DNA of 64,000 nucleotides from NCBI RefSeq assembly GCF_009909615.1, contig NZ_WWNE01000005.1, positions 434,334 through 498,333 of the forward strand, read 5' to 3'. The notes below the pieces were generated by a model that was not told where the DNA came from, made no database searches, and was given only the letters and a program-made list of their open reading frames with translations. Source of the DNA: Acidiluteibacter ferrifornacis (GTDB taxonomy: Bacteria; Bacteroidota; Bacteroidia; Flavobacteriales_E; Vicingaceae). Positions 1 to 64,000 of the stretch are shown here, in pieces (positions within the stretch are counted from its first letter, which is position 1; each line of letters opens with the position of its first letter). A program made the translations under genes and the position numbers.

Positions 1-118
1 TGTTCGAGCAAATTTAGAAGTTGTAGGGGATTTTGGTATTATTACCAATTATAATTTTGATGAAGAACCCTACCAAAAAGGAGTAATGACTATAAATTTA
101 ACATCACTTATAAAATAA
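1..118 (+). CDS. C-terminal end of an unidentified protein (truncated by window edge)
   Basis: An open frame enters from the left edge (codons begin at base 2) and ends at TAA 116-118. It gives 38 residues ending in the motif MTINLTSLIK. The next gene starts 7 bases later on the same strand, so the two are probably co-transcribed. The fragment is too short to name a family. Confidence 0.6.
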   Translation, partial: VRANLEVVGDFGIITNYNFDEEPYQKGVMTINLTSLIK

Positions 119-125
119 AAACACC

Positions 126-1055
126 ATGCAAACTAAATCTTTTATACTACTATTTAATTTATTCTTTTTTCAAATAGCTTTTCCGCAAACAGCAGAAGAA
201 TTAATCTTAGAATTTAAAATAGAAGAACGTGAAGAATACCACTTTGATAATTATGTTGATGAAATAGAAACTTTTGAGGAAGACCCAGAAACGCTTGAGT
301 TTTCACATGCAATAGCATATACGATTTTAGAGTTTTCTATAGATGCCGAAAAAGAAGTCGTTTCCAAAAATAATTTGTATTCCGTTCCATTAATTTTAAA
401 ACAACATACCGAAGATGGAAGCATCATAGCGTTTGATGGATTTTATGCCAATTTTGCTAAAAGCAATAATAAAGTTGAGTTGGTAAACCTTTCTCCTCCC
501 ACCACGCATTATTTTTCTAAAAATAAAGAAGGACTATTTGTATTACACCGACTTCAATACAGTTATGTAAATCATCTTCCCAACCAATATCACCAACAAC
601 TTACTACTACTTATAACAACCAAGAAATTGAAACACATTATTCCAATCTATTAAATGAGTATATGAGCTTAATGGATTCTAATTACCTTTATTTAGATGG
701 ACAAGAATTTACAGACACGCTTGTGTTGGAGTTCTTTGTTGAAAATAGTTTTGAGCGAAAATTTAACCACGAGGATAAAATTATCCACCAACATGTAAAA
801 GCTTATAACGACCTAGAAAACTTACAATATTGGGGTAACTTATTTGAAATGACCGAGGATTTTTCGCTAAACGCACAATCAAGAGAAAAACAAGAAAAAC
901 TAGTGGCACAAGATTTTATTTTGGTGTTTAAATACGATAACTCTTTTCCAAAACCAATTTTTGAGTTAATAAAAATTATTCCACCAACGAGACTTGAATG
1001 GAAATCAATTACTGAAACAAAATATTTACTGCAATTGGATATGAAAGAAAAATAA
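126..1055 (+). CDS. Secreted hypothetical protein
   Basis: A 309-residue protein that I do not recognise. It begins with a signal peptide: a basic start, a Phe/Leu-rich core at residues 5-18 and likely cleavage after FPQ near residue 21. The mature part is soluble-looking, rich in Glu, Asn and Tyr, with no membrane segment and no Cys. It is therefore probably periplasmic or outer-surface. It follows the preceding truncated gene by 7 bases and is followed by a long gene-free region. There is no T9SS tail. A real gene by codon texture and signal peptide; function unknown. Confidence 0.75.
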   Translation: MQTKSFILLFNLFFFQIAFPQTAEELILEFKIEEREEYHFDNYVDEIETFEEDPETLEFSHAIAYTILEFSIDAEKEVVSKNNLYSVPLILKQHTEDGSIIAFDGFYANFAKSNNKVELVNLSPPTTHYFSKNKEGLFVLHRLQYSYVNHLPNQYHQQLTTTYNNQEIETHYSNLLNEYMSLMDSNYLYLDGQEFTDTLVLEFFVENSFERKFNHEDKIIHQHVKAYNDLENLQYWGNLFEMTEDFSLNAQSREKQEKLVAQDFILVFKYDNSFPKPIFELIKIIPPTRLEWKSITETKYLLQLDMKEK

Positions 1056-1299
1056 TTTTCTACCAAAACTAAAATAATAGAAAATACAGGAATATTAAAA
1101 ATCATTTTTAAATAAAGCCTAGAAATTAAACAATTTGTTATTACAAAGTCTCTTTCTAAACATAGATTAGATTCTTATTTTTTTAATAAATGCCTTTCAT
1201 TTTGTTTTTTTCTAGTATGTCTATTACTTATTCTTTATGGTTGTTATATATGGAATTTGCTAACCGAATTAAATAATTAAAATAGAGAATCTTTAAACA
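1056..1299. other. Gene-free spacer before repeat R1
   Basis: AT-rich sequence between the end of the secreted hypothetical gene and the first 12-base repeat core. I see no convincing reading frame, terminator or RNA gene in it. Confidence 0.5.
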
Positions 1300-1403
1300 T
1301 TATGTTAAATAGAGCGTAAGCCAGAAAGAAATGCGGGCAAGCGTGGGCTGTGAAACGTGAGTTCACGAACACCCGAAAACAATAAGAAACAGTGAGCTAA
1401 TGG

Positions 1404-1489
1404 ACAAATGCTTAGTAATACATTAAAGGCGTTTACGTTTTTCTTCGCCTAAGTGGAGGAACTACTTTAATAGTAGTACTTGCATTTGT
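1404..1489. other. Conserved long stem-loop in R1
   Basis: The sequence ACAAATGC (1404-1411) pairs with GCATTTGT (1482-1489). Inside this, AGTA pairs with TACT and TTAAAG with CTTTAA, closed by a G/C-containing apical hairpin around 1441-1460. The R2 counterpart keeps the pairing with changed bases, so the fold is under selection as RNA or as single-stranded DNA. Which strand is active is not known. Confidence 0.6.
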
Positions 1490-2181
1490 ACAGAGAGCAT
1501 TGCAGCATATTTCTTTCTTGATTTTTTGGTTCGTTTTGCATCAAGGCAAAATGAACATATAATTAACGCCAGTGAACGCAGCATAGAAAAATGCGAAACG
1601 AGTTTACGAGTTCATGAATACCGCTAAAAAACAATAATAATGACATGAATAAATAAAGCCTTAAAATTATTAAGGCAAACGTATTTTTTATGCAAGTGAA
1701 ATACCAACATAAAATTTTTGATCGAGGGCAAAAGAATAAATATTTAAAGATGTATTGGCAGAAGCGGCTGGATTTGTGCTTAAAATTTTTTGTTATTTCC
1801 AAACAAAAATATTTTATAAGCAAATAACGTTGCTGTGCGGCTATTTAGCATAACGACTAATTATAAGGACAAAATGATATACCGCTTAAAAAACTAAGCT
1901 TCCTGAGAATCGCGTATTTTTAAATTATAGTACAATCGTCTTGCATAACGAGAATAAAAAAGGGTGGCTTGTGTGAGCTATTTACTTTGCTGCCATAAGC
2001 AAAGCAAGTTGAGATTTAGTATTTGTTGGTTTTGCTGAAAGCAAAGCTTACAAAAGCTTAAATGAGACGCAGACATAATATCCATTATAGCCTGCCTGCC
2101 GAGCGGTGGCCATTGCAACAGCAGGCAGGTTGACAAAAGCATAGAGTTATATATTCCTTTAGAATACGTGCTGTATTTTCC

Positions 2182-2303
2182 TTAACATAATCGCTATCGT
2201 TATCGAACTAAAGTCCGAGAACTAATATTATGTGTAAATACTCGCAAAAACTCGTATTACGGAAATTACTACTTTTGTCCTATAATGTACTGCGTTATGT
2301 TAA
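2182..2303. other. attC-like folded site at the right end of R1
   Basis: The sequence TTAACATAATCGC (2182-2194) is complementary, with one bulge, to GCGTTATGTTAA (2292-2303), 122 bases overall. Between them lies an inner imperfect hairpin with arms GTT.TCG.ACT and AGT.CGA.AAC (about 2199-2223). The last arm contains GTTAAAT, which fits the integron core GTTRRRY. The terminal 9-base inverted repeat CTGCGTTAT/ATAACGCAG (2290-2312) is an alternative hairpin at the same place. The site is attC-like in size and layout, but the upstream core is not a perfect RYYYAAC. Confidence 0.35.
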
Positions 2304-2502
2304 ATAACGCAGCCTTAAAATTTTGGCGGGCTTTTTCTCTCTTAAAAACTCCAAAAGCATGACAAAATTTTTATGCGGGGCTTGGTTTAATTTCTTTTTA
2401 AAAAGGAGGGAAGGTTTTTCTCTTTTATCATGTGTTAGCATGGAATACTTTTTTGACGCAGCATAGCGGAGACAAAAGTGTATGGAATAGGGGAGGAATA
2501 AT

Positions 2503-3300
2503 CTATTTGCTTAACTTCAATATCCTAAAAGCTCCTTTAACTACAATTGCAAAAATGATTAACCCTATAACTAAATCAGGATATTTACTTTGAGTAAAGT
2601 AAACTAAAACACCTGCTACAATTACTCCTGTATTAATTATTATATCATTAGAGGTAAAAATGGCGGATGCTTGCATGTGGGCTTCCTTACTTTTTGATTT
2701 TTGAATTAAATACAAACAAACCGAATTTGCGATAAGAGCAAGAATTGAAATGCCTATCATTTCTTTAAATTCAGGAGTAACAGAGCTAACAAATACTCTT
2801 CTGAACAATTCAGCTAACCCTATAATTGCCAACAAAATTTGAAAATAACCACTCCACTTAGCTACTTTCTTCTTTCTTATTAAAGTTCTACCAACCGCCA
2901 TTAGGCTCATTGCGTAGACTAACGAATCTGCCAACATATCTAAGGAGTCGGCAATTAAACCCATAGAGTTTGATAACCAACCATAGAGTAACTCAATGAT
3001 GAAGAACGCAAAATTGATGATTAGAACTACCCACAGCATTTTTCGTTCATTATGATCTGAATTATTAACCACTTCATAATTTACATTCTCACCTTCTGAA
3101 GTGAGTGTTGTTCCCAATTTTAAATCTTCTAAACTATCTAAGATTTCCGAAGATTCAATTGAATGGATTACTGCTAAAGTCCGATTGGGAATATCAAAAT
3201 TGAGCTGCTTGATGCCCTCTAAACTTTCCAATTTCATCCGAATCATTTGTTCTTCAGATGGACAAACCATTTGGGTTATATTAAAAGTTGACTTTTTCAT
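2503..3300 (-). CDS. CDF-like cation transporter with N-terminal HMA-like domain and degenerate metal site
   Basis: The likely start is the MKKSTFNITQM methionine at 3300, just past the stop of the upstream gene (3306); an earlier in-frame Met would overlap that gene. Residues 1-75 look like a small ferredoxin-like heavy-metal-associated fold lacking a CxxC. The rest has about six membrane segments of the cation diffusion facilitator type. The first metal motif is SLDMLAD (Asp in place of the usual His). The second is ASAIFTSND, where only the last Asp of the normal ADALHxxxD remains. It is the last gene of the metal operon. It may be a transporter of altered specificity or a regulatory subunit. 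Confidence 0.75.
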   Translation of the reverse strand: MKKSTFNITQMVCPSEEQMIRMKLESLEGIKQLNFDIPNRTLAVIHSIESSEILDSLEDLKLGTTLTSEGENVNYEVVNNSDHNERKMLWVVLIINFAFFIIELLYGWLSNSMGLIADSLDMLADSLVYAMSLMAVGRTLIRKKKVAKWSGYFQILLAIIGLAELFRRVFVSSVTPEFKEMIGISILALIANSVCLYLIQKSKSKEAHMQASAIFTSNDIIINTGVIVAGVLVYFTQSKYPDLVIGLIIFAIVVKGAFRILKLSK

Positions 3301-3305
3301 TTTCC

Positions 3306-3683
3306 TTAGTAGTACTTGCAATAAAAAAGAAACCCCATTCCTATCCAAATAGCCAAAACGATTAATACTCCATAAAGGCTTTTCTTTTTATTCCACTTAT
3401 ACTTTTCTGCCTTCTTCTTGGAGGTTTCAATTACAGCTTTTGGAATAGTTTTAATTGAGAAATAGATTCCTATTGGCAAAATTAAAAGATCATCCAATAA
3501 CCCTAAAATAGGAATAAAATCAGGTATTAAATCAATTGGACTTAATGCATAAGCAAGCGTTAGAAATATTAAAAATTTGGAATAAGTAGGAATTCTTGAA
3601 TCAGAATAACTAAGGTGTAGAATCAATAATTGATGCTTTATACGTTTTATAAATTCGTTAACTTTTTCTTTTAGTTTTATCAT
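3306..3683 (-). CDS. DUF1232 (YkvA-family) membrane protein
   Basis: The start MIKLKEKVNEF at 3683 leaves 2 bases after the upstream stop. The protein has about 125 residues. The central segment LAYALSPIDLIPDFIPILG is the DUF1232 signature, a Pro-rich hydrophobic hairpin. A second hydrophobic stretch lies at the C-terminus. The family's biochemical function is unknown. Here it sits between two metal-cation transporters in a tightly packed operon, so a membrane-associated accessory role is inferred. Confidence 0.8.
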   Translation of the reverse strand: MIKLKEKVNEFIKRIKHQLLILHLSYSDSRIPTYSKFLIFLTLAYALSPIDLIPDFIPILGLLDDLLILPIGIYFSIKTIPKAVIETSKKKAEKYKWNKKKSLYGVLIVLAIWIGMGFLFYCKYY

Positions 3684-3685
3684 TC

Positions 3686-4558
3686 TTAATCTAATCCACA
3701 AGTTTCCTTATCCAATTCAGTTTCTACCGTACAATGCTCAAAGTGGTAAGGCTTTAATTTGTTTTTAATTTCAGTTTTAACTGTTAGAAGCTGCGCTAAA
3801 TCAGAAATATGTTTCAATTTTAAATGTGTGCTAAATACGTGGTGTTCGCCTTCTTGTGACCAAATATGAGTGTGATGGATAGAATCCACATTTTTAATTT
3901 GTATTAATTCCTCTTCAATTTTATCTATGCTTATATCATCAGGTACACCTTGCAGAAAAATGGTTAGGGTTTCTTTCAATCGTTTTACCACATTGAATAA
4001 AATGTAAGCGGTAATAAAAAGAGATAATGCAGGGTCTAAATAAGGAGATTCATAAAATTTTAATACAATGGCTACAATTAAGACTGCTGCCCATCCTAAA
4101 ACATCTTCTAACAAATGCCACGAAACTACCTTCTCGTTTAGTGTTTTTCCTGAACTCATTTTCCAAGCTGCATAACCGTTAACGGCAACACCAATAATTC
4201 CAAATACGATCATTCCGTTTGCATCTGATAGTTCAGGCTCAATTAAACGTTGAATGGCTTCATAAATCACATAGACTGAACCACCAATTAGCACCAAAGA
4301 ATTTATTAAGGCTCCTAACAATGAAAAGCGTTTGAAACCGAAACTGAATTGCTTATTTCCTTCTTGCTTCGACTTCTTATCTAAATACCAAGAGATACCC
4401 AAGGAGATACTATCGCCCAAATCATGTACAGCGTCTGAAATAATGGCAACACTATTCACGTAAAGCCCGCCAAAAATTTCAAAGATGGTAAAGCCAATAT
4501 TCAATAAAAAGGCAGTTCTTAGGTTTTTGCCCGATTGATTTCCGTGATTATGTCCCAT
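3686..4558 (-). CDS. czcD: CzcD-type cation diffusion facilitator
   Basis: The likely start is MGHNHGNQSGK at 4558, 2 bases after the preceding stop; an ORF beginning upstream overlaps that gene. The protein has about 290 residues, six membrane segments and a cytosolic C-terminal domain. Metal-site motifs HDLGD (TM2) and HLLED (TM5) are intact, as in Zn/Co/Cd-exporting CzcD proteins. The N-terminus has a short His pair. It exports divalent cation from the cytoplasm to the periplasm using the proton gradient, feeding the CusBA-type pump of the same operon. Confidence 0.9.
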   Translation of the reverse strand: MGHNHGNQSGKNLRTAFLLNIGFTIFEIFGGLYVNSVAIISDAVHDLGDSISLGISWYLDKKSKQEGNKQFSFGFKRFSLLGALINSLVLIGGSVYVIYEAIQRLIEPELSDANGMIVFGIIGVAVNGYAAWKMSSGKTLNEKVVSWHLLEDVLGWAAVLIVAIVLKFYESPYLDPALSLFITAYILFNVVKRLKETLTIFLQGVPDDISIDKIEEELIQIKNVDSIHHTHIWSQEGEHHVFSTHLKLKHISDLAQLLTVKTEIKNKLKPYHFEHCTVETELDKETCGLD

Positions 4559-4560
4559 AA

Positions 4561-4911
4561 TTACTCTTTTATCCAATTCTTAGCTTTTGAAACATGACTT
4601 TCCTTAAAATACCGGATGTCGGCATTTGTAAAAGGTTTCATCAGCTCAGTCATAACTTCTTGCCAATCCGAATGGCCTACAATTGCTATTTTGTTGAACT
4701 TTTCTTTGTTTTTTATATCAAATTTAACATCTCTCCAAAAGGCACTCAACGACCATCCTTTAAAATCCTTCATCTGAAAAAGCCAATTGATGTGTTTGTG
4801 AATTGTGATTTTTTCCCTCAATAGCGGCAATAACTGATCGTAATCTTTATCTGTCAATTTATCTGTTGCTATTGTATAAATATTTTCTTTTCCTGTTGTA
4901 ATTTTTATCAT
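4561..4911 (-). CDS. SpoIIAA-like (STAS-related) small protein
   Basis: A protein of 116 residues with no signal peptide or membrane segment. The alternating strand/helix pattern, with conserved-looking segments LFQMKDFKGW, FNKIAIVGHSDW and IRYFKESHVSKAKNWI, fits the SpoIIAA-like family (PF11964). That family is often found beside transporters in Bacteroidota and Proteobacteria. Its role is not established; a cytosolic regulator or binding partner is plausible. It lies between two CDF genes with 2- and 12-base gaps, so it is part of the operon. Confidence 0.8.
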   Translation of the reverse strand: MIKITTGKENIYTIATDKLTDKDYDQLLPLLREKITIHKHINWLFQMKDFKGWSLSAFWRDVKFDIKNKEKFNKIAIVGHSDWQEVMTELMKPFTNADIRYFKESHVSKAKNWIKE

Positions 4912-4923
4912 TGGTTTAAATTT

Positions 4924-5811
4924 TTAATTCGTATTTGGTTCAATGTGAATATGAACATTTAATATTTGAGGAACGCTTTCAATAATTTTGTCTTTCACTT
5001 CATGAGCAATTTCATGGCCATCTTCTACAGTTAATTTGCCATTTACCCATAAGTGCATATCTATTTGATAGAAAGAACCCATCTTTCTTGAATGACATTG
5101 TTCTACTTTAAAAACCTGTGGATTTTTTTTCGCTATTGTTTTTATTTTGTCATGCAATTCAACACCCATAGCTTCGTCGAGCAATTCGCCTACAGCAGAT
5201 CTGCCAATTCCAAAAGCATGGTAGATAATGAATAATGCAGCAAATAAAGCTGCCCAATCATCAGCAACTTCATATCCTTTACCACCAATTATTGCAATGA
5301 AAATTCCTATAAAAGCTGCAATGGAAGTAATTGCATCTGACCGATGATGAATCGCATCTGCTTTCAGTATTTCACTATTCGATTGTTTAGCTTTTTTTAA
5401 TACAAAGCGATACATAATTTCTTTGCCAAAAATTACAAAAATTAAGATCAATAAGGTAAAAGGTGCAGGTATTTTATGCGGGTTTTGGATGTGTTGAATG
5501 CTCTCTTTTACAATGAAAAATGCAGCGGTTAATAAAGCCAATGAAATGAATAATGCAACTAAAGCCTCAATTTTACCATGACCATAGGGATGGTTTTCAT
5601 CGGCAGGTTTAGCCGACCATTTTAACCCCACCAATAAAAGGGAAGAAGTTACAATATCAGTTGCAGATTCAATCGCATCGGCAATTAAGGCATACGAATG
5701 CCCAAAAATCCCACCAAGTAATTTTATAATAGCCAATAATGTACTCACTACAATTCCAATAATTGTCGTCTTAATGCCAACTTTTGAAACTTTAGCGGAA
5801 TTATTACTCAT
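4924..5811 (-). CDS. FieF-like cation diffusion facilitator
   Basis: A 295-residue CDF protein. Motifs: ADAIESATD in TM2, HPYGHGKIEA after TM3, and ADAIHHRSDA in TM5. A cytoplasmic ferredoxin-like C-terminal domain ends in LNVHIHIEP. These fit the FieF/MamM branch that exports Fe(II)/Mn(II)/Zn(II). The first site uses Glu where others have His or Asp. It is the third CDF-type protein in this operon and sits 47 bases downstream of the adaptor gene. Confidence 0.88.
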   Translation of the reverse strand: MSNNSAKVSKVGIKTTIIGIVVSTLLAIIKLLGGIFGHSYALIADAIESATDIVTSSLLLVGLKWSAKPADENHPYGHGKIEALVALFISLALLTAAFFIVKESIQHIQNPHKIPAPFTLLILIFVIFGKEIMYRFVLKKAKQSNSEILKADAIHHRSDAITSIAAFIGIFIAIIGGKGYEVADDWAALFAALFIIYHAFGIGRSAVGELLDEAMGVELHDKIKTIAKKNPQVFKVEQCHSRKMGSFYQIDMHLWVNGKLTVEDGHEIAHEVKDKIIESVPQILNVHIHIEPNTN

Positions 5812-5858
5812 AAGGCATTGTCATTAATTTTACTTTTAAAATTGAACAATAATATTTT

Positions 5859-7073
5859 TTAATGGCTATGTTCAGCTTCTCCCTTTTGCATTTCGGCTAA
5901 AATATAGTAAGCATTATTCCAAGCTACCTTCGTTGATTTTGGGATTACTTCAAGCGGTTTTATTTCTGTCCATCCATCGCTTGTAAGTCCTGCAATAACT
6001 TCAATCGGAGTAAACTCCCATTCATCTTCAGATTCTTTCTTTGCAGAAAAAATATAATCTTTACCATTGTCTCTTATCACTGCGGCTTCGGGCAATGCCA
6101 TTCCCATAGAATCAGCGGTTAATATTTTTCCTCGAACATACATTCCGGGTAAAAGCAAGCCACTTTTATTTTCTATTTCTGCATGAATGTGAATGGCTTT
6201 AGGATTTTGCTCAAAATTCTTTCCAACCGAGTAAACAGAAGCGTTTAACTCTTTTTCGATAGATTCTACCTTAAACCTAATTTTTTGCCCTTCCTGAACC
6301 TTTGCAATATCCTTTTCAAACACCATAAAATCAGCATGAATGTGTTCTAAATTCACAATCTCAAAAAGTTCCGTTTGTGGAGTAACGTATTGTCCTGTTT
6401 TAATTTCTACCAATCGAACATAACCTTCAATAGGAGAACGAACCGCTATTTGTTCGATTATTTTACCATTTTTAACTGAGGTTGTTGAAATTCCTAAGAG
6501 CTTCAACTGTGCAGCTAAACCATTAACCAAGGATTTTTTTGACTGATAGTCAGACTTTATGCGTTGTAATTCTTTGCCGGAGCCTACCTTCTCATCATAA
6601 AGCTTTTGTTGTCGATTGAACTCTAGCTCTAAATATTGTAATTCATTCCAATTGCTGTTGTAATTGCTTTGTAATTGAATTAATTCGGGATGATTGATAT
6701 AAGCTAAAACTTGACCTTTTTCAACTTTGTCGCCTTCAATCACTTTAATGGAGCTTATGTTTGCTCCAATAATAGCTGTAACACTTGCTTCATTTTGCGG
6801 TGGAACTTCCAATTGTCCGTTGGTTTCTACATAGGCAGCCACACTTCGTTGAGGAATGGTATCTATTTTAATTTCCAATGCATTAAACTGAGTAATGGAA
6901 AAATGAACTCCCTTATCTTCCTCATGATTCTTTTTCTCAGCCATTTCTCCATGACTTTCTTCTCCGTCATGGTCATGTCCATGGTTGTTTTCTTGATTTT
7001 CCGAACTTCCGCAAGCAATTAAACCAAATAGGAAAAAGACTGCGAATAATTTATTTATATATATTGTTTTCAT
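5859..7073 (-). CDS. cusB: CusB/CzcB-family periplasmic adaptor lipoprotein
   Basis: The start MKTIYINKLF at 7073 gives a signal peptide ending in the lipobox LIAC; an in-frame Met 8 codons earlier gives a poorer start. A His/Asp/Glu-rich stretch (HGHDHDGEESHG) follows the lipid-anchored Cys and probably binds metal. Next come barrel-sandwich, alpha-hairpin and beta-barrel adaptor segments, including VKVIEGDKVEKGQVLAYI and VRSPIEGYV. Length about 404 residues, normal for the family. It bridges the inner-membrane CusA part and the outer-membrane channel encoded by the next gene upstream. Confidence 0.92.
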   Translation of the reverse strand: MKTIYINKLFAVFFLFGLIACGSSENQENNHGHDHDGEESHGEMAEKKNHEEDKGVHFSITQFNALEIKIDTIPQRSVAAYVETNGQLEVPPQNEASVTAIIGANISSIKVIEGDKVEKGQVLAYINHPELIQLQSNYNSNWNELQYLELEFNRQQKLYDEKVGSGKELQRIKSDYQSKKSLVNGLAAQLKLLGISTTSVKNGKIIEQIAVRSPIEGYVRLVEIKTGQYVTPQTELFEIVNLEHIHADFMVFEKDIAKVQEGQKIRFKVESIEKELNASVYSVGKNFEQNPKAIHIHAEIENKSGLLLPGMYVRGKILTADSMGMALPEAAVIRDNGKDYIFSAKKESEDEWEFTPIEVIAGLTSDGWTEIKPLEVIPKSTKVAWNNAYYILAEMQKGEAEHSH

Positions 7074-7097
7074 CTCTTTATATTTTATTTTTGTCAA

Positions 7098-7123
7098 CTT
7101 CGACTCCGCTCAGTCTGACAAAA
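7098..7123. repeat. REP-like repeat copy inside the metal operon
   Basis: A 26-base sequence with core CGACTCCGCTCAG lies between the permease-channel gene and the adaptor gene. It matches, with one difference, the copies at 53565-53590 and 54529-54554 far away in the window. It is a dispersed repeat of the REP type, in the same orientation as those two. Confidence 0.75.
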
Positions 7124-7163
7124 GCATTTCTTAATAATTTTTAATTCTACATTTCTCATTTTA

Positions 7164-10100
7164 TCATTGAACATTGATAAAATATTCTAATTTAAATTGG
7201 CTGTTTAGGTATTCCTGATAAGTCTGCCATCCATCTCGTTCAATTTCAATTGCATCTTTTACCAATTGCAAGAAGCTGATGTAATCTATCGCACCTTCAC
7301 GGTAAGCAATTGAAGCTCCATTTCGTTGTTCTTTTGCTAATTCTAAGGCTTCTTTTTCGTAATAATTCCAAGCTTCTTTCCATTTCAAATAATTCTCTTG
7401 GGCTTGTGCATATTCGCTTTTCAGCTGAATAGTAGCTTGTGATTTCCGCTCTTCTGCAATTTTGCTGTTAATTTTAGCAGATTGAACTTTTCCTTTATCT
7501 GTATTGAAAAACAAGGGAATGTTTACGCCTAATTGATACTGATAAAAGCCACTTTCTCCTGAAACTTCCTGCACGCCATATTGAAGGTTTAATTGTGGAA
7601 GGTAATTAGACTGAGCAGCTTTGATGCTTTGCTCTGCAACTTTTACTTTCTGATTTTCCATTAAAAGAACCGGATGGTTTTCTATGGAAGGGTTTAGCGA
7701 AATCGTAAGCGGAGCTTTTTCAATTGTTGGTTCAACAGTATAAAGTGTATCGCCTAAAAACCATCGATTAAATTGTTGAATTGCAATTTGATAATCTCGA
7801 AATGCCTGATTCTTCTCATTGCTTATCTTCTTTGCTTGATTGGAAGCAGATAAGTAGGCCAAATGAGAAGTTGCCTCGGTTTTATATCTAATTTTGGCTG
7901 CACGTTCAAATTCTACAAAGGTAGAATCCAACTCTTCATACAAGTTATATAACTGCATTTTAGAATATAAGCTCCCATAATCCTGTTTTACTTGAATGCT
8001 TAATTCCAAGTTAGAAAGCTCCAAATTACTTTTAGCCAAAAGCACCTTTTCCTTTTGCAGTTTGCTTTTCGCAGGAATCGAGAAAACATCCATGTTTTGC
8101 TGCTGAATTCCAACAACATTCTTAACTCCTTCGTTAATGCCGTTTAATTCTTCGCCACCTGTAAAGACAGAAGTTTTACCAAAATCCCAAGTCGTTTTTT
8201 TCAGTGCTTCTTGATTTTCGACTTCCAATTGCATGGCTTTTAAAGTAGGGTAGTTTTTCATCACTTTATTTACTGCCACTTCCATGGAAATTGGAAGCAG
8301 AGTTTGACTTTCCTGAGCTTGTAGCTTATTAGATTGAGCAAAACAAAAGACAAACAACAAACTTGCAATAATCGCTGTTGGCTTAGTTGCTATAGAAGAA
8401 TTGTTTCTGTTTTCTACCCAACGATAAAGCAATGGTAAAATAAATAATGTCAGCAAAGTAGCGGAAATCATACCTCCAATAACTACTGTCGCCAAAGGCT
8501 GCTGAACTTCAGCTCCTGCCGAAGTAGAAATAGCCATAGGAAGAAAGCCTAAAATATCTGTTAGAGCCGTTAACATAATGGGGCGAATTCTTCTTTTAGC
8601 ACCAATTCTAATTCGTTCATTCAAATTGGTTTCTCCTTCTTCTTTTAGTTCATTCCAACCGCTAATTAAAACCAAGCCATTCAAAACCGCTACTCCAAAC
8701 AACACAATAAATCCAACACCTGCCGATATACTAAAAGGCATATCTCTCAGCCACAGCGAAATAATGCCACCAATGGCAGCCAACGGAATAGCCATGTAAA
8801 TCATAATAGTTTGTTTAATTGATTTTAATGCAAAAAAGATGAGTAAGAAAATCAATCCCAATGCAATGGGAACAACAATTTTTAACCGATTGGTAGCACG
8901 TTCCAAATTTTCAAAAGCACCTCCGTATCGAATGTAATATCCGGCAGGTAAATCCAATTCGGCATCCAACTTTTCTTGAATTTCAGTAACCAAAGATTTT
9001 ACATCTCTACCTCTTACATTAATCCCAACATAAGTTCTTCGGTTGGTATTATCTCTACTAATTTGCATTGGTCCGGGTTCGTAACTAACCTTAGCCACTT
9101 CATTCAACGGAATTTGAGAGCCATTTGGTAAATTAACGTACAAGTTTTTCAAATCGTCAATCCCTTGTCGGTGGCTATCGTCTAAACGAACTACCAAGTC
9201 GAAACGCCTTTCTCCTTCAAAAATAACCCCTGCTATTCCGCCTGCAAATGCCGATTGCACCGTAGTATTCAGTTCAGAAATCGTTAAACCATATTGAGCT
9301 AATTTTTGGCGGTTGTAGTTTACTGTCATTTGAGGTAAGCCGCTTGTTGCTTCTACTTTCATATCGGCGACTCCTTGAATGGGAGCAATTAATTTCCCCA
9401 TTTCTTCTGCTTTTTCTGCCAACACTTCTAAATCTTCACCAAAAAGTTTCACTGCAATATCTTCTCGAACTCCGGTTAACAGTTCATTAAATCGCATTTC
9501 AATGGGTTGTGTAAATTCATAATTTACTCCCGGTACTTGCTCTATTTTTTCTTTGATTTTATCAATCAAATCTTCTTTGCTTTCCGCTGAAATCCACTCA
9601 TCGGTTGGTTTTAGAATAATAAAACAATCTGCAATATCCATCGGCATAGGGTCAGTCGGTACATCTGCAACACCAATTCTGCTAATCACATGAACAGCTT
9701 CGGGGAAGTTTTCTTTGATTATTTTTTCAATTTTGGTCGTGGTTTCAATTGTTTCAGAAAGGGAGCTCCCGGGTTTTAATATGGCATGAAATGCAAGGTC
9801 GCCCTCATCTAACTGCGGAATAAATTCGCCACCTAATCGGGAGAAAATGAATACAGAAATTCCTAATAACACAACTGCAAGTCCAATGATCCATTTTGCT
9901 TTTCCTAATGCTTTACCTAAACTTCTTTCGTAAATGTTCTCAACTTTAACAACGAATTTATCACCCCAAGAAAGTTTGTTGTTTTTAGGAACTCTTATAA
10001 ACCAAGCTGACATCATTGGAACGTAAGTCAAACAAAGAATCATTACTCCAATCATGGCAAACATAAAAGTCAATGCCATAGGTTGAAACATTTTGCCTTC

Positions 10101-11507
10101 AACACCTTCTAACGCTAAGATTGGAATGAAAACAATTAGAATAATCAACTGACCGAAAAAGGCTGAGTTCATCATTTTTGATGCTGAACTTTTTGCCACT
10201 CCATTTCGAACTCCTTCGGTTATTTCCTTTTTCTTTAGCACTTTATCATGAAGAAAAAAGACCGTACTTTCTACAATAATTACTGCTCCATCAATGATAA
10301 TTCCGAAGTCAATCGCTCCTAAACTCATCAGGTTTGCCCATACATCGAAAACATTCATTAAAATAAAAGCAAACAGTAATGACAATGGAATTGTTGAAGC
10401 TACTATTAAACCGCCTCGCCAATTTCCTAACAAGAAAACCAACACAAAAATGACAATCAATGCCCCTTCAATCAAGTTTGTACTGACTGTTCCTGTGGTT
10501 TTAGCAATCAAAGAACTCCTATCTAAAAAAGGCTCAATGCTTACGCCTTCGGGCAACGATTTTTGAATGTCTTCAACTCTTAACTTAACTGCATCAACTA
10601 CTTCGTCAGAATTTGCACCTTTCAGCATCAGAATCATTCCCCCAACAGCTTCGCCTTTTCCGTCTTTGGTCAAAGCTCCATATCGAATGGCTTGACCAAA
10701 TCTAACAGTGGCAACATCTTTTACAGTAATAGGTAAACCATTTGCAGTTGTTACAACTATGTTTTCAAGGTCTTCAACACTTCTTGCCAAACCTTCGCCC
10801 CGTATAAAATTGGCTTGGTGGTTCTTTTCAATATAAGCTCCACCTGTATTTTGATTATTTAAATTCAGGGCTTCCATCAAATCAGCAATGGTTATTCCTA
10901 TCGCTTTCAATTCTTCGGGATTTACAGCAACTTCATATTGTTTTACACTTCCTCCGAAAGCATTTACTTCAACCACTCCTTTGACCATTGCCATTTGCCG
11001 GCGAATGATCCAATCTTGTATTGTTCTTAGTTCAGTAGCGGAGTATTTACCTTCAAATTCAGGAGCAACTTCTAAAGTGTATTGATAAATTTCTCCTAAG
11101 CCTGTACTTATTGGCCCCATCATTGGCTCTCCAAAGCCTTGTGGAATTTTTTCTTTTACCTCAGTTAGCTTTTCAGCTACCAATTGTCGAGGAAGATAAT
11201 TACCAAAATCATCTTCAAAAACAATGGTTACAACGGATAGTCCAAATCGGGAAACGGAGCGAATTTCAGTAACTCCGGGTAAGTTTGCCATGGCAACTTC
11301 CACTGGATAAGTTACAAACTGCTCAATATCTTCTGTTCCTAAGTTAGGAGCTTGTGTAATTACTTGAACCTGATTATTAGTGATGTCAGGAACGGCATCA
11401 ATGGGTACTTTGGTAATGCTCCATAATCCTGTACCAATTAAGGCAAGAGTTAATAAAGCAACCATAAGCTTGTTCTTAATTGACCAAGCTATGATATTAT
11501 CTATCAT
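7164..11507 (-). CDS. cusA: CusA/CzcA heavy-metal RND permease fused to a TolC-like outer-membrane channel
   Basis: A 1,447-residue protein. Residues 1 to about 1035 are a complete heavy-metal RND permease: start MIDNIIAWSIKNK, TM4 proton-relay motif DFGIIIDGAVIIVES, paired porter domains and 12 membrane segments. After a short linker, a hydrophobic stretch (SLLFVFCFAQSNKLQAQ) resembles a signal peptide with an AQA-type cleavage point near residue 1064. The remaining roughly 380 residues are an outer-membrane efflux protein with two coiled-coil repeats. Such fusions occur in Bacteroidota annotations. The product would need either a thirteenth membrane span or processing so the channel can reach the outer membrane. 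The substrate is probably Cu/Ag or Zn/Co/Cd. Confidence 0.93.
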   Translation of the reverse strand: MIDNIIAWSIKNKLMVALLTLALIGTGLWSITKVPIDAVPDITNNQVQVITQAPNLGTEDIEQFVTYPVEVAMANLPGVTEIRSVSRFGLSVVTIVFEDDFGNYLPRQLVAEKLTEVKEKIPQGFGEPMMGPISTGLGEIYQYTLEVAPEFEGKYSATELRTIQDWIIRRQMAMVKGVVEVNAFGGSVKQYEVAVNPEELKAIGITIADLMEALNLNNQNTGGAYIEKNHQANFIRGEGLARSVEDLENIVVTTANGLPITVKDVATVRFGQAIRYGALTKDGKGEAVGGMILMLKGANSDEVVDAVKLRVEDIQKSLPEGVSIEPFLDRSSLIAKTTGTVSTNLIEGALIVIFVLVFLLGNWRGGLIVASTIPLSLLFAFILMNVFDVWANLMSLGAIDFGIIIDGAVIIVESTVFFLHDKVLKKKEITEGVRNGVAKSSASKMMNSAFFGQLIILIVFIPILALEGVEGKMFQPMALTFMFAMIGVMILCLTYVPMMSAWFIRVPKNNKLSWGDKFVVKVENIYERSLGKALGKAKWIIGLAVVLLGISVFIFSRLGGEFIPQLDEGDLAFHAILKPGSSLSETIETTTKIEKIIKENFPEAVHVISRIGVADVPTDPMPMDIADCFIILKPTDEWISAESKEDLIDKIKEKIEQVPGVNYEFTQPIEMRFNELLTGVREDIAVKLFGEDLEVLAEKAEEMGKLIAPIQGVADMKVEATSGLPQMTVNYNRQKLAQYGLTISELNTTVQSAFAGGIAGVIFEGERRFDLVVRLDDSHRQGIDDLKNLYVNLPNGSQIPLNEVAKVSYEPGPMQISRDNTNRRTYVGINVRGRDVKSLVTEIQEKLDAELDLPAGYYIRYGGAFENLERATNRLKIVVPIALGLIFLLIFFALKSIKQTIMIYMAIPLAAIGGIISLWLRDMPFSISAGVGFIVLFGVAVLNGLVLISGWNELKEEGETNLNERIRIGAKRRIRPIMLTALTDILGFLPMAISTSAGAEVQQPLATVVIGGMISATLLTLFILPLLYRWVENRNNSSIATKPTAIIASLLFVFCFAQSNKLQAQESQTLLPISMEVAVNKVMKNYPTLKAMQLEVENQEALKKTTWDFGKTSVFTGGEELNGINEGVKNVVGIQQQNMDVFSIPAKSKLQKEKVLLAKSNLELSNLELSIQVKQDYGSLYSKMQLYNLYEELDSTFVEFERAAKIRYKTEATSHLAYLSASNQAKKISNEKNQAFRDYQIAIQQFNRWFLGDTLYTVEPTIEKAPLTISLNPSIENHPVLLMENQKVKVAEQSIKAAQSNYLPQLNLQYGVQEVSGESGFYQYQLGVNIPLFFNTDKGKVQSAKINSKIAEERKSQATIQLKSEYAQAQENYLKWKEAWNYYEKEALELAKEQRNGASIAYREGAIDYISFLQLVKDAIEIERDGWQTYQEYLNSQFKLEYFINVQ

Positions 11508-11580
11508 AATGTTTTGTATTTAATTCAAAAAAATTAGAATAAGAAAGCACAAAACGTACTTCCCCTATTTAGTCTTTGAA

Positions 11581-11886
11581 TTAAACGATAGGAGGGCGAA
11601 GAAGAGAGATTGAAATATCGTTTACAGCAAATGAACGATACTGAGAAACTTGTTCGTTTAAAGCTGCAATATTTGCCAATGGTTTGTTGTTGGCAACAAT
11701 AGTTACATGAACATGGCAGCAATGACAGTGACAAAATGGTGTACAATTATCTGCTTGTCCTTCGTGATCATGTTCATGTTCTTGAGACAATTCAATAGAT
11801 TGATTTTCAATAGGTGCAGCATCAGCACAAGGCAAGGTTGCCAAGCACAAAAAGAAAACACCTAAAATTGCTGCAAAAATTTTCAC
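11581..11886 (-). CDS. DUF6660-like secreted Cys/His-rich metal-binding protein
   Basis: A GTG start at 11886 gives the clean signal peptide MKIFAAILGVFFLCLATLPCADA; a TTG at 11904 is the alternative start. The mature part, about 78 residues, has QEHEHDHEG followed by CTPFCHCHCCHVHVT, an obvious soft-metal binding cluster, and ends in ISLLRPPIV. It resembles the small DUF6660 proteins found ahead of cus/czc operons in Bacteroidota. It is the first gene of the operon. A periplasmic metal sensor or scavenger delivering metal to the pump is inferred. An overlapping Cys-rich frame is a shadow. Confidence 0.8.
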   Translation of the reverse strand: MKIFAAILGVFFLCLATLPCADAAPIENQSIELSQEHEHDHEGQADNCTPFCHCHCCHVHVTIVANNKPLANIAALNEQVSQYRSFAVNDISISLLRPPIV

Positions 11887-11891
11887 AAAGG

Positions 11892-11899
11892 CAAAGGTA
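11892..11899 (-). promoter_or_regulatory. Candidate Bacteroidota -7 box for the metal operon
   Basis: On the minus strand TACCTTTG fits TAnnTTTG and lies only 5 bases before the GTG codon chosen for the DUF6660-like gene. If it is used, the mRNA would be leaderless or nearly so. The -33 TTTG element is not clear. Confidence 0.3.
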
Positions 11900-11999
11900 A
11901 ACAATTTGGAAAAAACTAACTTAATATTATGTTAAATAAAACTACTAATGTAAAAGCGTTAGCCTGAAAAAACAGCGGGACGGCGATGGCAGTGAATGG

Positions 12000-12085
12000 A
12001 CAAATGCTTAGAAATACATAAAAGGCGTTTACGTCTTTCTCCGCCTTAGCGGAGAAATTACTTTTATAGTAATTCTTGCATTTGC
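12000..12085. other. Conserved long stem-loop in R2
   Basis: CAAATGC pairs with GCATTTG. Internal pairs are AGAA/TTCT and TAAAAG/CTTTTA, and a perfect 9-base apical hairpin TTTCTCCGC/GCGGAGAAA closes it. Relative to R1 (1404-1489) several pairs have changed on both sides together, so the secondary structure is conserved. Confidence 0.6.
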
Positions 12086-12754
12086 ACAGAGAGCGAGGAA
12101 GCATTGTTTTTTCTTGATTTTTTTGTTTCTTTTTTCATCAAAGGAAAAAAGAAAAATAAATAATAGTTTCAATATAAGGCTATTATTTATTAGAATTTAT
12201 CGAAGCTTTAGCTGAGTAAACAGGGCTATGACCGATTTTTTAAAATTTAAAACAATCTCGTTATTTCAATTCTCATAGTATCAACGAAAATTTGATAGCA
12301 ACCGAAATCTAAAAAAAGCGAGGAAAAAAGCAAATGTGTTTGAAATCTTTTTGGGAGGCTTCAGCAAGGCAAAGATGAAAACTTATTTGATTAGCGTCGG
12401 CAGAAAAACCTTGGGGCGGCAAAAAGAAAATTAAATCAATTTGAGCGGTTATTTACCGTAGGCGAAGACCCGTTAGCCAAACGGGCGGAGACATAACGAC
12501 TAATTATAGGAAAAAAGTAAACGAATGTTCATTTTATTCTTTTAAAGAAGCGTGGATTTGTGCGAGCTATTTACTTGGCTGATAAGAGCCAAGCAAGTTG
12601 AGTTTTAGCATTTGTTGGTTTTGCTGAATACTTCGACATGGCTCAGCAGAACAGCAAAGCTTACAAGAGCTTAAATGAGACGCAGACATAATATACATTA
12701 TAGTTGACAAAAGCATAGAGATCGAAATTACTTTTGAATAAGCGCAGTATTTTC

Positions 12755-12883
12755 TTTAACATAATATCTGTCGATATTGAACAAACTAACGTTTGTCGCA
12801 ATATCTGATATTATGTATAAATTCAGCTTATTGCTGAATTACAGAAAATTCTGCTTTTGTCCTATAATTAATATTATGTTAAA
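12755..12883. other. attC-like folded site at the right end of R2
   Basis: TTTAACATAATAT (12755-12767) and ATATTATGTTAAA (12871-12883) are perfect inverted repeats 129 bases apart overall. Between them is a long hairpin with arms GATATTG.ACAAAC and GTTTGT..CAATATC. A second small hairpin, AATTCAGC/GCTGAATT, follows near 12822-12842. The equivalent R1 site has different bases but the same pairings. The terminal GTTAAAT fits the GTTRRRY integron core. Confidence 0.35.
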
Positions 12884-13068
12884 TAGGTATTTTGAATTGC
12901 CACCCCATCATTAAATTGCTATTATAACTATGTATTTAATCAGATGCATTTAGAACGTTCGTTAAGAATACTTTCGAATCATTAAATAACGAAACTATTG
13001 TCTCTTAAGCCGTTCCATTATAAAGGCTAAAAAAGAATAATTAATACAGCCGCTAAGCTAAGGTGATT

Positions 13069-13881
13069 CTACTTCTCCTTTTTTTTATACAACAAATAAG
13101 AAAATCCAATTCTTAAACCAGGTATATATCCATAATCCCTGAAGAATTCATTCACCTGTTCTCCACGTTCATCAAAGTTCAAATTTTCCAATATTTGTTC
13201 GCTGCTGCTGCCTGTAAACTGTGTATTGGCTAAAAATTCTATACGATTCAGGAGGTTTCTATCATAATAGGTTTCAGTTGTAGCATGTAAATTGGCTGTA
13301 AGCCCAAGTTCTATATTCATAGACCATTTGGGGTTTTTAAATTGAAATTGTCGACCAACCTTCAGTCCCATTTGAAAAAGCGAGGTTTCCATTGCTACCC
13401 TATTATCTAAATTAATAACGAAGCTACCAATAGGGCTTCTTAATAATGTTAAAACAGAATCCAAGAGTATTTGCTCACTACTGGATAACTCTTCCTGAAC
13501 TAAATCGTTGTTTAGAATTTGATCATAACTTCCTGAGGCATTTAATTGTATGTATTGAAAATGAAGTCCAAAATACCATTTATTTTTGTGGAAATTTCCT
13601 CCAAAAGCAACTACGCTCCCATCATCTGTCAATTCTTGTAAAAATTCTTTCCTCGACTGGAATTTTGAAGGTACATTTATCCAATCATACAGCTCGTTAT
13701 TATAAGGTGAATCTACTATTCCATACGAAAGATCGGCTGAGAATTTGGGATTAAATTGATAATTTACTCCAATATAATGCTGCAACGGAAATTCAGTACC
13801 TAATCGTAATCTAAGTTCTTGACCGTATCCATCCAACAAAAAAAGAAAGGCGGCAATTAATAACAGGTTTTTCTTCATCAT
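13069..13881 (-). CDS. Outer-membrane beta-barrel-like secreted protein
   Basis: A 270-residue protein starting MMKKNLLLIAAFLFLLDGYGQ, a clear signal peptide with cleavage after YGQ. The mature sequence has alternating amphipathic strands (RLRLGTEFPLQHYIGVNYQF, WYFGLHFQYIQLNAS) and ends with RIGFSYLLYKKKEK, typical of small outer-membrane barrel proteins of Bacteroidota. No enzymatic motif is visible. It stands alone downstream of the RND pump operon, with a terminator-like hairpin between them, so it is probably a separate unit. Confidence 0.7.
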   Translation of the reverse strand: MMKKNLLLIAAFLFLLDGYGQELRLRLGTEFPLQHYIGVNYQFNPKFSADLSYGIVDSPYNNELYDWINVPSKFQSRKEFLQELTDDGSVVAFGGNFHKNKWYFGLHFQYIQLNASGSYDQILNNDLVQEELSSSEQILLDSVLTLLRSPIGSFVINLDNRVAMETSLFQMGLKVGRQFQFKNPKWSMNIELGLTANLHATTETYYDRNLLNRIEFLANTQFTGSSSEQILENLNFDERGEQVNEFFRDYGYIPGLRIGFSYLLYKKKEK

Positions 13882-13973
13882 TCAGTAATTTGAAACCAAA
13901 TATAATATTCCTTATGGAAATATTTTGGGAGTCAAGTCATTAATTCTAGTTTCACTTCCACCCTTTCACAAAA

Positions 13974-14002
13974 AAATCCCGGAAAAACTAGTTCACCGGG
14001 AC
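13974..14002 (-). terminator. Terminator of the MarR-RND pump operon
   Basis: On the minus strand a TCCCGG/CCGGGA stem is followed by a run of T residues. It lies about 105 bases past the tolC stop in the direction of transcription. Confidence 0.5.
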
Positions 14003-14106
14003 GTCATTAATCGCTTTTTTGATTTTTATTTATTCTTTTTCAAAAAATCTGTTATCTCTGAAGGTTCTGCTATTCCATTTTTTTGTTTTGTGTCTAACAA
14101 GTTGAT

Positions 14107-15420
14107 CTATAAATAGCTTTCTACAATCTTGCCTGACATGCGGTTTAAGTTAATCTCAACTGCTTTTAAAGCTAACTGCAGGTTGATTAAAGTCAATTCG
14201 CTACTCAATAAACTTTGTTGAGTTAATCTAAAATCATAACTGTTTATTGATCCACTTTTCAGTTGACTCTCCGCTATTTTATACACCTTACTCATTTCAT
14301 CAACATTGTTTTTTGCTATCTCAATTTGTGTTGTCAACACCTTGTATTCATTGTAATAAATTAAAGAATTAGCATTAATTTGTTGTGTCACTTGTTGCTT
14401 GGTCAATGATGTGTTTTCGCTGTATAACTTGGTGTTTTTTATCTCCCGATTGGTTGACCCTCCGTTGAATAAGTTAAAACTGACGGTCACTCCTACTATG
14501 GGTCCATAATTCTGGCTAGAATTAGAAAAGCCAATTTCAGCAGTAGACCTAGAGTATTGATATCCTCCAAATAAATCAACTTTTGGCATTCGACTTGCCT
14601 TCGTCATCCGCAACTCCGTTTCTGCAATTAACTCTTGTAATCGTTGTTGTGCTATTTGTTGGTTGGCTTGATCGATGTTTTGAAGCAAGCTATCTTTTGC
14701 TGGAATAGCACTGAAGCTAAACTCTTTCTCACTAATGTTTAACTCCTGCTCTAACGCATTGTTCAGTAGATTATTAATAGATATTTGCAACCCCGAAATG
14801 GTGTTTTGCTGCTCCAATAAACGAATGCTGTCCGTTTGGTAATCCACCAATGCCTGACTATAATCAATTGCTTTTGAAGAGCCTATTTCCTTTCGCTTTC
14901 GTTCTAAATTCAAGCGATAAGAAGAAATATTCAACGATTGCTGATAGTTGTTTAAGACTTGTTTTTCGTACACCATTTGGTAATATGCTGTAACGATATC
15001 AGAAACAGTCTGCTCGATATAAAATTTTGAATTTATTTGTCCAAGTCTTTCTAGGTAACCCAATTGATCTCTTTTGGCATAAACACTAAATCCATTAAAA
15101 ACGGTCCAGTTTGCTAAAGCGGAAACGCTTAGGTTCGTATTTTTTGCATTGCTTCCCTCCCGCACTGTTCCATCTGCAAATTCTTGCCTGGTGTTGTTAA
15201 AAGAATTGGAATAAGTTCCATCTAAATCTACACTAGGCAACATACCAGTATTCCCAATTACATTGTTGTTGGTTGCTATTTTAGCCTCATTTTTTACAAT
15301 GTTAATTTGGTAATTATTCTGCATAGCGGTATTTACAAATTCTTGTAAGGTTTGCGCTGTACAATTGGTCCCTACCAAAAGGGCTACTATTGCGATTATA
15401 TTAACTGAAATCTGCTTCAT
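14107..15420 (-). CDS. tolC: TolC-family outer-membrane efflux protein
   Basis: A 437-residue protein with a signal peptide (cleavage near TNCTAQ). It has the two-fold repeated helical/strand layout of outer-membrane efflux proteins: LQEFVNTAMQNNYQINIVKNEAKIA in the first half and LLQNIDQANQQIAQQRLQELIAETELRM in the second. It forms the trimeric exit duct for the RND pump. Its start overlaps the end of the permease gene by 20 bases, so translation is probably coupled. Confidence 0.93.
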   Translation of the reverse strand: MKQISVNIIAIVALLVGTNCTAQTLQEFVNTAMQNNYQINIVKNEAKIATNNNVIGNTGMLPSVDLDGTYSNSFNNTRQEFADGTVREGSNAKNTNLSVSALANWTVFNGFSVYAKRDQLGYLERLGQINSKFYIEQTVSDIVTAYYQMVYEKQVLNNYQQSLNISSYRLNLERKRKEIGSSKAIDYSQALVDYQTDSIRLLEQQNTISGLQISINNLLNNALEQELNISEKEFSFSAIPAKDSLLQNIDQANQQIAQQRLQELIAETELRMTKASRMPKVDLFGGYQYSRSTAEIGFSNSSQNYGPIVGVTVSFNLFNGGSTNREIKNTKLYSENTSLTKQQVTQQINANSLIYYNEYKVLTTQIEIAKNNVDEMSKVYKIAESQLKSGSINSYDFRLTQQSLLSSELTLINLQLALKAVEINLNRMSGKIVESYL

Positions 15421-18400
15421 CTATAATTTTATTCTCTTTACTTGCAATGTATGTGTATAGCGATGGAATAATGAACAAGGTAAGCACCAAAGCCAATATT
15501 AAACCTCCTATAATGGTTAATCCCATCGGGATTCTACTCGTGGAAGAATCGCCCAATGCCAATGCGATTGGCAATGCTCCCAATATGGTTGATAAACTTG
15601 TCATCAAAATAGGACGGAAACGTTCGGCTGCAGCTTCGGTAGCTGCTTGCATTAAGGATAAACCTGCATCGCGTTTTTGATTGGCAAATTCCACAATTAA
15701 AATTCCGTTCTTCGTTACTATTCCGACTAAAACCACCATCCCAATTTGACTGAATATATTAAGTGTTTGATCGAAAAACCATAATGTAAATAAGGCTCCG
15801 GCCAATGCTAAAGGAACGGTTAACATAATGGTTAATGGGTCTCTAAAGCTTTCAAACTGCGCCGCTAATGTTAGGTAAACCAACACCAAAGCAAATAAAA
15901 ATATAAGGTTGGTACTAGTAGAGCTTTCCGCAAAATCGGAAGCTGTACCGCCCAATGCTGTGCTAAACGATTCGTCTAAAACTTCATCCGCTATTCGTTT
16001 CATTTCATCAATTCCATCGCCTAAAGCATAGCCCGGAGCTACATCAGCTTCTACGGTTGCAGAAGTATAGCGGTTGTAGCGCAACAAAGATGGAGGGCGA
16101 CTAATCAAATCAATGTCCACCAAATTATCCAAGGTGATCATATCCCCTGTTTTGTTCTTTACACTCATTTTATTTAAGTCTAAAGGCTCATCTCGTTTAC
16201 TTTTAATGGCTTCCGTCAATACATAATATTGCTTTCCATCTTTAATGAAATACCCCATTCGCTGTTCACTTAAAAACGTCTGAAGGGTAATGGCTACATC
16301 TGAAATACTCACGCCCATTAAGAGCGCTTTATTTCGGTTGATGTTGATTGTCACTTCTGGTTTGTTGAACTTTAAATCAACTTGTGAAACACTAAAAACA
16401 GGACTTTCTTGAACGCGATCCATAAAAGTAGGCAGCGCTTCTTTCAATCTTCCTAAATCTGGAGCTTGTAAAATAAATTGAATCGGCAACTTACTTCCTC
16501 CTCCTCCACTTGTTTGGATAGTAGGGTCTTGAATAACAAAAGACTTCGCAAAAGTATATTGCTTTAACTTCTGATTAATCTCATTGGCAATTTCACTTTG
16601 AGTGCGTGTTCGTTCACTTGGAGGAACTAAAGTGGTTCGTATAAAAGAACTATTCACTGAAGTAGAAGCTCTAAAAGTAGGCGATGTCACACCCAATAAA
16701 AATGCTTTTTCAGGCAGCGTATCCATCATATACATCAGCTCCAATTGGTATGCATCCATCGCATCATAAGCAGTTCCTTCTGGAGCCGTAGAAATAATTC
16801 TCAATTGACTCTTATCTTCTAAAGGAGCCAATTCGGATTGCAGTTGTGATCCTACCAAGAAAATACTGCCAAACATTACCGCAAATATGGGAAACGCCAA
16901 CCAACGCTTTTTCATAAACCGTTTAAGCGCGTTTTCGTAACGTTCTGTAGATACGTTCACTATTTTACCAAAAGCGCGCATTAAGGCATTTTCACGTTTA
17001 CTCTTTTTCAATAATCGTGAACTCATCATTGGTGTTAATGATAGCGTAATAAAGGTGGAGATGACAATTGCTCCCACCACTACCATTGCAAATTCTCTAA
17101 ACAACTGCCCCGTTAAACCAGGCATAAAGAAGATGGGAATAAACACACAAACCAATGTGATAGAAGTCGCAATAACAGCAAAATAAACCTCTCTAGCTCC
17201 TAAGAACGCCGCTTTCATTGGATGCATGCCAGCCTCAATTTTAGAATAGATGTTTTCCATTACCACAATGGCATCATCTACTACTAAACCAGTTGCGAGT
17301 ACTAATCCCAATAATGAAAGAACATTTATAGAATACCCAGCAGCATACAACACACTAAAACTTCCAATCAAAGCGATGGGAATTAAAATAATAGGGATTA
17401 ATGTTGTTCGCCAGTTTCTTAAAAAGAAAAAGATGACCATCAATACCAAAACAAACGCCAACAGAATAGTTGATTTAACCTCACTAATGGCCTTTCTGAT
17501 GGATTCGGTCTTGTCCATCGCTACATCCAATTGAATGTCTTCAGGCAGGTCTTTTTTAATCAATTCCAATCGCTCAAAAGCGGCATCTACAATTTCAATA
17601 TAATTGGAGCCTGGTTGCGGTTGAAGCGCAATTCCTACCATCGGAATTACACCATTTCCTCTCAATAGTGTTTGCTCAGCTTCAGCACCTAAACGAGCTT
17701 TACCGATATCTTTTAATCGAATTAAAGTGCTGTTTTCTTCCTTAATAACGAGGTTGTCAAACTCCTCTACCGTATATAATCGTCCGATTGTTCGAACCGT
17801 TAATTCTGTGGCAGTTCCTTCGATTTTACCAGATGGCAACTCGATATTCTGCACATCTAATGCGTTTTGTAAGTCCATCGGGGTTATGCCCAATTCTTTC
17901 ATTTTGGATGGATCCAACTCCAAACGCATGGCATATTTCTTCTCTCCCCAAATCCGAATACTACTCACCCCAGGAATCGTTTGTAACCGTTCCTTGAAAA
18001 TGTTATTACCAATTTGAGAAAGCTCTAACAAACCCCTTTTATTACTCTGAACGGTAATGGACAAAATCGTCTCTGCATTGGCATCCGCCTTATTCACTGT
18101 GGGCGGATCAGCATCGGGTGGCAGGTTTTTTATGGCTTGTGATGTTTTATCTCGGACATCATTCGCCGCGTCATTTAGGTTTATTTCTGGCAAAAACTCA
18201 ATGGTAATCGTACTCCTACCATCTGTACTGTTGGAACTCAATGTTTTAATTCCATCAATACTATTGATTTGTTCCTCTAAAGGCTCAGTAATCTGTGATT
18301 CAATAATCTCTGCATTGGCGCCGGTGTAATTGGTTTGCACCGTCACTACGGGTGGGTCAACGCTTGGGTACTCTCTAACGCCTAAAGAAATGTATCCTAC

Positions 18401-18478
18401 TACTCCTAGTAGAATAATGATAATAGCGAAAACACTCGCTAGTACAGGCCTTTTTATACTAATGTCTGATAAACTCAT
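15401..18478 (-). CDS. HAE-1-type RND efflux permease (AcrB-like)
   Basis: A 1,025-residue permease of normal family length. It starts MSLSDISIKRPVLASVFAII, has the TM4 relay motif GLVVDDAIVVMENIY, two large periplasmic porter loops and 12 membrane segments. The drug-type DD motif separates it from the heavy-metal permease at 7164-11507. It is a proton-driven exporter of hydrophobic or amphiphilic compounds. It sits between the adaptor (1-base gap) and the overlapping tolC gene. Confidence 0.95.
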   Translation of the reverse strand: MSLSDISIKRPVLASVFAIIIILLGVVGYISLGVREYPSVDPPVVTVQTNYTGANAEIIESQITEPLEEQINSIDGIKTLSSNSTDGRSTITIEFLPEINLNDAANDVRDKTSQAIKNLPPDADPPTVNKADANAETILSITVQSNKRGLLELSQIGNNIFKERLQTIPGVSSIRIWGEKKYAMRLELDPSKMKELGITPMDLQNALDVQNIELPSGKIEGTATELTVRTIGRLYTVEEFDNLVIKEENSTLIRLKDIGKARLGAEAEQTLLRGNGVIPMVGIALQPQPGSNYIEIVDAAFERLELIKKDLPEDIQLDVAMDKTESIRKAISEVKSTILLAFVLVLMVIFFFLRNWRTTLIPIILIPIALIGSFSVLYAAGYSINVLSLLGLVLATGLVVDDAIVVMENIYSKIEAGMHPMKAAFLGAREVYFAVIATSITLVCVFIPIFFMPGLTGQLFREFAMVVVGAIVISTFITLSLTPMMSSRLLKKSKRENALMRAFGKIVNVSTERYENALKRFMKKRWLAFPIFAVMFGSIFLVGSQLQSELAPLEDKSQLRIISTAPEGTAYDAMDAYQLELMYMMDTLPEKAFLLGVTSPTFRASTSVNSSFIRTTLVPPSERTRTQSEIANEINQKLKQYTFAKSFVIQDPTIQTSGGGGSKLPIQFILQAPDLGRLKEALPTFMDRVQESPVFSVSQVDLKFNKPEVTININRNKALLMGVSISDVAITLQTFLSEQRMGYFIKDGKQYYVLTEAIKSKRDEPLDLNKMSVKNKTGDMITLDNLVDIDLISRPPSLLRYNRYTSATVEADVAPGYALGDGIDEMKRIADEVLDESFSTALGGTASDFAESSTSTNLIFLFALVLVYLTLAAQFESFRDPLTIMLTVPLALAGALFTLWFFDQTLNIFSQIGMVVLVGIVTKNGILIVEFANQKRDAGLSLMQAATEAAAERFRPILMTSLSTILGALPIALALGDSSTSRIPMGLTIIGGLILALVLTLFIIPSLYTYIASKENKIIDEADFS

Positions 18479-18479
18479 T

Positions 18480-19514
18480 TTACTTCGGCTCTTTTATAGA
18501 AATTGACATTCCGTCTTTAACGGCTAATAATCCTGTAGTTAATATAACCTCTCCCGCCTTTATTCCAGTCAAGACATGCACCTTGTCGGCTGTTCTATTC
18601 CCTAGTGTCACTACTCTTCTTTCTGCTTTACCATTGTTATAAACATAAACGGTTTGTTCCGTAATCGATGGAACTACTGCTTGTGTGGGCACCAATAATG
18701 CATCGTCAATCGCATTGATAGGAAGAATGACTTCAGCATAAGTACCTGGTAGCACCGATTGATTTTTAGTCAGTTCCAACATGGCCCTCACAGTAATCAT
18801 CCTCGTTTCTTGATTTACCGATGGACTAATGGCATAAATGGTAGCCGCAAGACTATCACCGTCAACCACTACAATTACCTTTTTGTCGATTTTAATGCTG
18901 TTTTTATATGCTTGAGCTACACTAAAGTCAACTTTTATGTTCTCATTAGCCGTCAATGAAGTAATTAGATCACCTTGCTGCAAGAAAGCGCCTTCACTGA
19001 AGTTTCGCATGCCCAATTGGCCTGAGAATGGCGCCACCACATTGGCTAAATTGATGTTAACTTGCAATTGCTGCATTTTTGATTGTAGGGTTTGAACTTT
19101 TGAATAGGCCAAATCAACTTCTTCTTGACTACTTCCACCCACATCCAACAGCTGTAGTTTTCGTTGGTATTCTTTTTCTGAGGAGCTAAACTCTGCATTT
19201 ACACCAAGCAATTCAGCCTTCCAGCTTCTATCGTCTAATCGAACTATGGTTTGACCTTTCTTAATGTTTTGACCTTCCTTAAAATAGATGTTTAATACTT
19301 GTCCAGTTACTGGAGCCATTAGGTCCACTTGCTCTTCAGCCATCAAATTTGCTGTTGTCACCAACTCGCTATTAAACGACTGTTCTATTACTTTATACGT
19401 TTCTACATTTAAAGTTTTTGTTTCAGTAGCTGAAGAAGCCGCTTCATCATTTCCACAAGATGTAATGGATAGCATTAAGCTGATCGCAGCAATGGATAAT
19501 GTTACTTTTTTCAT
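18480..19514 (-). CDS. RND efflux periplasmic adaptor lipoprotein
   Basis: A 344-residue protein with lipobox SITSC near residue 20. Domain order is typical for membrane fusion proteins: a lipoyl-like half (VDLMAPVTGQVLNIYFKEGQ), a short alpha-hairpin (residues about 95-150), a second lipoyl half (ANVVAPFSGQLGMRNFSEGA), then beta-barrel and membrane-proximal domains. Its start overlaps the marR stop by 4 bases, so the two are translationally coupled. Confidence 0.93.
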   Translation of the reverse strand: MKKVTLSIAAISLMLSITSCGNDEAASSATETKTLNVETYKVIEQSFNSELVTTANLMAEEQVDLMAPVTGQVLNIYFKEGQNIKKGQTIVRLDDRSWKAELLGVNAEFSSSEKEYQRKLQLLDVGGSSQEEVDLAYSKVQTLQSKMQQLQVNINLANVVAPFSGQLGMRNFSEGAFLQQGDLITSLTANENIKVDFSVAQAYKNSIKIDKKVIVVVDGDSLAATIYAISPSVNQETRMITVRAMLELTKNQSVLPGTYAEVILPINAIDDALLVPTQAVVPSITEQTVYVYNNGKAERRVVTLGNRTADKVHVLTGIKAGEVILTTGLLAVKDGMSISIKEPK

Positions 19515-19978
19515 TTAGTTTTTTTAATGGCGTGAACAATATATTCAGGGTCAGGAAGGGTGTTTATGGTCGCAAAAAGTTTGTCTATTCCACTTTTAAA
19601 AATCGCTTTCTCTTCACTGCTGAAGTTATGAAACAACAAAGCATCGGTTTTGGCAATGCCTTCCTTTATAATCGGGACGAGCGCTTTTCCTTTTTCTGTC
19701 ACTTCTAGTATTTGGCATCTTCTGTCGTTGCAATCTTGTTTGCGTACTAAAAGATCTCTTTCGGATAAATAATCCACTACACGCATGGTAAAAACCTTGT
19801 CTCTTCTGATGGCATCTGATAAATCTTTCTGTGAAACTGCTCCACTGTTTTCGGTGAGGTAGATCAATGGTACAAAGTAGCGTTCCAAGCCGTGTGGCTT
19901 CATAATGGCCGATAAGGTACTCAGGTAAACCTCTGATATCCTTGACATTTCAAAACCATAAATTTTAAGTTTTTCCAT
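19511..19978 (-). CDS. MarR-family transcriptional regulator
   Basis: A 155-residue winged-helix protein. The recognition region ENSGAVSQKDLSDAIRRDKVFTMRVVDYLSERDLLVRKQD and the wing CNDRRCQILEVTEKGKALV follow the MarR pattern. As the first gene of the RND operon it is probably the local repressor, released by a pump substrate. A Cys pair in the wing region (NDRRC) could allow oxidation sensing, but this is speculative. Confidence 0.93.
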   Translation of the reverse strand: MEKLKIYGFEMSRISEVYLSTLSAIMKPHGLERYFVPLIYLTENSGAVSQKDLSDAIRRDKVFTMRVVDYLSERDLLVRKQDCNDRRCQILEVTEKGKALVPIIKEGIAKTDALLFHNFSSEEKAIFKSGIDKLFATINTLPDPEYIVHAIKKTK

Positions 19979-20005
19979 TTGGTTAGATTGATTACAATTG
20001 AAACC

Positions 20006-20019
20006 GTTACAAATGTAAC
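20006..20019. promoter_or_regulatory. Putative MarR operator palindrome
   Basis: A GTTACA-AA-TGTAAC palindrome starts 28 bases upstream of the marR start codon. This is where an autoregulatory MarR dimer would bind. The distance and symmetry fit, but no second copy was found to confirm it. Confidence 0.45.
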
Positions 20020-20326
20020 TAAACAGATTTCCTGAGCGGTTTTCTGAAAGGATGTTTAATATTTTTTAAGGTTTGCCTTTACATTATGCTGAAACTTCTA
20101 TTGTTTAAATTACCACATAGCCATAACCAACTTCTATTTTTTGTAAGTATAAATGAAGGTGGACATCGACACAGAAAAAAATGCAAATAGACAGTTGCTC
20201 GGAATTTACCCATCAAAAGGAGGATTTTATAGATTTTGGGGATGATTAGAGGATCAATTCAATTATATACCTCACTTGCTAAAGAATATTATTTTGCTAG
20301 AGATTCAAATTTATTGTTTTATCCAA
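20020..20326. other. Intergenic region between marR and the NACHT gene
   Basis: It contains the presumed marR promoter (minus strand, close to 20020-20080) and the 3' flank of the large NACHT gene, which reads toward this region. A 30-codon frame at 20153-20245 on the plus strand has no supporting context. No terminator hairpin is obvious. Confidence 0.4.
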
Positions 20327-23300
20327 CTATGCAAATGCTAAAATTTCTTCAGCCTTGTAAATTGCCTCTTTCAATGAGTAAGGCTTTGATTTATTCAGGA
20401 TATAAGCATTGGTAATCTCTTCAATGAGAACATTTATATAAAACAAGTCACGATTTAACTCGGTCTGCTTCTTCAGGATACCTTCCAAAATAGCCTTAAC
20501 TTTTTTGTAGTCTTTTTCAACAAGATTTCTCATCCAATTTCTATAAAAAGAACGTATCTCATGCTGTTCATAGCTATCAAATTCTTCAATGTAGCATATT
20601 TCAAATAGTTCCTCAAAAAGAACTATGTCAACAAACTCTGAATACTCCGTATCTTTCAAATAATCGAATTTGTAATTTTTTTCTTTCCTAACTTCATTTA
20701 CCAAATATAGGATAGCTTCATGATGATTGGTTTTGAATAAAACATGGAGTGCATCTTCTCTAAACCTGCTCTCTTTTTCAGTTGCTAGAAAGTCAATTGA
20801 ATGTTGTATTATATAGTCCAATTCAATATTATTTTTCAATAATAACTTAATTGCTCTCCACCCTTCCCAAGTATCCGACTTATCCGCTATTATTTTGATA
20901 GTGGGAATTCTCTTTGTTTTTACCAAGAATTCCGTTACAATATCTGAAAAGAATAATAGACGGGTGTGAGATAAAACATAATCTTCAATTTGAGAGTAGG
21001 TGTCTTCTAAATTATGATTGATAGCATATTCAATATGTTTTTTTAGAACTGTATCAAAAAGTACCTTGTTCTTTAGGTCTTCATTAATTTGATGATTGAA
21101 CTTTTCATCCTCATTGATTGCTAACTTTATTCTATCATAAGATTTTTCTTCTTGATTTTCAAAACGCTGAATCTCATAAAATTCTATACTATCTAATAAA
21201 AAGGACTGTGGAAGATTTATTGAAAAGACCTTAAATAGCTCGTGAATTAGTTTAAATAGACTCCAGTTTTTTTGAACTAGATAAAAATTGTCATTTTCTG
21301 AATGCTTTATGTTTTCAAAGTCAATGTCTTTTATTTTATTTATCGCCCAACTTTCTATTTTATTTTTCTGTAAATCAGATATTTTCAAAGGATTAGTTTC
21401 CCTACTTTGAGCTTGATTATATTCTGCTAAGATTCTATTATAGATTGGTATATCTGTATCCAAATACTTCCATACTACTTCGAAACTTTGTTGTTTCGAT
21501 TCATCTGAAGGGCGTAAAGCATCACTAATCAATTCATAATGTATTGGCAACTTTTTATGATGCCCATTCTTTTCATACCATTGTTTATTAATATGGTAAT
21601 ATTCTTTCCAATTTAGCTTTGGGCCATGTTGGTCAAAGAACTCCTGAACCTTCTTTTCAACATTTTTTTTATCAAATAGGGCATCAAAGTCTTCTTGATA
21701 TCTTTTTTTTTCAGCTTTTTGGTTTTCTTCTATTTCTGCATCAGTTTTCAACGATTTTTCAAAACTCATTCCGAGCTCTACAAGTGAATTTTCTAATTGA
21801 AAAGCTAAATCACTTTCAGACTTACTGCTTAAATGAAAACGCAGCCAAGCTAAGTCTTTCTCATCATTCTTAGTTTTAACAATATGCTCAGCAAGCATTT
21901 GAATAGATTCTTTCCTGATAATTTTAGAAATGAAAAAATAGAAATCGTCAACTAAATTATTCTGAGTTAAATATTCAATAGCTTCTTTATGTTTGTTGCT
22001 TTTTTTAGTTATTTCTACAAGAAAATCCGAACGTTCATGAAAACGGTAGGAATTCTTAATGCCTGAAAGAAATTTAAAGTAGTTGCTTTCATCTTCAACA
22101 AATTTTACGGCTCTTTCAATTATTTGAGATTCTGGAAAAGTAATATAGGAATTGCTCAATTCATCATTCAAGTATTGAGTTAAGTACTTATTAAATAATT
22201 CGAAATCTTGTAATCGAGCTATAATGCGCCAACAGCTATCTCCATTACCTCGAATTGTTTTATCTGGACTATCTTCTCTTTTATCAACTTTATGTGACCA
22301 TCTAAATTCCTTGTCTAAAAAATCTGAAAATTGATTTAGTTCTAAAGAGTCAAATCCATGTTCAATAAATCTTAGCACCTCCCTATTTAGTTGAGCATTT
22401 GAACTATCCTGCACCAATTCAAAGAGACTTTTAGCAAAATTTTCATCCATATAAAATTGCTGCTCAACTGAAAGTTGAATTAAATCTGAAGCGAATCCAA
22501 TCTTTCTATTTTTATTTTTTAGATACTGAATAATAAATTTTTTCAGATTCTCATTGATTTTTTTGGGTAATTGAAATTCGAATAATACCATTACAGCAGA
22601 TTGTCTTGCTCTAAAGTGCTTCTTTGAATCTTTAATAATTCTAACCAAATAATCATGAATATTTGGCGTATTTGCGAAGGATGCAATTTGTGAAATTGAA
22701 ACGGAACGATTGGTTGTTATCCAAAGAGTTTGTTTAATACAGACTTCTTTAAAATAAGATGTAAAAATAGCCTCTTTTACCGTTGGAGAAAGACGGTTGG
22801 AGTCCAGTGAAAACAAAATATCTATTTGATTTTTTTTGACCCAATCAATTAGCTTGATAAAGGTTTCGTTGTGTTCAATTAAATCTAAAAGAAAGGTAAG
22901 TGTATTTTGAAAACTTGGATGAACAGCTTCTACTTCGGGTATTTTAATTGTTTCCAAGATTTCATCTATATTCAAATTAGTTAAAGAACTGGCTACTAAA
23001 TACTCTTGTGTTTGTTTGTGCGTAAAACTGTATTGAGCATTTTTCGAATCTAACTTGAACAAAGAAAGTTGCTGAGCTGTTTCAACTTGTTCGTCAAAAA
23101 TTTGAACTAACTCACTTTCATTCAAAGTGTTTTTGTGCATTAGCTCTAAAGTAATAGCTGCTTTTCTGAGAGCATCAGTAATTTTAGATACAATGAACAA
23201 TTCCCTCTTTTTGAATTTATTCTTGTCTGCTTCTAATGAGAATTGAATATAATCCTGCCAAAGAGATAAGTAGGTTAAGTCATCATCACTTTTTTTTATG

Positions 23301-25021
23301 AGTTGAGCAAAACGATTTATAAAAAATGGAGATTCAAAATAGCCTTTTAAAAAGGGAAATTCTTCAATTTTTGAGTAAGAGATATCGAATTCATTCTTCA
23401 ATATTGATTCCGCTTGATATTCAGAGAGCGAATGGAGGTAAAAGGTTTTGAAATCGCTAAACTCAACTAAGTATTTGTGGTAAATATTGGTTCTACAGCT
23501 AAGTACATAGCGATAATTCTTTTTAGAATGCTTGTTAATAAATACTTCTAAAGCTGAAATTAAATCTTGGATATCGGCCACTTCATCCAATCCATCTAAA
23601 ATGAAAGTTATTTGTGGTATCTCTTGCCAGTTTTCCACCTGAATAAAATCTTCAAAGGAGTCATTTTTCCTAAAAAACTTGAGGTTTATCAATAAGGGAA
23701 TTAATTGATTCTTAACTCTATCTTCCCATAGCTTTTCAAAAAGCACCCTAAGTTCAGTTGACTTCCCAATTCCTGGGGAGCCTAAAATCAAAATTTTTGT
23801 CTCTGAGTGGATTAAATCTTCTAACTTGAATCCTAAGATAGAACTATCGTGAAATAAATTGTTGTTTTCTTTCTCTTGTCTATAAATTAACCGTGGTTCG
23901 TAAAATTCTATTTTTTCAGGTATTCTAAAATCCGATTTAACAAGACTTTCAATGTTAAATACTGAATTGACTTCTTTCAAAGTAATTCCATCCTTGTAGA
24001 TTCCATTTTCTGCCCATTCTCCCGTATCATAGACAAAATTTGTTTTTTCTTGAATATTGTACCTCTTGTAAATAATTTGATCGATTTTCCAATTGCAACA
24101 ATTAATGTCAAAAATTTGATAGCCAGGCATGTAACTAAATTCTTTCTCATTAGGATTATTTAATGCTGCTCTAGGTCGGAAACCCCATAAATCGACCTTG
24201 TTGCCATAACTATTGATTTTTGGCTCGCCTTTGTTACTGTGCTTATGTCCATAGAGGAGTAGCCTAATATCTTTGTCTTTAAGGAATCTTGTAATATTCT
24301 TTTTCTCTGCTAATTCATTGAGGTCATGATGAAGTAAACAAATATTAAATTCACTTTTTTTATCTATTAGATATTTATAACCATCGTGCAGTTGTTGACT
24401 TCCAAAAAAGTGCATATGCACATCAATATTATTTTTAACTCTGCTCTGAGTAGAAGAGCAGCGCCAAGAATCGTTTATTAATAAAAAACCTACTTTTTCA
24501 TTTTCATTCGAATTGTAAAAATAAGTTGACCCATTATTAGAGAAACTGTAATTGTCAGTGTTTCTATGAAAACGTCCTTCAAAATCTTTAAAATGCTTGA
24601 TTCTTCTATTTGAGGACGTAAACTTGGAATTATTTTTTTTTAATTCATCTTTAATGTCTTCAATTCTTAATGTACTAAGTCTTTTTTCTTCAGCCCAATC
24701 TATTTCTAACTCATTTATGTCATGATTACCAGGAATAAAGATGAAATTACTATTGGTTAAATTCAGTTTTTCTCTCATCGGTGCAATGAACTCAGCTTCA
24801 AAAAAGTCATAAGGGTTTGAAAAATCGCCTTGATAGTGTTTTTTAAGTGATTCCCCTCCCTTATCAAGTAAGTCTCCAGTTATTGCAATTATATCTATCA
24901 TCTTATTATCTAATCTTTGAATCTCTTCTAGATCTTCTATAAGTTTTTCAATATAGAAATTTCTTAATTCGTCTATATTTTTATCGGAAAGATGTATGTC
25001 AGAAAGATGAACTAAACGCAT
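20327..25021 (-). CDS. Metallophosphoesterase-NACHT STAND ATPase with helical-repeat tail; candidate anti-phage protein
   Basis: A 1,564-residue single protein with no signal peptide. Residues 1-280 form a calcineurin-like phosphoesterase: DIH (8-10), GD (49-50), GNHD (98-101), HHD (231-233) and GHKH (258-261), all metal-ligand motifs present. Residues about 395-720 form a NACHT-type ATPase: Walker A GSPGIGKS (414-421), Walker B ITFILDGLDEV (471-481), and VLSCR (506-510). The remaining roughly 800 residues are charged helical, HEAT-like repeats, as in the sensor part of STAND proteins. The architecture (nuclease-like effector, switch ATPase, ligand-sensing repeats) is that of bacterial NLR-like defence proteins. 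The substrate of the phosphoesterase is unknown: nucleic acid, cyclic nucleotide or protein. Confidence 0.85.
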   Translation of the reverse strand: MRLVHLSDIHLSDKNIDELRNFYIEKLIEDLEEIQRLDNKMIDIIAITGDLLDKGGESLKKHYQGDFSNPYDFFEAEFIAPMREKLNLTNSNFIFIPGNHDINELEIDWAEEKRLSTLRIEDIKDELKKNNSKFTSSNRRIKHFKDFEGRFHRNTDNYSFSNNGSTYFYNSNENEKVGFLLINDSWRCSSTQSRVKNNIDVHMHFFGSQQLHDGYKYLIDKKSEFNICLLHHDLNELAEKKNITRFLKDKDIRLLLYGHKHSNKGEPKINSYGNKVDLWGFRPRAALNNPNEKEFSYMPGYQIFDINCCNWKIDQIIYKRYNIQEKTNFVYDTGEWAENGIYKDGITLKEVNSVFNIESLVKSDFRIPEKIEFYEPRLIYRQEKENNNLFHDSSILGFKLEDLIHSETKILILGSPGIGKSTELRVLFEKLWEDRVKNQLIPLLINLKFFRKNDSFEDFIQVENWQEIPQITFILDGLDEVADIQDLISALEVFINKHSKKNYRYVLSCRTNIYHKYLVEFSDFKTFYLHSLSEYQAESILKNEFDISYSKIEEFPFLKGYFESPFFINRFAQLIKKSDDDLTYLSLWQDYIQFSLEADKNKFKKRELFIVSKITDALRKAAITLELMHKNTLNESELVQIFDEQVETAQQLSLFKLDSKNAQYSFTHKQTQEYLVASSLTNLNIDEILETIKIPEVEAVHPSFQNTLTFLLDLIEHNETFIKLIDWVKKNQIDILFSLDSNRLSPTVKEAIFTSYFKEVCIKQTLWITTNRSVSISQIASFANTPNIHDYLVRIIKDSKKHFRARQSAVMVLFEFQLPKKINENLKKFIIQYLKNKNRKIGFASDLIQLSVEQQFYMDENFAKSLFELVQDSSNAQLNREVLRFIEHGFDSLELNQFSDFLDKEFRWSHKVDKREDSPDKTIRGNGDSCWRIIARLQDFELFNKYLTQYLNDELSNSYITFPESQIIERAVKFVEDESNYFKFLSGIKNSYRFHERSDFLVEITKKSNKHKEAIEYLTQNNLVDDFYFFISKIIRKESIQMLAEHIVKTKNDEKDLAWLRFHLSSKSESDLAFQLENSLVELGMSFEKSLKTDAEIEENQKAEKKRYQEDFDALFDKKNVEKKVQEFFDQHGPKLNWKEYYHINKQWYEKNGHHKKLPIHYELISDALRPSDESKQQSFEVVWKYLDTDIPIYNRILAEYNQAQSRETNPLKISDLQKNKIESWAINKIKDIDFENIKHSENDNFYLVQKNWSLFKLIHELFKVFSINLPQSFLLDSIEFYEIQRFENQEEKSYDRIKLAINEDEKFNHQINEDLKNKVLFDTVLKKHIEYAINHNLEDTYSQIEDYVLSHTRLLFFSDIVTEFLVKTKRIPTIKIIADKSDTWEGWRAIKLLLKNNIELDYIIQHSIDFLATEKESRFREDALHVLFKTNHHEAILYLVNEVRKEKNYKFDYLKDTEYSEFVDIVLFEELFEICYIEEFDSYEQHEIRSFYRNWMRNLVEKDYKKVKAILEGILKKQTELNRDLFYINVLIEEITNAYILNKSKPYSLKEAIYKAEEILAFA

Positions 25022-25230
25022 TATGTAGAATTGCTTTTAAGTACTGAAAATTAAATATTTCTGAGAAAAAAACAAGTTTCTCTACCAACTTTATTTACAT
25101 AAAACGCAAATGTATCGGATTTCTACAGAGTTTGTTAGTTATACTATGTTTTTTGAATATCTATAAGCGGTATCTTCTAGATTTACGAAGAATCCAAGAT
25201 ATTCCATACACTTACAAAAAAACACCCTCC
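25022..25230. other. Upstream region of the NACHT gene
   Basis: AT-rich sequence holding the presumed minus-strand promoter of the NACHT gene. No -7 box of good quality was found. A 70-codon plus-strand frame that begins here runs through repeat remnants and is not credible. Confidence 0.4.
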
Positions 25231-25310
25231 TCACCCACCAAAAGAATGGTCATTCACAACCTCCAAGAATATGGGTTTGTATTGCTCAGAAACGGTAATA
25301 TGTTGGTTAT
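25231..25310 (-). pseudogene. Gene-end remnant, copy 1
   Basis: Read on the minus strand this gives NNQHITVSEQYKPIFLEVVN followed by DHSFGG and a stop. The same 26-residue tail, with several substitutions, is encoded at 25461-25546. No start codon or body belongs to it, so it is a leftover 3' end of a gene I do not recognise. Confidence 0.45.
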
Positions 25311-25323
25311 TTCACCCACAAAA

Positions 25324-25353
25324 AAATCCCCTTCAAGTCAATGAAGGGGATTT
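25324..25353 (-). terminator. Strong hairpin terminator for the TonB receptor/DUF4249 operon
   Basis: A perfect 12-base stem, AAATCCCCTTCA with TGAAGGGGATTT, has a short loop and is followed on the minus strand by a T run. It is placed to end transcription coming from 28780 downward. Confidence 0.75.
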
Positions 25354-25374
25354 GCATTTTAGTTTGGAAGATTA

Positions 25375-25464
25375 TTAATGCGCAATGATGAATCTGATGG
25401 CTTCATTCTGTAAACGAATAAAATACATCCATTTCACAGCTTTTAGTTTTCGCACGCTAATCAC
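25375..25464 (-). pseudogene. Remnant of a T9SS C-terminal sorting tail
   Basis: The minus-strand frame ending at TAA 25375-25377 reads SVRKLKAVKWMYFIRLQNEA then IRFIIAH. The MYFIRLQN segment and the hydrophobic-basic end are typical of type A T9SS sorting domains. Nothing upstream in this frame supplies a cargo protein, so the gene has been lost by deletion or rearrangement. Confidence 0.5.
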
Positions 25465-25546
25465 CCACCAAAAGAATGGCCATTCACATACTCCAAGAAT
25501 TTGGCTTTGTATTTCTCAGAAACGGTAATTCGTTGGTTGTTAATTC
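25461..25546 (-). pseudogene. Gene-end remnant, copy 2
   Basis: The minus strand reads NNQRITVSEKYKAKFLEYVN then GHSFGG and a stop: a diverged duplicate of the remnant at 25231-25310. It lies just downstream of the DUF4249 stop but in another frame. The DUF4249 protein itself ends normally, so this is not its tail. Confidence 0.45.
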
Positions 25547-25555
25547 CTACTAACT

Positions 25556-26407
25556 CTAAAACTCCACTTCCGTCGCTAAGTACGACCCTAAACACCCTAA
25601 ACCTCCATCTATATTGGAATATACTCTAGATGGTTCTGCAAATGGATTATCTTCGATGTAATTATCTAAAGAAACGTGGTACTTAAAGTATGAAATGTCA
25701 GTAGTGTACAATACAGAAAAACCACTAAAGCTGTTAGCTCCGTCAAACCCTGAATAGAAGTTCGAGTAATTACAATTCAATCTTATTTCTTGTCCATTTA
25801 CACCTTCATCTTCTTTAAAGTTATTGCAGATGGTATAGGCGTATCTCTTGTCTTTCAATGTATCCTGATAGATTTTGGTAATGCCGTGGTAGTAGTCTCT
25901 TTGGTTGGGTTGATCTAGAAATACGGTTTGAATTCGATAAATTTTCTCGTTGAATCCATTGCTTGTTCTAATGGAAGAGTCTATTTCCACTTTTACCTGA
26001 TTGGGTAAAGAGGAAGGTACGGTTGTCGCAGCACTTACATAAAACCCGCCTGGAGAACTGACTTGTAGAGAATAGGTTTTACCGGCAAGTATTGAAAATG
26101 GTGCTTCGTTCCTAACAATGTAGGAACCATTTTCAATAGAGAAAGGCAAGGAAATGGTTTGACCTTCTGAAGATAATAAAACGGTAGCATCTGAAACAGG
26201 ATCGTAAATATTGCCCTTTTGGTCTCCAAAATATGGCACTGATTTACTTACTACTATTTCTATTACAGAATCGGATGGACTTAAGAATCCATAAACGACC
26301 AATTTGGGATCTACTTTAGGCAGTTCTATTTCCTTCGCTTCTTTTTCACAGGAAACCATAACAGCAGAGATGATTAAAACCAACAGGGCTAACAATTGCT
26401 TTTTCAT
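25556..26407 (-). CDS. DUF4249 outer-membrane lipoprotein
   Basis: A 283-residue protein with lipobox AVMVSC near residue 20. The opening PKVDPKLVVYGFLSPSDSVIEIVVSKS and the closing YSNIDGGLGCLGSYLAT fit DUF4249. Family members sit beside carboxypeptidase-domain TonB receptors, as here with a 3-base gap. It is probably an outer-membrane partner of the receptor; the substrate is unknown. Confidence 0.85.
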   Translation of the reverse strand: MKKQLLALLVLIISAVMVSCEKEAKEIELPKVDPKLVVYGFLSPSDSVIEIVVSKSVPYFGDQKGNIYDPVSDATVLLSSEGQTISLPFSIENGSYIVRNEAPFSILAGKTYSLQVSSPGGFYVSAATTVPSSLPNQVKVEIDSSIRTSNGFNEKIYRIQTVFLDQPNQRDYYHGITKIYQDTLKDKRYAYTICNNFKEDEGVNGQEIRLNCNYSNFYSGFDGANSFSGFSVLYTTDISYFKYHVSLDNYIEDNPFAEPSRVYSNIDGGLGCLGSYLATEVEF

Positions 26408-26410
26408 AGA

Positions 26411-28780
26411 CTAAAATTTAAAGGAGTATGAAATAGAAGGTAATATGGGGAAAAGTGAGACTTGTTTCAGTATCGTATTTCCATTCTCGTTGGTGTCTGA
26501 ATAATAGAAAAATGGATTTTGTCGATTATACAGATTGTAAAAACTAATTTCCCAGGTGCGTTCGCCCCTCTTTTTTGTTCTATGAAATTGGGCACCAATA
26601 TCCATTCGATGATAAGGCGCCATCCTAAAATCATTCATAGCACTATAATCGCTAACTCGTGTATAGTAATTTCCGTTTTCTGTATTTGTACTTGCATTGT
26701 ATTGACTTTCGGGTAAAGTGATGGCGTTTCCGGTTCCATATACCCAAGTGGCAGAAAGCGTTATTCTCTTTCCTTTTTCCGTGTTCTCCTTTAGTTGGTA
26801 TATGCCCACTACTGAAACGTCATGTCTTCTATCGTATCTAGCCCAAAATTTTTCACCGTTGTTGAGTGAATCAAATTGAAATTGAGTAAAGCTTAAGGTG
26901 TAACCAATCCATCCAGAGAACTTACCTATTTTCTTTTGAATTAAGATCTCTGCACCATAGCTCCATGCCTGCCCCGAAGTAATGTTTCTCTCCCAATTTA
27001 AACCTTCATCTGTATTTTCATCTTCATCTTCAGATTCGAAGATATCCAATGCTAAAAAACTAGCTCCTTCTTTATAAGCAATGACATTGTCCGACTTTTT
27101 ATAATACGTCTCAAAAGAAAGCGTAAGATCGTGTTTAGAAATGTCCTTCGCCACTCCTAGCGCCACTTGATTAGACTGCTGTGGAGCTACCCTTTTAGTA
27201 GCTGGCACCCACAAATCGGTAGGTAGGCCTAATCCAGTTTGTGTCAGCAAATGAATGTATTGATTCATATTGGCAAAAGAAGCTTTGATTGATAAATCTT
27301 CACCTACAAAATAGCGCCCACTGATTCTTGGCTCTAATCTAAAATAGTTCCGATCTTCGTTCAAAAAGTGACTAACCCTTAATCCACCATTAATTTTCAA
27401 ACGGCCATTTACCGTAAAGTCATCTTCAATATATGCTCCATTTTCCAACGCCTTTATTTTTGTTAAGTCATTTCGGTAAGATCCAATGGCTTCATCTTTT
27501 AGCACTACAGCACTTGGGGTGAATATATGATAAGTGGAAATGAGACCTGCACGAATAGAATGCTTAGGTGATGGTCGATAATCTAAGTCTATTTTAAGGG
27601 CATAATCTCTTATTCCGGATGAAGTCCTAAATTCGTATTCATCCGTATCGTATTTGCTACTGTTGCTAATTGCAAAATCATAGTTGCTGATAATTAGAGA
27701 TGTATTGGCAAATAGCTGCTCATTAAACAAATGATTCCACCTTGCTGTACCCGTTACATTTCCCCACGACAAATTGGATTCTTCATCGCCCCCATCATAT
27801 CTAGCACTTGCTTTGTCTTTCCCAAAATACCCACTTAAATACACTTTATTCTTTCCTCCAAAATCATAGTTTACTTTTGCATTTAAGTCGTAAAAATAAT
27901 ATCCAAACTGCTCATCCTTTGGCATAAACGGTCGAGTTAAGGCGTCAATATAGGTTCTTCTTCCTGAGACTAAAAAGGAGGATTTTCCTTTTTTGATGGG
28001 TCCTTCCAACGTTAATCGAGAGGATAAAATACCAACACCCACCTCTCCTTTCAATTCTTCTTTGTTTCCTTCTTTCATTTTCATATCCAAAACGGATGAA
28101 AGACGACCTCCATAGCGAGCTGGGAAGCCTCCTTTGGTCAATTCTATGCTGTTTAGAGCATCTCCATTAAACAAAGAAAAGAAGCCAAATAAATGATAAG
28201 CGTTGTATACTGTAGCATCGTCCAAAATGATTAAATTTTGATCGGGTCCTCCACCTCTCACATATAATCCACTGTTTCCTTCACTTCCTGATTGAACTCC
28301 TGGCATCAACTGTATGACTTTTAAGGCGTCCTTTTCCCCCAATAATGCAGGAATGTCTTTAATTTGATTGATGGGGATTTCAATGACACTCATTCGAGTA
28401 CTTTCACTGATTTTAGGTTTTCGGCTGGCCACTATTTGGACTTCATCCAGACTGTTGCTAGCAGCAATTTCCACATCTAAATTGACATTCTTATCCAAAT
28501 TGATTTGAAAAGCTTTTGCACTATATCCGACATAGGAAACAATTAATTGAAAAGTATCTGACTCTATAGTAATGGAATAAAAACCATAAGCATTGGTAGC
28601 AGTTCCAGTTTTTAAACTAGGGATGTATATAGTTGCTCCTATTAATAACTCTCCACTACCAGCTTCCTTAACATATCCGCTGATGGTGTACTTCTTCTTG
28701 ACAGGATTTTCTTGGATTTGACCGAATGCAAACTGAAAGCTCAGAAAAAAGAAGATGAATAGAATATGGAATAATTTCAC
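26411..28780 (-). CDS. TonB-dependent receptor with carboxypeptidase-like domain
   Basis: A 789-residue outer-membrane receptor. Signal peptide ends at AFGQ (residue 21). Residues about 30-110 are a CarboxypepD_reg-like domain (GYVKEAGSGELLIGATIYIP). The plug follows (LMPGVQSGSEGNSGLYVRGG) and then a beta-barrel ending SISYSFKF. It is paired with the DUF4249 lipoprotein. The ligand is not predictable from sequence. Confidence 0.92.
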   Translation of the reverse strand: MKLFHILFIFFFLSFQFAFGQIQENPVKKKYTISGYVKEAGSGELLIGATIYIPSLKTGTATNAYGFYSITIESDTFQLIVSYVGYSAKAFQINLDKNVNLDVEIAASNSLDEVQIVASRKPKISESTRMSVIEIPINQIKDIPALLGEKDALKVIQLMPGVQSGSEGNSGLYVRGGGPDQNLIILDDATVYNAYHLFGFFSLFNGDALNSIELTKGGFPARYGGRLSSVLDMKMKEGNKEELKGEVGVGILSSRLTLEGPIKKGKSSFLVSGRRTYIDALTRPFMPKDEQFGYYFYDLNAKVNYDFGGKNKVYLSGYFGKDKASARYDGGDEESNLSWGNVTGTARWNHLFNEQLFANTSLIISNYDFAISNSSKYDTDEYEFRTSSGIRDYALKIDLDYRPSPKHSIRAGLISTYHIFTPSAVVLKDEAIGSYRNDLTKIKALENGAYIEDDFTVNGRLKINGGLRVSHFLNEDRNYFRLEPRISGRYFVGEDLSIKASFANMNQYIHLLTQTGLGLPTDLWVPATKRVAPQQSNQVALGVAKDISKHDLTLSFETYYKKSDNVIAYKEGASFLALDIFESEDEDENTDEGLNWERNITSGQAWSYGAEILIQKKIGKFSGWIGYTLSFTQFQFDSLNNGEKFWARYDRRHDVSVVGIYQLKENTEKGKRITLSATWVYGTGNAITLPESQYNASTNTENGNYYTRVSDYSAMNDFRMAPYHRMDIGAQFHRTKKRGERTWEISFYNLYNRQNPFFYYSDTNENGNTILKQVSLFPILPSISYSFKF

Positions 28781-28997
28781 GGGTTGAAATTTAATTTTTG
28801 GCTATAACGTTGGAAATTTCTTTTTATTCAAAATATTCGCTGAATAAATTTTACTGTTTAATTCTTTAAGTCTGCAAATTAAATGATTCTAATTTGGATT
28901 GCTACCGAAGCCTAACGCCAGATATATAGATTTAAAAATTTGTCGATCATATAAAATTGATTTTAATTTATACCCTTTTATTGCAAACATAAAATTG

Positions 28998-29828
28998 ATG
29001 AAACACTGTTTACTTTTCATTAGCTTATTTTTAGCACTGAATCTTCAAGCGCAATATACTTGGATGGGGAAACGTCAAACCAACTCTTCCATTGTTTTGG
29101 ATCCATCAGAAATCCAAATGTTTGGAACAATTGCTACAGTTTTAAATCAACCAATTAATGAATATCAGTATATTCCATTTGCGTTTGGAGCCAGCAAATC
29201 CATTGTTAGTAAATTGATAGATAACAACCGAACTTGGGAAATGGTAGCTGAGTTTGGTGTTTTTACACAATTTGAATGGACAACAATAGATGGCAAACAA
29301 CAACGAAATTTACTGAATGCCGATTATAAGGCGGCATTTTCATACGTCAGAAAACAAGCTTTCTCTACATTTAGAGTACGTTTTTTTCATGTTTCTACAC
29401 ATCTTGGTGATGACTATATTTTTCGAAATGCTCTTGAATCACATACTTTCAATAACAGAAACTATGAACAAATCGATTTTACCTATTATCGTAATTTGAG
29501 GCCAAATTGGAGAGTGTATGCAGGTTTGGGAAGTGTGGTACGACCTAATATCAAAAGACGCCCTTTATCTTATCAAATAGGTAGTCAAAGGGAATTTTTA
29601 AAAGAAAAGAAACAATTCGCCTTAAGTTGTGGCATTAATCTTCAAGGCTTTCAAGAGACATCATTTACTCCAAATGTCAAAACTGCATTTGGTGTAGCCT
29701 ATATTCAAGAAGATAACGAAGAACCAATTCGCCTATTATTGGAATTTTATTCTGGGCATCTTCCTTATTCTCAAAAAGAAAAAGAAACCATTGACTGGTT
29801 AGGAATTGGACTGTATTTCTACATATAA
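28998..29828 (+). CDS. Secreted beta-barrel-like protein resembling DUF1207
   Basis: The start MKHCLLFISLFLALNLQAQ at 28998 gives a signal peptide with cleavage after QAQ; the longer frame from 28899 is unlikely. The mature part is about 257 residues. The RFFHVSTHLGDDY motif resembles the RVYH.SSHLGDEY motif of DUF1207 proteins. The end WLGIGLYFYI is barrel-like. It is probably an outer-membrane protein of unknown function, transcribed alone on the plus strand. Confidence 0.65.
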   Translation: MKHCLLFISLFLALNLQAQYTWMGKRQTNSSIVLDPSEIQMFGTIATVLNQPINEYQYIPFAFGASKSIVSKLIDNNRTWEMVAEFGVFTQFEWTTIDGKQQRNLLNADYKAAFSYVRKQAFSTFRVRFFHVSTHLGDDYIFRNALESHTFNNRNYEQIDFTYYRNLRPNWRVYAGLGSVVRPNIKRRPLSYQIGSQREFLKEKKQFALSCGINLQGFQETSFTPNVKTAFGVAYIQEDNEEPIRLLLEFYSGHLPYSQKEKETIDWLGIGLYFYI

Positions 29829-29885
29829 TTACTTCTTGGAATCAATGAAGTAAGCGCTCGAATATTTTATTAACGGATAGAATAC

Positions 29886-30317
29886 TCAATTCAACCAACC
29901 TTTAGCCTTCGCACTTCGAGCAAAGAAAACTAGGTATATTCCTATTCCTAAGACCATAATTGGCATTATAATGCTTCCTGGTCCATATACTTTCATCGTT
30001 TCACCAATAAATAAATTCCAAGTGAATTGTGCGAATATACCCACCAAGGAAATGATCAACAAGAGGTAAGCAATTGAATTGCGAAACAACAATAGTAAAC
30101 TGCCTGCTGCCCCTCCCCAAACAGCAAGTGCAAAAGCAGCCGTTACCCATGCAGGTGTGCTATCCATTAGTGTTCTTTCGGCCTCTGGTAGTGATTCTAG
30201 CATTTCTGGTGGCATAAACGCTTGCCCTAAATATGCAATAACGCCTAATGTATTCCATATTAAAGCAATAGTTGCTACCACCCAAAACCATGTAGGCACT
30301 TTTGATAGTGTTGTCAT
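29886..30317 (-). CDS. Four-helix membrane protein of unknown function
   Basis: The likely start is MTTLSKVPTWFW at 30317; earlier codons lie in AT-rich leader sequence. The roughly 143-residue protein has four hydrophobic spans (FWVVATIALIWNTLGVIAYL, AAFALAVWGGAAGSLLLLF, IAYLLLIISLVGIFAQFTW, IIMPIMVLGIGIYLVFF). A Trp-Asn pair recurs in helices 1 and 3. It resembles small conserved Bacteroidota inner-membrane proteins without assigned role. It is monocistronic. Confidence 0.7.
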   Translation of the reverse strand: MTTLSKVPTWFWVVATIALIWNTLGVIAYLGQAFMPPEMLESLPEAERTLMDSTPAWVTAAFALAVWGGAAGSLLLLFRNSIAYLLLIISLVGIFAQFTWNLFIGETMKVYGPGSIIMPIMVLGIGIYLVFFARSAKAKGWLN

Positions 30318-30447
30318 TTTTTTTGATTTTAGAATACTAGGATAAAAAAAAATGGAATAATTTCCAAATGAAAAAAAAGTTAGAAAAGCAGGCAACGTTA
30401 TTAGGAAGTGAACAGTCTTAGCGGTATAAAATAATTAGTTAATTGAT

Positions 30448-30490
30448 AAAAAGCCTTATTCATCTTTAAATAGAATGAATAAGGCTTTTT
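30448..30490 (-). terminator. Terminator downstream of the 158-residue protein gene
   Basis: A 16-base stem AAAAAGCCTTATTCAT / ATGAATAAGGCTTTTT has a short loop. T runs on both strands make it potentially bidirectional. It lies 32 bases past the stop of the minus-strand gene at 30522. Confidence 0.8.
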
Positions 30491-30521
30491 TATTTGATGT
30501 TCGATAAAGTCTACGAAACAA

Positions 30522-30998
30522 CTAATTGATCTGCTTCTTAAAATAAAATCTAGTAATGAACAGGCCGTTATTGTCATCTGCACTTCCAACCGACTCTACT
30601 CCGGAATTGATACTCACAATTTCCCATCCTTCATCCAAAAATTGACTTACTCTTGAATTCACGATGGCATCATTGGCGGCAATGTTTTGAAAACGGATTC
30701 CGCCAATATTAAAGAAGTTCAGCAACTTCGTTTCTTCATAGTTTTTTACGCGAATTTCCCCACGGTCTGCCTTGTTCCGCTCATTATCATCTTCTGACAT
30801 TATTTTGGAAAACTCTTTATAATCTTTAATTTCTAAGGACTCAATCATTCTTGAACGCCCTACCCCATTTGGTACAATAGATTCCACAACAGTTATGGTT
30901 TTGAAGTCATAAAGATGACCTTCTGGCTTAAACGAATAAACCACCAAACCCAAACAGATTAAAGAAATAGCTAATGTGATGTAATTGATTGTTTTCAT
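30522..30998 (-). CDS. Membrane-anchored hypothetical protein
   Basis: A 158-residue protein with an uncleaved-looking N-terminal hydrophobic segment (INYITLAISLICLGLVVYSF) and a soluble charged domain that ends in a beta-strand pattern (GLFITRFYFKKQ). The phrase FLDEGWEIVSINSGVES resembles the DUF4177-like fold, a small alpha/beta domain with a GWE motif. Function unknown. It lies between two terminators and is likely monocistronic. Confidence 0.65.
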   Translation of the reverse strand: MKTINYITLAISLICLGLVVYSFKPEGHLYDFKTITVVESIVPNGVGRSRMIESLEIKDYKEFSKIMSEDDNERNKADRGEIRVKNYEETKLLNFFNIGGIRFQNIAANDAIVNSRVSQFLDEGWEIVSINSGVESVGSADDNNGLFITRFYFKKQIN

Positions 30999-31034
30999 GA
31001 TTATTAAAATATATAATATAAAGTAATTGTTAAT

Positions 31035-32270
31035 CTACTTTTTGAATCTCCGCTTTACTTTTTTCTCCATTTTCTGAGCATCCTCCATTAACGCCTGCCA
31101 ATCATTTTCCTTTGTTTCTGTTTTGTTGACTGTATAATCGTAGTCCGCTTTCGAAATCTCTAAACGTTGGATTGGTTTACCTAAATTTTCTTCTATGGTT
31201 TTCAGTAATTCTCGCTCTTCTTTACTACAAAATGAAATGGCTTGCCCCTTTTTATCCCCTCTTCCCGTTCGTCCGACTCTATGCACATAATGTTCCGGAG
31301 ATTCAGGTAAATCATAGTTAATTACATATTCTACATCGGGAATGTCAATCCCTCTAGCACTTATATCTGTTGCAATTAATACTTTTAAATCGCCATGACG
31401 GAAGTTTCTCATGGTTTTTTCTCGTTCTGCCTGATCTTTATCGCTATGAATGGTATCCGACTCTATAGCAACTCTTTCTAATGCTTTTTTAACTCGTTCA
31501 GCACGCACTTTTGTCCGAACAAAAACCAAAGTTTTTAAACCTTCATTTTCCTGAAGTAAATGTGCCAAAAAGAAACGTTTATCATCCATTTCAATATGAG
31601 CAACCGCATGTTCAATATTTTTGGCGACAGGATCCTTTGGAGAAATTTGTATACGAATAGCATTCGTTACTAATGAATAGGCTAATTTTTTAATTCGGTC
31701 GTTTATAGTAGCAGAGAAAAATAAAGTTTGTCGGCTTTTTGGTAAATGACGCATTAAATCATTGATATCTTTAATGAAACCCAAATCTAGCATATGATCC
31801 GCTTCATCTAAAACCAATATTTCTACTCGAGATAAATTCAACACTTGTTGACTAACCAAGTCAAATAGACGGCCAGGTGTAGCGATTAAAATATCCACAC
31901 CTTTCTCTAATTGCTCTTTTTGTGGTTCTTGATCTACTCCACCATGAATACAAAAAGTAGTGACTTTTGTACCCTTCCCAAGTACTTTAAAAACATTTTC
32001 AATTTGCAAGGCCAATTCATGAGTTGGAGCCATAACCAGACATTTTATTCCATCAGGTCTACGAATCAATTTTCTAGAATGTAGCGTATGAATTATTGGG
32101 ATTGCAAAAGCTGCAGTCTTACCTGTTCCAGTTTGCGCAATGGCAAGTACATCCTCTCCATTTAAAATGGGCGGTATCGACTTGAATTGTATGTCGGTAG
32201 GTCGCTTATATCCTTGTTTAGCGATACTCTTCTTTAATTGTTCTATGAGGTAATAATCTTCGAATTTCAT
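31035..32270 (-). CDS. rhlE: DEAD-box RNA helicase, RhlE-like
   Basis: A 411-residue helicase. Motifs: Q-motif region YKRPTDIQFKSIPPIL, motif I AQTGTGKT, PTHELALQ, TPGRLFD, DEAD, motif III SAT, ATDISARGIDIPDV and motif VI HRVGRTGRGDKKG. A basic C-terminal tail (MEKKVKRRFKK) fits RNA binding. It remodels RNA structure, for example in ribosome assembly or cold adaptation. The next gene upstream on the same strand is a cold-shock protein, separated by a terminator. Confidence 0.95.
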   Translation of the reverse strand: MKFEDYYLIEQLKKSIAKQGYKRPTDIQFKSIPPILNGEDVLAIAQTGTGKTAAFAIPIIHTLHSRKLIRRPDGIKCLVMAPTHELALQIENVFKVLGKGTKVTTFCIHGGVDQEPQKEQLEKGVDILIATPGRLFDLVSQQVLNLSRVEILVLDEADHMLDLGFIKDINDLMRHLPKSRQTLFFSATINDRIKKLAYSLVTNAIRIQISPKDPVAKNIEHAVAHIEMDDKRFFLAHLLQENEGLKTLVFVRTKVRAERVKKALERVAIESDTIHSDKDQAEREKTMRNFRHGDLKVLIATDISARGIDIPDVEYVINYDLPESPEHYVHRVGRTGRGDKKGQAISFCSKEERELLKTIEENLGKPIQRLEISKADYDYTVNKTETKENDWQALMEDAQKMEKKVKRRFKK

Positions 32271-32339
32271 AGCCGCAAAGATACAATTTTCAGTCGGTTA
32301 TCGCCTTTATCAAAGCTTAAGTACAAGGTATCAAAATAA

Positions 32340-32378
32340 AAAAAGGTTCAAGATTAATACTAATCTGAACCTTTTTAA
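32340..32378 (-). terminator. Terminator of the cold-shock gene
   Basis: The imperfect stem AAAAGGTTC.AGATTA / TAATCT.GAACCTTTT with a 4-base loop lies 20 bases beyond the stop of the minus-strand cold-shock gene. Confidence 0.7.
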
Positions 32379-32397
32379 AATATTGGATATTATAGAA

Positions 32398-32853
32398 TTA
32401 CTTTATAATTTTCACATTCACAGCATTCATTCCTTTTAAGCCTCTTTCTAACTCAAAAGTAACTTTGTCATTTTCTTGAATAGGCTCCATCAAACCATTC
32501 ACATGAACAAAGAATTTTTCTTGAGTATCCAAGTCATTGATGAATCCAAAACCTTTAGAATCATTGAAAAACGCAACTTTTCCTGTTCTTTCGGTTGGCT
32601 CCTCGTCTTCTTCAGCTCTTCGAGGTACACCAATTTCTATATTCTCAGCTTTAATTACCGTTTTCTTCTTTAATGGATCCGGAGGAGTATCGGTAATCAT
32701 TCCGTTCTCATCCACATAAGCAAGCATGTTTTCTAAACCGCCTCCTTCAGAGTTTGCTTTTCTTTCTTCTCGCTTTTTAGCTTTTTCTTCTCGCTTTTTT
32801 AAACGTGCCTTTTCTTTTTCTTTCTTGTTATACGTTTGTTGTGATTTTGCCAT
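32398..32853 (-). CDS. Cold-shock domain protein with basic N-terminal extension
   Basis: A 151-residue protein. Residues 1-35 are almost entirely Lys/Arg/Glu (KKEKEKARLKKREEKAKKRE), a charged helix. The C-terminal 65 residues are a cold-shock OB-fold with RNP1 KGFGFI and RNP2 FFVHV. This two-part layout is common in Bacteroidota cold-shock proteins. It binds single-stranded RNA or DNA and probably acts with the neighbouring RhlE-like helicase, although a terminator separates them. Confidence 0.9.
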   Translation of the reverse strand: MAKSQQTYNKKEKEKARLKKREEKAKKREERKANSEGGGLENMLAYVDENGMITDTPPDPLKKKTVIKAENIEIGVPRRAEEDEEPTERTGKVAFFNDSKGFGFINDLDTQEKFFVHVNGLMEPIQENDKVTFELERGLKGMNAVNVKIIK

Positions 32854-33119
32854 TGAATTATTTTAGTTGTGCAGAAACATTAACCTGTCCTACGAAAGGG
32901 TGTTATTGATGACAAAAAATAAGAGGAAATAAAAGAGATCAATTTAAAATTGACGCAGAATACTCTAATGCTGTTACAATAACTTCGTGAAAAATAATTT
33001 ATTCACGAATACAAAGGTAAGCGTTTTTTTAGACCTACTACTCCATTTTGTTGAATTGTTCTCAACCAAGAAAACAGATGAATTAAATTACACTTGTATT
33101 TAAAGGAATTCTCCTTTCC

Positions 33120-33959
33120 CTATTGTTTAACCAATCGTTGAATTTGTTTTTTTCCTGAACGATCCGTCCATTGAATAAAATAGATACCTGATTCTAATAC
33201 AGATAAATCAAGTACATAATTAGAGGATGGCCCGATAACTATCTCATTACTCTTAATTTGTTCACCGATTAAATTAATAATTTCCAACTGACCAATAAAA
33301 GCCGTGGTTGTCGGGTTGTTGATGGATAAAATATCTCTAACAGGATTTGGAAATAGGTTGAAATTGGTTTCTATTGTATTCAGAATAACACTGGTGCTTT
33401 GATCTTCCGTAATGGTAAGCGAATTGGTATTTCCTCCATCCCCACTAGTATTTCCATTGTTATTTACTGCTGCACCACCTGCATAAAAAGTGATATTTCC
33501 TGTTCCTTGAGAGGGAGCTGTCCAGTTGACTTTAAATGTATTGGTCATACTTTTACCATTGTGTTCCGCATAGGATCGTCCATTACTAGCACTTGCAATT
33601 CTTGTATTTGCTGATGGAGTTTTCCATGCATTGTATGCGCTATTGTTTGGAGCTAAACTTACTAGCTGAAAACCGAAACGAGCAGGTCCAGGAGTACTAT
33701 TCACATTTACAGTAAGTTCATAATCATTACCCGGGATATATGAAGTTGCAATCGTGCCATTGGCATCTCTGAATTCAATTGCTACTGTTGCTCCAAACCC
33801 TGTCCCATGGCAGTTTCGACATGTTTGAGATTCACCAGGAGCTCCTGTGTTGCCACTATTGGCAGAAAAAGCCCGTCCATTTGAACTCGAAGAAAGAACG
33901 ATTTGACTTCCAATTAATAAAATACTTCCAAAGAAAAGGGTATATACTGTTTTTAACAT
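33120..33959 (-). CDS. T9SS-exported protein with choice-of-anchor V domain and heme-like CxxCH motif
   Basis: A 279-residue protein: signal peptide (LFFGSILLIGSQIVLS), then GRAFSANSGNTGAPGE and CRNCHG (a c-type heme attachment motif), then a beta-sandwich region. A type A T9SS sorting domain closes it (NFNLFPNPVRDILSIN ... GIYFIQWTDRSGKKQIQRLV). This matches the choice-of-anchor V family, named for anchoring variants and of unknown function. It is exported by T9SS to the cell surface; whether the CxxCH carries heme is not established. Confidence 0.88.
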   Translation of the reverse strand: MLKTVYTLFFGSILLIGSQIVLSSSSNGRAFSANSGNTGAPGESQTCRNCHGTGFGATVAIEFRDANGTIATSYIPGNDYELTVNVNSTPGPARFGFQLVSLAPNNSAYNAWKTPSANTRIASASNGRSYAEHNGKSMTNTFKVNWTAPSQGTGNITFYAGGAAVNNNGNTSGDGGNTNSLTITEDQSTSVILNTIETNFNLFPNPVRDILSINNPTTTAFIGQLEIINLIGEQIKSNEIVIGPSSNYVLDLSVLESGIYFIQWTDRSGKKQIQRLVKQ

Positions 33960-34017
33960 GTGTCTGATTTTTAATTCCTAACAATATTAAGAATGAATAG
34001 TTCATTTTTTATACAAC

Positions 34018-34977
34018 TTACAAACGGTGTTGTCTCAAATTATAAAAATCAAAGTGGATACCGAGTTGCACCTGATTACGACTATCCACTATTCTATAAT
34101 TGTAATTATCGTGTCCGTGAATATAGGAAACGAAAAAACCAGTTACCCAATCTTTTGGGAAGAAACTAATAGTTGATTTTAGTCGGATAGGATTTATAGA
34201 TGGATGGCTTCCTGCTAAATAGGTACATTCTTGATTAAAGGTAAGTCTTGATCTATTGACTGTTTCAAAAACAGATTCATATTCCAATTGAAATTGATTC
34301 TCTCCAATAATTTCTACATCACTTATTCCATCAGTGTAATCAATCAACATTGCAAAAGCAGCATGGTACCTCAGGTATTCCAATGCAATTTTGTGCAACA
34401 ATACTCGATTTTCTTGCTCTCTCTTCTGAGGGATAACATATTGAAATCTAATCCGACTTAAATTGACCGAAAAATTCCCCGTACTTCTATTAAGTAATTG
34501 CGAAAGATTTGATTCATTGTTTATTGCTCGATAGGCCGCCTCACTTGAATCTGATCCATCTTCAAATTGTTCATTCCAAGTAGACCTTGATTGCCCATTG
34601 GAATAGTGACCTGTTTCCAACAACCAAGTAAATTGACTTTTTCGCACCCAATTATAACTTTTTTGCCACCCTATAAACCCCATATAACTAGGTGTTTTGA
34701 CTGGTAAACTTTCTTCATTGTACATTCTAAAATGCGATTGAAAATACACATACAAAGCTTGTTTTTTAGCCAAAGAGTCTTGTCGATACTGATTGTAGAT
34801 CTGATAATAAATGGTAGGTTGAGCTTCAAACAAAATCGTTTCGTTCTTATTCATGGCACTTGCCCAGTTTAAACTAGAAGTTTTCATCATTGGCAGATAA
34901 CCGTTGAATGGATTCTGGTTTTGGCCGATTAATAACTGAATAAGAAATAATTGTAAAATCAGAATCGATATCCGCAT
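34018..34977 (-). CDS. Outer-membrane beta-barrel with phospholipase A-like HxSNG motif (tentative)
   Basis: A 319-residue protein with signal peptide ISILILQLFLIQLLIGQ. Amphipathic strands throughout and the end VQLGIHFDFYNLRQHRL suggest a barrel. The segment TGHYSNGQSRSTWNEQ resembles the catalytic region of outer-membrane phospholipase A (HQSNG followed by SRSWN), whose His and Ser are catalytic. Overall similarity beyond this is weak, so enzymatic activity is only a suggestion. The gene stands alone. Confidence 0.45.
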   Translation of the reverse strand: MRISILILQLFLIQLLIGQNQNPFNGYLPMMKTSSLNWASAMNKNETILFEAQPTIYYQIYNQYRQDSLAKKQALYVYFQSHFRMYNEESLPVKTPSYMGFIGWQKSYNWVRKSQFTWLLETGHYSNGQSRSTWNEQFEDGSDSSEAAYRAINNESNLSQLLNRSTGNFSVNLSRIRFQYVIPQKREQENRVLLHKIALEYLRYHAAFAMLIDYTDGISDVEIIGENQFQLEYESVFETVNRSRLTFNQECTYLAGSHPSINPIRLKSTISFFPKDWVTGFFVSYIHGHDNYNYRIVDSRNQVQLGIHFDFYNLRQHRL

Positions 34978-35089
34978 ATTTAATTGACTTAATTGAGTTA
35001 GCGAAATTAATGATCTATTAAAGAACTTCTAAAACTTTAAATACTTTCAACTGTCTTGCAGTTGACAGGAAGATAACTAACCTTGATTT

Positions 35090-35097
35090 TATATTTG
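35090..35097 (+). promoter_or_regulatory. Candidate -7 box for the thioredoxin-like T9SS gene
   Basis: TATATTTG fits TAnnTTTG and ends 14 bases before the ATG at 35112. The -33 element is not clearly at the standard spacing (a TTGACA sits 25 bases upstream). Confidence 0.4.
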
Positions 35098-35111
35098 AAA
35101 AAAAGAATTTT

Positions 35112-35837
35112 ATGAAAAAGATAATCTGTAGTATAATAGCAATAATTGGTGGGTTTACAATAGCAACGGCACAACCACCCGCCAATGCAACAGTATACGA
35201 TTGCAATAGTAATTCAAAAAATATATATCAAACATTAGGAACTGGAAAATCCATCATTATTGCGTCTAAAGGGTTTGACTGTTCAATTTGCATGAACTCA
35301 GCACCTACTGTTCAAAGCTGGGCTGCTCAAAACAAAACAAAAGTTGAAGTTTGGGGTGCAATGACCTATACCTACCGAACAATTTTACCAGATTGTTCTA
35401 ATATAGCTTCCTGGAAAAATACCTATAACTGGAATGATGTTTTTATGTTTATTGATTCCGCTGAAGCATGGTTTCAAAATGGTACACCTAAATATATTAC
35501 GTATTCTGCAATAGACAGTAGTATTCTTTATCAAGGTTCCAACTTTACTACAGCACGTAACTTTGCATTGGGCTCCTCTACCGTTGGTATACCAACCATT
35601 CAAGGAATCGAGCAATCCAACATCTATTCTTACGACGGAATCCTATACTTGAGCAATTTACCTGAAAGTGTCCAACAAATAAGTATTTACGATTTGACTG
35701 GAAAATTAATTTCCTCATCGCCAATCATTAACACTACTAGCCAGTTTGGACTTTCTCAAAGAAAAAGCGTTTTAATCATCCGATTGTATGCCAATGACGG
35801 AAGTACTTATCAGCAAAAAATTATGACCAATTATTAA
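35112..35837 (+). CDS. T9SS-exported thioredoxin-like protein
   Basis: A 241-residue protein with signal peptide ending ATAQ (residue 20). Residues about 35-140 look like a thioredoxin fold with CSIC as the redox motif (KGFDCSICMNSAPTVQSWA). The C-terminal 70 residues are a type A T9SS sorting domain (SNIYSYDGILYLSNLPESVQ, ending YQQKIMTNY). It is probably a surface thiol-disulfide or peroxiredoxin-type protein. Its stop codon overlaps that of the converging helicase gene by 4 bases. Confidence 0.78.
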   Translation: MKKIICSIIAIIGGFTIATAQPPANATVYDCNSNSKNIYQTLGTGKSIIIASKGFDCSICMNSAPTVQSWAAQNKTKVEVWGAMTYTYRTILPDCSNIASWKNTYNWNDVFMFIDSAEAWFQNGTPKYITYSAIDSSILYQGSNFTTARNFALGSSTVGIPTIQGIEQSNIYSYDGILYLSNLPESVQQISIYDLTGKLISSSPIINTTSQFGLSQRKSVLIIRLYANDGSTYQQKIMTNY

Positions 35838-37375
35838 GAATATTGCTTTTCCGCTTCTATCTGAATGTATTTCCTGGTTACTAGTGATACAAGCTGACGT
35901 TTGTAGTCATCTTGCAACCATTTTATATAGTTTTTAGTACTCTTTGTCAAGCAATAAGCATAACGTTTGGCTCTATTTTCGATGTCCTCTTCTAGTAAGT
36001 TTGCCAAACTTCGGGCTTCAAAAACATCGTTACTATTATCCAAACACATTTGAAGATGTTGTTCTAGAGATTTGTCTAACACGACTTTGGGGCGTTTTCC
36101 AGCAGACTGAGCCTTAGCATATTCATCCTCTATGTCCATGTCCACATCTTCTGAATTTGGGAATTGAGAACGAATTTCATCTGGCATTTTATATTTGAAA
36201 TTGCGCTCTATCTCTTCATCAGATGTAATATTCTCTAGATAAAAATCTGGAGATTTGAAGATGTCATGCCAATTAATAGGTGCATCCCACATCCCAAAAC
36301 GAAGGGCATTATTACCAAGATCAATGACCGTAAATTTCTTTTTATTTTTAATAACTCTACTTCCCCTACCGATCATCTGGTGGTAAAGGGTCAAAGATTT
36401 AGTAGCACGATTTAGAATGATGGTTTCTATAGTTGGTTCATCAAATCCTGTGGTCAAAATACCTACAGAGGTAAGAATGGCATCAGGTGTATTTTTAAAC
36501 CAATCTAGAATTTCTTTTCGTTCTTCTTCTTTGTGGGTATTATCTAAGTGACGTACATTGTATCCTGCCTTTTCAAATAGCAGATATACGTGTTTAGAGG
36601 TATTAATGCCGTTGTTAAAAATTAAGGTCTTCTTTCCTTTAGATTTATGTTCATAAGCATACAGCAACTTATCTAACATGGTAAAATTGGAATATAACAG
36701 TTCTGAAGATTTAACAGTGTAATCTCCATTAATTCCAACTTTTAAAGTACTTAAACTAACATCATAGCTGTATGTTTCTGCTTCAGCTAAAAAACCTTTC
36801 TTTATGAGCCCTGCTATAGAATGACCAACGATTAATTCGTGATACAAATGTTTCATTGGTAATTTGATATTCGAACTCAATGGTGTTGCGGTCACCCCAA
36901 GTACAATACTTTTTCCAAAGTAGTCGAATAACTTTCTAAACGAATTGTAGTGCGCTTCATCAATAATGACTAAACCAACATTTTGCATATCCATTACTTG
37001 GTCTTGCAAACGGTTGTTCAAGGTTTCAACCATGGCAACAAAACACATGAAATCATTATCATTCGGTAAAGATTTCACCTTGCTATTGATAATCATGTTT
37101 TTGACACCAATCTCAGACAATAGACTAGAGGTTTGATTACAGAGTTCTATACGGTGAGTTAGAATCAACACCTTCTTTTTGTTCTCTGCAATATACCTCT
37201 TCGCTATTTCTGCAAAAATTACTGTCTTCCCTCCTCCGGTTGGAAGTTGGTAGAGTAAATTGTGATTTTCAGGAAAGGAATTGAACTTTTCAAAAATTTT
37301 CTCGATTGCATCGTGTTGATAATCGTACAGTTTTTTACCGGTTTTCTTCTCATTGCTGTCATCCGACATGCCCAT
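35834..37375 (-). CDS. SF2 DEAD/DEAH-type helicase
   Basis: A 513-residue protein. Motifs: I LPTGGGKT, Ia LTHRIEL, II DEAH, III TATPLSS, V TTGFDEP and VI QMIGRGSRV. It belongs to the UvrB/Res-like superfamily 2 helicases common as single genes in Bacteroidota. There is no nuclease or methylase domain, and no restriction partner beside it, so a stand-alone DNA/RNA helicase role is more likely than restriction. Its 3' end overlaps the converging plus-strand gene by 4 bases. Confidence 0.88.
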   Translation of the reverse strand: MGMSDDSNEKKTGKKLYDYQHDAIEKIFEKFNSFPENHNLLYQLPTGGGKTVIFAEIAKRYIAENKKKVLILTHRIELCNQTSSLLSEIGVKNMIINSKVKSLPNDNDFMCFVAMVETLNNRLQDQVMDMQNVGLVIIDEAHYNSFRKLFDYFGKSIVLGVTATPLSSNIKLPMKHLYHELIVGHSIAGLIKKGFLAEAETYSYDVSLSTLKVGINGDYTVKSSELLYSNFTMLDKLLYAYEHKSKGKKTLIFNNGINTSKHVYLLFEKAGYNVRHLDNTHKEEERKEILDWFKNTPDAILTSVGILTTGFDEPTIETIILNRATKSLTLYHQMIGRGSRVIKNKKKFTVIDLGNNALRFGMWDAPINWHDIFKSPDFYLENITSDEEIERNFKYKMPDEIRSQFPNSEDVDMDIEDEYAKAQSAGKRPKVVLDKSLEQHLQMCLDNSNDVFEARSLANLLEEDIENRAKRYAYCLTKSTKNYIKWLQDDYKRQLVSLVTRKYIQIEAEKQYS

Positions 37376-37600
37376 ATACAGTCTCCTTCTTTGTTAATCC
37401 TTACTAATCTTATATTTTGCCTTATTCAAAAAAAGGCTGTACAAAGTTAGGGCTTAAAAAGGGTTTAGTCCACTATTTACGGTATTTTTTTGGAAAGTTT
37501 TAAAATTGAGACGAGACCAATTACTATGCATGCTTAATAAATGGACGATTAGCACTCCTTTATTAGAAAAAAATATAAAAACCAATTAAACCGTAAAAGG

Positions 37601-38116
37601 TTAAAGTGGCAATTCGCTATAAGAATCTTCAAATTCAAAATAATTTTCCCATCCTTGCCCTTGAGCATCCAAAAGAATCTGATGTATCCTTTTTGCAAAA
37701 TTAGTTGTGATTCCGTTTTTGATTACAAAACCAATCAATTCATTATAAGACTTCAACATACTTTTGTAAAAGGCCGATGCCACTACTTTTTTCTCTGCGC
37801 AATATAACTGAGCTACCTCAATATTATAACACATCAGGTCTGCAATTAACGTAGGATCCATTCCCAATTGTAGAAAATGTTGAATACTTTTCTGAGCAAT
37901 CGATCTTCTTGCTTTTGCTTTCCGTTTGGTATTCGGGAAGTATTCCTTATATATTTTACCTTTTGCTGCATCAATTAGTTGACGTTCTTTAGGGTTGAAT
38001 GAGAAATCATAATAAACTTTAACAGCCTTGAATTTATCATAAAGTTCTATTATTTCAGCCTCCAATTGAGCTTTTTTCAATCCTTTGAGGTGGATTTTTA
38101 ATTCTCTTTTTGACAT
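37601..38116 (-). CDS. Conserved hypothetical protein resembling DUF6155
   Basis: The start MSKRELKIHLKGLKKAQLE at 38116 avoids overlap with the gene upstream. It has about 171 residues, all-helical and basic in the first half. It resembles DUF6155 proteins of Bacteroidota (basic start with two-residue hydrophobic spacing and the FKAVKVYYDFSFNP segment), a family of unknown function; I am moderately sure of the name. It follows the DUF3820 gene with a 7-base gap. Confidence 0.6.
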   Translation of the reverse strand: MSKRELKIHLKGLKKAQLEAEIIELYDKFKAVKVYYDFSFNPKERQLIDAAKGKIYKEYFPNTKRKAKARRSIAQKSIQHFLQLGMDPTLIADLMCYNIEVAQLYCAEKKVVASAFYKSMLKSYNELIGFVIKNGITTNFAKRIHQILLDAQGQGWENYFEFEDSYSELPL

Positions 38117-38123
38117 ACTGTAA

Positions 38124-38348
38124 TCAATTATGCTTTCGTAATGGATCCAAAAGATACTCCAATCCATTCAGTTTAATTTCATAAATAGTAGACAACAGTT
38201 CACCCAATTTCCCTTTTGGAAATCCTTTGGAATGATACCATACTAGGTACGGTTCTGGTAAATCACACAATAATCGGCCTTTATATTTGCCGTAAGGCAT
38301 TTGTGTGGTGACTAGGAGCTTTAAGGGATGTGGTTGAGCAGCAGTCAT
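38124..38348 (-). CDS. DUF3820 small protein
   Basis: A 74-residue protein with MPYGKYKGRLLCDLPEPYLVWY, the DUF3820 signature seen also in quorum-linked and exonuclease-associated proteins. No membrane segment. It is co-transcribed with the next gene. Function unknown; the motif is thought to be a compact protein- or nucleic-acid-binding fold. Confidence 0.85.
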   Translation of the reverse strand: MTAAQPHPLKLLVTTQMPYGKYKGRLLCDLPEPYLVWYHSKGFPKGKLGELLSTIYEIKLNGLEYLLDPLRKHN

Positions 38349-38403
38349 AAAGATTTCGATAGATAGATTTTAATGAAAAGTAAATATACCACATTATCCT
38401 CCT

Positions 38404-38411
38404 TAACTTTG
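38404..38411 (+). promoter_or_regulatory. Candidate -7 box of a nearly leaderless helicase transcript
   Basis: TAACTTTG fits TAnnTTTG and ends 4 bases before the ATG at 38416. If functional, the transcript would be leaderless. No TTTG -33 box at 19 bases is evident. Confidence 0.35.
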
Positions 38412-38415
38412 CAAC

Positions 38416-39741
38416 ATGCAAAAACTATCTCCAACATTGATCGATCGGCTGAATTATTTAGGAGTTTCCTCCCTTAATAAAATGCAAGAGGCCAGTATGG
38501 AAGCCCTGAGTAAAAATAATAATCTATTGTTGCTTTCGCCAACAGGAACAGGAAAAACATTGGCTTTTTTGTTGCCTTTATTGGATAAAATAGCACTAGA
38601 CTCAAACATGAATCAAGCTATTATAATAGCGCCTAGCAGGGAATTGGCCATTCAAATAAATGATGTATTCAAGTCCTTACAAACAAAGGTACACTCTACC
38701 TTATGTTACGGTGGACATTCCATTGACACAGAAATTAAAAATCTTTCGTCATCACCCCAATTAATCATTGGTACTCCCGGACGGATTGTTGATCATATTA
38801 AACACGACAGAATTTCTCCTCAATTTGTCCATACTTTAATTCTGGACGAATTTGACAAATCCTTAGAAGTCGGCTTTGAAGAAGAAATGAGAGTAATCGT
38901 TGAGCAATGCACAAAATTGAAAAATAGAGTGTTGTGTTCAGCTACTAATGCAGTAAGAATTCCTGATTTTGTTGGCTTTGATAAATACAAAGAGTTGGAC
39001 TTTATTAATCAAAGTCAAACTAATGAAAATGTGGTACTAAAACGTGTAATTTCTCCTGATAAGGATAAGTTAGAAACACTTGACCATTTGCTAAGAAATA
39101 TAGGAAATAAGTCAACTTTGGTTTTTTGTAATCACAGAGAATCGTTAGAAAGGGTTCGAGAGTATTTAGATGATCAAGGGTTTGTTGCTGAAATTTTTCA
39201 TGGAAAGTTAGAGCAAAACTATAGAGAATCGGCTTTAATCAAATTTCGAAATAAGAGTTGTAATATACTAATTGCAACCGACCTAGCAGCGAGAGGTATA
39301 GATGTCGATGAATTGGAATTCATTGTCCACTATCATATTCCCAAAAAATTAGAAGAGTTTACTCATAGGAACGGCCGAACAGCGCGGATGAATGCTTCTG
39401 GAACAATCATTTTGTTACAATCAGAACAAGAAGTCCTACCAGATTATATTATTGATGAAATTGATGTTTGGGAAATCGACCGTAAGTTAGAAGATATAGT
39501 TGATCCTCTTTGGGAAACGCTTTTCATTGGGGCAGGCAAAAAAGAAAAAGTCAACAAAATTGACATTGTCGGATTTCTAACCAACCAAGGGAAGTTAAAA
39601 AAGAATGATATTGGATTAATAACTGTCAAAGACCATTTTAGCTATGTAGCTGTAAAAAGAGATGGAATTGTATCCTTGATTAAGAAAATTCGAAACGAAA
39701 AAATTAAGAAACAAAAAATCAAAATAGAAATAGCCAAATGA
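38416..39741 (+). CDS. Divergent DEAD-box-like RNA helicase
   Basis: A 441-residue protein. Motif I SPTGTGKT, motif Ia APSRELA, TPGRIVD, motif II DEFD instead of DEAD, SAT, ATDLAARGIDVDEL, and motif VI HRNGRTAR instead of HRxGRTGR. The C-terminal 100 residues resemble the DbpA-like RNA-binding domain (VNKIDIVGFLTNQGKLKKNDIGLI). It is translationally coupled by a 4-base overlap to the S1-like protein that follows, suggesting they act on the same RNA. Confidence 0.9.
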   Translation: MQKLSPTLIDRLNYLGVSSLNKMQEASMEALSKNNNLLLLSPTGTGKTLAFLLPLLDKIALDSNMNQAIIIAPSRELAIQINDVFKSLQTKVHSTLCYGGHSIDTEIKNLSSSPQLIIGTPGRIVDHIKHDRISPQFVHTLILDEFDKSLEVGFEEEMRVIVEQCTKLKNRVLCSATNAVRIPDFVGFDKYKELDFINQSQTNENVVLKRVISPDKDKLETLDHLLRNIGNKSTLVFCNHRESLERVREYLDDQGFVAEIFHGKLEQNYRESALIKFRNKSCNILIATDLAARGIDVDELEFIVHYHIPKKLEEFTHRNGRTARMNASGTIILLQSEQEVLPDYIIDEIDVWEIDRKLEDIVDPLWETLFIGAGKKEKVNKIDIVGFLTNQGKLKKNDIGLITVKDHFSYVAVKRDGIVSLIKKIRNEKIKKQKIKIEIAK

Positions 39742-40571
39742 TTGAGTTAGGAAAATACAATACGCTCAGAGCAGACCGAAATACAGAACCTGGAGTTTAT
39801 CTAGAGGATGAGTTAGGTGAAGCCGTCTTGCTTCCCCACAAGTATGTGCCTTTAACACTCCGTTTAGGCGATATGGTAAAGGTCTTTATTTATGCCGATA
39901 ATGAGAACAGACTAATTGCTACCACACTCACTCCAAGTATGTGTTTACACGAATTTGGCTTATTGAAAGTCAATTCAATCACTAATTATGGCGCATTTGC
40001 TGAATGGGGTGTAGCAAAAGACTTATTGATTCCGCTGAAAGAGCAAGCCAAAAAACTACAAGAAGGACAGACTACAATCGGCTATTTGTTTATTGATGAA
40101 GTTACTGGGCGATTGACCGCCTCCACTAAACTTTCAAGATATATGAGCACTGAAAAACCTGATTTGAGAGTTGGGGATGAAGTGGATATAATGGTAGCAG
40201 ATGGAACAGATTTGGGAGTTCAAGTTATTGTGAATAATGCACATTGGGGAATGATATACGATGATGACATTATTGAACCTCTGCTAAGAGGCAGTCGTCA
40301 TAAAGCTTATGTTAGAAAAGTCAGAACGGACAATAAATTAGATATTGCTTTAGAAAAAGATGGTTATCAAAAAGTAGAACCCAATGCACAGCGTATTCTT
40401 GATACACTTAAAGCCAATAATGGGGTCTTAAACCTATCTGACAAATCAGATCCTGAAGACATTAGAGATCAAGTATTGATGAGTAAAAAGACCTTTAAAA
40501 AAGCAATTGGGATGCTTTATCGTGAAAAGCGAATTACCATTGAGGGCGATTGTATCAAACTGGTTGATTAA
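39738..40571 (+). CDS. S1-domain RNA-binding protein, CvfB-like
   Basis: A 277-residue protein with tandem S1-like domains (GLLKVNSITNYGAFAEWGVAKDLLIP in the second) and a C-terminal winged-helix region (SDPEDIRDQVLMSKKTFKKAIGMLYREKRI). This is the CvfB/YitL family layout. It binds RNA and may affect ribosome or mRNA function. The ATG overlaps the helicase TGA by 4 bases. A strong terminator follows. Confidence 0.9.
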   Translation: MIELGKYNTLRADRNTEPGVYLEDELGEAVLLPHKYVPLTLRLGDMVKVFIYADNENRLIATTLTPSMCLHEFGLLKVNSITNYGAFAEWGVAKDLLIPLKEQAKKLQEGQTTIGYLFIDEVTGRLTASTKLSRYMSTEKPDLRVGDEVDIMVADGTDLGVQVIVNNAHWGMIYDDDIIEPLLRGSRHKAYVRKVRTDNKLDIALEKDGYQKVEPNAQRILDTLKANNGVLNLSDKSDPEDIRDQVLMSKKTFKKAIGMLYREKRITIEGDCIKLVD

Positions 40572-40584
40572 TCATTTTTATCTC

Positions 40585-40627
40585 AAAAAAAAGCCCTTCC
40601 GGAATATCAATCGGAAGGGCTTTTTTA
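40585..40627. terminator. Bidirectional intrinsic terminator
   Basis: Stem AAGCCCTTCCG/CGGAAGGGCTT with a 10-base loop, flanked by A and T runs. It ends the helicase-S1 unit and the converging DUF2130 gene. Confidence 0.85.
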
Positions 40628-40655
40628 TGCTTAATTGGAAGTCATTTTAATGAAA

Positions 40656-41939
40656 CTAATTAAAATCTAAAGTTTCTTGATCATCGTCTTCTTCACTACC
40701 TGGCAATTCTAAAGCTTTTACTGTTCCGATTGCATTTCCAGCAATACCTTTAATAGAACCATACATATCAATGGTATTGGTTACTACTTTTTCAATTTGT
40801 TTTTCTCGACTTTTCCATATTCTTTGCATGCTTCGTTTTTCTGACTCTAAATCATTTTTCATCGTAGTAAAACCTTCAACTATTGCTTCAATTTGAAGCT
40901 TGAAAGAATTGCTAGTCAAGAAGTCATACAGCATTCCCATCTTATCACCTTTATTCTCTTGAGAAGCCACAGCAGCACTTAATCGTATAATAGATTCTCT
41001 TAAAACATTCGATAATCCTTTGAACTCCTCAAAGGTACAAATCCAAATACCATCTTTCATCCCCAAACGATCCATATCTGAGGGCATTACTTCTGTTACC
41101 AATACCCCAATGTCTGCACCCTTTTCACGAATATCTGCCTTAAACTTTTCTATCCATGTAGGTTGAAAATCCTTGGTACGTTTACTTTCATAACAGATTC
41201 TACCGCAGTTTGCTTTGCTTCTAGTGTTTACCACTTGAACACAATCAGCACCTCTAGCTCCTTTCTTTATTTCTTCGATAGTATCCAATGGAAAGGTTGC
41301 TTGGAGCCATTCTTCTATAGCTAACTCTTGTACTTCACCTTGCAATTGCATCGACCCTTGCTCCTGCTTTCTTTTCATTTCTTCGGTGAGCTTCTTTTGA
41401 TCCTCTAATTGCTTTTGAAGTTCTTTAATAGCTAACTGATTACGCTCTTCCTCTGCTCTTCTTATTTTGTCTTTTTCTGCCAGGATCTGCTGATTAAATT
41501 TCTTTTCAGCAGCCATCTCTATCTCCTCCTTTAGCTCTAGTTTCTCACGCTTCAACCGCTCTAAATCAGCTTGTAACTTATTGTACTCTCTTAATTTTTC
41601 AGATTTCTCTTTCAGCTCAGATTGCATGGACTTCAGTTGTTCTGAATTTTCCTCCGCCAATTGCTTTTTTAGCTTTTCATTGAGTAGAGAACGCTCCTCT
41701 TTAAGTTTAGATTCTAAACGCTCTTTAAATAATTCATTTTCTCTTTTTTTAGCTTCTTCAAACTGACGTTTTTGCTCTTCAAACTTTTCAGCATCAGCTG
41801 CTTGTTTTCGTTGAGCTTCCTGTAATTGAGCATCGAACTTTTTCTTTAGATCACCTTCTAATTGGTGATATAAAATTTGATTCACATCAATAGACGTATG
41901 ACAATTAGGACATTCTACTTTTGTTTGTTGTTCCATCAT
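40656..41939 (-). CDS. DUF2130 coiled-coil protein
   Basis: A 427-residue protein. It starts with one CPNCHTSIDV motif, then a long Glu/Lys/Gln coiled coil (residues about 30-205), then the DUF2130 domain (QGEVQELAIEEWLQATFP ... GADCVQVVN ... CGRICYESKRTKDFQPTWIEKFK). That part resembles a PD-(D/E)xK nuclease-like core (E, D and ExK). The biochemical function of the family is unsettled. Cytosolic; monocistronic. Confidence 0.88.
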   Translation of the reverse strand: MMEQQTKVECPNCHTSIDVNQILYHQLEGDLKKKFDAQLQEAQRKQAADAEKFEEQKRQFEEAKKRENELFKERLESKLKEERSLLNEKLKKQLAEENSEQLKSMQSELKEKSEKLREYNKLQADLERLKREKLELKEEIEMAAEKKFNQQILAEKDKIRRAEEERNQLAIKELQKQLEDQKKLTEEMKRKQEQGSMQLQGEVQELAIEEWLQATFPLDTIEEIKKGARGADCVQVVNTRSKANCGRICYESKRTKDFQPTWIEKFKADIREKGADIGVLVTEVMPSDMDRLGMKDGIWICTFEEFKGLSNVLRESIIRLSAAVASQENKGDKMGMLYDFLTSNSFKLQIEAIVEGFTTMKNDLESEKRSMQRIWKSREKQIEKVVTNTIDMYGSIKGIAGNAIGTVKALELPGSEEDDDQETLDFN

Positions 41940-41985
41940 TTTTATATTAGAGGGTATTTTTAAGACAACACTAATCTACTTTTTT

Positions 41986-42750
41986 CTACTGAAATATATC
42001 ATTCAAAACACCTGCTAACCTGATTCCTCCTTTCAATAATTGCTCTTGAACCAGCTCCCAGAATTGATAAGAATATTCGTAGCCAATTTTCTCCAACCCA
42101 TTTTCAGGGTAAATCGTTTCACGAATTGTCGCCGATTCATTAGCCCATTGTGCAGCGGATAGGCCTTGCCATTCTTTCACTTTTATTGGTGTAACGAAAT
42201 CAATGCTCTCCACTATTTCGGTATAACTCAACTGTTTTCCTTCTATTAGTTCACTATCCCAGATGCGATGCAAGTTACTATTGCTATAGAACCATTTGAT
42301 TTTATAATCATTGCCTCCTCTATCTAAGCCATTTCCTACATGCAATGGTTGATGAATATCACCCACTAAATGAATTAAGAATCGCAATGCCTCTTTTTTA
42401 TCTGCCATAGAAGAAGATTCATTCTTTAGTAGCTCTTTCATGTCTTCAATTTTCTGAACCACTTCCCCCTCTTTACTTTTTTCAGATTCTTCATAAGTCT
42501 TTCCTGTTGGAACTGTTGTGTAATGCCAGGCATGAGTATGATCGTAAGCTTCATCACTTTTAACATCGTCCATCCACGTGGAAGCTATCGCTATACTTTC
42601 GTTACCGAGTATCCTCTGAACTTCTAATTTAGCTTTTGGAGATAAATGGTTTTCAGCTATCTTTCCTACAACTCGATGACCAATCTGCCCCCAAGCAAAA
42701 ACTGCCGTAGAACACAATAATAAAGCTGTTGAGATTATAATTTTATTCAT
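41986..42750 (-). CDS. S1/P1-type zinc nuclease
   Basis: A 254-residue protein with signal peptide IISTALLLCSTAVFA. The mature protein begins WGQIGHR: the N-terminal Trp and following His are trinuclear-zinc ligands in S1/P1 nucleases. Further ligand motifs are present: WMDDV, DHTHAWHY, HLVGDIHQPLH and LHRIWDSELI. It degrades extracellular single-stranded nucleic acid or 3'-nucleotides in the periplasm or medium. The length is normal. Confidence 0.93.
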   Translation of the reverse strand: MNKIIISTALLLCSTAVFAWGQIGHRVVGKIAENHLSPKAKLEVQRILGNESIAIASTWMDDVKSDEAYDHTHAWHYTTVPTGKTYEESEKSKEGEVVQKIEDMKELLKNESSSMADKKEALRFLIHLVGDIHQPLHVGNGLDRGGNDYKIKWFYSNSNLHRIWDSELIEGKQLSYTEIVESIDFVTPIKVKEWQGLSAAQWANESATIRETIYPENGLEKIGYEYSYQFWELVQEQLLKGGIRLAGVLNDIFQ

Positions 42751-42954
42751 TTTATAAGAGTTTGGTTAAAACGTTTTCAAAGGTACCCTCCTTTTAGAAA
42801 CCAAGCTGAATAAATATATCAAGTTTATCAACAAAGAATGTTATTACGTTGCTTATAAATCAATAATTCAAAATAATACGACAATTACCGTATATCAGTA
42901 ATACAATATCTTTTAGATGTTTGTAATATCATTAACTAATAAAAATCAAATACT

Positions 42955-43686
42955 ATGAAAACTAAAATTTTAACAGGAGCTTTAATCGCGATGATGTGTT
43001 TTACTGCTTGTGAGAAAGATGATGAAGTTAAACCTGAAACTCCAGCTCCTACACCAACTCCTAAAAATGAAACAGCCTCTTCAAATCCAGTACCAGATGA
43101 TGCATACGGCGTACTAGTGGCTGTAAACTCCAAATCAGGCTCGGGTATTTTTTCAGTAAATATAGGTACAGGTGTGGCATTATTTTTTGAAGACTCAGTA
43201 TTGGTTTCTGCAGGAAAGGTAAGTGTAAACTCTACTGAATTAACTCGATCTGCAGGAAATTCTTATTATTCTACCCCAGGTTTTGCAAACCCTAATGGAA
43301 TTGATTTTTCAACAGATAGAGATTGGACTGTAGAAGGAGGAAATGGAGTTCCAGCAATAAGTTATAATAACAATAGGTCTATGCCAACAGTTGGCGAGAA
43401 CACTTCTCCTGAAAATGTAAGTAGAAGTTCGTCTTATACTGTATCAGCAAGCGCTGTTTCGGGAGCAGATTCTGTAATATTTATAGTTGGAAGCCTATCA
43501 TACACCGCTGCTGGAAATGTAACTAGTCACACCTTTACTGCAGATGAAATAGCTGAAAATTTAGAAAATGGAGAGGCTGCTGCTATGGTTGTTCCATATA
43601 ACATGAATGCTAGAAGTTACTCCAACAAGAAATACTACTTCATTAATGAAGCTGTTACTACTAAAATTGTGAATGTTAGCGAGTAA
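42955..43686 (+). CDS. Lipoprotein of unknown function
   Basis: A 243-residue protein with lipobox CFTAC (Cys near residue 19), followed by an acidic/Pro linker (EKDDEVKPETPAPTPTPKNE) typical of outer-membrane surface lipoproteins. The rest is Ser/Thr/Asn-rich beta structure without recognisable motif. It is followed by a terminator and is monocistronic. Confidence 0.75.
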   Translation: MKTKILTGALIAMMCFTACEKDDEVKPETPAPTPTPKNETASSNPVPDDAYGVLVAVNSKSGSGIFSVNIGTGVALFFEDSVLVSAGKVSVNSTELTRSAGNSYYSTPGFANPNGIDFSTDRDWTVEGGNGVPAISYNNNRSMPTVGENTSPENVSRSSSYTVSASAVSGADSVIFIVGSLSYTAAGNVTSHTFTADEIAENLENGEAAAMVVPYNMNARSYSNKKYYFINEAVTTKIVNVSE

Positions 43687-43725
43687 CAAATTAGTGGATA
43701 TTGATTTAGGTTTTCTTTTAGGTGA

Positions 43726-43770
43726 TGATCGCCCCTTATTTGCTTCTGCGAATTGGGGCGATCACTTTTT
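43726..43770 (+). terminator. Intrinsic terminator
   Basis: Stem TGATCGCCCC/GGGGCGATCA with a T tail, 40 bases after the lipoprotein stop. The converging thioesterase gene ends just beyond it. Confidence 0.85.
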
Positions 43771-43778
43771 GAATAAAC

Positions 43779-44183
43779 TTATCTTTTTATCCTAGTCTGC
43801 TCTAATCGGTCATTGATATATTCAATTTCCGTTTTACCATGAGGTTTCGGGTGTCCATGATCACCTAAATTAACCATCACTATTGTATTGATTGCAATAA
43901 TTTCTTGTCGCGTCTCCATATTTCTAACTTCACATCTCAAGGTCAAAGATGTTTTGCCAAACTTTACTGGCTCTAGACCAATCTCAAGTATATCCCCTTG
44001 CTTAGGAGAGTTAATAAAATTGATTTCAGACATAAATTTGGTTACTACCTTGTGATTGTCCAATTGAATAATCGCATATAAGGCTGCTTCTTCATCAATC
44101 CATTGTAGTAAACGCCCCCCAAAAAGTGAATTGTTAGGATTTAAATCTTCTGGTTTTACCCACTTTCTTGTGTGAAATTTCAT
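43779..44183 (-). CDS. Hotdog-fold acyl-CoA thioesterase
   Basis: A 134-residue protein. The pattern NPNNSLFGGRLLQWIDEEAA with an N-terminal Asn/Asp-type active site and the central strand EVRNMETRQEIIAINTIVMV fits the YciA/BACH acyl-CoA hydrolase branch. It hydrolyses acyl-CoA thioesters in the cytoplasm. Divergent from the universal stress gene, sharing the short intergenic promoter region. Confidence 0.88.
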   Translation of the reverse strand: MKFHTRKWVKPEDLNPNNSLFGGRLLQWIDEEAALYAIIQLDNHKVVTKFMSEINFINSPKQGDILEIGLEPVKFGKTSLTLRCEVRNMETRQEIIAINTIVMVNLGDHGHPKPHGKTEIEYINDRLEQTRIKR

Positions 44184-44248
44184 TGATTATGTTTTTTTAA
44201 AATCTTAATTTTAATGCAAATTTACAATCCAAACTTAACAAAACGACT

Positions 44249-44695
44249 ATGAAAAATATATTGGTGGCTATTGAAGTGAATAATACTGCATTAATGAATA
44301 GAATGTTAGACGCTGCAGCTCAAATGTCTAAAGCTTTTAATTCTAAATGTTGGTTAATTCAAATAGCAGCACCTGACCCTGATTTTGTTGGGTATGAAGT
44401 AGGGCCACAATATATTCGGGATTTTAAAGCAGAAGAGCTTAGAGAAGTGCATCGTGCAGTGCAAACCCAAACAGAACTTCTAAAAACGAAAGGAGTTGAT
44501 GCTGAAGGCCTAATGATACAAGGCCCCACTGAAGAAATGATACTCGAAGAAGTCGATAAGTTGAACATTGAGCTTTTAATCTTAGGAAATAAAAACCACG
44601 GTTTACTTCATTCTATTTTTATTGGTAGTGTAACCGATGATTTAATCCAAGAAGCTAAAATTCCAATCTTATTAATACCCGGCGAGGAAGATTAA
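44249..44695 (+). CDS. Universal stress protein family (UspA)
   Basis: A 148-residue single-domain protein. It starts KNILVAIEVNN and has the nucleotide-binding glycine pattern LLILGNKNHGLLHSIFIGSV and LIPG at the end, as in ATP-binding UspA. Probably a dimeric cytosolic stress protein. No operon partner is evident. Confidence 0.88.
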   Translation: MKNILVAIEVNNTALMNRMLDAAAQMSKAFNSKCWLIQIAAPDPDFVGYEVGPQYIRDFKAEELREVHRAVQTQTELLKTKGVDAEGLMIQGPTEEMILEEVDKLNIELLILGNKNHGLLHSIFIGSVTDDLIQEAKIPILLIPGEED

Positions 44696-44735
44696 TACCA
44701 TTCGTCAATCAATTCAACCATTTTTATCATCTTGA

Positions 44736-46442
<1,707 letters not shown>

Positions 46443-46468
46443 GAATATTCTTTTTTCATTAGTGAAGA

Positions 46469-46510
46469 ACCCTTTTATCGATTGTTTAAACAATTGGTAA
46501 GAGGGTTTTA
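46469..46510 (+). terminator. Terminator of the ABC-F gene
   Basis: Stem AACCCTTTTA / TAAGAGGGTT (one wobble) plus an inner ATTG/CAAT pair, with a short T tail, 27 bases past the stop. Confidence 0.6.
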
Positions 46511-46533
46511 TAATTATATCTATTTATATTTGA

Positions 46534-46950
46534 ATGAAACATTTTTTTAATAAATTGAATGTGTCGATGAAAAAGAAAAGAGCGATTCATATTCTCCTAA
46601 CAATTTTAGCAGCCTTACTCCTTTTACATACACTCATCTACTTAGAAATCATACCCTTCGATAAGGTGTGGGCCGGCAAACTCAAAACAGTTGAAGAAAT
46701 GAGAACATTTGAACTGTTCTCGATTCTAATGAATATTTTTATGCTTGCTATTCTTTATATTAAACTCCAGCTATTAAAGAATAATAGAACAAATCGGATA
46801 ATTGATATTTTTATTTGGCTTTTTGCCTTATTTTTTGCTTTAAATACTATTGGTAATCTTTTTTCCAAGAATATATTGGAATTAATTTTTGGAACATTCC
46901 TTACCTCAACATCTGGTATACTTTGTTTCATTATCGCAAGAAAACATTAA
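46534..46950 (+). CDS. Small four-helix membrane protein
   Basis: A protein of 138 residues (or 127 if translation starts at the Met at 46567). Four hydrophobic spans: AIHILLTILAALLLLHTLIY, LFSILMNIFMLAILYIKL, IIDIFIWLFALFFALNTIG and LELIFGTFLTSTSGILCFII. It resembles conserved inner-membrane proteins without assigned role. The immediate neighbours do not suggest a role. Confidence 0.65.
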   Translation: MKHFFNKLNVSMKKKRAIHILLTILAALLLLHTLIYLEIIPFDKVWAGKLKTVEEMRTFELFSILMNIFMLAILYIKLQLLKNNRTNRIIDIFIWLFALFFALNTIGNLFSKNILELIFGTFLTSTSGILCFIIARKH

Positions 46951-47070
46951 TGCAATTCACGTTGTCCACACTCAAATACAACTAAGAATAGTTGAAATCC
47001 GATTCTTTTACATTTTCTTGAAGATCAAATTTCATTCCTTCCTCCTCTCTAATTTTTGTATTTTTATCTT

Positions 47071-47658
47071 ATGGACAAAGTAGACACATACATCCAGAAA
47101 AAAAAAGGATGGGAAAAAGAGTTAATCTTCTTAAGGGAATTAATTGGAAAAACTGAATTGGTAGAAACCATTAAATGGGGTTCTCCAGTATACACCATTG
47201 ACGGTAAAAATGTGCTAGGAATGGCTGCCTTCAAAAGCTACGTGGGCATTTGGTTTTTTCAAGGCGTTTTTCTTTCTGACCCTCATCGTATGTTGGTGAA
47301 TGCTCAGGACGGGGTAACAAAGGCTTTGCGTCAAATTCGATTTCAATCCATTGAAGAAATGGATGCCTCTATCCTGTTGGAATACTTTCATGAAGCCATT
47401 CAGAACCAAAAGGAAGGAAAAGAATTAAAACCTTCAAAAGCAAAAGAAATTGTGATCCCTGCTGAATTAAAGGCTGCGCTAAACGCTAACAATTTACTAA
47501 ATGAAGCTTTTAATACATTAACTCTAGGAAAACAAAAGGAGTATGCAGAATACATCGAAAAAGCGAAACGAGAGGCCACTAAGATAAGTCGATTGGAGAA
47601 AATAGTTCCAATGATTCTAAGTGGGATTGGGTTGTATGATAAATACAAAAATTGTTAA
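47071..47658 (+). CDS. YdeI-like / DUF1801 protein
   Basis: Start MDKVDTYIQKKKGWEKEL at 47071. About 195 residues. It has DUF1801 features (ETIKWGSPVYTIDGKNVLGMAAFKSYVGIWFF) and the YdeI-type C-terminal bundle (LNEAFNTLTLGKQKEYAEYIEKAKREATKISRLEKIV). Cytosolic. The family is implicated in stress or peptide resistance without clear biochemistry. It is followed 3 bases later by the uracil-DNA glycosylase gene, so they are probably co-transcribed. Confidence 0.88.
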   Translation: MDKVDTYIQKKKGWEKELIFLRELIGKTELVETIKWGSPVYTIDGKNVLGMAAFKSYVGIWFFQGVFLSDPHRMLVNAQDGVTKALRQIRFQSIEEMDASILLEYFHEAIQNQKEGKELKPSKAKEIVIPAELKAALNANNLLNEAFNTLTLGKQKEYAEYIEKAKREATKISRLEKIVPMILSGIGLYDKYKNC

Positions 47659-47661
47659 CCC

Positions 47662-48237
47662 TTGAAACAACTTCTAACCACCATTCGTGGGTGTGAAATC
47701 TGTAAATACCATTTACCATTAGGACCTCGACCGGTATTGTCGGCTAATGCAGAAAATAGAATCCTCATTGTTGGCCAAGCTCCTGGAACTGCTGTGCATA
47801 AAAGCGGTATTCCTTGGGATGACCCTAGTGGTAGAAACTTACGTCGATGGATGGGAATCGACGATGAGACATTTTACAATCATCCATACATAGGTATAGT
47901 CCCGATGGGGTTTTGTTACCCTGGGAAAGGAAAAACTGGAGATTTACCGCCTAGAAAAGAGTGCGCTCCTACTTGGCACGCTTCATTATTAGAGCAAATG
48001 CCAAATGTAAAGTTGATGCTCTTAATCGGGAAGTATGCTCAGGACTATTATTTAGGAAAAAGTGCAAAGAAAAACCTGACGGAAACCGTCATGCATTTTG
48101 ATGAATACTTGCCAAACTATTTTGTCCTGCCACACCCTTCTCCTCGTAACAACATTTGGATGAAACGAAATGATTGGTTTGAAGAGGCCGTTTTGCCAGA
48201 TTTAAAAGTACGAGTCGCACAAATATTAACCTCCTAA
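47662..48237 (+). CDS. Uracil-DNA glycosylase family protein, probable Fe-S (family 4-like)
   Basis: A 191-residue protein starting at a TTG codon, 3 bases after the upstream stop. Motif 1 is GQAPG (residues 39-42 region) and motif 2 is HPSPRN. Cysteines at 11, 14, 85 and 101 reproduce the CxxC...C...C spacing of [4Fe-4S] family 4 UDGs. It excises uracil from DNA for base excision repair. The TTG start in an operon is unusual and probably relies on translational coupling. Confidence 0.85.
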   Translation: MKQLLTTIRGCEICKYHLPLGPRPVLSANAENRILIVGQAPGTAVHKSGIPWDDPSGRNLRRWMGIDDETFYNHPYIGIVPMGFCYPGKGKTGDLPPRKECAPTWHASLLEQMPNVKLMLLIGKYAQDYYLGKSAKKNLTETVMHFDEYLPNYFVLPHPSPRNNIWMKRNDWFEEAVLPDLKVRVAQILTS

Positions 48238-48239
48238 TT

Positions 48240-48779
48240 ATGCCCACCACCTACCTTTTCCAATCCGAACATTTGGGATTCCGAATTTGGAAGCCTGAAG
48301 ACCTCCTCCCTTTTTCAAAAATGAATCAGGATCAAGAAGTGATGCGTCATTTTCCTAAAACGCTCACTGAGTCAGAAAGTCAAGACTTCATAGATCGAAT
48401 GGATGAAATGCACAGGCGATTGGGGTTTTGTTATTTTGCTGTTGATGAAATCGAAAGTGGACAATTTATTGGTTTCATTGGGTTAGCAGAAAAGAACTTC
48501 GCCGAACATGACGGACTTTTTGTAGATATTGGATGGCGATTGGCTCCAGAATTTTGGAATAAAGGTTATGCCACTGAGGGGGCTAAAAGAGTGTTAGCAT
48601 ACGCCAAAAATGTCCTACAATTGCAGGAAATCATTGCCATAGCGCCTCAAACTAATCAAAACTCTATAAACGTGATGGAAAAAATTGGAATGATATACAT
48701 TAGAAACTTTAAGTTTGATGTTTTAAAAGATTACCCTACTTTAGTGAATGGTGTGTGGTATTCAATTCAACTTACTTAA
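48240..48779 (+). CDS. GNAT acetyltransferase (RimJ-like)
   Basis: A 179-residue protein. It has Acetyltransf_3 features: FRIWKPEDLLPFSKMNQDQEVM, DIGWRLAPEFWNKGYATEGAKRVL (acetyl-CoA binding loop) and NQNSINVMEKIGM. It acetylates a small molecule or a protein N-terminus; the substrate is unknown. It starts 2 bases after the glycosylase stop, so it belongs to the same operon. Confidence 0.9.
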   Translation: MPTTYLFQSEHLGFRIWKPEDLLPFSKMNQDQEVMRHFPKTLTESESQDFIDRMDEMHRRLGFCYFAVDEIESGQFIGFIGLAEKNFAEHDGLFVDIGWRLAPEFWNKGYATEGAKRVLAYAKNVLQLQEIIAIAPQTNQNSINVMEKIGMIYIRNFKFDVLKDYPTLVNGVWYSIQLT

Positions 48780-48781
48780 TC

Positions 48782-49360
48782 ATGAGGACAAGACTAATCA
48801 CCATACTTCAAAATAATTGGGGCTTATCAAATTCCCAAATTAAGTCCGTTTTACATTTATTTACGTTTCAAAAATTAAAGAAAGGAGAATATCATACCCG
48901 GAAAGGAGATCACCATCCGAGATTGAGTTTAATAATGGAGGGATATTTAAGAGTATTTGCTTCAACATCAACCAAAGAAGTGACGCAATGGATAGCATCT
49001 CCAGATGAATTAATCACAGACTTGTCTGCATTTATTTTTCATCAATCTGCAAGGTGGAATATTCAATGTATTACGGAAGTCGAAATGTATAGTTTGTCGC
49101 AACAAAACTATCTGCAACTTAGCAAGATTATTGAAAACTGGTCAACCGTTGAACGACAATTCATATCAAGTTGCTTCCTGCATTTAGAAGATAGAGTGTT
49201 TTCTTTTATTGCTTCAAGTGCTGAGGAAAGATACCTTGAGCTGTTTAAAAATCAGAAAATTTTGTTTCAGCAAGTTCCACTAAATTTTATCGCCTCTATG
49301 TTAGGAATGAGCGCTGAAACCATGAGCCGTATTCGGAGTAGAAAACTCGAAAATGAATAA
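48782..49360 (+). CDS. Crp/Fnr-family transcriptional regulator
   Basis: Start MRTRLITILQNNWG at 48782, 2 bases after the GNAT stop. About 192 residues: a cNMP-binding-like barrel (FQKLKKGEYHTRKGDHHPRLSLIMEGYLRVF) and a C-terminal winged helix (VPLNFIASMLGMSAETMSRIRSR). No FNR-type cysteine cluster. The effector is unknown. It is the last gene of the DUF1801-UDG-GNAT-Crp unit and may regulate it or distant genes. Confidence 0.9.
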   Translation: MRTRLITILQNNWGLSNSQIKSVLHLFTFQKLKKGEYHTRKGDHHPRLSLIMEGYLRVFASTSTKEVTQWIASPDELITDLSAFIFHQSARWNIQCITEVEMYSLSQQNYLQLSKIIENWSTVERQFISSCFLHLEDRVFSFIASSAEERYLELFKNQKILFQQVPLNFIASMLGMSAETMSRIRSRKLENE

Positions 49361-49444
49361 TGGAAATCAATAACATTCGATTAGTTATTGCTGGAGTTTA
49401 GTTAATTTTATGGCCTCTATCAAAAATCAACCAAAAGCGTTGGA

Positions 49445-50320
49445 ATGCATTATAAAATAAAGTACGCTCCTTTTTACTTGCTCTCACTGCTCCCACTTTT
49501 TGTATTGTATTGGTTGTCAGATTTGGCTTTTTTTATTTTGTATTATATCGCTCGATATCGTAAAAAAGTAATTGAAGAAAACCTTCATATTGCATTTCCT
49601 GAAAAAACATCTCAAGAGATTCAACAGGTAGGAAAACGTTTTTTAAGGCATTTCTGTACCATGATGATTGAATCATTAAAAAACCTTACGATTAGCAAAG
49701 CAGCTATCCACAAGCATATTACCGTAAAAAATCCAGAATTAATTCAGAAATATTACGAAGAAGGAAGAAGTATTACTCTATATACCGCTCATCAAGGCAA
49801 CTGGGAATGGCTTGCATTCTTACCGATTTTCGTTCCTCACCAGGTAACTTCATTCTATCAACCTTTAAGTAACAATTACTTTGATGGATTAATGCAGTTG
49901 ATTCGCAGTAGATTTGGTGTATTATGTATTCCTTCCGACAAAGGTTATCGCACCATTACCAAACTGGATCAGGAGAATGTGAAAACCTTAAACATTATAA
50001 TCGGAGACCAACGGCCTAGAAATAAAAGCGCCAAACACTACACTGATTTTTTTGGTGTAAAAACTGCCTTCTTAGTTGGTGCAGATCGAATTGCTAGTAA
50101 AGGGAAGCATGTGGTAATTTTTCCTGCATTTACACGACTTAAAAGAGGTAGTTATCAAATTGAATTTCAACTAATCACTGATAAAGAAATTCCTAAAGAT
50201 AACTTTAACGTTATTAATGATTACTCTATTCGACTAGAAAAAATAATTAGTAATCAACCCTTTATGTGGTTGTGGAGCCATAAAAGATGGAAGGATCAAT
50301 TCAATCAATCAAAGAATTGA
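49445..50320 (+). CDS. Lipid A biosynthesis lauroyl/acyltransferase (LpxL/HtrB-like)
   Basis: A 291-residue protein with one N-terminal membrane segment. The HxxxxE active-site motif occurs in YTAHQGNWEWL. It has DQRPR and a WLWSHKRWK ending, all typical of Kdo2-lipid A acyltransferases. It transfers an acyl chain to lipid A at the inner membrane. The next element is the nrd riboswitch. Confidence 0.93.
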   Translation: MHYKIKYAPFYLLSLLPLFVLYWLSDLAFFILYYIARYRKKVIEENLHIAFPEKTSQEIQQVGKRFLRHFCTMMIESLKNLTISKAAIHKHITVKNPELIQKYYEEGRSITLYTAHQGNWEWLAFLPIFVPHQVTSFYQPLSNNYFDGLMQLIRSRFGVLCIPSDKGYRTITKLDQENVKTLNIIIGDQRPRNKSAKHYTDFFGVKTAFLVGADRIASKGKHVVIFPAFTRLKRGSYQIEFQLITDKEIPKDNFNVINDYSIRLEKIISNQPFMWLWSHKRWKDQFNQSKN

Positions 50321-50487
50321 AAAATGAAAATAGAAGTTGTAAACATATATATCTAAATAATTGACAGCACTTTGATTCCATTTTATTGATTCTATAAAAA
50401 TACATTGTTGAAATCTTATTTCCTTCTCCACTCCATTATTAGCTAAGTTTGCTTCATAAATGATCACGTCAAGAATTACTTCAAATA

Positions 50488-50640
50488 GAGGTAATAAAAA
50501 AAGGGAATCGTGTTAAATTCACGAGCTGTTGCGCAACTGTAAATAGTAGAAATACTAGAAGCCAGAATACTTTCTCTTGTCGCTGTGACTTTTGCTTTCG
50601 CATAAAAAGCAATGGTATCAATTCACGGACATCCTCCATT
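50488..50640 (+). promoter_or_regulatory. Cobalamin (B12) riboswitch upstream of nrdB-nrdA
   Basis: Conserved cobalamin aptamer pieces are in order: GGGAATCGTG, TTAAATTCACGAG, CTGTTGCGCAACTGTAA (about 50513-50543) and the B12-box equivalent AGCCAGAATAC (50560-50570). Downstream a CTCCA/TGGAG hairpin (about 50634-50646) could be the expression platform. The gap 50321-50706 has no gene. Such switches turn genes off when adenosyl- or methylcobalamin is plentiful. The exact aptamer ends are approximate. Confidence 0.85.
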
Positions 50641-50706
50641 CTGGAGCTCCCTGTTTTCATGTTCGTTGTTTTCTATGCTTTATATTCATTTCTAAACAAC
50701 TGAGGT

Positions 50707-51681
50707 ATGAGCATTTATGACAAAAGAATTAATTACAAGCCATTTGAATATCCAAAAGTGTCCACATTTACGGATGCCATCAATCAATCTTTTTGGGTGC
50801 ATTCAGAGGTAGATTTCACGGCAGATGTACAAGATTTTTCCACTCATTTAAATGAGAATGAAAAGCAAGTGGTAAAACGAAGTTTGCTTGCCATTGCACA
50901 GATTGAAGTAGCTGTAAAGTCGTTTTGGGGAGATTTATACCATCATTTGCCAAAGCCTGAATTCAATGGTTTAGGAAGTACTTTCGCTGAATGCGAATTC
51001 CGCCATTCAGAAGCTTATTCCCGCTTGCTAAATGTATTGGGATACGACAATGAGTTTGAGGCTTTAATCGAAACTCCTGTTATCAAGAAGCGAATTGAAT
51101 ACCTTTCAGAAGCTTTACAACACGTAAAGTCAGACAATAAAAAGAAGTACGTTTTGTCGCTAATCCTCTTCTCTATCCTTATTGAAAACGTTTCCTTGTT
51201 CAGTCAGTTTGCCATTGTTTTATCCTTTCCAAGATTTGAAGGTGTAATGAAAAATGTGGGAAATATTATTGCTTGGACTTCTATAGATGAGCAAGTTCAT
51301 GCCAATGCAGGAATTTACATCGTAGAACAAATAAAAGAAGAATTCCCTGAGTATTTTGACGAGGTGTCACTGACAGCCATCTACTCCATTGTCAATGAAT
51401 CAATAAAGGTAGAAGCTGAATTATTAGATTGGATTTTTGAAAGTGGTGAAACACAACACTTATCTAAACACGACCTGCTCAATTTTATGAAATTCAGAGC
51501 TGATGAAAGTTTGGAAAAACTTGGACTTAAGAAGCAGTTTAATATCACTACCGAAGAGTACAAAACAATGATGTGGTTTGAAGAAGAAATCTTTGCCAAT
51601 AGTTTGGATGATTTTTTTGCTAAAAGGCCAGTAGATTACACCAAACATGATAAAAGTATTACTGCAAATGATTTATTTTAA
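50707..51681 (+). CDS. nrdB: Ribonucleotide reductase class I beta subunit, subclass Id-like
   Basis: A 324-residue ferritin-fold protein. Metal ligands: E67 (IAQIEVA), E97 and H100 (ECEFRH), E160 (ILIEN), E195 and H198 (SIDEQVH). Tyr104 sits in the radical position, as in the F. johnsoniae beta subunit that defined subclass Id, which uses a Mn(III)/Mn(IV) centre rather than a tyrosyl radical. There is no N-terminal ATP-cone and no nrdI gene nearby, also fitting Id. It supplies the radical to NrdA. The gene lies right after the B12 riboswitch. Confidence 0.93.
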   Translation: MSIYDKRINYKPFEYPKVSTFTDAINQSFWVHSEVDFTADVQDFSTHLNENEKQVVKRSLLAIAQIEVAVKSFWGDLYHHLPKPEFNGLGSTFAECEFRHSEAYSRLLNVLGYDNEFEALIETPVIKKRIEYLSEALQHVKSDNKKKYVLSLILFSILIENVSLFSQFAIVLSFPRFEGVMKNVGNIIAWTSIDEQVHANAGIYIVEQIKEEFPEYFDEVSLTAIYSIVNESIKVEAELLDWIFESGETQHLSKHDLLNFMKFRADESLEKLGLKKQFNITTEEYKTMMWFEEEIFANSLDDFFAKRPVDYTKHDKSITANDLF

Positions 51682-51687
51682 AAAGCT

Positions 51688-53361
51688 ATGATTGAGACTA
51701 TAAAAGAAACTGACAAAAATAGATTGTGGTGGCTTAATGAAGAAAGTCAGCAAATATTAAATAGAGGTTATTTACTAAAAGGAGAAACCGTAAAAACAGC
51801 GATTGAGCGTATTGCAAACGCTGCGGCAAAACGGTTATACAAGCCTGAATTGGCTGAAGCCTTCATTGAAATGATTGAAAAGGGATGGATGAGTTTGAGC
51901 TCTCCAATATGGGCAAATATGGGAACCGAAAGAGGATTGCCAATTTCTTGTTTCAATGTGCATGTGCCTGATAACATTGAAAGTATCACACACAAATTAG
52001 GCGAAGTGATCATGCAGACCAAAATTGGCGGAGGAACCTCTGGCTACTTTGGCGAATTGAGAGAACGTGGAAGCGCTGTAACGGATAATGGAAAAAGTAG
52101 TGGTGCAGTTAGCTTTATGAAACTGTTTGATGTAGCGATGGATACCATATCTCAAGGTGGTGTTCGAAGAGGCGCATTTGCTGCATACTTAGACATCGAT
52201 CATTCCGACATTTTAGAGTTTTTAGAAATCAAAAACATTGGAAATCCAATTCAAAACTTGTTCTATGCCGTTTGTGTGCCAGATTATTGGATGCAAGACA
52301 TGATTGACGGTGACGCAGATAAACGAAAGATATGGGCCAAAGTATTGGAAAGCAGACAGCAGAAAGGTCTGCCTTACATTTTTTTCTCGGACAATGTAAA
52401 TCGCAATAAGCCGGAAGTTTACAAAGATCAAAACAGAGTAATTCACGCAAGTAATTTATGTTCTGAAATTGCCCTTCCATCTACTGCCGACGAATCGTTT
52501 ATTTGCTGTCTATCTTCAATGAATCTAGAACTTTATGACGAGTGGAAAGATACAGAAGCTGTGAAATTGGCCATTTACTTTTTGGATGCTGTATTGCAAG
52601 AATTTATTGTTAAAACAGAAGACAATTACTATTTAGCGAGTGCCAATCGTTTTGCAAAAAGACACCGTGCTTTAGGACTTGGCGTAATGGGATGGCATTC
52701 TTACCTGCAGAAAAACAGCATTCCTTTTGAAGGCATGGAAGCTAAAAGCTTAACCAATTCTATTTTTAAAGACATTCAAGCAAAAGCCGAAAAAGCAAGC
52801 ACCCAGTTGGCAGACATCTACGGTGAACCAGAGGTTTTAAAGGACTATGGCAGACGAAACACTACATTAATGGCCATTGCCCCTACTACGTCGTCATCGG
52901 CTATTCTAGGGCAAGCATCACCAGGAATTGAGCCGTTCAGCAGCAACTACTACAAGGCTGGATTAGCGAAAGGAAATTTCATGCGCAAGAACAAATACCT
53001 GAAACGTTTACTTGCAGAAAAAGACTTGGACAACGAAGACACTTGGAGAAGTATTATGCTTAACCACGGAAGTGTACAACACATAGATGGTTTGACAATC
53101 GAAGAAAAAGCAGTATTCAAAACATTCAAAGAAATCAGTCAATTGGAGATCATTCAACAAGCCTCCATTCGACAAAAATACATCGATCAAGCACAAAGTC
53201 TAAACTTGAACATTCCATCAAACTTGCCAATTAAGGAAGTAAATCAACTTATGATAGAAGCTTGGAAATTGGGCGTTAAAACATTGTATTACCAACGCAG
53301 TCAAAGCGTTTCAAAAGAATTTATCTCCAATTTGGTTTCATGCTCAAGTTGCGAAGCCTAA
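51688..53361 (+). CDS. nrdA: Ribonucleotide reductase class I alpha subunit
   Basis: A 557-residue catalytic subunit starting 6 bases after nrdB. Active-site pieces: PISCFNV (cysteine partner), NLCSEI (thiyl-radical Cys), CLSSMNLE, the TLYYQRS tyrosine dyad for radical transfer, and C-terminal CSSCEA for thioredoxin reduction. It has no N-terminal ATP-cone; the first residues go straight into LLKGETVKTAIERIA. With NrdB also lacking a cone, overall dATP inhibition would be absent. Confidence 0.95.
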   Translation: MIETIKETDKNRLWWLNEESQQILNRGYLLKGETVKTAIERIANAAAKRLYKPELAEAFIEMIEKGWMSLSSPIWANMGTERGLPISCFNVHVPDNIESITHKLGEVIMQTKIGGGTSGYFGELRERGSAVTDNGKSSGAVSFMKLFDVAMDTISQGGVRRGAFAAYLDIDHSDILEFLEIKNIGNPIQNLFYAVCVPDYWMQDMIDGDADKRKIWAKVLESRQQKGLPYIFFSDNVNRNKPEVYKDQNRVIHASNLCSEIALPSTADESFICCLSSMNLELYDEWKDTEAVKLAIYFLDAVLQEFIVKTEDNYYLASANRFAKRHRALGLGVMGWHSYLQKNSIPFEGMEAKSLTNSIFKDIQAKAEKASTQLADIYGEPEVLKDYGRRNTTLMAIAPTTSSSAILGQASPGIEPFSSNYYKAGLAKGNFMRKNKYLKRLLAEKDLDNEDTWRSIMLNHGSVQHIDGLTIEEKAVFKTFKEISQLEIIQQASIRQKYIDQAQSLNLNIPSNLPIKEVNQLMIEAWKLGVKTLYYQRSQSVSKEFISNLVSCSSCEA

Positions 53362-53655
53362 AGTAATTAGTTAAAACTAAATCTTAATAATAGTGCTCTA
53401 GAAACTAAACCTACTCTTTAATAAATCCATCTACCCACTGGGTTTACTTCTCTAGTTTGCTTTGATTATTTTCTTGCGATAACCTTCTCTTCGACTTTCG
53501 TCGAAGGAAGGGGGTGAAAATGGAAAGGATTAATATAATGTACATCATACTACTTTTTTGCCCGCTTCGACTCCGCTCAGCCTGACAAAAAATAGAGAAG
53601 TCTATATCTGTCATCCAGAATATCGGTAAAAAAATCGTCGAATAGAACCTCTAAT
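53362..53655. other. Gene-free 3' flank of nrdA with REP-like repeats
   Basis: It contains a small palindrome CTTCGAC/GTCGAAG near 53490-53510 and one 26-base REP-like repeat (53565-53590, core CGACTCCGCTCAG). No gene is seen. Confidence 0.6.
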
Positions 53656-53818
53656 CGTTTTGTTACACTGAGCATAGAACATTGTATACTTTATACCAAT
53701 GGTTTTATCACCCAGAGAAGAGAAGTTTCTATTACTCTCAAAAGGGTTTTGTCACATTAAGCAGAGAAGCTTCTATAACACTCCAATGGTTTTGTCACCC
53801 TGAGCGGAGTCGAAGGGT
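53656..53818 (+). repeat. Degenerate ~43-bp tandem repeats, left block
   Basis: Four units start near 53656, 53700, 53744 and 53788, each beginning GGTTTTGTCAC-like and continuing with a GAGCGGAGAAG-like part and TTCTATTACACTC. The part 53745-53818 is an exact 74-base copy of 54419-54492. Confidence 0.75.
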
Positions 53819-53867
53819 TTAACAAAAAAGGGTTAACTCTTTTATTACCTATTCGAAAGAAACAATT

Positions 53868-54194
53868 TTATTCATTCCCATGATTCAAATGGCTCGATTC
53901 ATTCCTACAAATCGAAAGCTCCTTCAAATCCTCCCAGTTATCATTGATGATTGCTTCCTTCTTTTTTCGACTCCAACCTTTCACTCTTTTCTCGAAAGCT
54001 ATGGCTTTATCAATGTATTTAAATTCATTCATAAAAACCAACTCTACTGGCCGTCTTGCATATGTATAAGATGTCGGATCTATTCCCATATTGTGCTGCT
54101 TGAATCGCAATTCAATATCATTTGTTACACCTGTATAATATGAACCGTCAGCGCACTTTAAGATATATACATAAAATCGAAAATCTTTGGACAT
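53868..54194 (-). CDS. Single-domain GIY-YIG nuclease (UPF0213-like)
   Basis: A 108-residue protein. It has YVYILKCADGSYYTGVTND (the GIY-YIG pattern), the helix ELRFKQHNMG with catalytic-type Arg, and the C-terminal Glu motif AIAFEKRVKGWSRKKKEAII. This is a complete minimal GIY-YIG domain with no DNA-binding extra domain. It lies between two blocks of REP-like tandem repeats and inside an exact 74-bp direct repeat pair. Role unknown; mobility or repair are possible. Confidence 0.9.
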   Translation of the reverse strand: MSKDFRFYVYILKCADGSYYTGVTNDIELRFKQHNMGIDPTSYTYARRPVELVFMNEFKYIDKAIAFEKRVKGWSRKKKEAIINDNWEDLKELSICRNESSHLNHGNE

Positions 54195-54418
54195 AGCTTA
54201 AAATTAAGGATTTATTATTATTTTCTTGTCTGATTTGGCTATTGTTACAATTATTTGTCTATCCTTCGACTATCGCTCAGGACGACAAATAGAAATACTT
54301 TACATCAAAAAAACTAACCTTCTCGAGGTTGAAAAAAAAAAACTAATATTCATTCAATCCCATAAAACTACCAATGGTTTTGTCACAATTAGCGGAGAAG
54401 TTTTTATTACACTCTAAT

Positions 54419-54492
54419 GGTTTTGTCACATTAAGCAGAGAAGCTTCTATAACACTCCAATGGTTTTGTCACCCTGAGCGGAGTCGAAGGGT
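54419..54492 (+). repeat. Exact 74-bp direct repeat, second copy
   Basis: Identical base for base to 53745-53818. The two copies flank the GIY-YIG gene 601 bases apart. Identity despite the decay around them points to recent duplication or gene conversion. Confidence 0.9.
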
Positions 54493-54554
54493 ATTCTAAA
54501 TATTAAAAAAAGGCTTATTTTGTATGAGCTTCGACTCCGCTCAGCCTGACAAAA
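54464..54554. repeat. REPIN-like inverted pair of 26-bp repeats
   Basis: The forward arm 54464-54489 and the reverse arm 54529-54554 are complementary at 24 of 26 positions and are separated by 39 bases, so they can form a long hairpin. This is the two-REP arrangement of REPIN elements. Confidence 0.8.
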
Positions 54555-54828
54555 TATAATTAAGAATTTTAAGGCTAATTGTCATTCAAAACGTCGATGC
54601 TTCTAACACACTCAAATTGTTCTATCCCATAAAACTACCATTGTTTTTTGTCACACTGTGCACAGAAGTTTCTATTACACTCTAAAGGTTTTGTCACATT
54701 GAGTATTTCGGCTATCGCTCAATACAGGCTTTAGTCGAAAGATAAGTCAAAACATAGCCAACAAAACCACCCCATCAAACACTACAGTAAACCATTTTTT
54801 TTTACGTTTGTGATTCAAAACTTCATTA

Positions 54829-55380
54829 TTGATCGCATACAGTAGAAATAATAGAAACAGTATCCTGATTGGATTGGTGTTGGCTTTATTGGCACCACTA
54901 ATTGGTGGTGGGTTCTATTTTGTATACCGAAGAAATGCTGTCCGCCGAGAAGTGAAGCACATGATGAAGACCAAAGCGAGCAAAGACGATTTGGTAGAAT
55001 TTAACTTCACCCAAGCTGAAATCGAAAATGAATTGAAATGGAAACATTCCAAAGAATTTGAATACAAAGGAATGATGTACGACATCATTGAAGCAAATGA
55101 AAATGGAGATTTGACTCAATATTGGTGCTGGAAAGATGAGAAAGAAACGCACCTGAACAAACAACTCATCCATTTGACCAATTATGCCCTTGGACATGAT
55201 GTGCCGTTTAAAAATCAAAAACAACAGCTAAAGACTTTCGTAAAATCATTGTTTACCGAAAATTGGGATCAATTCCAATGTCAATTGTTTGGTAAAACCA
55301 ATAATAACTATGCGCCTTATTCAGAAGGAGTAATTACCTCTTTTCTCTCTCCACCTTCACCACCACCTCAATTTATCTAG
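54829..55380 (+). CDS. Membrane-anchored small protein of a TonB-receptor locus
   Basis: The open frame starts at a TTG (54829) or slightly later; an in-frame stop lies at 54811. After a hydrophobic span (SILIGLVLALLAPLIGGGFYFVY) comes a soluble domain (FEYKGMMYDIIEANENGDLTQYWCWKDEKE) ending in SPPSPPPQFI. This layout, an N-terminal anchor with a E/K-rich domain, MYD motif and Pro-rich end, is one I associate with uncharacterised small Bacteroidota proteins found beside TonB receptors. It precedes the receptor by 123 bases. Function unknown. Confidence 0.7.
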   Translation: MIAYSRNNRNSILIGLVLALLAPLIGGGFYFVYRRNAVRREVKHMMKTKASKDDLVEFNFTQAEIENELKWKHSKEFEYKGMMYDIIEANENGDLTQYWCWKDEKETHLNKQLIHLTNYALGHDVPFKNQKQQLKTFVKSLFTENWDQFQCQLFGKTNNNYAPYSEGVITSFLSPPSPPPQFI

Positions 55381-55503
55381 TTTAATTTCAAGAAAATAAA
55401 CACAATTCTGCTATTGCTCATTTCATAGCACTGGCGGAGCTATGTTCTAACATTAACTGAATCGACTCCACGATTCACCATTAGAAATTTAAATTAGAAA
55501 TAC

Positions 55504-57894
55504 ATGAAATTATACATCACACTTCTTTTGTCGCTATTCATAACGGCACAAGGATTTAGTCAGCAATTATCAGGAAAGGTAATTGATGCAGAAACGAATG
55601 CACCATTAATAGGCGCGACTATCAAAAATAAAAGTGGAATTGCAACCACTGATAATTCAGGAAACTTTAAAATAGACTGCCAATTAAATGGTCCATTAAC
55701 GGTCTCTTATATTGGATATGCTACTAGTAGTCAAATTATAGCTGACTGTACTCAAGAGTTGGTTGTAAAATTAGCAATGGCAGAGAACAAGCTAGGCGAA
55801 GTTGAAATTACGGCTTCTTCTAGTAAGGAAAAGCTGTTGTTGACAGAACCTAGATCCATCGTACAATTAGACACTACTGAACTGCAGCGTGGAAACGGAC
55901 TATTTTTGTCCGAAGCCATCAATACCAATGTTCCTGGCGTGCAAATGCAGCAGCGTACCATTGCAGGAGGACAATCCTTTAACATTAGAGGTTACGGAAA
56001 CGGACTCGGTTTTAGAGGAGCCAGTAACAACTTCGATGGTCAGGGTTCTAAAGTGTATTTGAATGGAATTCCATTGACTGACGCAGAAGGAATTACCGTA
56101 TTGGATGACATTGACTTCGGTTCTATAGATAAAGTGGAAGTTACAAAAGGTCCATCTGGTACACTATACGGTTTAGCCATAGCGGGTGTGGTGAATTTGC
56201 AAACTAAAAAAGCAGCCAAAAACACGACCTCTATTGGACAAAATACCATGTTAGGCAGTTATGGATTGTTCAGATCGACAACTCAGGTGGCGATTGGTGG
56301 CGAGAATTCATCAGTCTTGATTAACTATGGTATACAAGAGTTTGATGGATTTATGGATCACACGCAGTCGCACAAAGATTTTGTGAATGTAATGGGTGAT
56401 TTTAAATTAAACGAAAAGCAAAGCATTACGGCTTATTTGGGCTATAGCGATAGCTACGACGAAAGAAATGGCGAATTGACGATCACTCAATATGAGGAAA
56501 AGGATTATTCAGGTAATTCGCGATACATCCAAAACGATGCGCATTCTGCAGTAAAATCGTTTAGAGCTGGTATTGGACAAACCTATAAATTCAACGAACA
56601 CTTTTCAAACACCACCACTTTCTTTGGTTCTACCTTAAAAATGGACAACAGTTCAGCAGGTGGTTGGAACGACAAAGCACCATTAAACTATGGATTAAGA
56701 TCGACGCTAGATGTCAATTACAAATTGTCAGATAACATTTCCATCAATGGAATCACAGGAATTGAATTGCAAACTTCCACAGCAGTTGCCAACTCTTATG
56801 GTATGGTAGCAGATAGCACTAATTTAGAAGGTTACAATGTGGTTGGAGGTATTAGAAGCATTCAATCTGCCACCAACAGTACGGCTGCATACTTTACACA
56901 ATGGACGCTGCTATTACCAAAAAGTTTCAGCGTAACAGCAGGTTTGGGAATCAGCACAATGAAGGTAGAATTGCAAGATCGATTATGGGGAACTAAAAGC
57001 AATACTCCAGGATCAGCAGTACCACAAATCATTAGAAACCGATACGATGATCTGATTTCTCCAACAGTTTCTATAAACAAGAAAATCAATGATAAAGCCT
57101 CAGTTTATGTAACTTATTCAGTGGGTTATAAGGCTCCTGTTGGGTCTCAGTTCTACATTCCTTACACTAATGAAGTCAACAAAGGATTGGTGCCTGAAAA
57201 AGGAACTCAAATTGAAGTGGGAACAAAAGGGAGCCTCCTAAACAATCATTTGTATTATGAAGTGGCTGTTTTCAATGCTCGCTTTGAAGACAAAATGAGT
57301 ACTGTGGCGGTTTCTGATCCTGAACAAACCACCACTTTATATTCATACATCACAAACAGTGGATCTTTGAACAACAATGGTTTTGAGGCTTTAATCAAGT
57401 ATGAGGCGATTAAAGAAGGAGGTGGATTCTTTACTTCTATCGCTCCTTTTGCCAACTTAACGTATTCTGATTTTAAATACGATAACTTCAGTTATCAGAA
57501 AATAGGATCGAGCAATGCCGGGTTAGATAGCGCCATTACTGAGAACTATGACGGCAATCAAGTTGCTGGAGTTTCTCCGTTGGTTTACAACTTCGGAATG
57601 GATGTAAATACACAAATCGGTTTGTACGGAAATGTAACTTATAATTTCCGCGATGCCATGTATTTCACCTCTGATGAAGCCAATGAAACCGAAAGCTACA
57701 CCTTGGTGAATGCTAAGTTGGGTTTCAAAAAATCATACGGTAGTTTTGGATTTGATGTTTATGCCGGAGCAAACAACATCACTAGCGAGCAATACTATCA
57801 AATGGTTTTTGTGAATCAGTTAAACGACGCATACATCCCTGCGCCTAATGAAATCAACTATTTCGGAGGAGTCAACCTGAATTATAAGTTCTAG
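55504..57894 (+). CDS. TonB-dependent receptor of the heme-uptake locus
   Basis: A 796-residue protein. Signal peptide ends TAQGFSQ; carboxypeptidase-like domain GKVIDAETNAPLIGATIKNK; plug (AINTNVPGVQMQQRTIAGGQ, NIRGYGNGLGFRG); barrel with YKAPVGSQFYIPYTNEVNKG and terminal NLNYKF. It sits in the same direction ahead of hmuTUV-like genes, so heme or a heme-like ligand is inferred, though FecA/BtuB-type ligands cannot be excluded. Confidence 0.9.
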   Translation: MKLYITLLLSLFITAQGFSQQLSGKVIDAETNAPLIGATIKNKSGIATTDNSGNFKIDCQLNGPLTVSYIGYATSSQIIADCTQELVVKLAMAENKLGEVEITASSSKEKLLLTEPRSIVQLDTTELQRGNGLFLSEAINTNVPGVQMQQRTIAGGQSFNIRGYGNGLGFRGASNNFDGQGSKVYLNGIPLTDAEGITVLDDIDFGSIDKVEVTKGPSGTLYGLAIAGVVNLQTKKAAKNTTSIGQNTMLGSYGLFRSTTQVAIGGENSSVLINYGIQEFDGFMDHTQSHKDFVNVMGDFKLNEKQSITAYLGYSDSYDERNGELTITQYEEKDYSGNSRYIQNDAHSAVKSFRAGIGQTYKFNEHFSNTTTFFGSTLKMDNSSAGGWNDKAPLNYGLRSTLDVNYKLSDNISINGITGIELQTSTAVANSYGMVADSTNLEGYNVVGGIRSIQSATNSTAAYFTQWTLLLPKSFSVTAGLGISTMKVELQDRLWGTKSNTPGSAVPQIIRNRYDDLISPTVSINKKINDKASVYVTYSVGYKAPVGSQFYIPYTNEVNKGLVPEKGTQIEVGTKGSLLNNHLYYEVAVFNARFEDKMSTVAVSDPEQTTTLYSYITNSGSLNNNGFEALIKYEAIKEGGGFFTSIAPFANLTYSDFKYDNFSYQKIGSSNAGLDSAITENYDGNQVAGVSPLVYNFGMDVNTQIGLYGNVTYNFRDAMYFTSDEANETESYTLVNAKLGFKKSYGSFGFDVYAGANNITSEQYYQMVFVNQLNDAYIPAPNEINYFGGVNLNYKF

Positions 57895-57901
57895 TATCTT
57901 G

Positions 57902-57928
57902 AGGAGAGGGTTCTGCCCTCTCCTATTT
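57902..57928 (+). terminator. Hairpin between the receptor and the ABC genes
   Basis: The stem AGGAGAGGG/CCCTCTCCT with a 5-base loop and short T tail lies 8 bases after the receptor stop. It may attenuate transcription into hmuT or separate two units. Confidence 0.7.
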
Positions 57929-57961
57929 TAATTCAATACATCCATTAGTAAACATATAACA

Positions 57962-58834
57962 ATGAATCAATTTAAAATTCCAATTGTACTTCTTGTCCTG
58001 CTCAGTAGTTGTGGCCGTTTTTCGAATGAAGAAAAAAAGGAAGAACAAACTGACCGAATAGTAAGTGCAGCAAAGCAATACACCGAAATCATGTACGCAT
58101 TAGGTGTTGGTGATAAACTAGTTGCAGTGGACATTTCAAGTACATACCCACCAGAAGTGAAAGAATTGCCAACGATTGGCTACCACATGCATTTGAGTTT
58201 TGAAGGCATTATGGCCACCAAACCTACCTTGTTATTGGAACATGGTGGCAAATTTAGTATTGGTCCTGAAGCTGTCGTAGATCAGCTTAAAAAGCTACAA
58301 ATCCCTACCAAACAATTCGAAACAAAAGCAGTAGACATTGCATCTACAAAACAACTCATTCGTGAAATGGGGATATTTTTCAATGCTACGGAAAACGTAG
58401 ACTCCATCTGTAAAAAACTAGACAACGATATGGCAATTGCCCAATTAGAACGAAATAAATATTCTGATACGGTAAAAGTGATTGTTATTCATTACGGGCA
58501 AGCCATGAACATTTATATGGCTGTTGGAGCAGATGGAACTGCAGGAAAAATGATTGAATGGGCCGGTGGAATTATTCCACTTCAAAAGCATGGTATGGAG
58601 CGAATAACGTCTCCTGAAATTATTGCTAAAGCCAATCCTGATGTCATTCTGTTGACTGATTTTGGTTACGATAAATTGGGCAGTATGGAGCACATTCTCG
58701 AACTCCCAGGTATTGGTCTAACCAATGCCGCTAAGAACGGAAAAATCTACCGTATTGAAGAGCACGACTTGATTTATTTCGGACCAAGAACTGGTGAGAA
58801 CATTCTAAAACTCCAACAACTCATTCATCAATAG
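57962..58834 (+). CDS. hmuT: Heme ABC transporter substrate-binding lipoprotein (HmuT-like)
   Basis: A 290-residue lipoprotein with lipobox LLSSC. The first part RIVSAAKQYTEIMYALGVGD, the STYPPEVKELPTIGYHM segment and the SFEGIMATKPTLLLEHGG segment are those of HmuT rather than of vitamin B12 BtuF. It carries the ligand from the outer-membrane receptor to the permease. It is 7 bases before hmuU. Confidence 0.85.
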   Translation: MNQFKIPIVLLVLLSSCGRFSNEEKKEEQTDRIVSAAKQYTEIMYALGVGDKLVAVDISSTYPPEVKELPTIGYHMHLSFEGIMATKPTLLLEHGGKFSIGPEAVVDQLKKLQIPTKQFETKAVDIASTKQLIREMGIFFNATENVDSICKKLDNDMAIAQLERNKYSDTVKVIVIHYGQAMNIYMAVGADGTAGKMIEWAGGIIPLQKHGMERITSPEIIAKANPDVILLTDFGYDKLGSMEHILELPGIGLTNAAKNGKIYRIEEHDLIYFGPRTGENILKLQQLIHQ

Positions 58835-58841
58835 TATTACC

Positions 58842-59879
58842 ATGAATTTATCTATAAATCAATTAAATAAAGCAACAATATACAGTACATTAAGTGTTCT
58901 ATTACTTATCGTGGCTGTTTTGTCTGTAAAATGGGGAGCATTAGAGATCAGCTCAAAAGAGATTTTTCATGCCTTGGCCAATTGGAATAGCTCAGTACAG
59001 TTGAGTTTGAATGAGCGCATTTTCCTAGAAATAAGGTTGCCTAGAGCTGTGCTCACCATATTTACTGGAGCTGCATTGGCATTGGGTGGAGTTATGATGC
59101 AGGGTCTATTTTTGAATCCCATAGTAGAGCCAGGTTTAATCGGGACTTCTAGCGGAGCAGCTTTTGGAGCGGCCTTGTATTTTACATTAGGTGCTTTTAT
59201 TCCTACTTTTATAGAAGGATGGAGCTTGCCCATAGCAGCTTGTATTGGTGGAGCTTTCGCAACTTTTTTGGTTTATTTTTTGGCTCAAAACAAATCGAAA
59301 AAACACACTTCTACCCTTTCCATATTATTGATTGGAATTGCAGTTAATGCATTATTCTTGAGTGGTGTGGGATTTCTATCCTACATCGCGAGAGATCCAC
59401 AGGCTCGATCCATCACCTTTTGGAATTTAGGGACATTATCCGGAGCCAATTGGCATTCAGTCATTATCGTAGCAGTATCCACCATTTCTTGTGGTTGGAT
59501 TGGATTGTATTTTTCCAAACAATTGAATGCACTTTTATTGGGTGAAACCGAAGCGTCCAACTTAGGCGTGAATGTGAAACAGCTAAAAATAAAACTCTTA
59601 GTCGTAAATGTAATTCTAATTGCAGTCGCTACTGCATTTACAGGTGTGATCGCTTTTGTGGGATTGGTGGTTCCTCATTTATTGCGCATTCTAAAAGGTT
59701 CTGATAATCGATACTTGATTATTGGAAGTGCTCTGATGGGAGCCTTATTGCTCAGTCTAGCCGATTTGTTGGCGCGGTTACTTCTCGCACCCGCAGAATT
59801 GCCCATTGGTATTGTCACTACCATTGTTGGAGCACCCATTTTCATCTACTTATTGCGTAAAAACGAATACTTATTTTAA
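58842..59879 (+). CDS. hmuU: Heme ABC transporter permease (HmuU-like, FecCD family)
   Basis: A 345-residue polytopic protein with about 10 membrane segments. FecCD hallmarks: RLPRAVLTIFTGAALALGGVMMQ, GLFLNPIVEPGLIGTSSGAAFG, and TGVIAFVGLVVPHLLRIL with the coupling-helix GxxxP region. It forms the inner-membrane channel with HmuV. It ends 1 base before hmuV starts. Confidence 0.93.
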   Translation: MNLSINQLNKATIYSTLSVLLLIVAVLSVKWGALEISSKEIFHALANWNSSVQLSLNERIFLEIRLPRAVLTIFTGAALALGGVMMQGLFLNPIVEPGLIGTSSGAAFGAALYFTLGAFIPTFIEGWSLPIAACIGGAFATFLVYFLAQNKSKKHTSTLSILLIGIAVNALFLSGVGFLSYIARDPQARSITFWNLGTLSGANWHSVIIVAVSTISCGWIGLYFSKQLNALLLGETEASNLGVNVKQLKIKLLVVNVILIAVATAFTGVIAFVGLVVPHLLRILKGSDNRYLIIGSALMGALLLSLADLLARLLLAPAELPIGIVTTIVGAPIFIYLLRKNEYLF

Positions 59880-59880
59880 C

Positions 59881-60651
59881 ATGATTGCTACTCAAAATCT
59901 AACTTATGAAGTCAATGGAAAAGTCTTAATAGAAGATATATCTACGGTGTTTAATGTCAATGAAATCAATTTAATCATTGGTGCAAATGGAGCCGGCAAA
60001 TCAACATTAATCAATTTGTTGTGTAATCAAATCAATCCAACAAAAGGGAGCGTAATATATGAAGGATTAAAAACTCAGTTACCATCAGAATTGTCAAAAG
60101 TTAGGGCAGTTTTGTCCCAACACATTGACATGGCTTTTCCGCTGACAGTTCATGAAATTGTACTTATGGGAAGGTATCCCCATTTCTCTCATCAACCCAC
60201 AGAAAAGGACCATCAAATTGTCAAAGAAGCAATGGATTTATTTCAAATCAATGCCTTTTCTAATCGAAATTATCAAACTTTAAGTGGAGGCGAAAAACAA
60301 CGAGTGCATTTTGCAAGAGTCATGGCACAAATATGGCCTGATGGGAAAGAACAAACCAAATATCTATTGTTGGATGAGCCACTCACCTATTTAGACGTGT
60401 ATTATCAGTTCGATTTCATGAATAAAATAAAAGCAATCATGCAATTGCAACCCATGGTGGTGATTGGTGTGTTACATGATTTGAATTTAGCATCTCAATA
60501 TGCGAATCAGGTTTTGTTGCTTGAAAATGGGAAAGTCTTTCAATCGGGAGTTCCTGAAAAGGTGTTAACCAAAGAAACCATTTCAAAGGTATTTGATTTA
60601 GAACCCACCTTCTTTACTGATAGTAACGGAAAACGGCACCTTAGTTTTTAA
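59881..60651 (+). CDS. hmuV: Heme ABC transporter ATP-binding protein (HmuV-like)
   Basis: Start MIATQNLTYEVNGK at 59881 (the longer upstream frame overlaps hmuU). About 256 residues. Walker [10 protein letters not shown], the segment AVLSQHIDMAFPLTVHEIVLMGRYPH typical of HmuV, signature LSGGEKQR, Walker B LLLDEP and the switch His in LHDLN. It energises heme import. It is the last gene of the locus. Confidence 0.93.
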   Translation: MIATQNLTYEVNGKVLIEDISTVFNVNEINLIIGANGAGKSTLINLLCNQINPTKGSVIYEGLKTQLPSELSKVRAVLSQHIDMAFPLTVHEIVLMGRYPHFSHQPTEKDHQIVKEAMDLFQINAFSNRNYQTLSGGEKQRVHFARVMAQIWPDGKEQTKYLLLDEPLTYLDVYYQFDFMNKIKAIMQLQPMVVIGVLHDLNLASQYANQVLLLENGKVFQSGVPEKVLTKETISKVFDLEPTFFTDSNGKRHLSF

Positions 60652-60782
60652 AATGAAAAACGTTGAAAATATTCTACAATCTCAATAACAATCCTACAAT
60701 TTAATTTTAGTTCGATGTTGTTAATCAGTAAAATAACCTTGGGGTAATTCTTGAATATGGTGATGCATCAAAAATAGATGCG

Positions 60783-61745
60783 ATGAATATATTGGACTCT
60801 AAATTTAAAATCAAAAACCTTTTCCCATTATTAAAAGAAACTGCAATCAAGTGGAATTCGGACAATCCATTTCGATTAGGCGCCGTGGTGGCCTATTATG
60901 CCGTCCTTTCGTTACCTGGATTAATGGTTTTACTAATCAATATGGTGGGATTTATTTGGGGAAAGGAAATAGTGGCAGGTCAATTGACCAACGAAATTGC
61001 TTCAGCAATAGGAACTGATGCTGCTACAGCCATACAAAGCATGGTCAGTGAAACACAAGGGGAAAACAAAACACTGATATCGTCGATTATTGGGATTGCC
61101 ACTTTGATTTTTGGAGCAACTGGGGTATTCTATCAATTACAATTGTCATTAAATGAAATTTTCGAAATTAAAATAGATCCTGATGCGGGAGTTCTAAAAG
61201 TAGTAACAGACCGTGCAAGAGGATTCGGATTTATTTTAGTCATTGGTTTCCTGCTATTAACCTCTTTTGTGGTATCCGCTGGAATTAACATCCTCAGTGA
61301 CTATATAGTTCGATTGTTTCCAGACGTATTTCTGTACCTTGCTTATGCTTTGAATTTGGTGCTTTCATTGTCCATTATCGCCATTTTATTTTCTCTGATA
61401 TTTAAGTATTTACCAGACATTAGAACTTCATGGAAAACTGTACTTCCTGGAGCAATCATCACTTCTATTTTATTTGTTTTAGGTAAAGAATTATTGGGCT
61501 TTTACTTTGGAAAAGCCGATCCTGCATCTGCTTATGGTGCAGCAGGAAGTATAGTTTTAATTCTGTTATGGGTTTCCTACTCTTGCTTAATTCTATTTTT
61601 TGGTGCTGAATTTACTTGGGTCTACGCTAAAAAATATAGTCGTCAAGTCGTACCCAATAAGAATGCCATTCAGTACAAAGAAAAAGAAGTCGTTGTTTCT
61701 AAGGGTTGTGACATTCCCGATGAAGACTGCGAAGAAGAAAAGTAA
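60783..61745 (+). CDS. YihY/BrkB-family inner-membrane protein
   Basis: A 320-residue protein with six membrane spans and the YihY pattern: FRLGAVVAYYAVLSLPGLMVLLI, IFGATGVFYQLQLSLNEIF, LPDIRTSWKTVLPGAIITSILFVLGKELLGFYFG and YGAAGSIVLILLWVSYSCLILFFGAEFTW. The C-terminus is acidic (CDIPDEDCEEEK). The family function is uncertain; earlier claims of an RNase or serum-resistance role are not reliable. Confidence 0.9.
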   Translation: MNILDSKFKIKNLFPLLKETAIKWNSDNPFRLGAVVAYYAVLSLPGLMVLLINMVGFIWGKEIVAGQLTNEIASAIGTDAATAIQSMVSETQGENKTLISSIIGIATLIFGATGVFYQLQLSLNEIFEIKIDPDAGVLKVVTDRARGFGFILVIGFLLLTSFVVSAGINILSDYIVRLFPDVFLYLAYALNLVLSLSIIAILFSLIFKYLPDIRTSWKTVLPGAIITSILFVLGKELLGFYFGKADPASAYGAAGSIVLILLWVSYSCLILFFGAEFTWVYAKKYSRQVVPNKNAIQYKEKEVVVSKGCDIPDEDCEEEK

Positions 61746-61802
61746 AAAGTAGGTAAAAATAAACTGTTTTTTTTAATACCTTGCTTCAAAACAAATACAG
61801 AT

Positions 61803-61967
61803 ATGAAACGAATGTCGCCTACTCGGTTTTTAGCATTAATCCTATTTACATTTGGGATCACCTATTTAGAATTTGATGATTTAACCTTCACCAATAACAT
61901 CCGACCATACATCATGTTGTTGATTGGTTTGTTGGTGTTTTTATATTCGTTTAAACGGAGTAAATAG
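61803..61967 (+). CDS. 54-residue membrane peptide
   Basis: A small gene, ATG 61803 to TAG 61965-61967. It has two hydrophobic spans, RFLALILFTFGITYLEF and IMLLIGLLVFLYSF, with a positive N- and C-terminus, so both ends are likely cytoplasmic. The spacing (57 bases after the BrkB stop) and good codon texture support a real gene. Function unknown. Confidence 0.55.
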   Translation: MKRMSPTRFLALILFTFGITYLEFDDLTFTNNIRPYIMLLIGLLVFLYSFKRSK

Positions 61968-62043
61968 TAATTATTGAAGTATACTAATGTTGTGAGCTTT
62001 CAGTTTGCCTTTTATAAAGGCATTATATCTGAACCTGAAAGAA

Positions 62044-62838
62044 TTATTTTTTAATTGACATTATATTCTCAATTTCTATCCTCGACAATTCTTCTAATTC
62101 TCCTTTTTCATATTCCTCTGCAAAAAGATACAAATCCATGCCCTTTTCACCTTTATAATTAATGTAGTCTTGAAATAATATTCCATCAATCTTACGCTTA
62201 TTAATAGCCTTTCGGAAACGTGTTCCCCCATCATTCTCGATAAAGCTGTAAGCTAGATAATCTATTTCATGAGTGTTTTCATTAATCCAATACAGGTATT
62301 CATCTTGATAATCTTTTCCTCCATTTTCCTCATCAAAAGTGATAACAACTAATTGGTAGGCAGTATCATTAATTATAGACTGTCCTTTATAATCGGCATT
62401 CACTGCTAGATCATTCAGTTTATGGGGTATTTGAACAAAATAAATGACTGAATTTAAAGCATTTTTATAGTTATTCCATTCTTTCTCGGTAATCTCAGCT
62501 TTTTTGCCATCGATGGTTAATTCATAATTACCATCTTTTAAAGTATGGTTTAGTTTTTTCCCTTCATCATTAAATTCCTGCATTTCATAAGTATAGCTTG
62601 CCCCTTCATTCTTGAAAGAGTAATGCTTCTTTCTAAAGTCAAAGCTGTATTGAGCTTGATTATATTTTGAACCACCATGCGCTTTTATCGCCGCTGCTAT
62701 TAATTGCTCTGCCTCAGTGATTTCTTTTACAGTCTCCTTTAGGTGTTCTTCTTGAGAAACGTCATCTTTAACAGGTTGATTACATGCTATCAAACTTAAA
62801 CCTAAACCGAACGCGGTTATTCCATTTCTAATTTTCAT
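62044..62838 (-). CDS. DUF6503-like lipoprotein
   Basis: A 264-residue lipoprotein with lipobox SLIAC. The first mature segment EAEQLIAAAIKAHGGSKY is typical of DUF6503 proteins, followed by a beta-rich fold resembling periplasmic outer-membrane lipoprotein-sorting domains (RFRKAINKRKIDGILFQDYINY). Probably a periplasmic or outer-membrane lipoprotein. Convergent with the 54-residue peptide gene; monocistronic. Confidence 0.75.
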   Translation of the reverse strand: MKIRNGITAFGLGLSLIACNQPVKDDVSQEEHLKETVKEITEAEQLIAAAIKAHGGSKYNQAQYSFDFRKKHYSFKNEGASYTYEMQEFNDEGKKLNHTLKDGNYELTIDGKKAEITEKEWNNYKNALNSVIYFVQIPHKLNDLAVNADYKGQSIINDTAYQLVVITFDEENGGKDYQDEYLYWINENTHEIDYLAYSFIENDGGTRFRKAINKRKIDGILFQDYINYKGEKGMDLYLFAEEYEKGELEELSRIEIENIMSIKK

Positions 62839-62972
62839 TCTAGTTTTTTTGGGAACTCAAAAGTACAATTTATTAACAATCACAATAAAAAATAACCAGC
62901 AATATATCTGACATATAGGATTCTTAACTTTTATCTTCTATTTTTGATTTTAAATAATTTTAACATATCCCT

Positions 62973-64000
62973 ATGACTTCTATTGGTATTTTAACCCTGA
63001 TTGCCGTATTGCTAATATACGTGCTAGACCCACTTGTCGAAAAAAAGTTCAATTACGACATTATCCGAAATGACCGAAAATGGATTCTATTAATAATCGG
63101 AGCATTTTCCTTAATATTGATTTTCAACCCATTCTGCCGAACTGAAGCGGGTTACAGAACATTTGTTGAAACGATAAATGGCAATGAAAAAGTGTTTTTT
63201 AAGCCTGGATTTCACTTTGCAGGTTTCTTCAGTAAAACGACTGACTACCCTGATGTAATCACGACTGTATTTGCATCAGAAGAAAATAAAAATGTGACTA
63301 CAACAGAGCCTGCATTCATAATCCGTTTTAATGATGCAACTAAAGCAACAGCCCAAGCTACCATTAGATGGAGTTTACCAGCGGATGAAATTCCTATGAT
63401 TAAAATACACAGAGCTTACAGAAGCCCTGAACGTTTAGCCAAAACATCCTTAGTACCATACGCTAGAGAATGTCTCAAATTTGCCGCTCAATTGATGGAA
63501 TCAGAAACGCACTATAGTGGAGGTCGTTCTAAACTAAAGGAAGACTTTAGAGATCAATTACAAAATGGCCAATACGTGTTAGAATATAAAACGGAGTATA
63601 AGTTTGACACTCTAACCAATGAAAAGGAGAAAATCACGACTTCTTATATTCGTCGTGGTCAAGATGGTTTGGCCACAAGAATAGAGTCGGATATCCAACA
63701 ATATGAAATTCGAGTAAATTTTGCTGCTATCGATGAAGTTGATTACGAAGATCAAGTGGATAAAAAGCTGGCTCAAAAAATCGAACAATCAACTTTAGAA
63801 TCTGTAAGTAAGCAAGCATTAATTACGGCACAGCAAGAAGCGCTAACCGAAAAAGCAAAAGGTGAGCAGATGCTAGCAAAAGTAAAGGCAGAACAAGAAG
63901 CAGACAAGCTACAGGCAGTTATTCAGGCGCAAAAAGCAAAGGAAGTAGCTAAAGAAGAAGCTTTACAAGCCAAGTATATTGCGGATAAAATAGCAGAAGA
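62973..64000 (+). CDS. SPFH/band-7-like membrane protein (truncated by window edge)
   Basis: The frame opens at ATG 62973 and stays open to the edge: 342 residues. Two hydrophobic N-terminal spans (SIGILTLIAVLLIYVLDPLV and WILLIIGAFSLILIF) are followed by an SPFH-like domain (FVETINGNEKVFFKPGFHFAG, AFIIRFNDATKATAQATIRW) and then a long Ala/Lys/Glu/Gln coiled coil (QQEALTEKAKGEQMLAKVKA). This is a flotillin/prohibitin-type scaffold, probably in the inner membrane. The C-terminus is not in the window. Confidence 0.85.
   Translation, partial: MTSIGILTLIAVLLIYVLDPLVEKKFNYDIIRNDRKWILLIIGAFSLILIFNPFCRTEAGYRTFVETINGNEKVFFKPGFHFAGFFSKTTDYPDVITTVFASEENKNVTTTEPAFIIRFNDATKATAQATIRWSLPADEIPMIKIHRAYRSPERLAKTSLVPYARECLKFAAQLMESETHYSGGRSKLKEDFRDQLQNGQYVLEYKTEYKFDTLTNEKEKITTSYIRRGQDGLATRIESDIQQYEIRVNFAAIDEVDYEDQVDKKLAQKIEQSTLESVSKQALITAQQEALTEKAKGEQMLAKVKAEQEADKLQAVIQAQKAKEVAKEEALQAKYIADKIAE

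Follow-up and report, generated by a model that had tools for sequence, protein, structure and literature searches.

A small GIY-YIG nuclease gene amid dispersed hairpin elements: a probable nuclease-repeat pair

The 64-kb stretch of DNA analysed in this work (the window) contains a small GIY-YIG nuclease gene surrounded by copies of a short dispersed element. The locus is probably a nuclease-repeat pair, that is, a small GIY-YIG enzyme with its own dispersed target, and the enzyme and the repeat very probably belong together. The gene and the element are associated across genomes, the C-terminal tail of the nuclease matches the loop of the element, the stem of the element covaries, and gene and elements form a cassette of defined anatomy. 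From these observations we infer that the enzyme would recognise a dispersed TTGTCA head followed by a short hairpin with the loop GAGCGNAGTCGA, and that it most likely nicks or cuts the element in single-stranded DNA. The gene would lie within a ~0.4-kb cassette that has copies of the enzyme's own target, in inverted orientation, at both ends. Cuts at dispersed copies when the DNA is single-stranded (during replication or uptake) could lead to recombination, which would keep the copies alike and let the cassette or the element spread; the tail C-x-N-x-[ST] may contribute to the choice of loop. Bacterial genomes commonly contain short dispersed palindromes, many of which lack a known partner. 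In this work, two types of repeat are linked with two subgroups of the nuclease across a class through their position, their loop sequence and, loosely, their copy number. This provides candidate enzyme-target pairs, a testable guess as to where specificity resides, and an opening to find out if these pairs propagate selfishly or benefit the host, e.g., in DNA uptake.

The nuclease gene and its repeats in the window

The gene has repeats on either side, as the first-pass annotation had described (Table 1). Its neighbours are the ribonucleotide reductase large-subunit gene (51688-53361) and, on the other side, an ORF without a Pfam match. The protein matches Pfam GIY-YIG (PF01541, E 2e-18), the only Pfam domain found in its 108 aa, and residues Y10, G22, R30, H34, and E68 are invariant in an alignment of relatives (A1). 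A structure predicted from a 51-row alignment has a mean pLDDT of 87, with 65 and 46 for the tail blocks; the tail is thus modelled with low confidence, and its role is read from covariation alone. The closest solved structures in both sequence and fold are two UPF0213 entries for which no function is named: BH0048 (1zg2; sequence E 1.2e-21 with profile A3, fold E 7.5e-6) and EF2693 (1ywl; E 7e-17 and 4.4e-4, respectively), with SLX1 weaker by fold. By its domain, conserved motifs and fold matches the protein is a member of the GIY-YIG superfamily. It had no NCBIfam match at E <= 1. Identity as a defence system was dropped after four proteins of the nuclease family gave no PADLOC match at E <= 0.01. 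A single-protein search of the named genome contigs returned no relative, but the alignment query did find relatives.

The short repeat CTGAGCGGAGTCGAAG occurs in five exact copies in the window, four of them at the locus (53565 (-), 53800 (+), 54474 (+), and 54529 (-)) and the fifth at 7098, so that the order at the locus is -, +, gene, +, -. When up to 3 mismatches are allowed, the window has six matches versus 0.13 expected by shuffles (shuffle maximum 1). The direct repeats of exactly 74 bp reported by the first-pass annotation were found again, one on each side of the gene; they lie in a 77-nt pair (53742-53818 and 54416-54492) with 99% identity, and each is made up of one degenerate unit and one full element. 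TRF detected a period of 43 with 2.6 copies at 54362-54472, and more copies of the 43-bp unit are present at 53694, 53738, and 54637. The REPIN-like hairpin noted earlier corresponds to an inverted pair, 54464-54502 and 54516-54554, with 82% complementarity. Tandem units and short repeat had been taken as separate things, which the alignment contradicts: among 11 aligned rows, five of six tandem units match the element minus its core TCG and retain the head (T)TTTGTCAC or a near-identical one. A single element underlies both the dispersed copies and most of the 43-bp tandem units, which are variant forms of it. The whole genome contains 12 element copies at up to 2 mismatches, only four of which are at the nuclease locus; the other eight are located between other genes, one of them (L018) inside a small cluster of related copies.

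Table 1. Features of the nuclease locus, in window positions
Feature	Position	Strand	Basis
Outer element, GNA loop (GAGCGGAGTCGA), 3' side of gene	53564..53592	-	
Two degenerate ~43-bp units from the same element; head retained, core TCG missing	53699..53786	+	
Exact 74-bp copy 1 (degenerate unit + full element)	53745..53818	+	
Inner element, GNA loop, head TTTTGTCA, 3' side of gene; '-' in the gene's frame	53790..53818	+	
GIY-YIG nuclease gene, 108 aa, C-terminal tail C-R-N-E-S	53868..54194	-	ORF, Pfam, alignment
Fifth element, ATA loop (GAGCGATAGTCGA), immediately 5' of gene; '+' in the gene's frame; outer arms ATTTGTC/GACAAAT	54253..54290	-	
Two degenerate 43-bp units; head retained, core TCG missing	54374..54459	+	
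Exact 74-bp copy 2	54419..54492	+	
Element, GNA loop, 5' side of gene	54464..54492	+	
Outer element, GNA loop, 5' side of gene; inverted pair with 54464-54492	54528..54556	-	
Additional degenerate units; the last aligns poorly	54642..54720	+	

Element structure and its match to the nuclease

The element consists of a 5' head TTGTCA, a covarying 4-bp stem, and the loop GAGCGNAGTCGA (GNA type); a second loop type (YT) reads GAGCYTGTCGA. We compared 230 distinct GNA and 103 distinct YT elements from 84 sources; they were searched by core, so the constancy of the core is no evidence. Both types share the 5' head T-G-T-C-A, each base of which is found in 83-91% of GNA elements. The outer two of the four stem pairs vary freely in both sets yet remain complementary. 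In the GNA set, pair 3 is Watson-Crick in 89% of elements versus 31% shuffled and pair 4 in 79% versus 34% (n=230); the YT stem pairs gave 90% versus 27% and 86% versus 33% (n=103). Tandem G-A pairs are conceivable at the GA...GA border of the core. No conservation was seen 3' of the hairpin. Folding energies predicted for four window copies were no better than shuffled, so the case for hairpin pairing is made by the covariation.

In the host's family, 22 of 46 genomes match the nuclease at E <= 1e-10, with up to five matches per genome. Among 30 loci read, all eight genes with an intact tail C-x-N-x-[ST] have an element within 300 bp, and the GNA-element core is absent within 300 bp of the tail-less genes; one locus (L030) has a decayed tail and related element copies. 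The A2 profile was built from repeat-flanked genes, so the named and class-wide sets weigh more. For the named set the A2 profile was run against genome contigs, which gave at least 536 relatives; the best 80 were kept and none was dropped. These best 80 are mostly from Bacteroidota, with single loci in Ignavibacteriota, Vulcanimicrobiota, Chloroflexota (no element), Thermodesulfobacteriota, and Pseudomonadota. Among the best 80 of at least 536, all 53 genes with the tail C.N.[ST] have predominantly GNA loops within 300 bp, and the 27 genes not so tailed divide into 20 with YT loops (CT/TT), six with neither, and one with GNA (Fisher p 3.6e-17 for tail versus loop in rows with either loop, with kinship ignored and the tail and loop definitions drawn up on the same 80). 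The lone untailed GNA case (L113) has a tail that looks frameshifted, and one of the six with neither loop (L096) has a decayed tail and an ATA loop. CRNAT/CRNAS proteins of the named set go mainly with GCA loops. A 92-column tree with few supported branches yielded one independent tail/loop contrast, which is concordant; as many independent events the match is not proven by the tree. Genomes carrying both types are a better control, and in three of them (Epilithonimonas mollis, L117/L123; G122; G050) each gene matches its own loop.

The class-wide set was taken from 149 evenly drawn genomes (>=90% completeness requested), at least 99 of which have some A3 match at E <= 1e-8. We took 80 of the listed A3 matches, leaving aside that of the window itself: the top 53 (E 5.8e-27 or better) and, as distant GIY-YIG genes, the 27 ranked directly below them. 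The tail and loop patterns differ slightly from those of the named set, and species overlap between the two sets is possible. All 20 tailed genes have GNA elements within 300 bp, in agreement with the expectation in the first-pass annotation that gene and repeats lie close together. Of 33 tail-less genes, 13 have YT, two have GNA (in one case 298 bp away, the other being a broken match), and 18 have neither; GNA was found at one of the 27 distant genes, in a broken frame. Around the 53 nuclease-family genes, 122 elements lie within 300 bp versus 12 in 278 kb beyond 1 kb.

We also scored any repeat shared by the two flanks of a gene. At a single score threshold such repeats were present at 32 of 48 family genes and 18 of 26 distant GIY-YIG genes (five family and one distant rows with short flanks omitted), versus 2 of 163 other ORFs of more than 200 aa from these loci (their flanks may include coding sequence). 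Several tail-less genes without GNA or YT, and many distant ones, have other two-flank repeats, e.g., TTGTCATTCTGAGGAACGAAGAATCT or GTCATGGCGGGCTTGACCCGCCA. Distant GIY-YIG genes lack GNA and YT elements, apart from the one broken-frame case, but often own other repeats, and they serve therefore as a control for the loop and not for repeat presence. Other GTCA-headed repeats were seen in the flanks of eight distant genes (L260, L267, L269, L274, L275, L279, L281, and L282), each of which may form its own nuclease-repeat pair.

The head, too, seems to follow the enzyme type. At the 20 tailed class-wide loci, the head TGTCA accompanies 12 of 13 genes of the G-[VIF]-T type and none of seven of the GST type, a match noticed post hoc and counted on the loci in which it was discovered. 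The G-[VIF]-T exception (L210) has the head GGTCA, and several GST loci carry GGTG instead. GNA loops with heads GGTG, GTACAC, or TTTGCTC were seen at the GST-type genes L224, L227, L229, L232, L233, L243, and L254, and also at L041, L053, and L054.

Copy number, cassette anatomy and alternative explanations

TGTCA-headed GNA elements were found in 45 and YT elements in 27 of the 149 genomes; the reversed pattern gave one match per search. With kinship ignored and the window genome counted in, GNA elements were present in 13 of 18 genomes with tailed genes versus 32 of 131 others (mean 19.3 versus 3.7, p 1.6e-6), and YT elements in 10 of 27 genomes with tail-less genes versus 17 of 122 others (p 1.6e-3). 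The swapped loop/gene comparisons among genomes with one type only were not significant (p 0.52 and 0.37). Five of the 18 tailed genomes score 0 with the TGTCA-headed pattern, and all five have GST-type genes with another head. Thus GNA tracks tailed and YT tail-less genes, loosely, when copy number is set against gene presence as the first-pass annotation had suggested. Its proposal that the repeat is commoner with the gene holds on average but fails for G082, a one-contig genome of the class sample that carries 191 GNA elements but lacks a family gene (best E 0.41); repeats can outlive the nuclease or travel without it, and the G082 copies are either orphans or have an unrecognised partner. 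G154, G177, G138, and G160 have 54, 38, 30, and 22 copies, respectively, and only distant GIY-YIG matches.

The nearest upstream element is in the '+' direction in 57 of 68 cases and the nearest downstream element in the '-' direction in 48 of 61, at median positions of -72.5 and +35 bp from the matched part of the gene. In 39 of 80 loci the two point towards one another with the gene between them, and in four they point away; in the remaining loci one side is missing or both elements have the same direction. Comparison of related loci suggests that the cassette is likely mobile. In L154 and L155 homology spans exactly head to head (396 bp) and none was found beyond it in flanks of 1.1 kb and 10 kb; Solitalea L127 and L133 have 368 bp alone in common, the L127 flanks being just 0.6 and 2.7 kb. 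Two Dyadobacter loci (L118 and L126) have one shared intergenic site (around 10001) with shared flanks and the gene in opposite orientations. Among 908 pairs with homology limited to the gene, however, an edge lying no more than 5 bp from the head was seen in only 76 of 729 cases on the left and 36 of 464 on the right (5 and 2 in a displaced control), and both edges are at heads in just 10 of 393.

A selfish homing-like cassette, in which cuts would be repaired from the gene-bearing copy and the gene would spread, is compatible with the nuclease-repeat pair and goes further. The patchy presence in the host's family, the L154/L155 and Solitalea pairs, the opposite orientations in Dyadobacter, and the exact 74-bp copies flanking the window gene are in its favour, but no filled site could be paired with a clean empty counterpart. 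In a search for an empty site via the neighbouring nrdA, one of six relatives has nrdA at E <= 1e-50 and its downstream sequence is unrelated. Moreover, five of six Flavobacterium pairs compared have kilobases of flank in common, so residence can be long. We regard this extension as a possibility that deserves mention but falls short of being probable. The alternative of a homing-type gene put forward in the first-pass annotation may likewise apply.

GIY-YIG genes were also seen next to tRNA genes. In L019 (8900-11400; own genome C20:22961-25175) three successive ones are found near tRNA-Pro: a stretch that resembles part of this tRNA comes after the first two, and a transposase-like ORF (recognised by eye) separates the second from the third. 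These genes are possibly a tRNA-linked GIY-YIG group. In L020 (about 9650-10510; own genome C16) two more copies are in tandem beside tRNA-Asn, one with internal stops.

Alternatively, the hairpins could be terminators or regulatory RNA structures for expression of the small gene and not be recognised by the nuclease. Their short distance from the gene would suit such a role, but the same elements are also found far from any such gene and their loop type goes with a protein feature; we consider this improbable. A shade less probable still is that these are ordinary REPs moved by RAYT (Y1) transposases, among which the GIY-YIG gene landed as a passenger. The anatomy is indeed REP/REPIN-like (5' head, covarying stem, inverted pairs), Y1_Tnp matches are present in 29 of 46 host-family genomes (four in the window's own), and genomes with repeats but without a GIY-YIG family gene exist. 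In the same 46 genomes, however, the motif count is correlated with the GIY-YIG count (rho 0.45, p 0.0016) and not with the Y1 count (PF01797; rho -0.08, p 0.58). Of 27 motif-bearing genomes, 16 have Y1 and 16 have GIY-YIG matches; of 19 motif-free ones, 13 and 6 do, respectively. Loop type goes with the nuclease tail. The passenger explanation was rejected on these counts, as the repeat does not track Y1; the nuclease-repeat pairing proposed in the first-pass annotation is supported well outside the window, and its RAYT-REP analogy holds at the level of anatomy, in the head, the covarying hairpin, the inverted pairs and the orphan copies. Chance or general clutter at an intergenic hot spot, for which the richness of the region in repeats could be cited, is hardly credible and was rejected given GNA elements at 20/20 tailed versus 1/27 distant genes and the flank-repeat counts above.

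With the nuclease-repeat pair as the preferred explanation, we tentatively put forward a recognition code. In it, the loop would be read by the 10-20 residues of the tail, with C-x-N-x-[ST] present for GNA and absent for YT, and the head would be matched by another region of the enzyme (G-[VIF]-T versus GST type). The ~0.4-kb unit of two inverted elements and the gene between them would move by itself as a cassette. This fuller proposal is speculative and somewhat more likely to fail than to hold. If true, the cassette would be among the smallest autonomous mobile elements, and small GIY-YIG nucleases, not RAYTs, would be the partners of many widespread bacterial repeats with a TGTCA head.

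Comparison with known systems

The RAYTs of RAYT-REP/REPIN systems are Y1 HUH transposases, and the repeats have a 5' head outside an imperfect hairpin, inverted pairs, and many orphan copies. The locus resembles them in its 5' head and hairpin, inverted pairs, orphan copies, and a nuclease gene amid the copies, a likeness that does not amount to membership: the fold is GIY-YIG and not Y1, and the copies do not track Y1 genes. Homing endonucleases of the I-TevI type also have a GIY-YIG catalytic domain, and here too the gene lies inside copies of its likely target; unlike in that type, the target is dispersed in many copies and the GIY-YIG domain is the only one found in 108 aa. In PMC9465073, the Moraxella catarrhalis clade genes include a GIY-YIG gene and a RAYT gene as separate entries. 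A literature search with seven repeat strings found no paper, and since most subscription papers are outside such a search, this absence says little.

The closest parallel may be Ssn of Neisseria, which a 2025 report in Nature Communications is said to describe as a 'widespread site-specific single-stranded nuclease family'. These site-specific GIY-YIG nucleases reportedly cut single-stranded DNA at dispersed target repeats (NTS in Neisseria), and homologues are reported to cut their own sequences. Judged against this description, the locus would join the Ssn-type GIY-YIG/repeat systems: it shares with Ssn, as reported, a small stand-alone GIY-YIG protein, a cognate sequence that is dispersed in many copies and also present near the gene, and different cognate sequences for different homologues. 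In contrast to Ssn as reported, the subfamily here is mainly from Bacteroidota, its cassette is bounded by inverted targets, and tail-loop and enzyme type-head covariation is seen. Novelty most likely resides in the anatomy of the cassette and in the matches of tail to loop and of enzyme type to head, and the covariation of a nuclease with both loop and head may be new as well.
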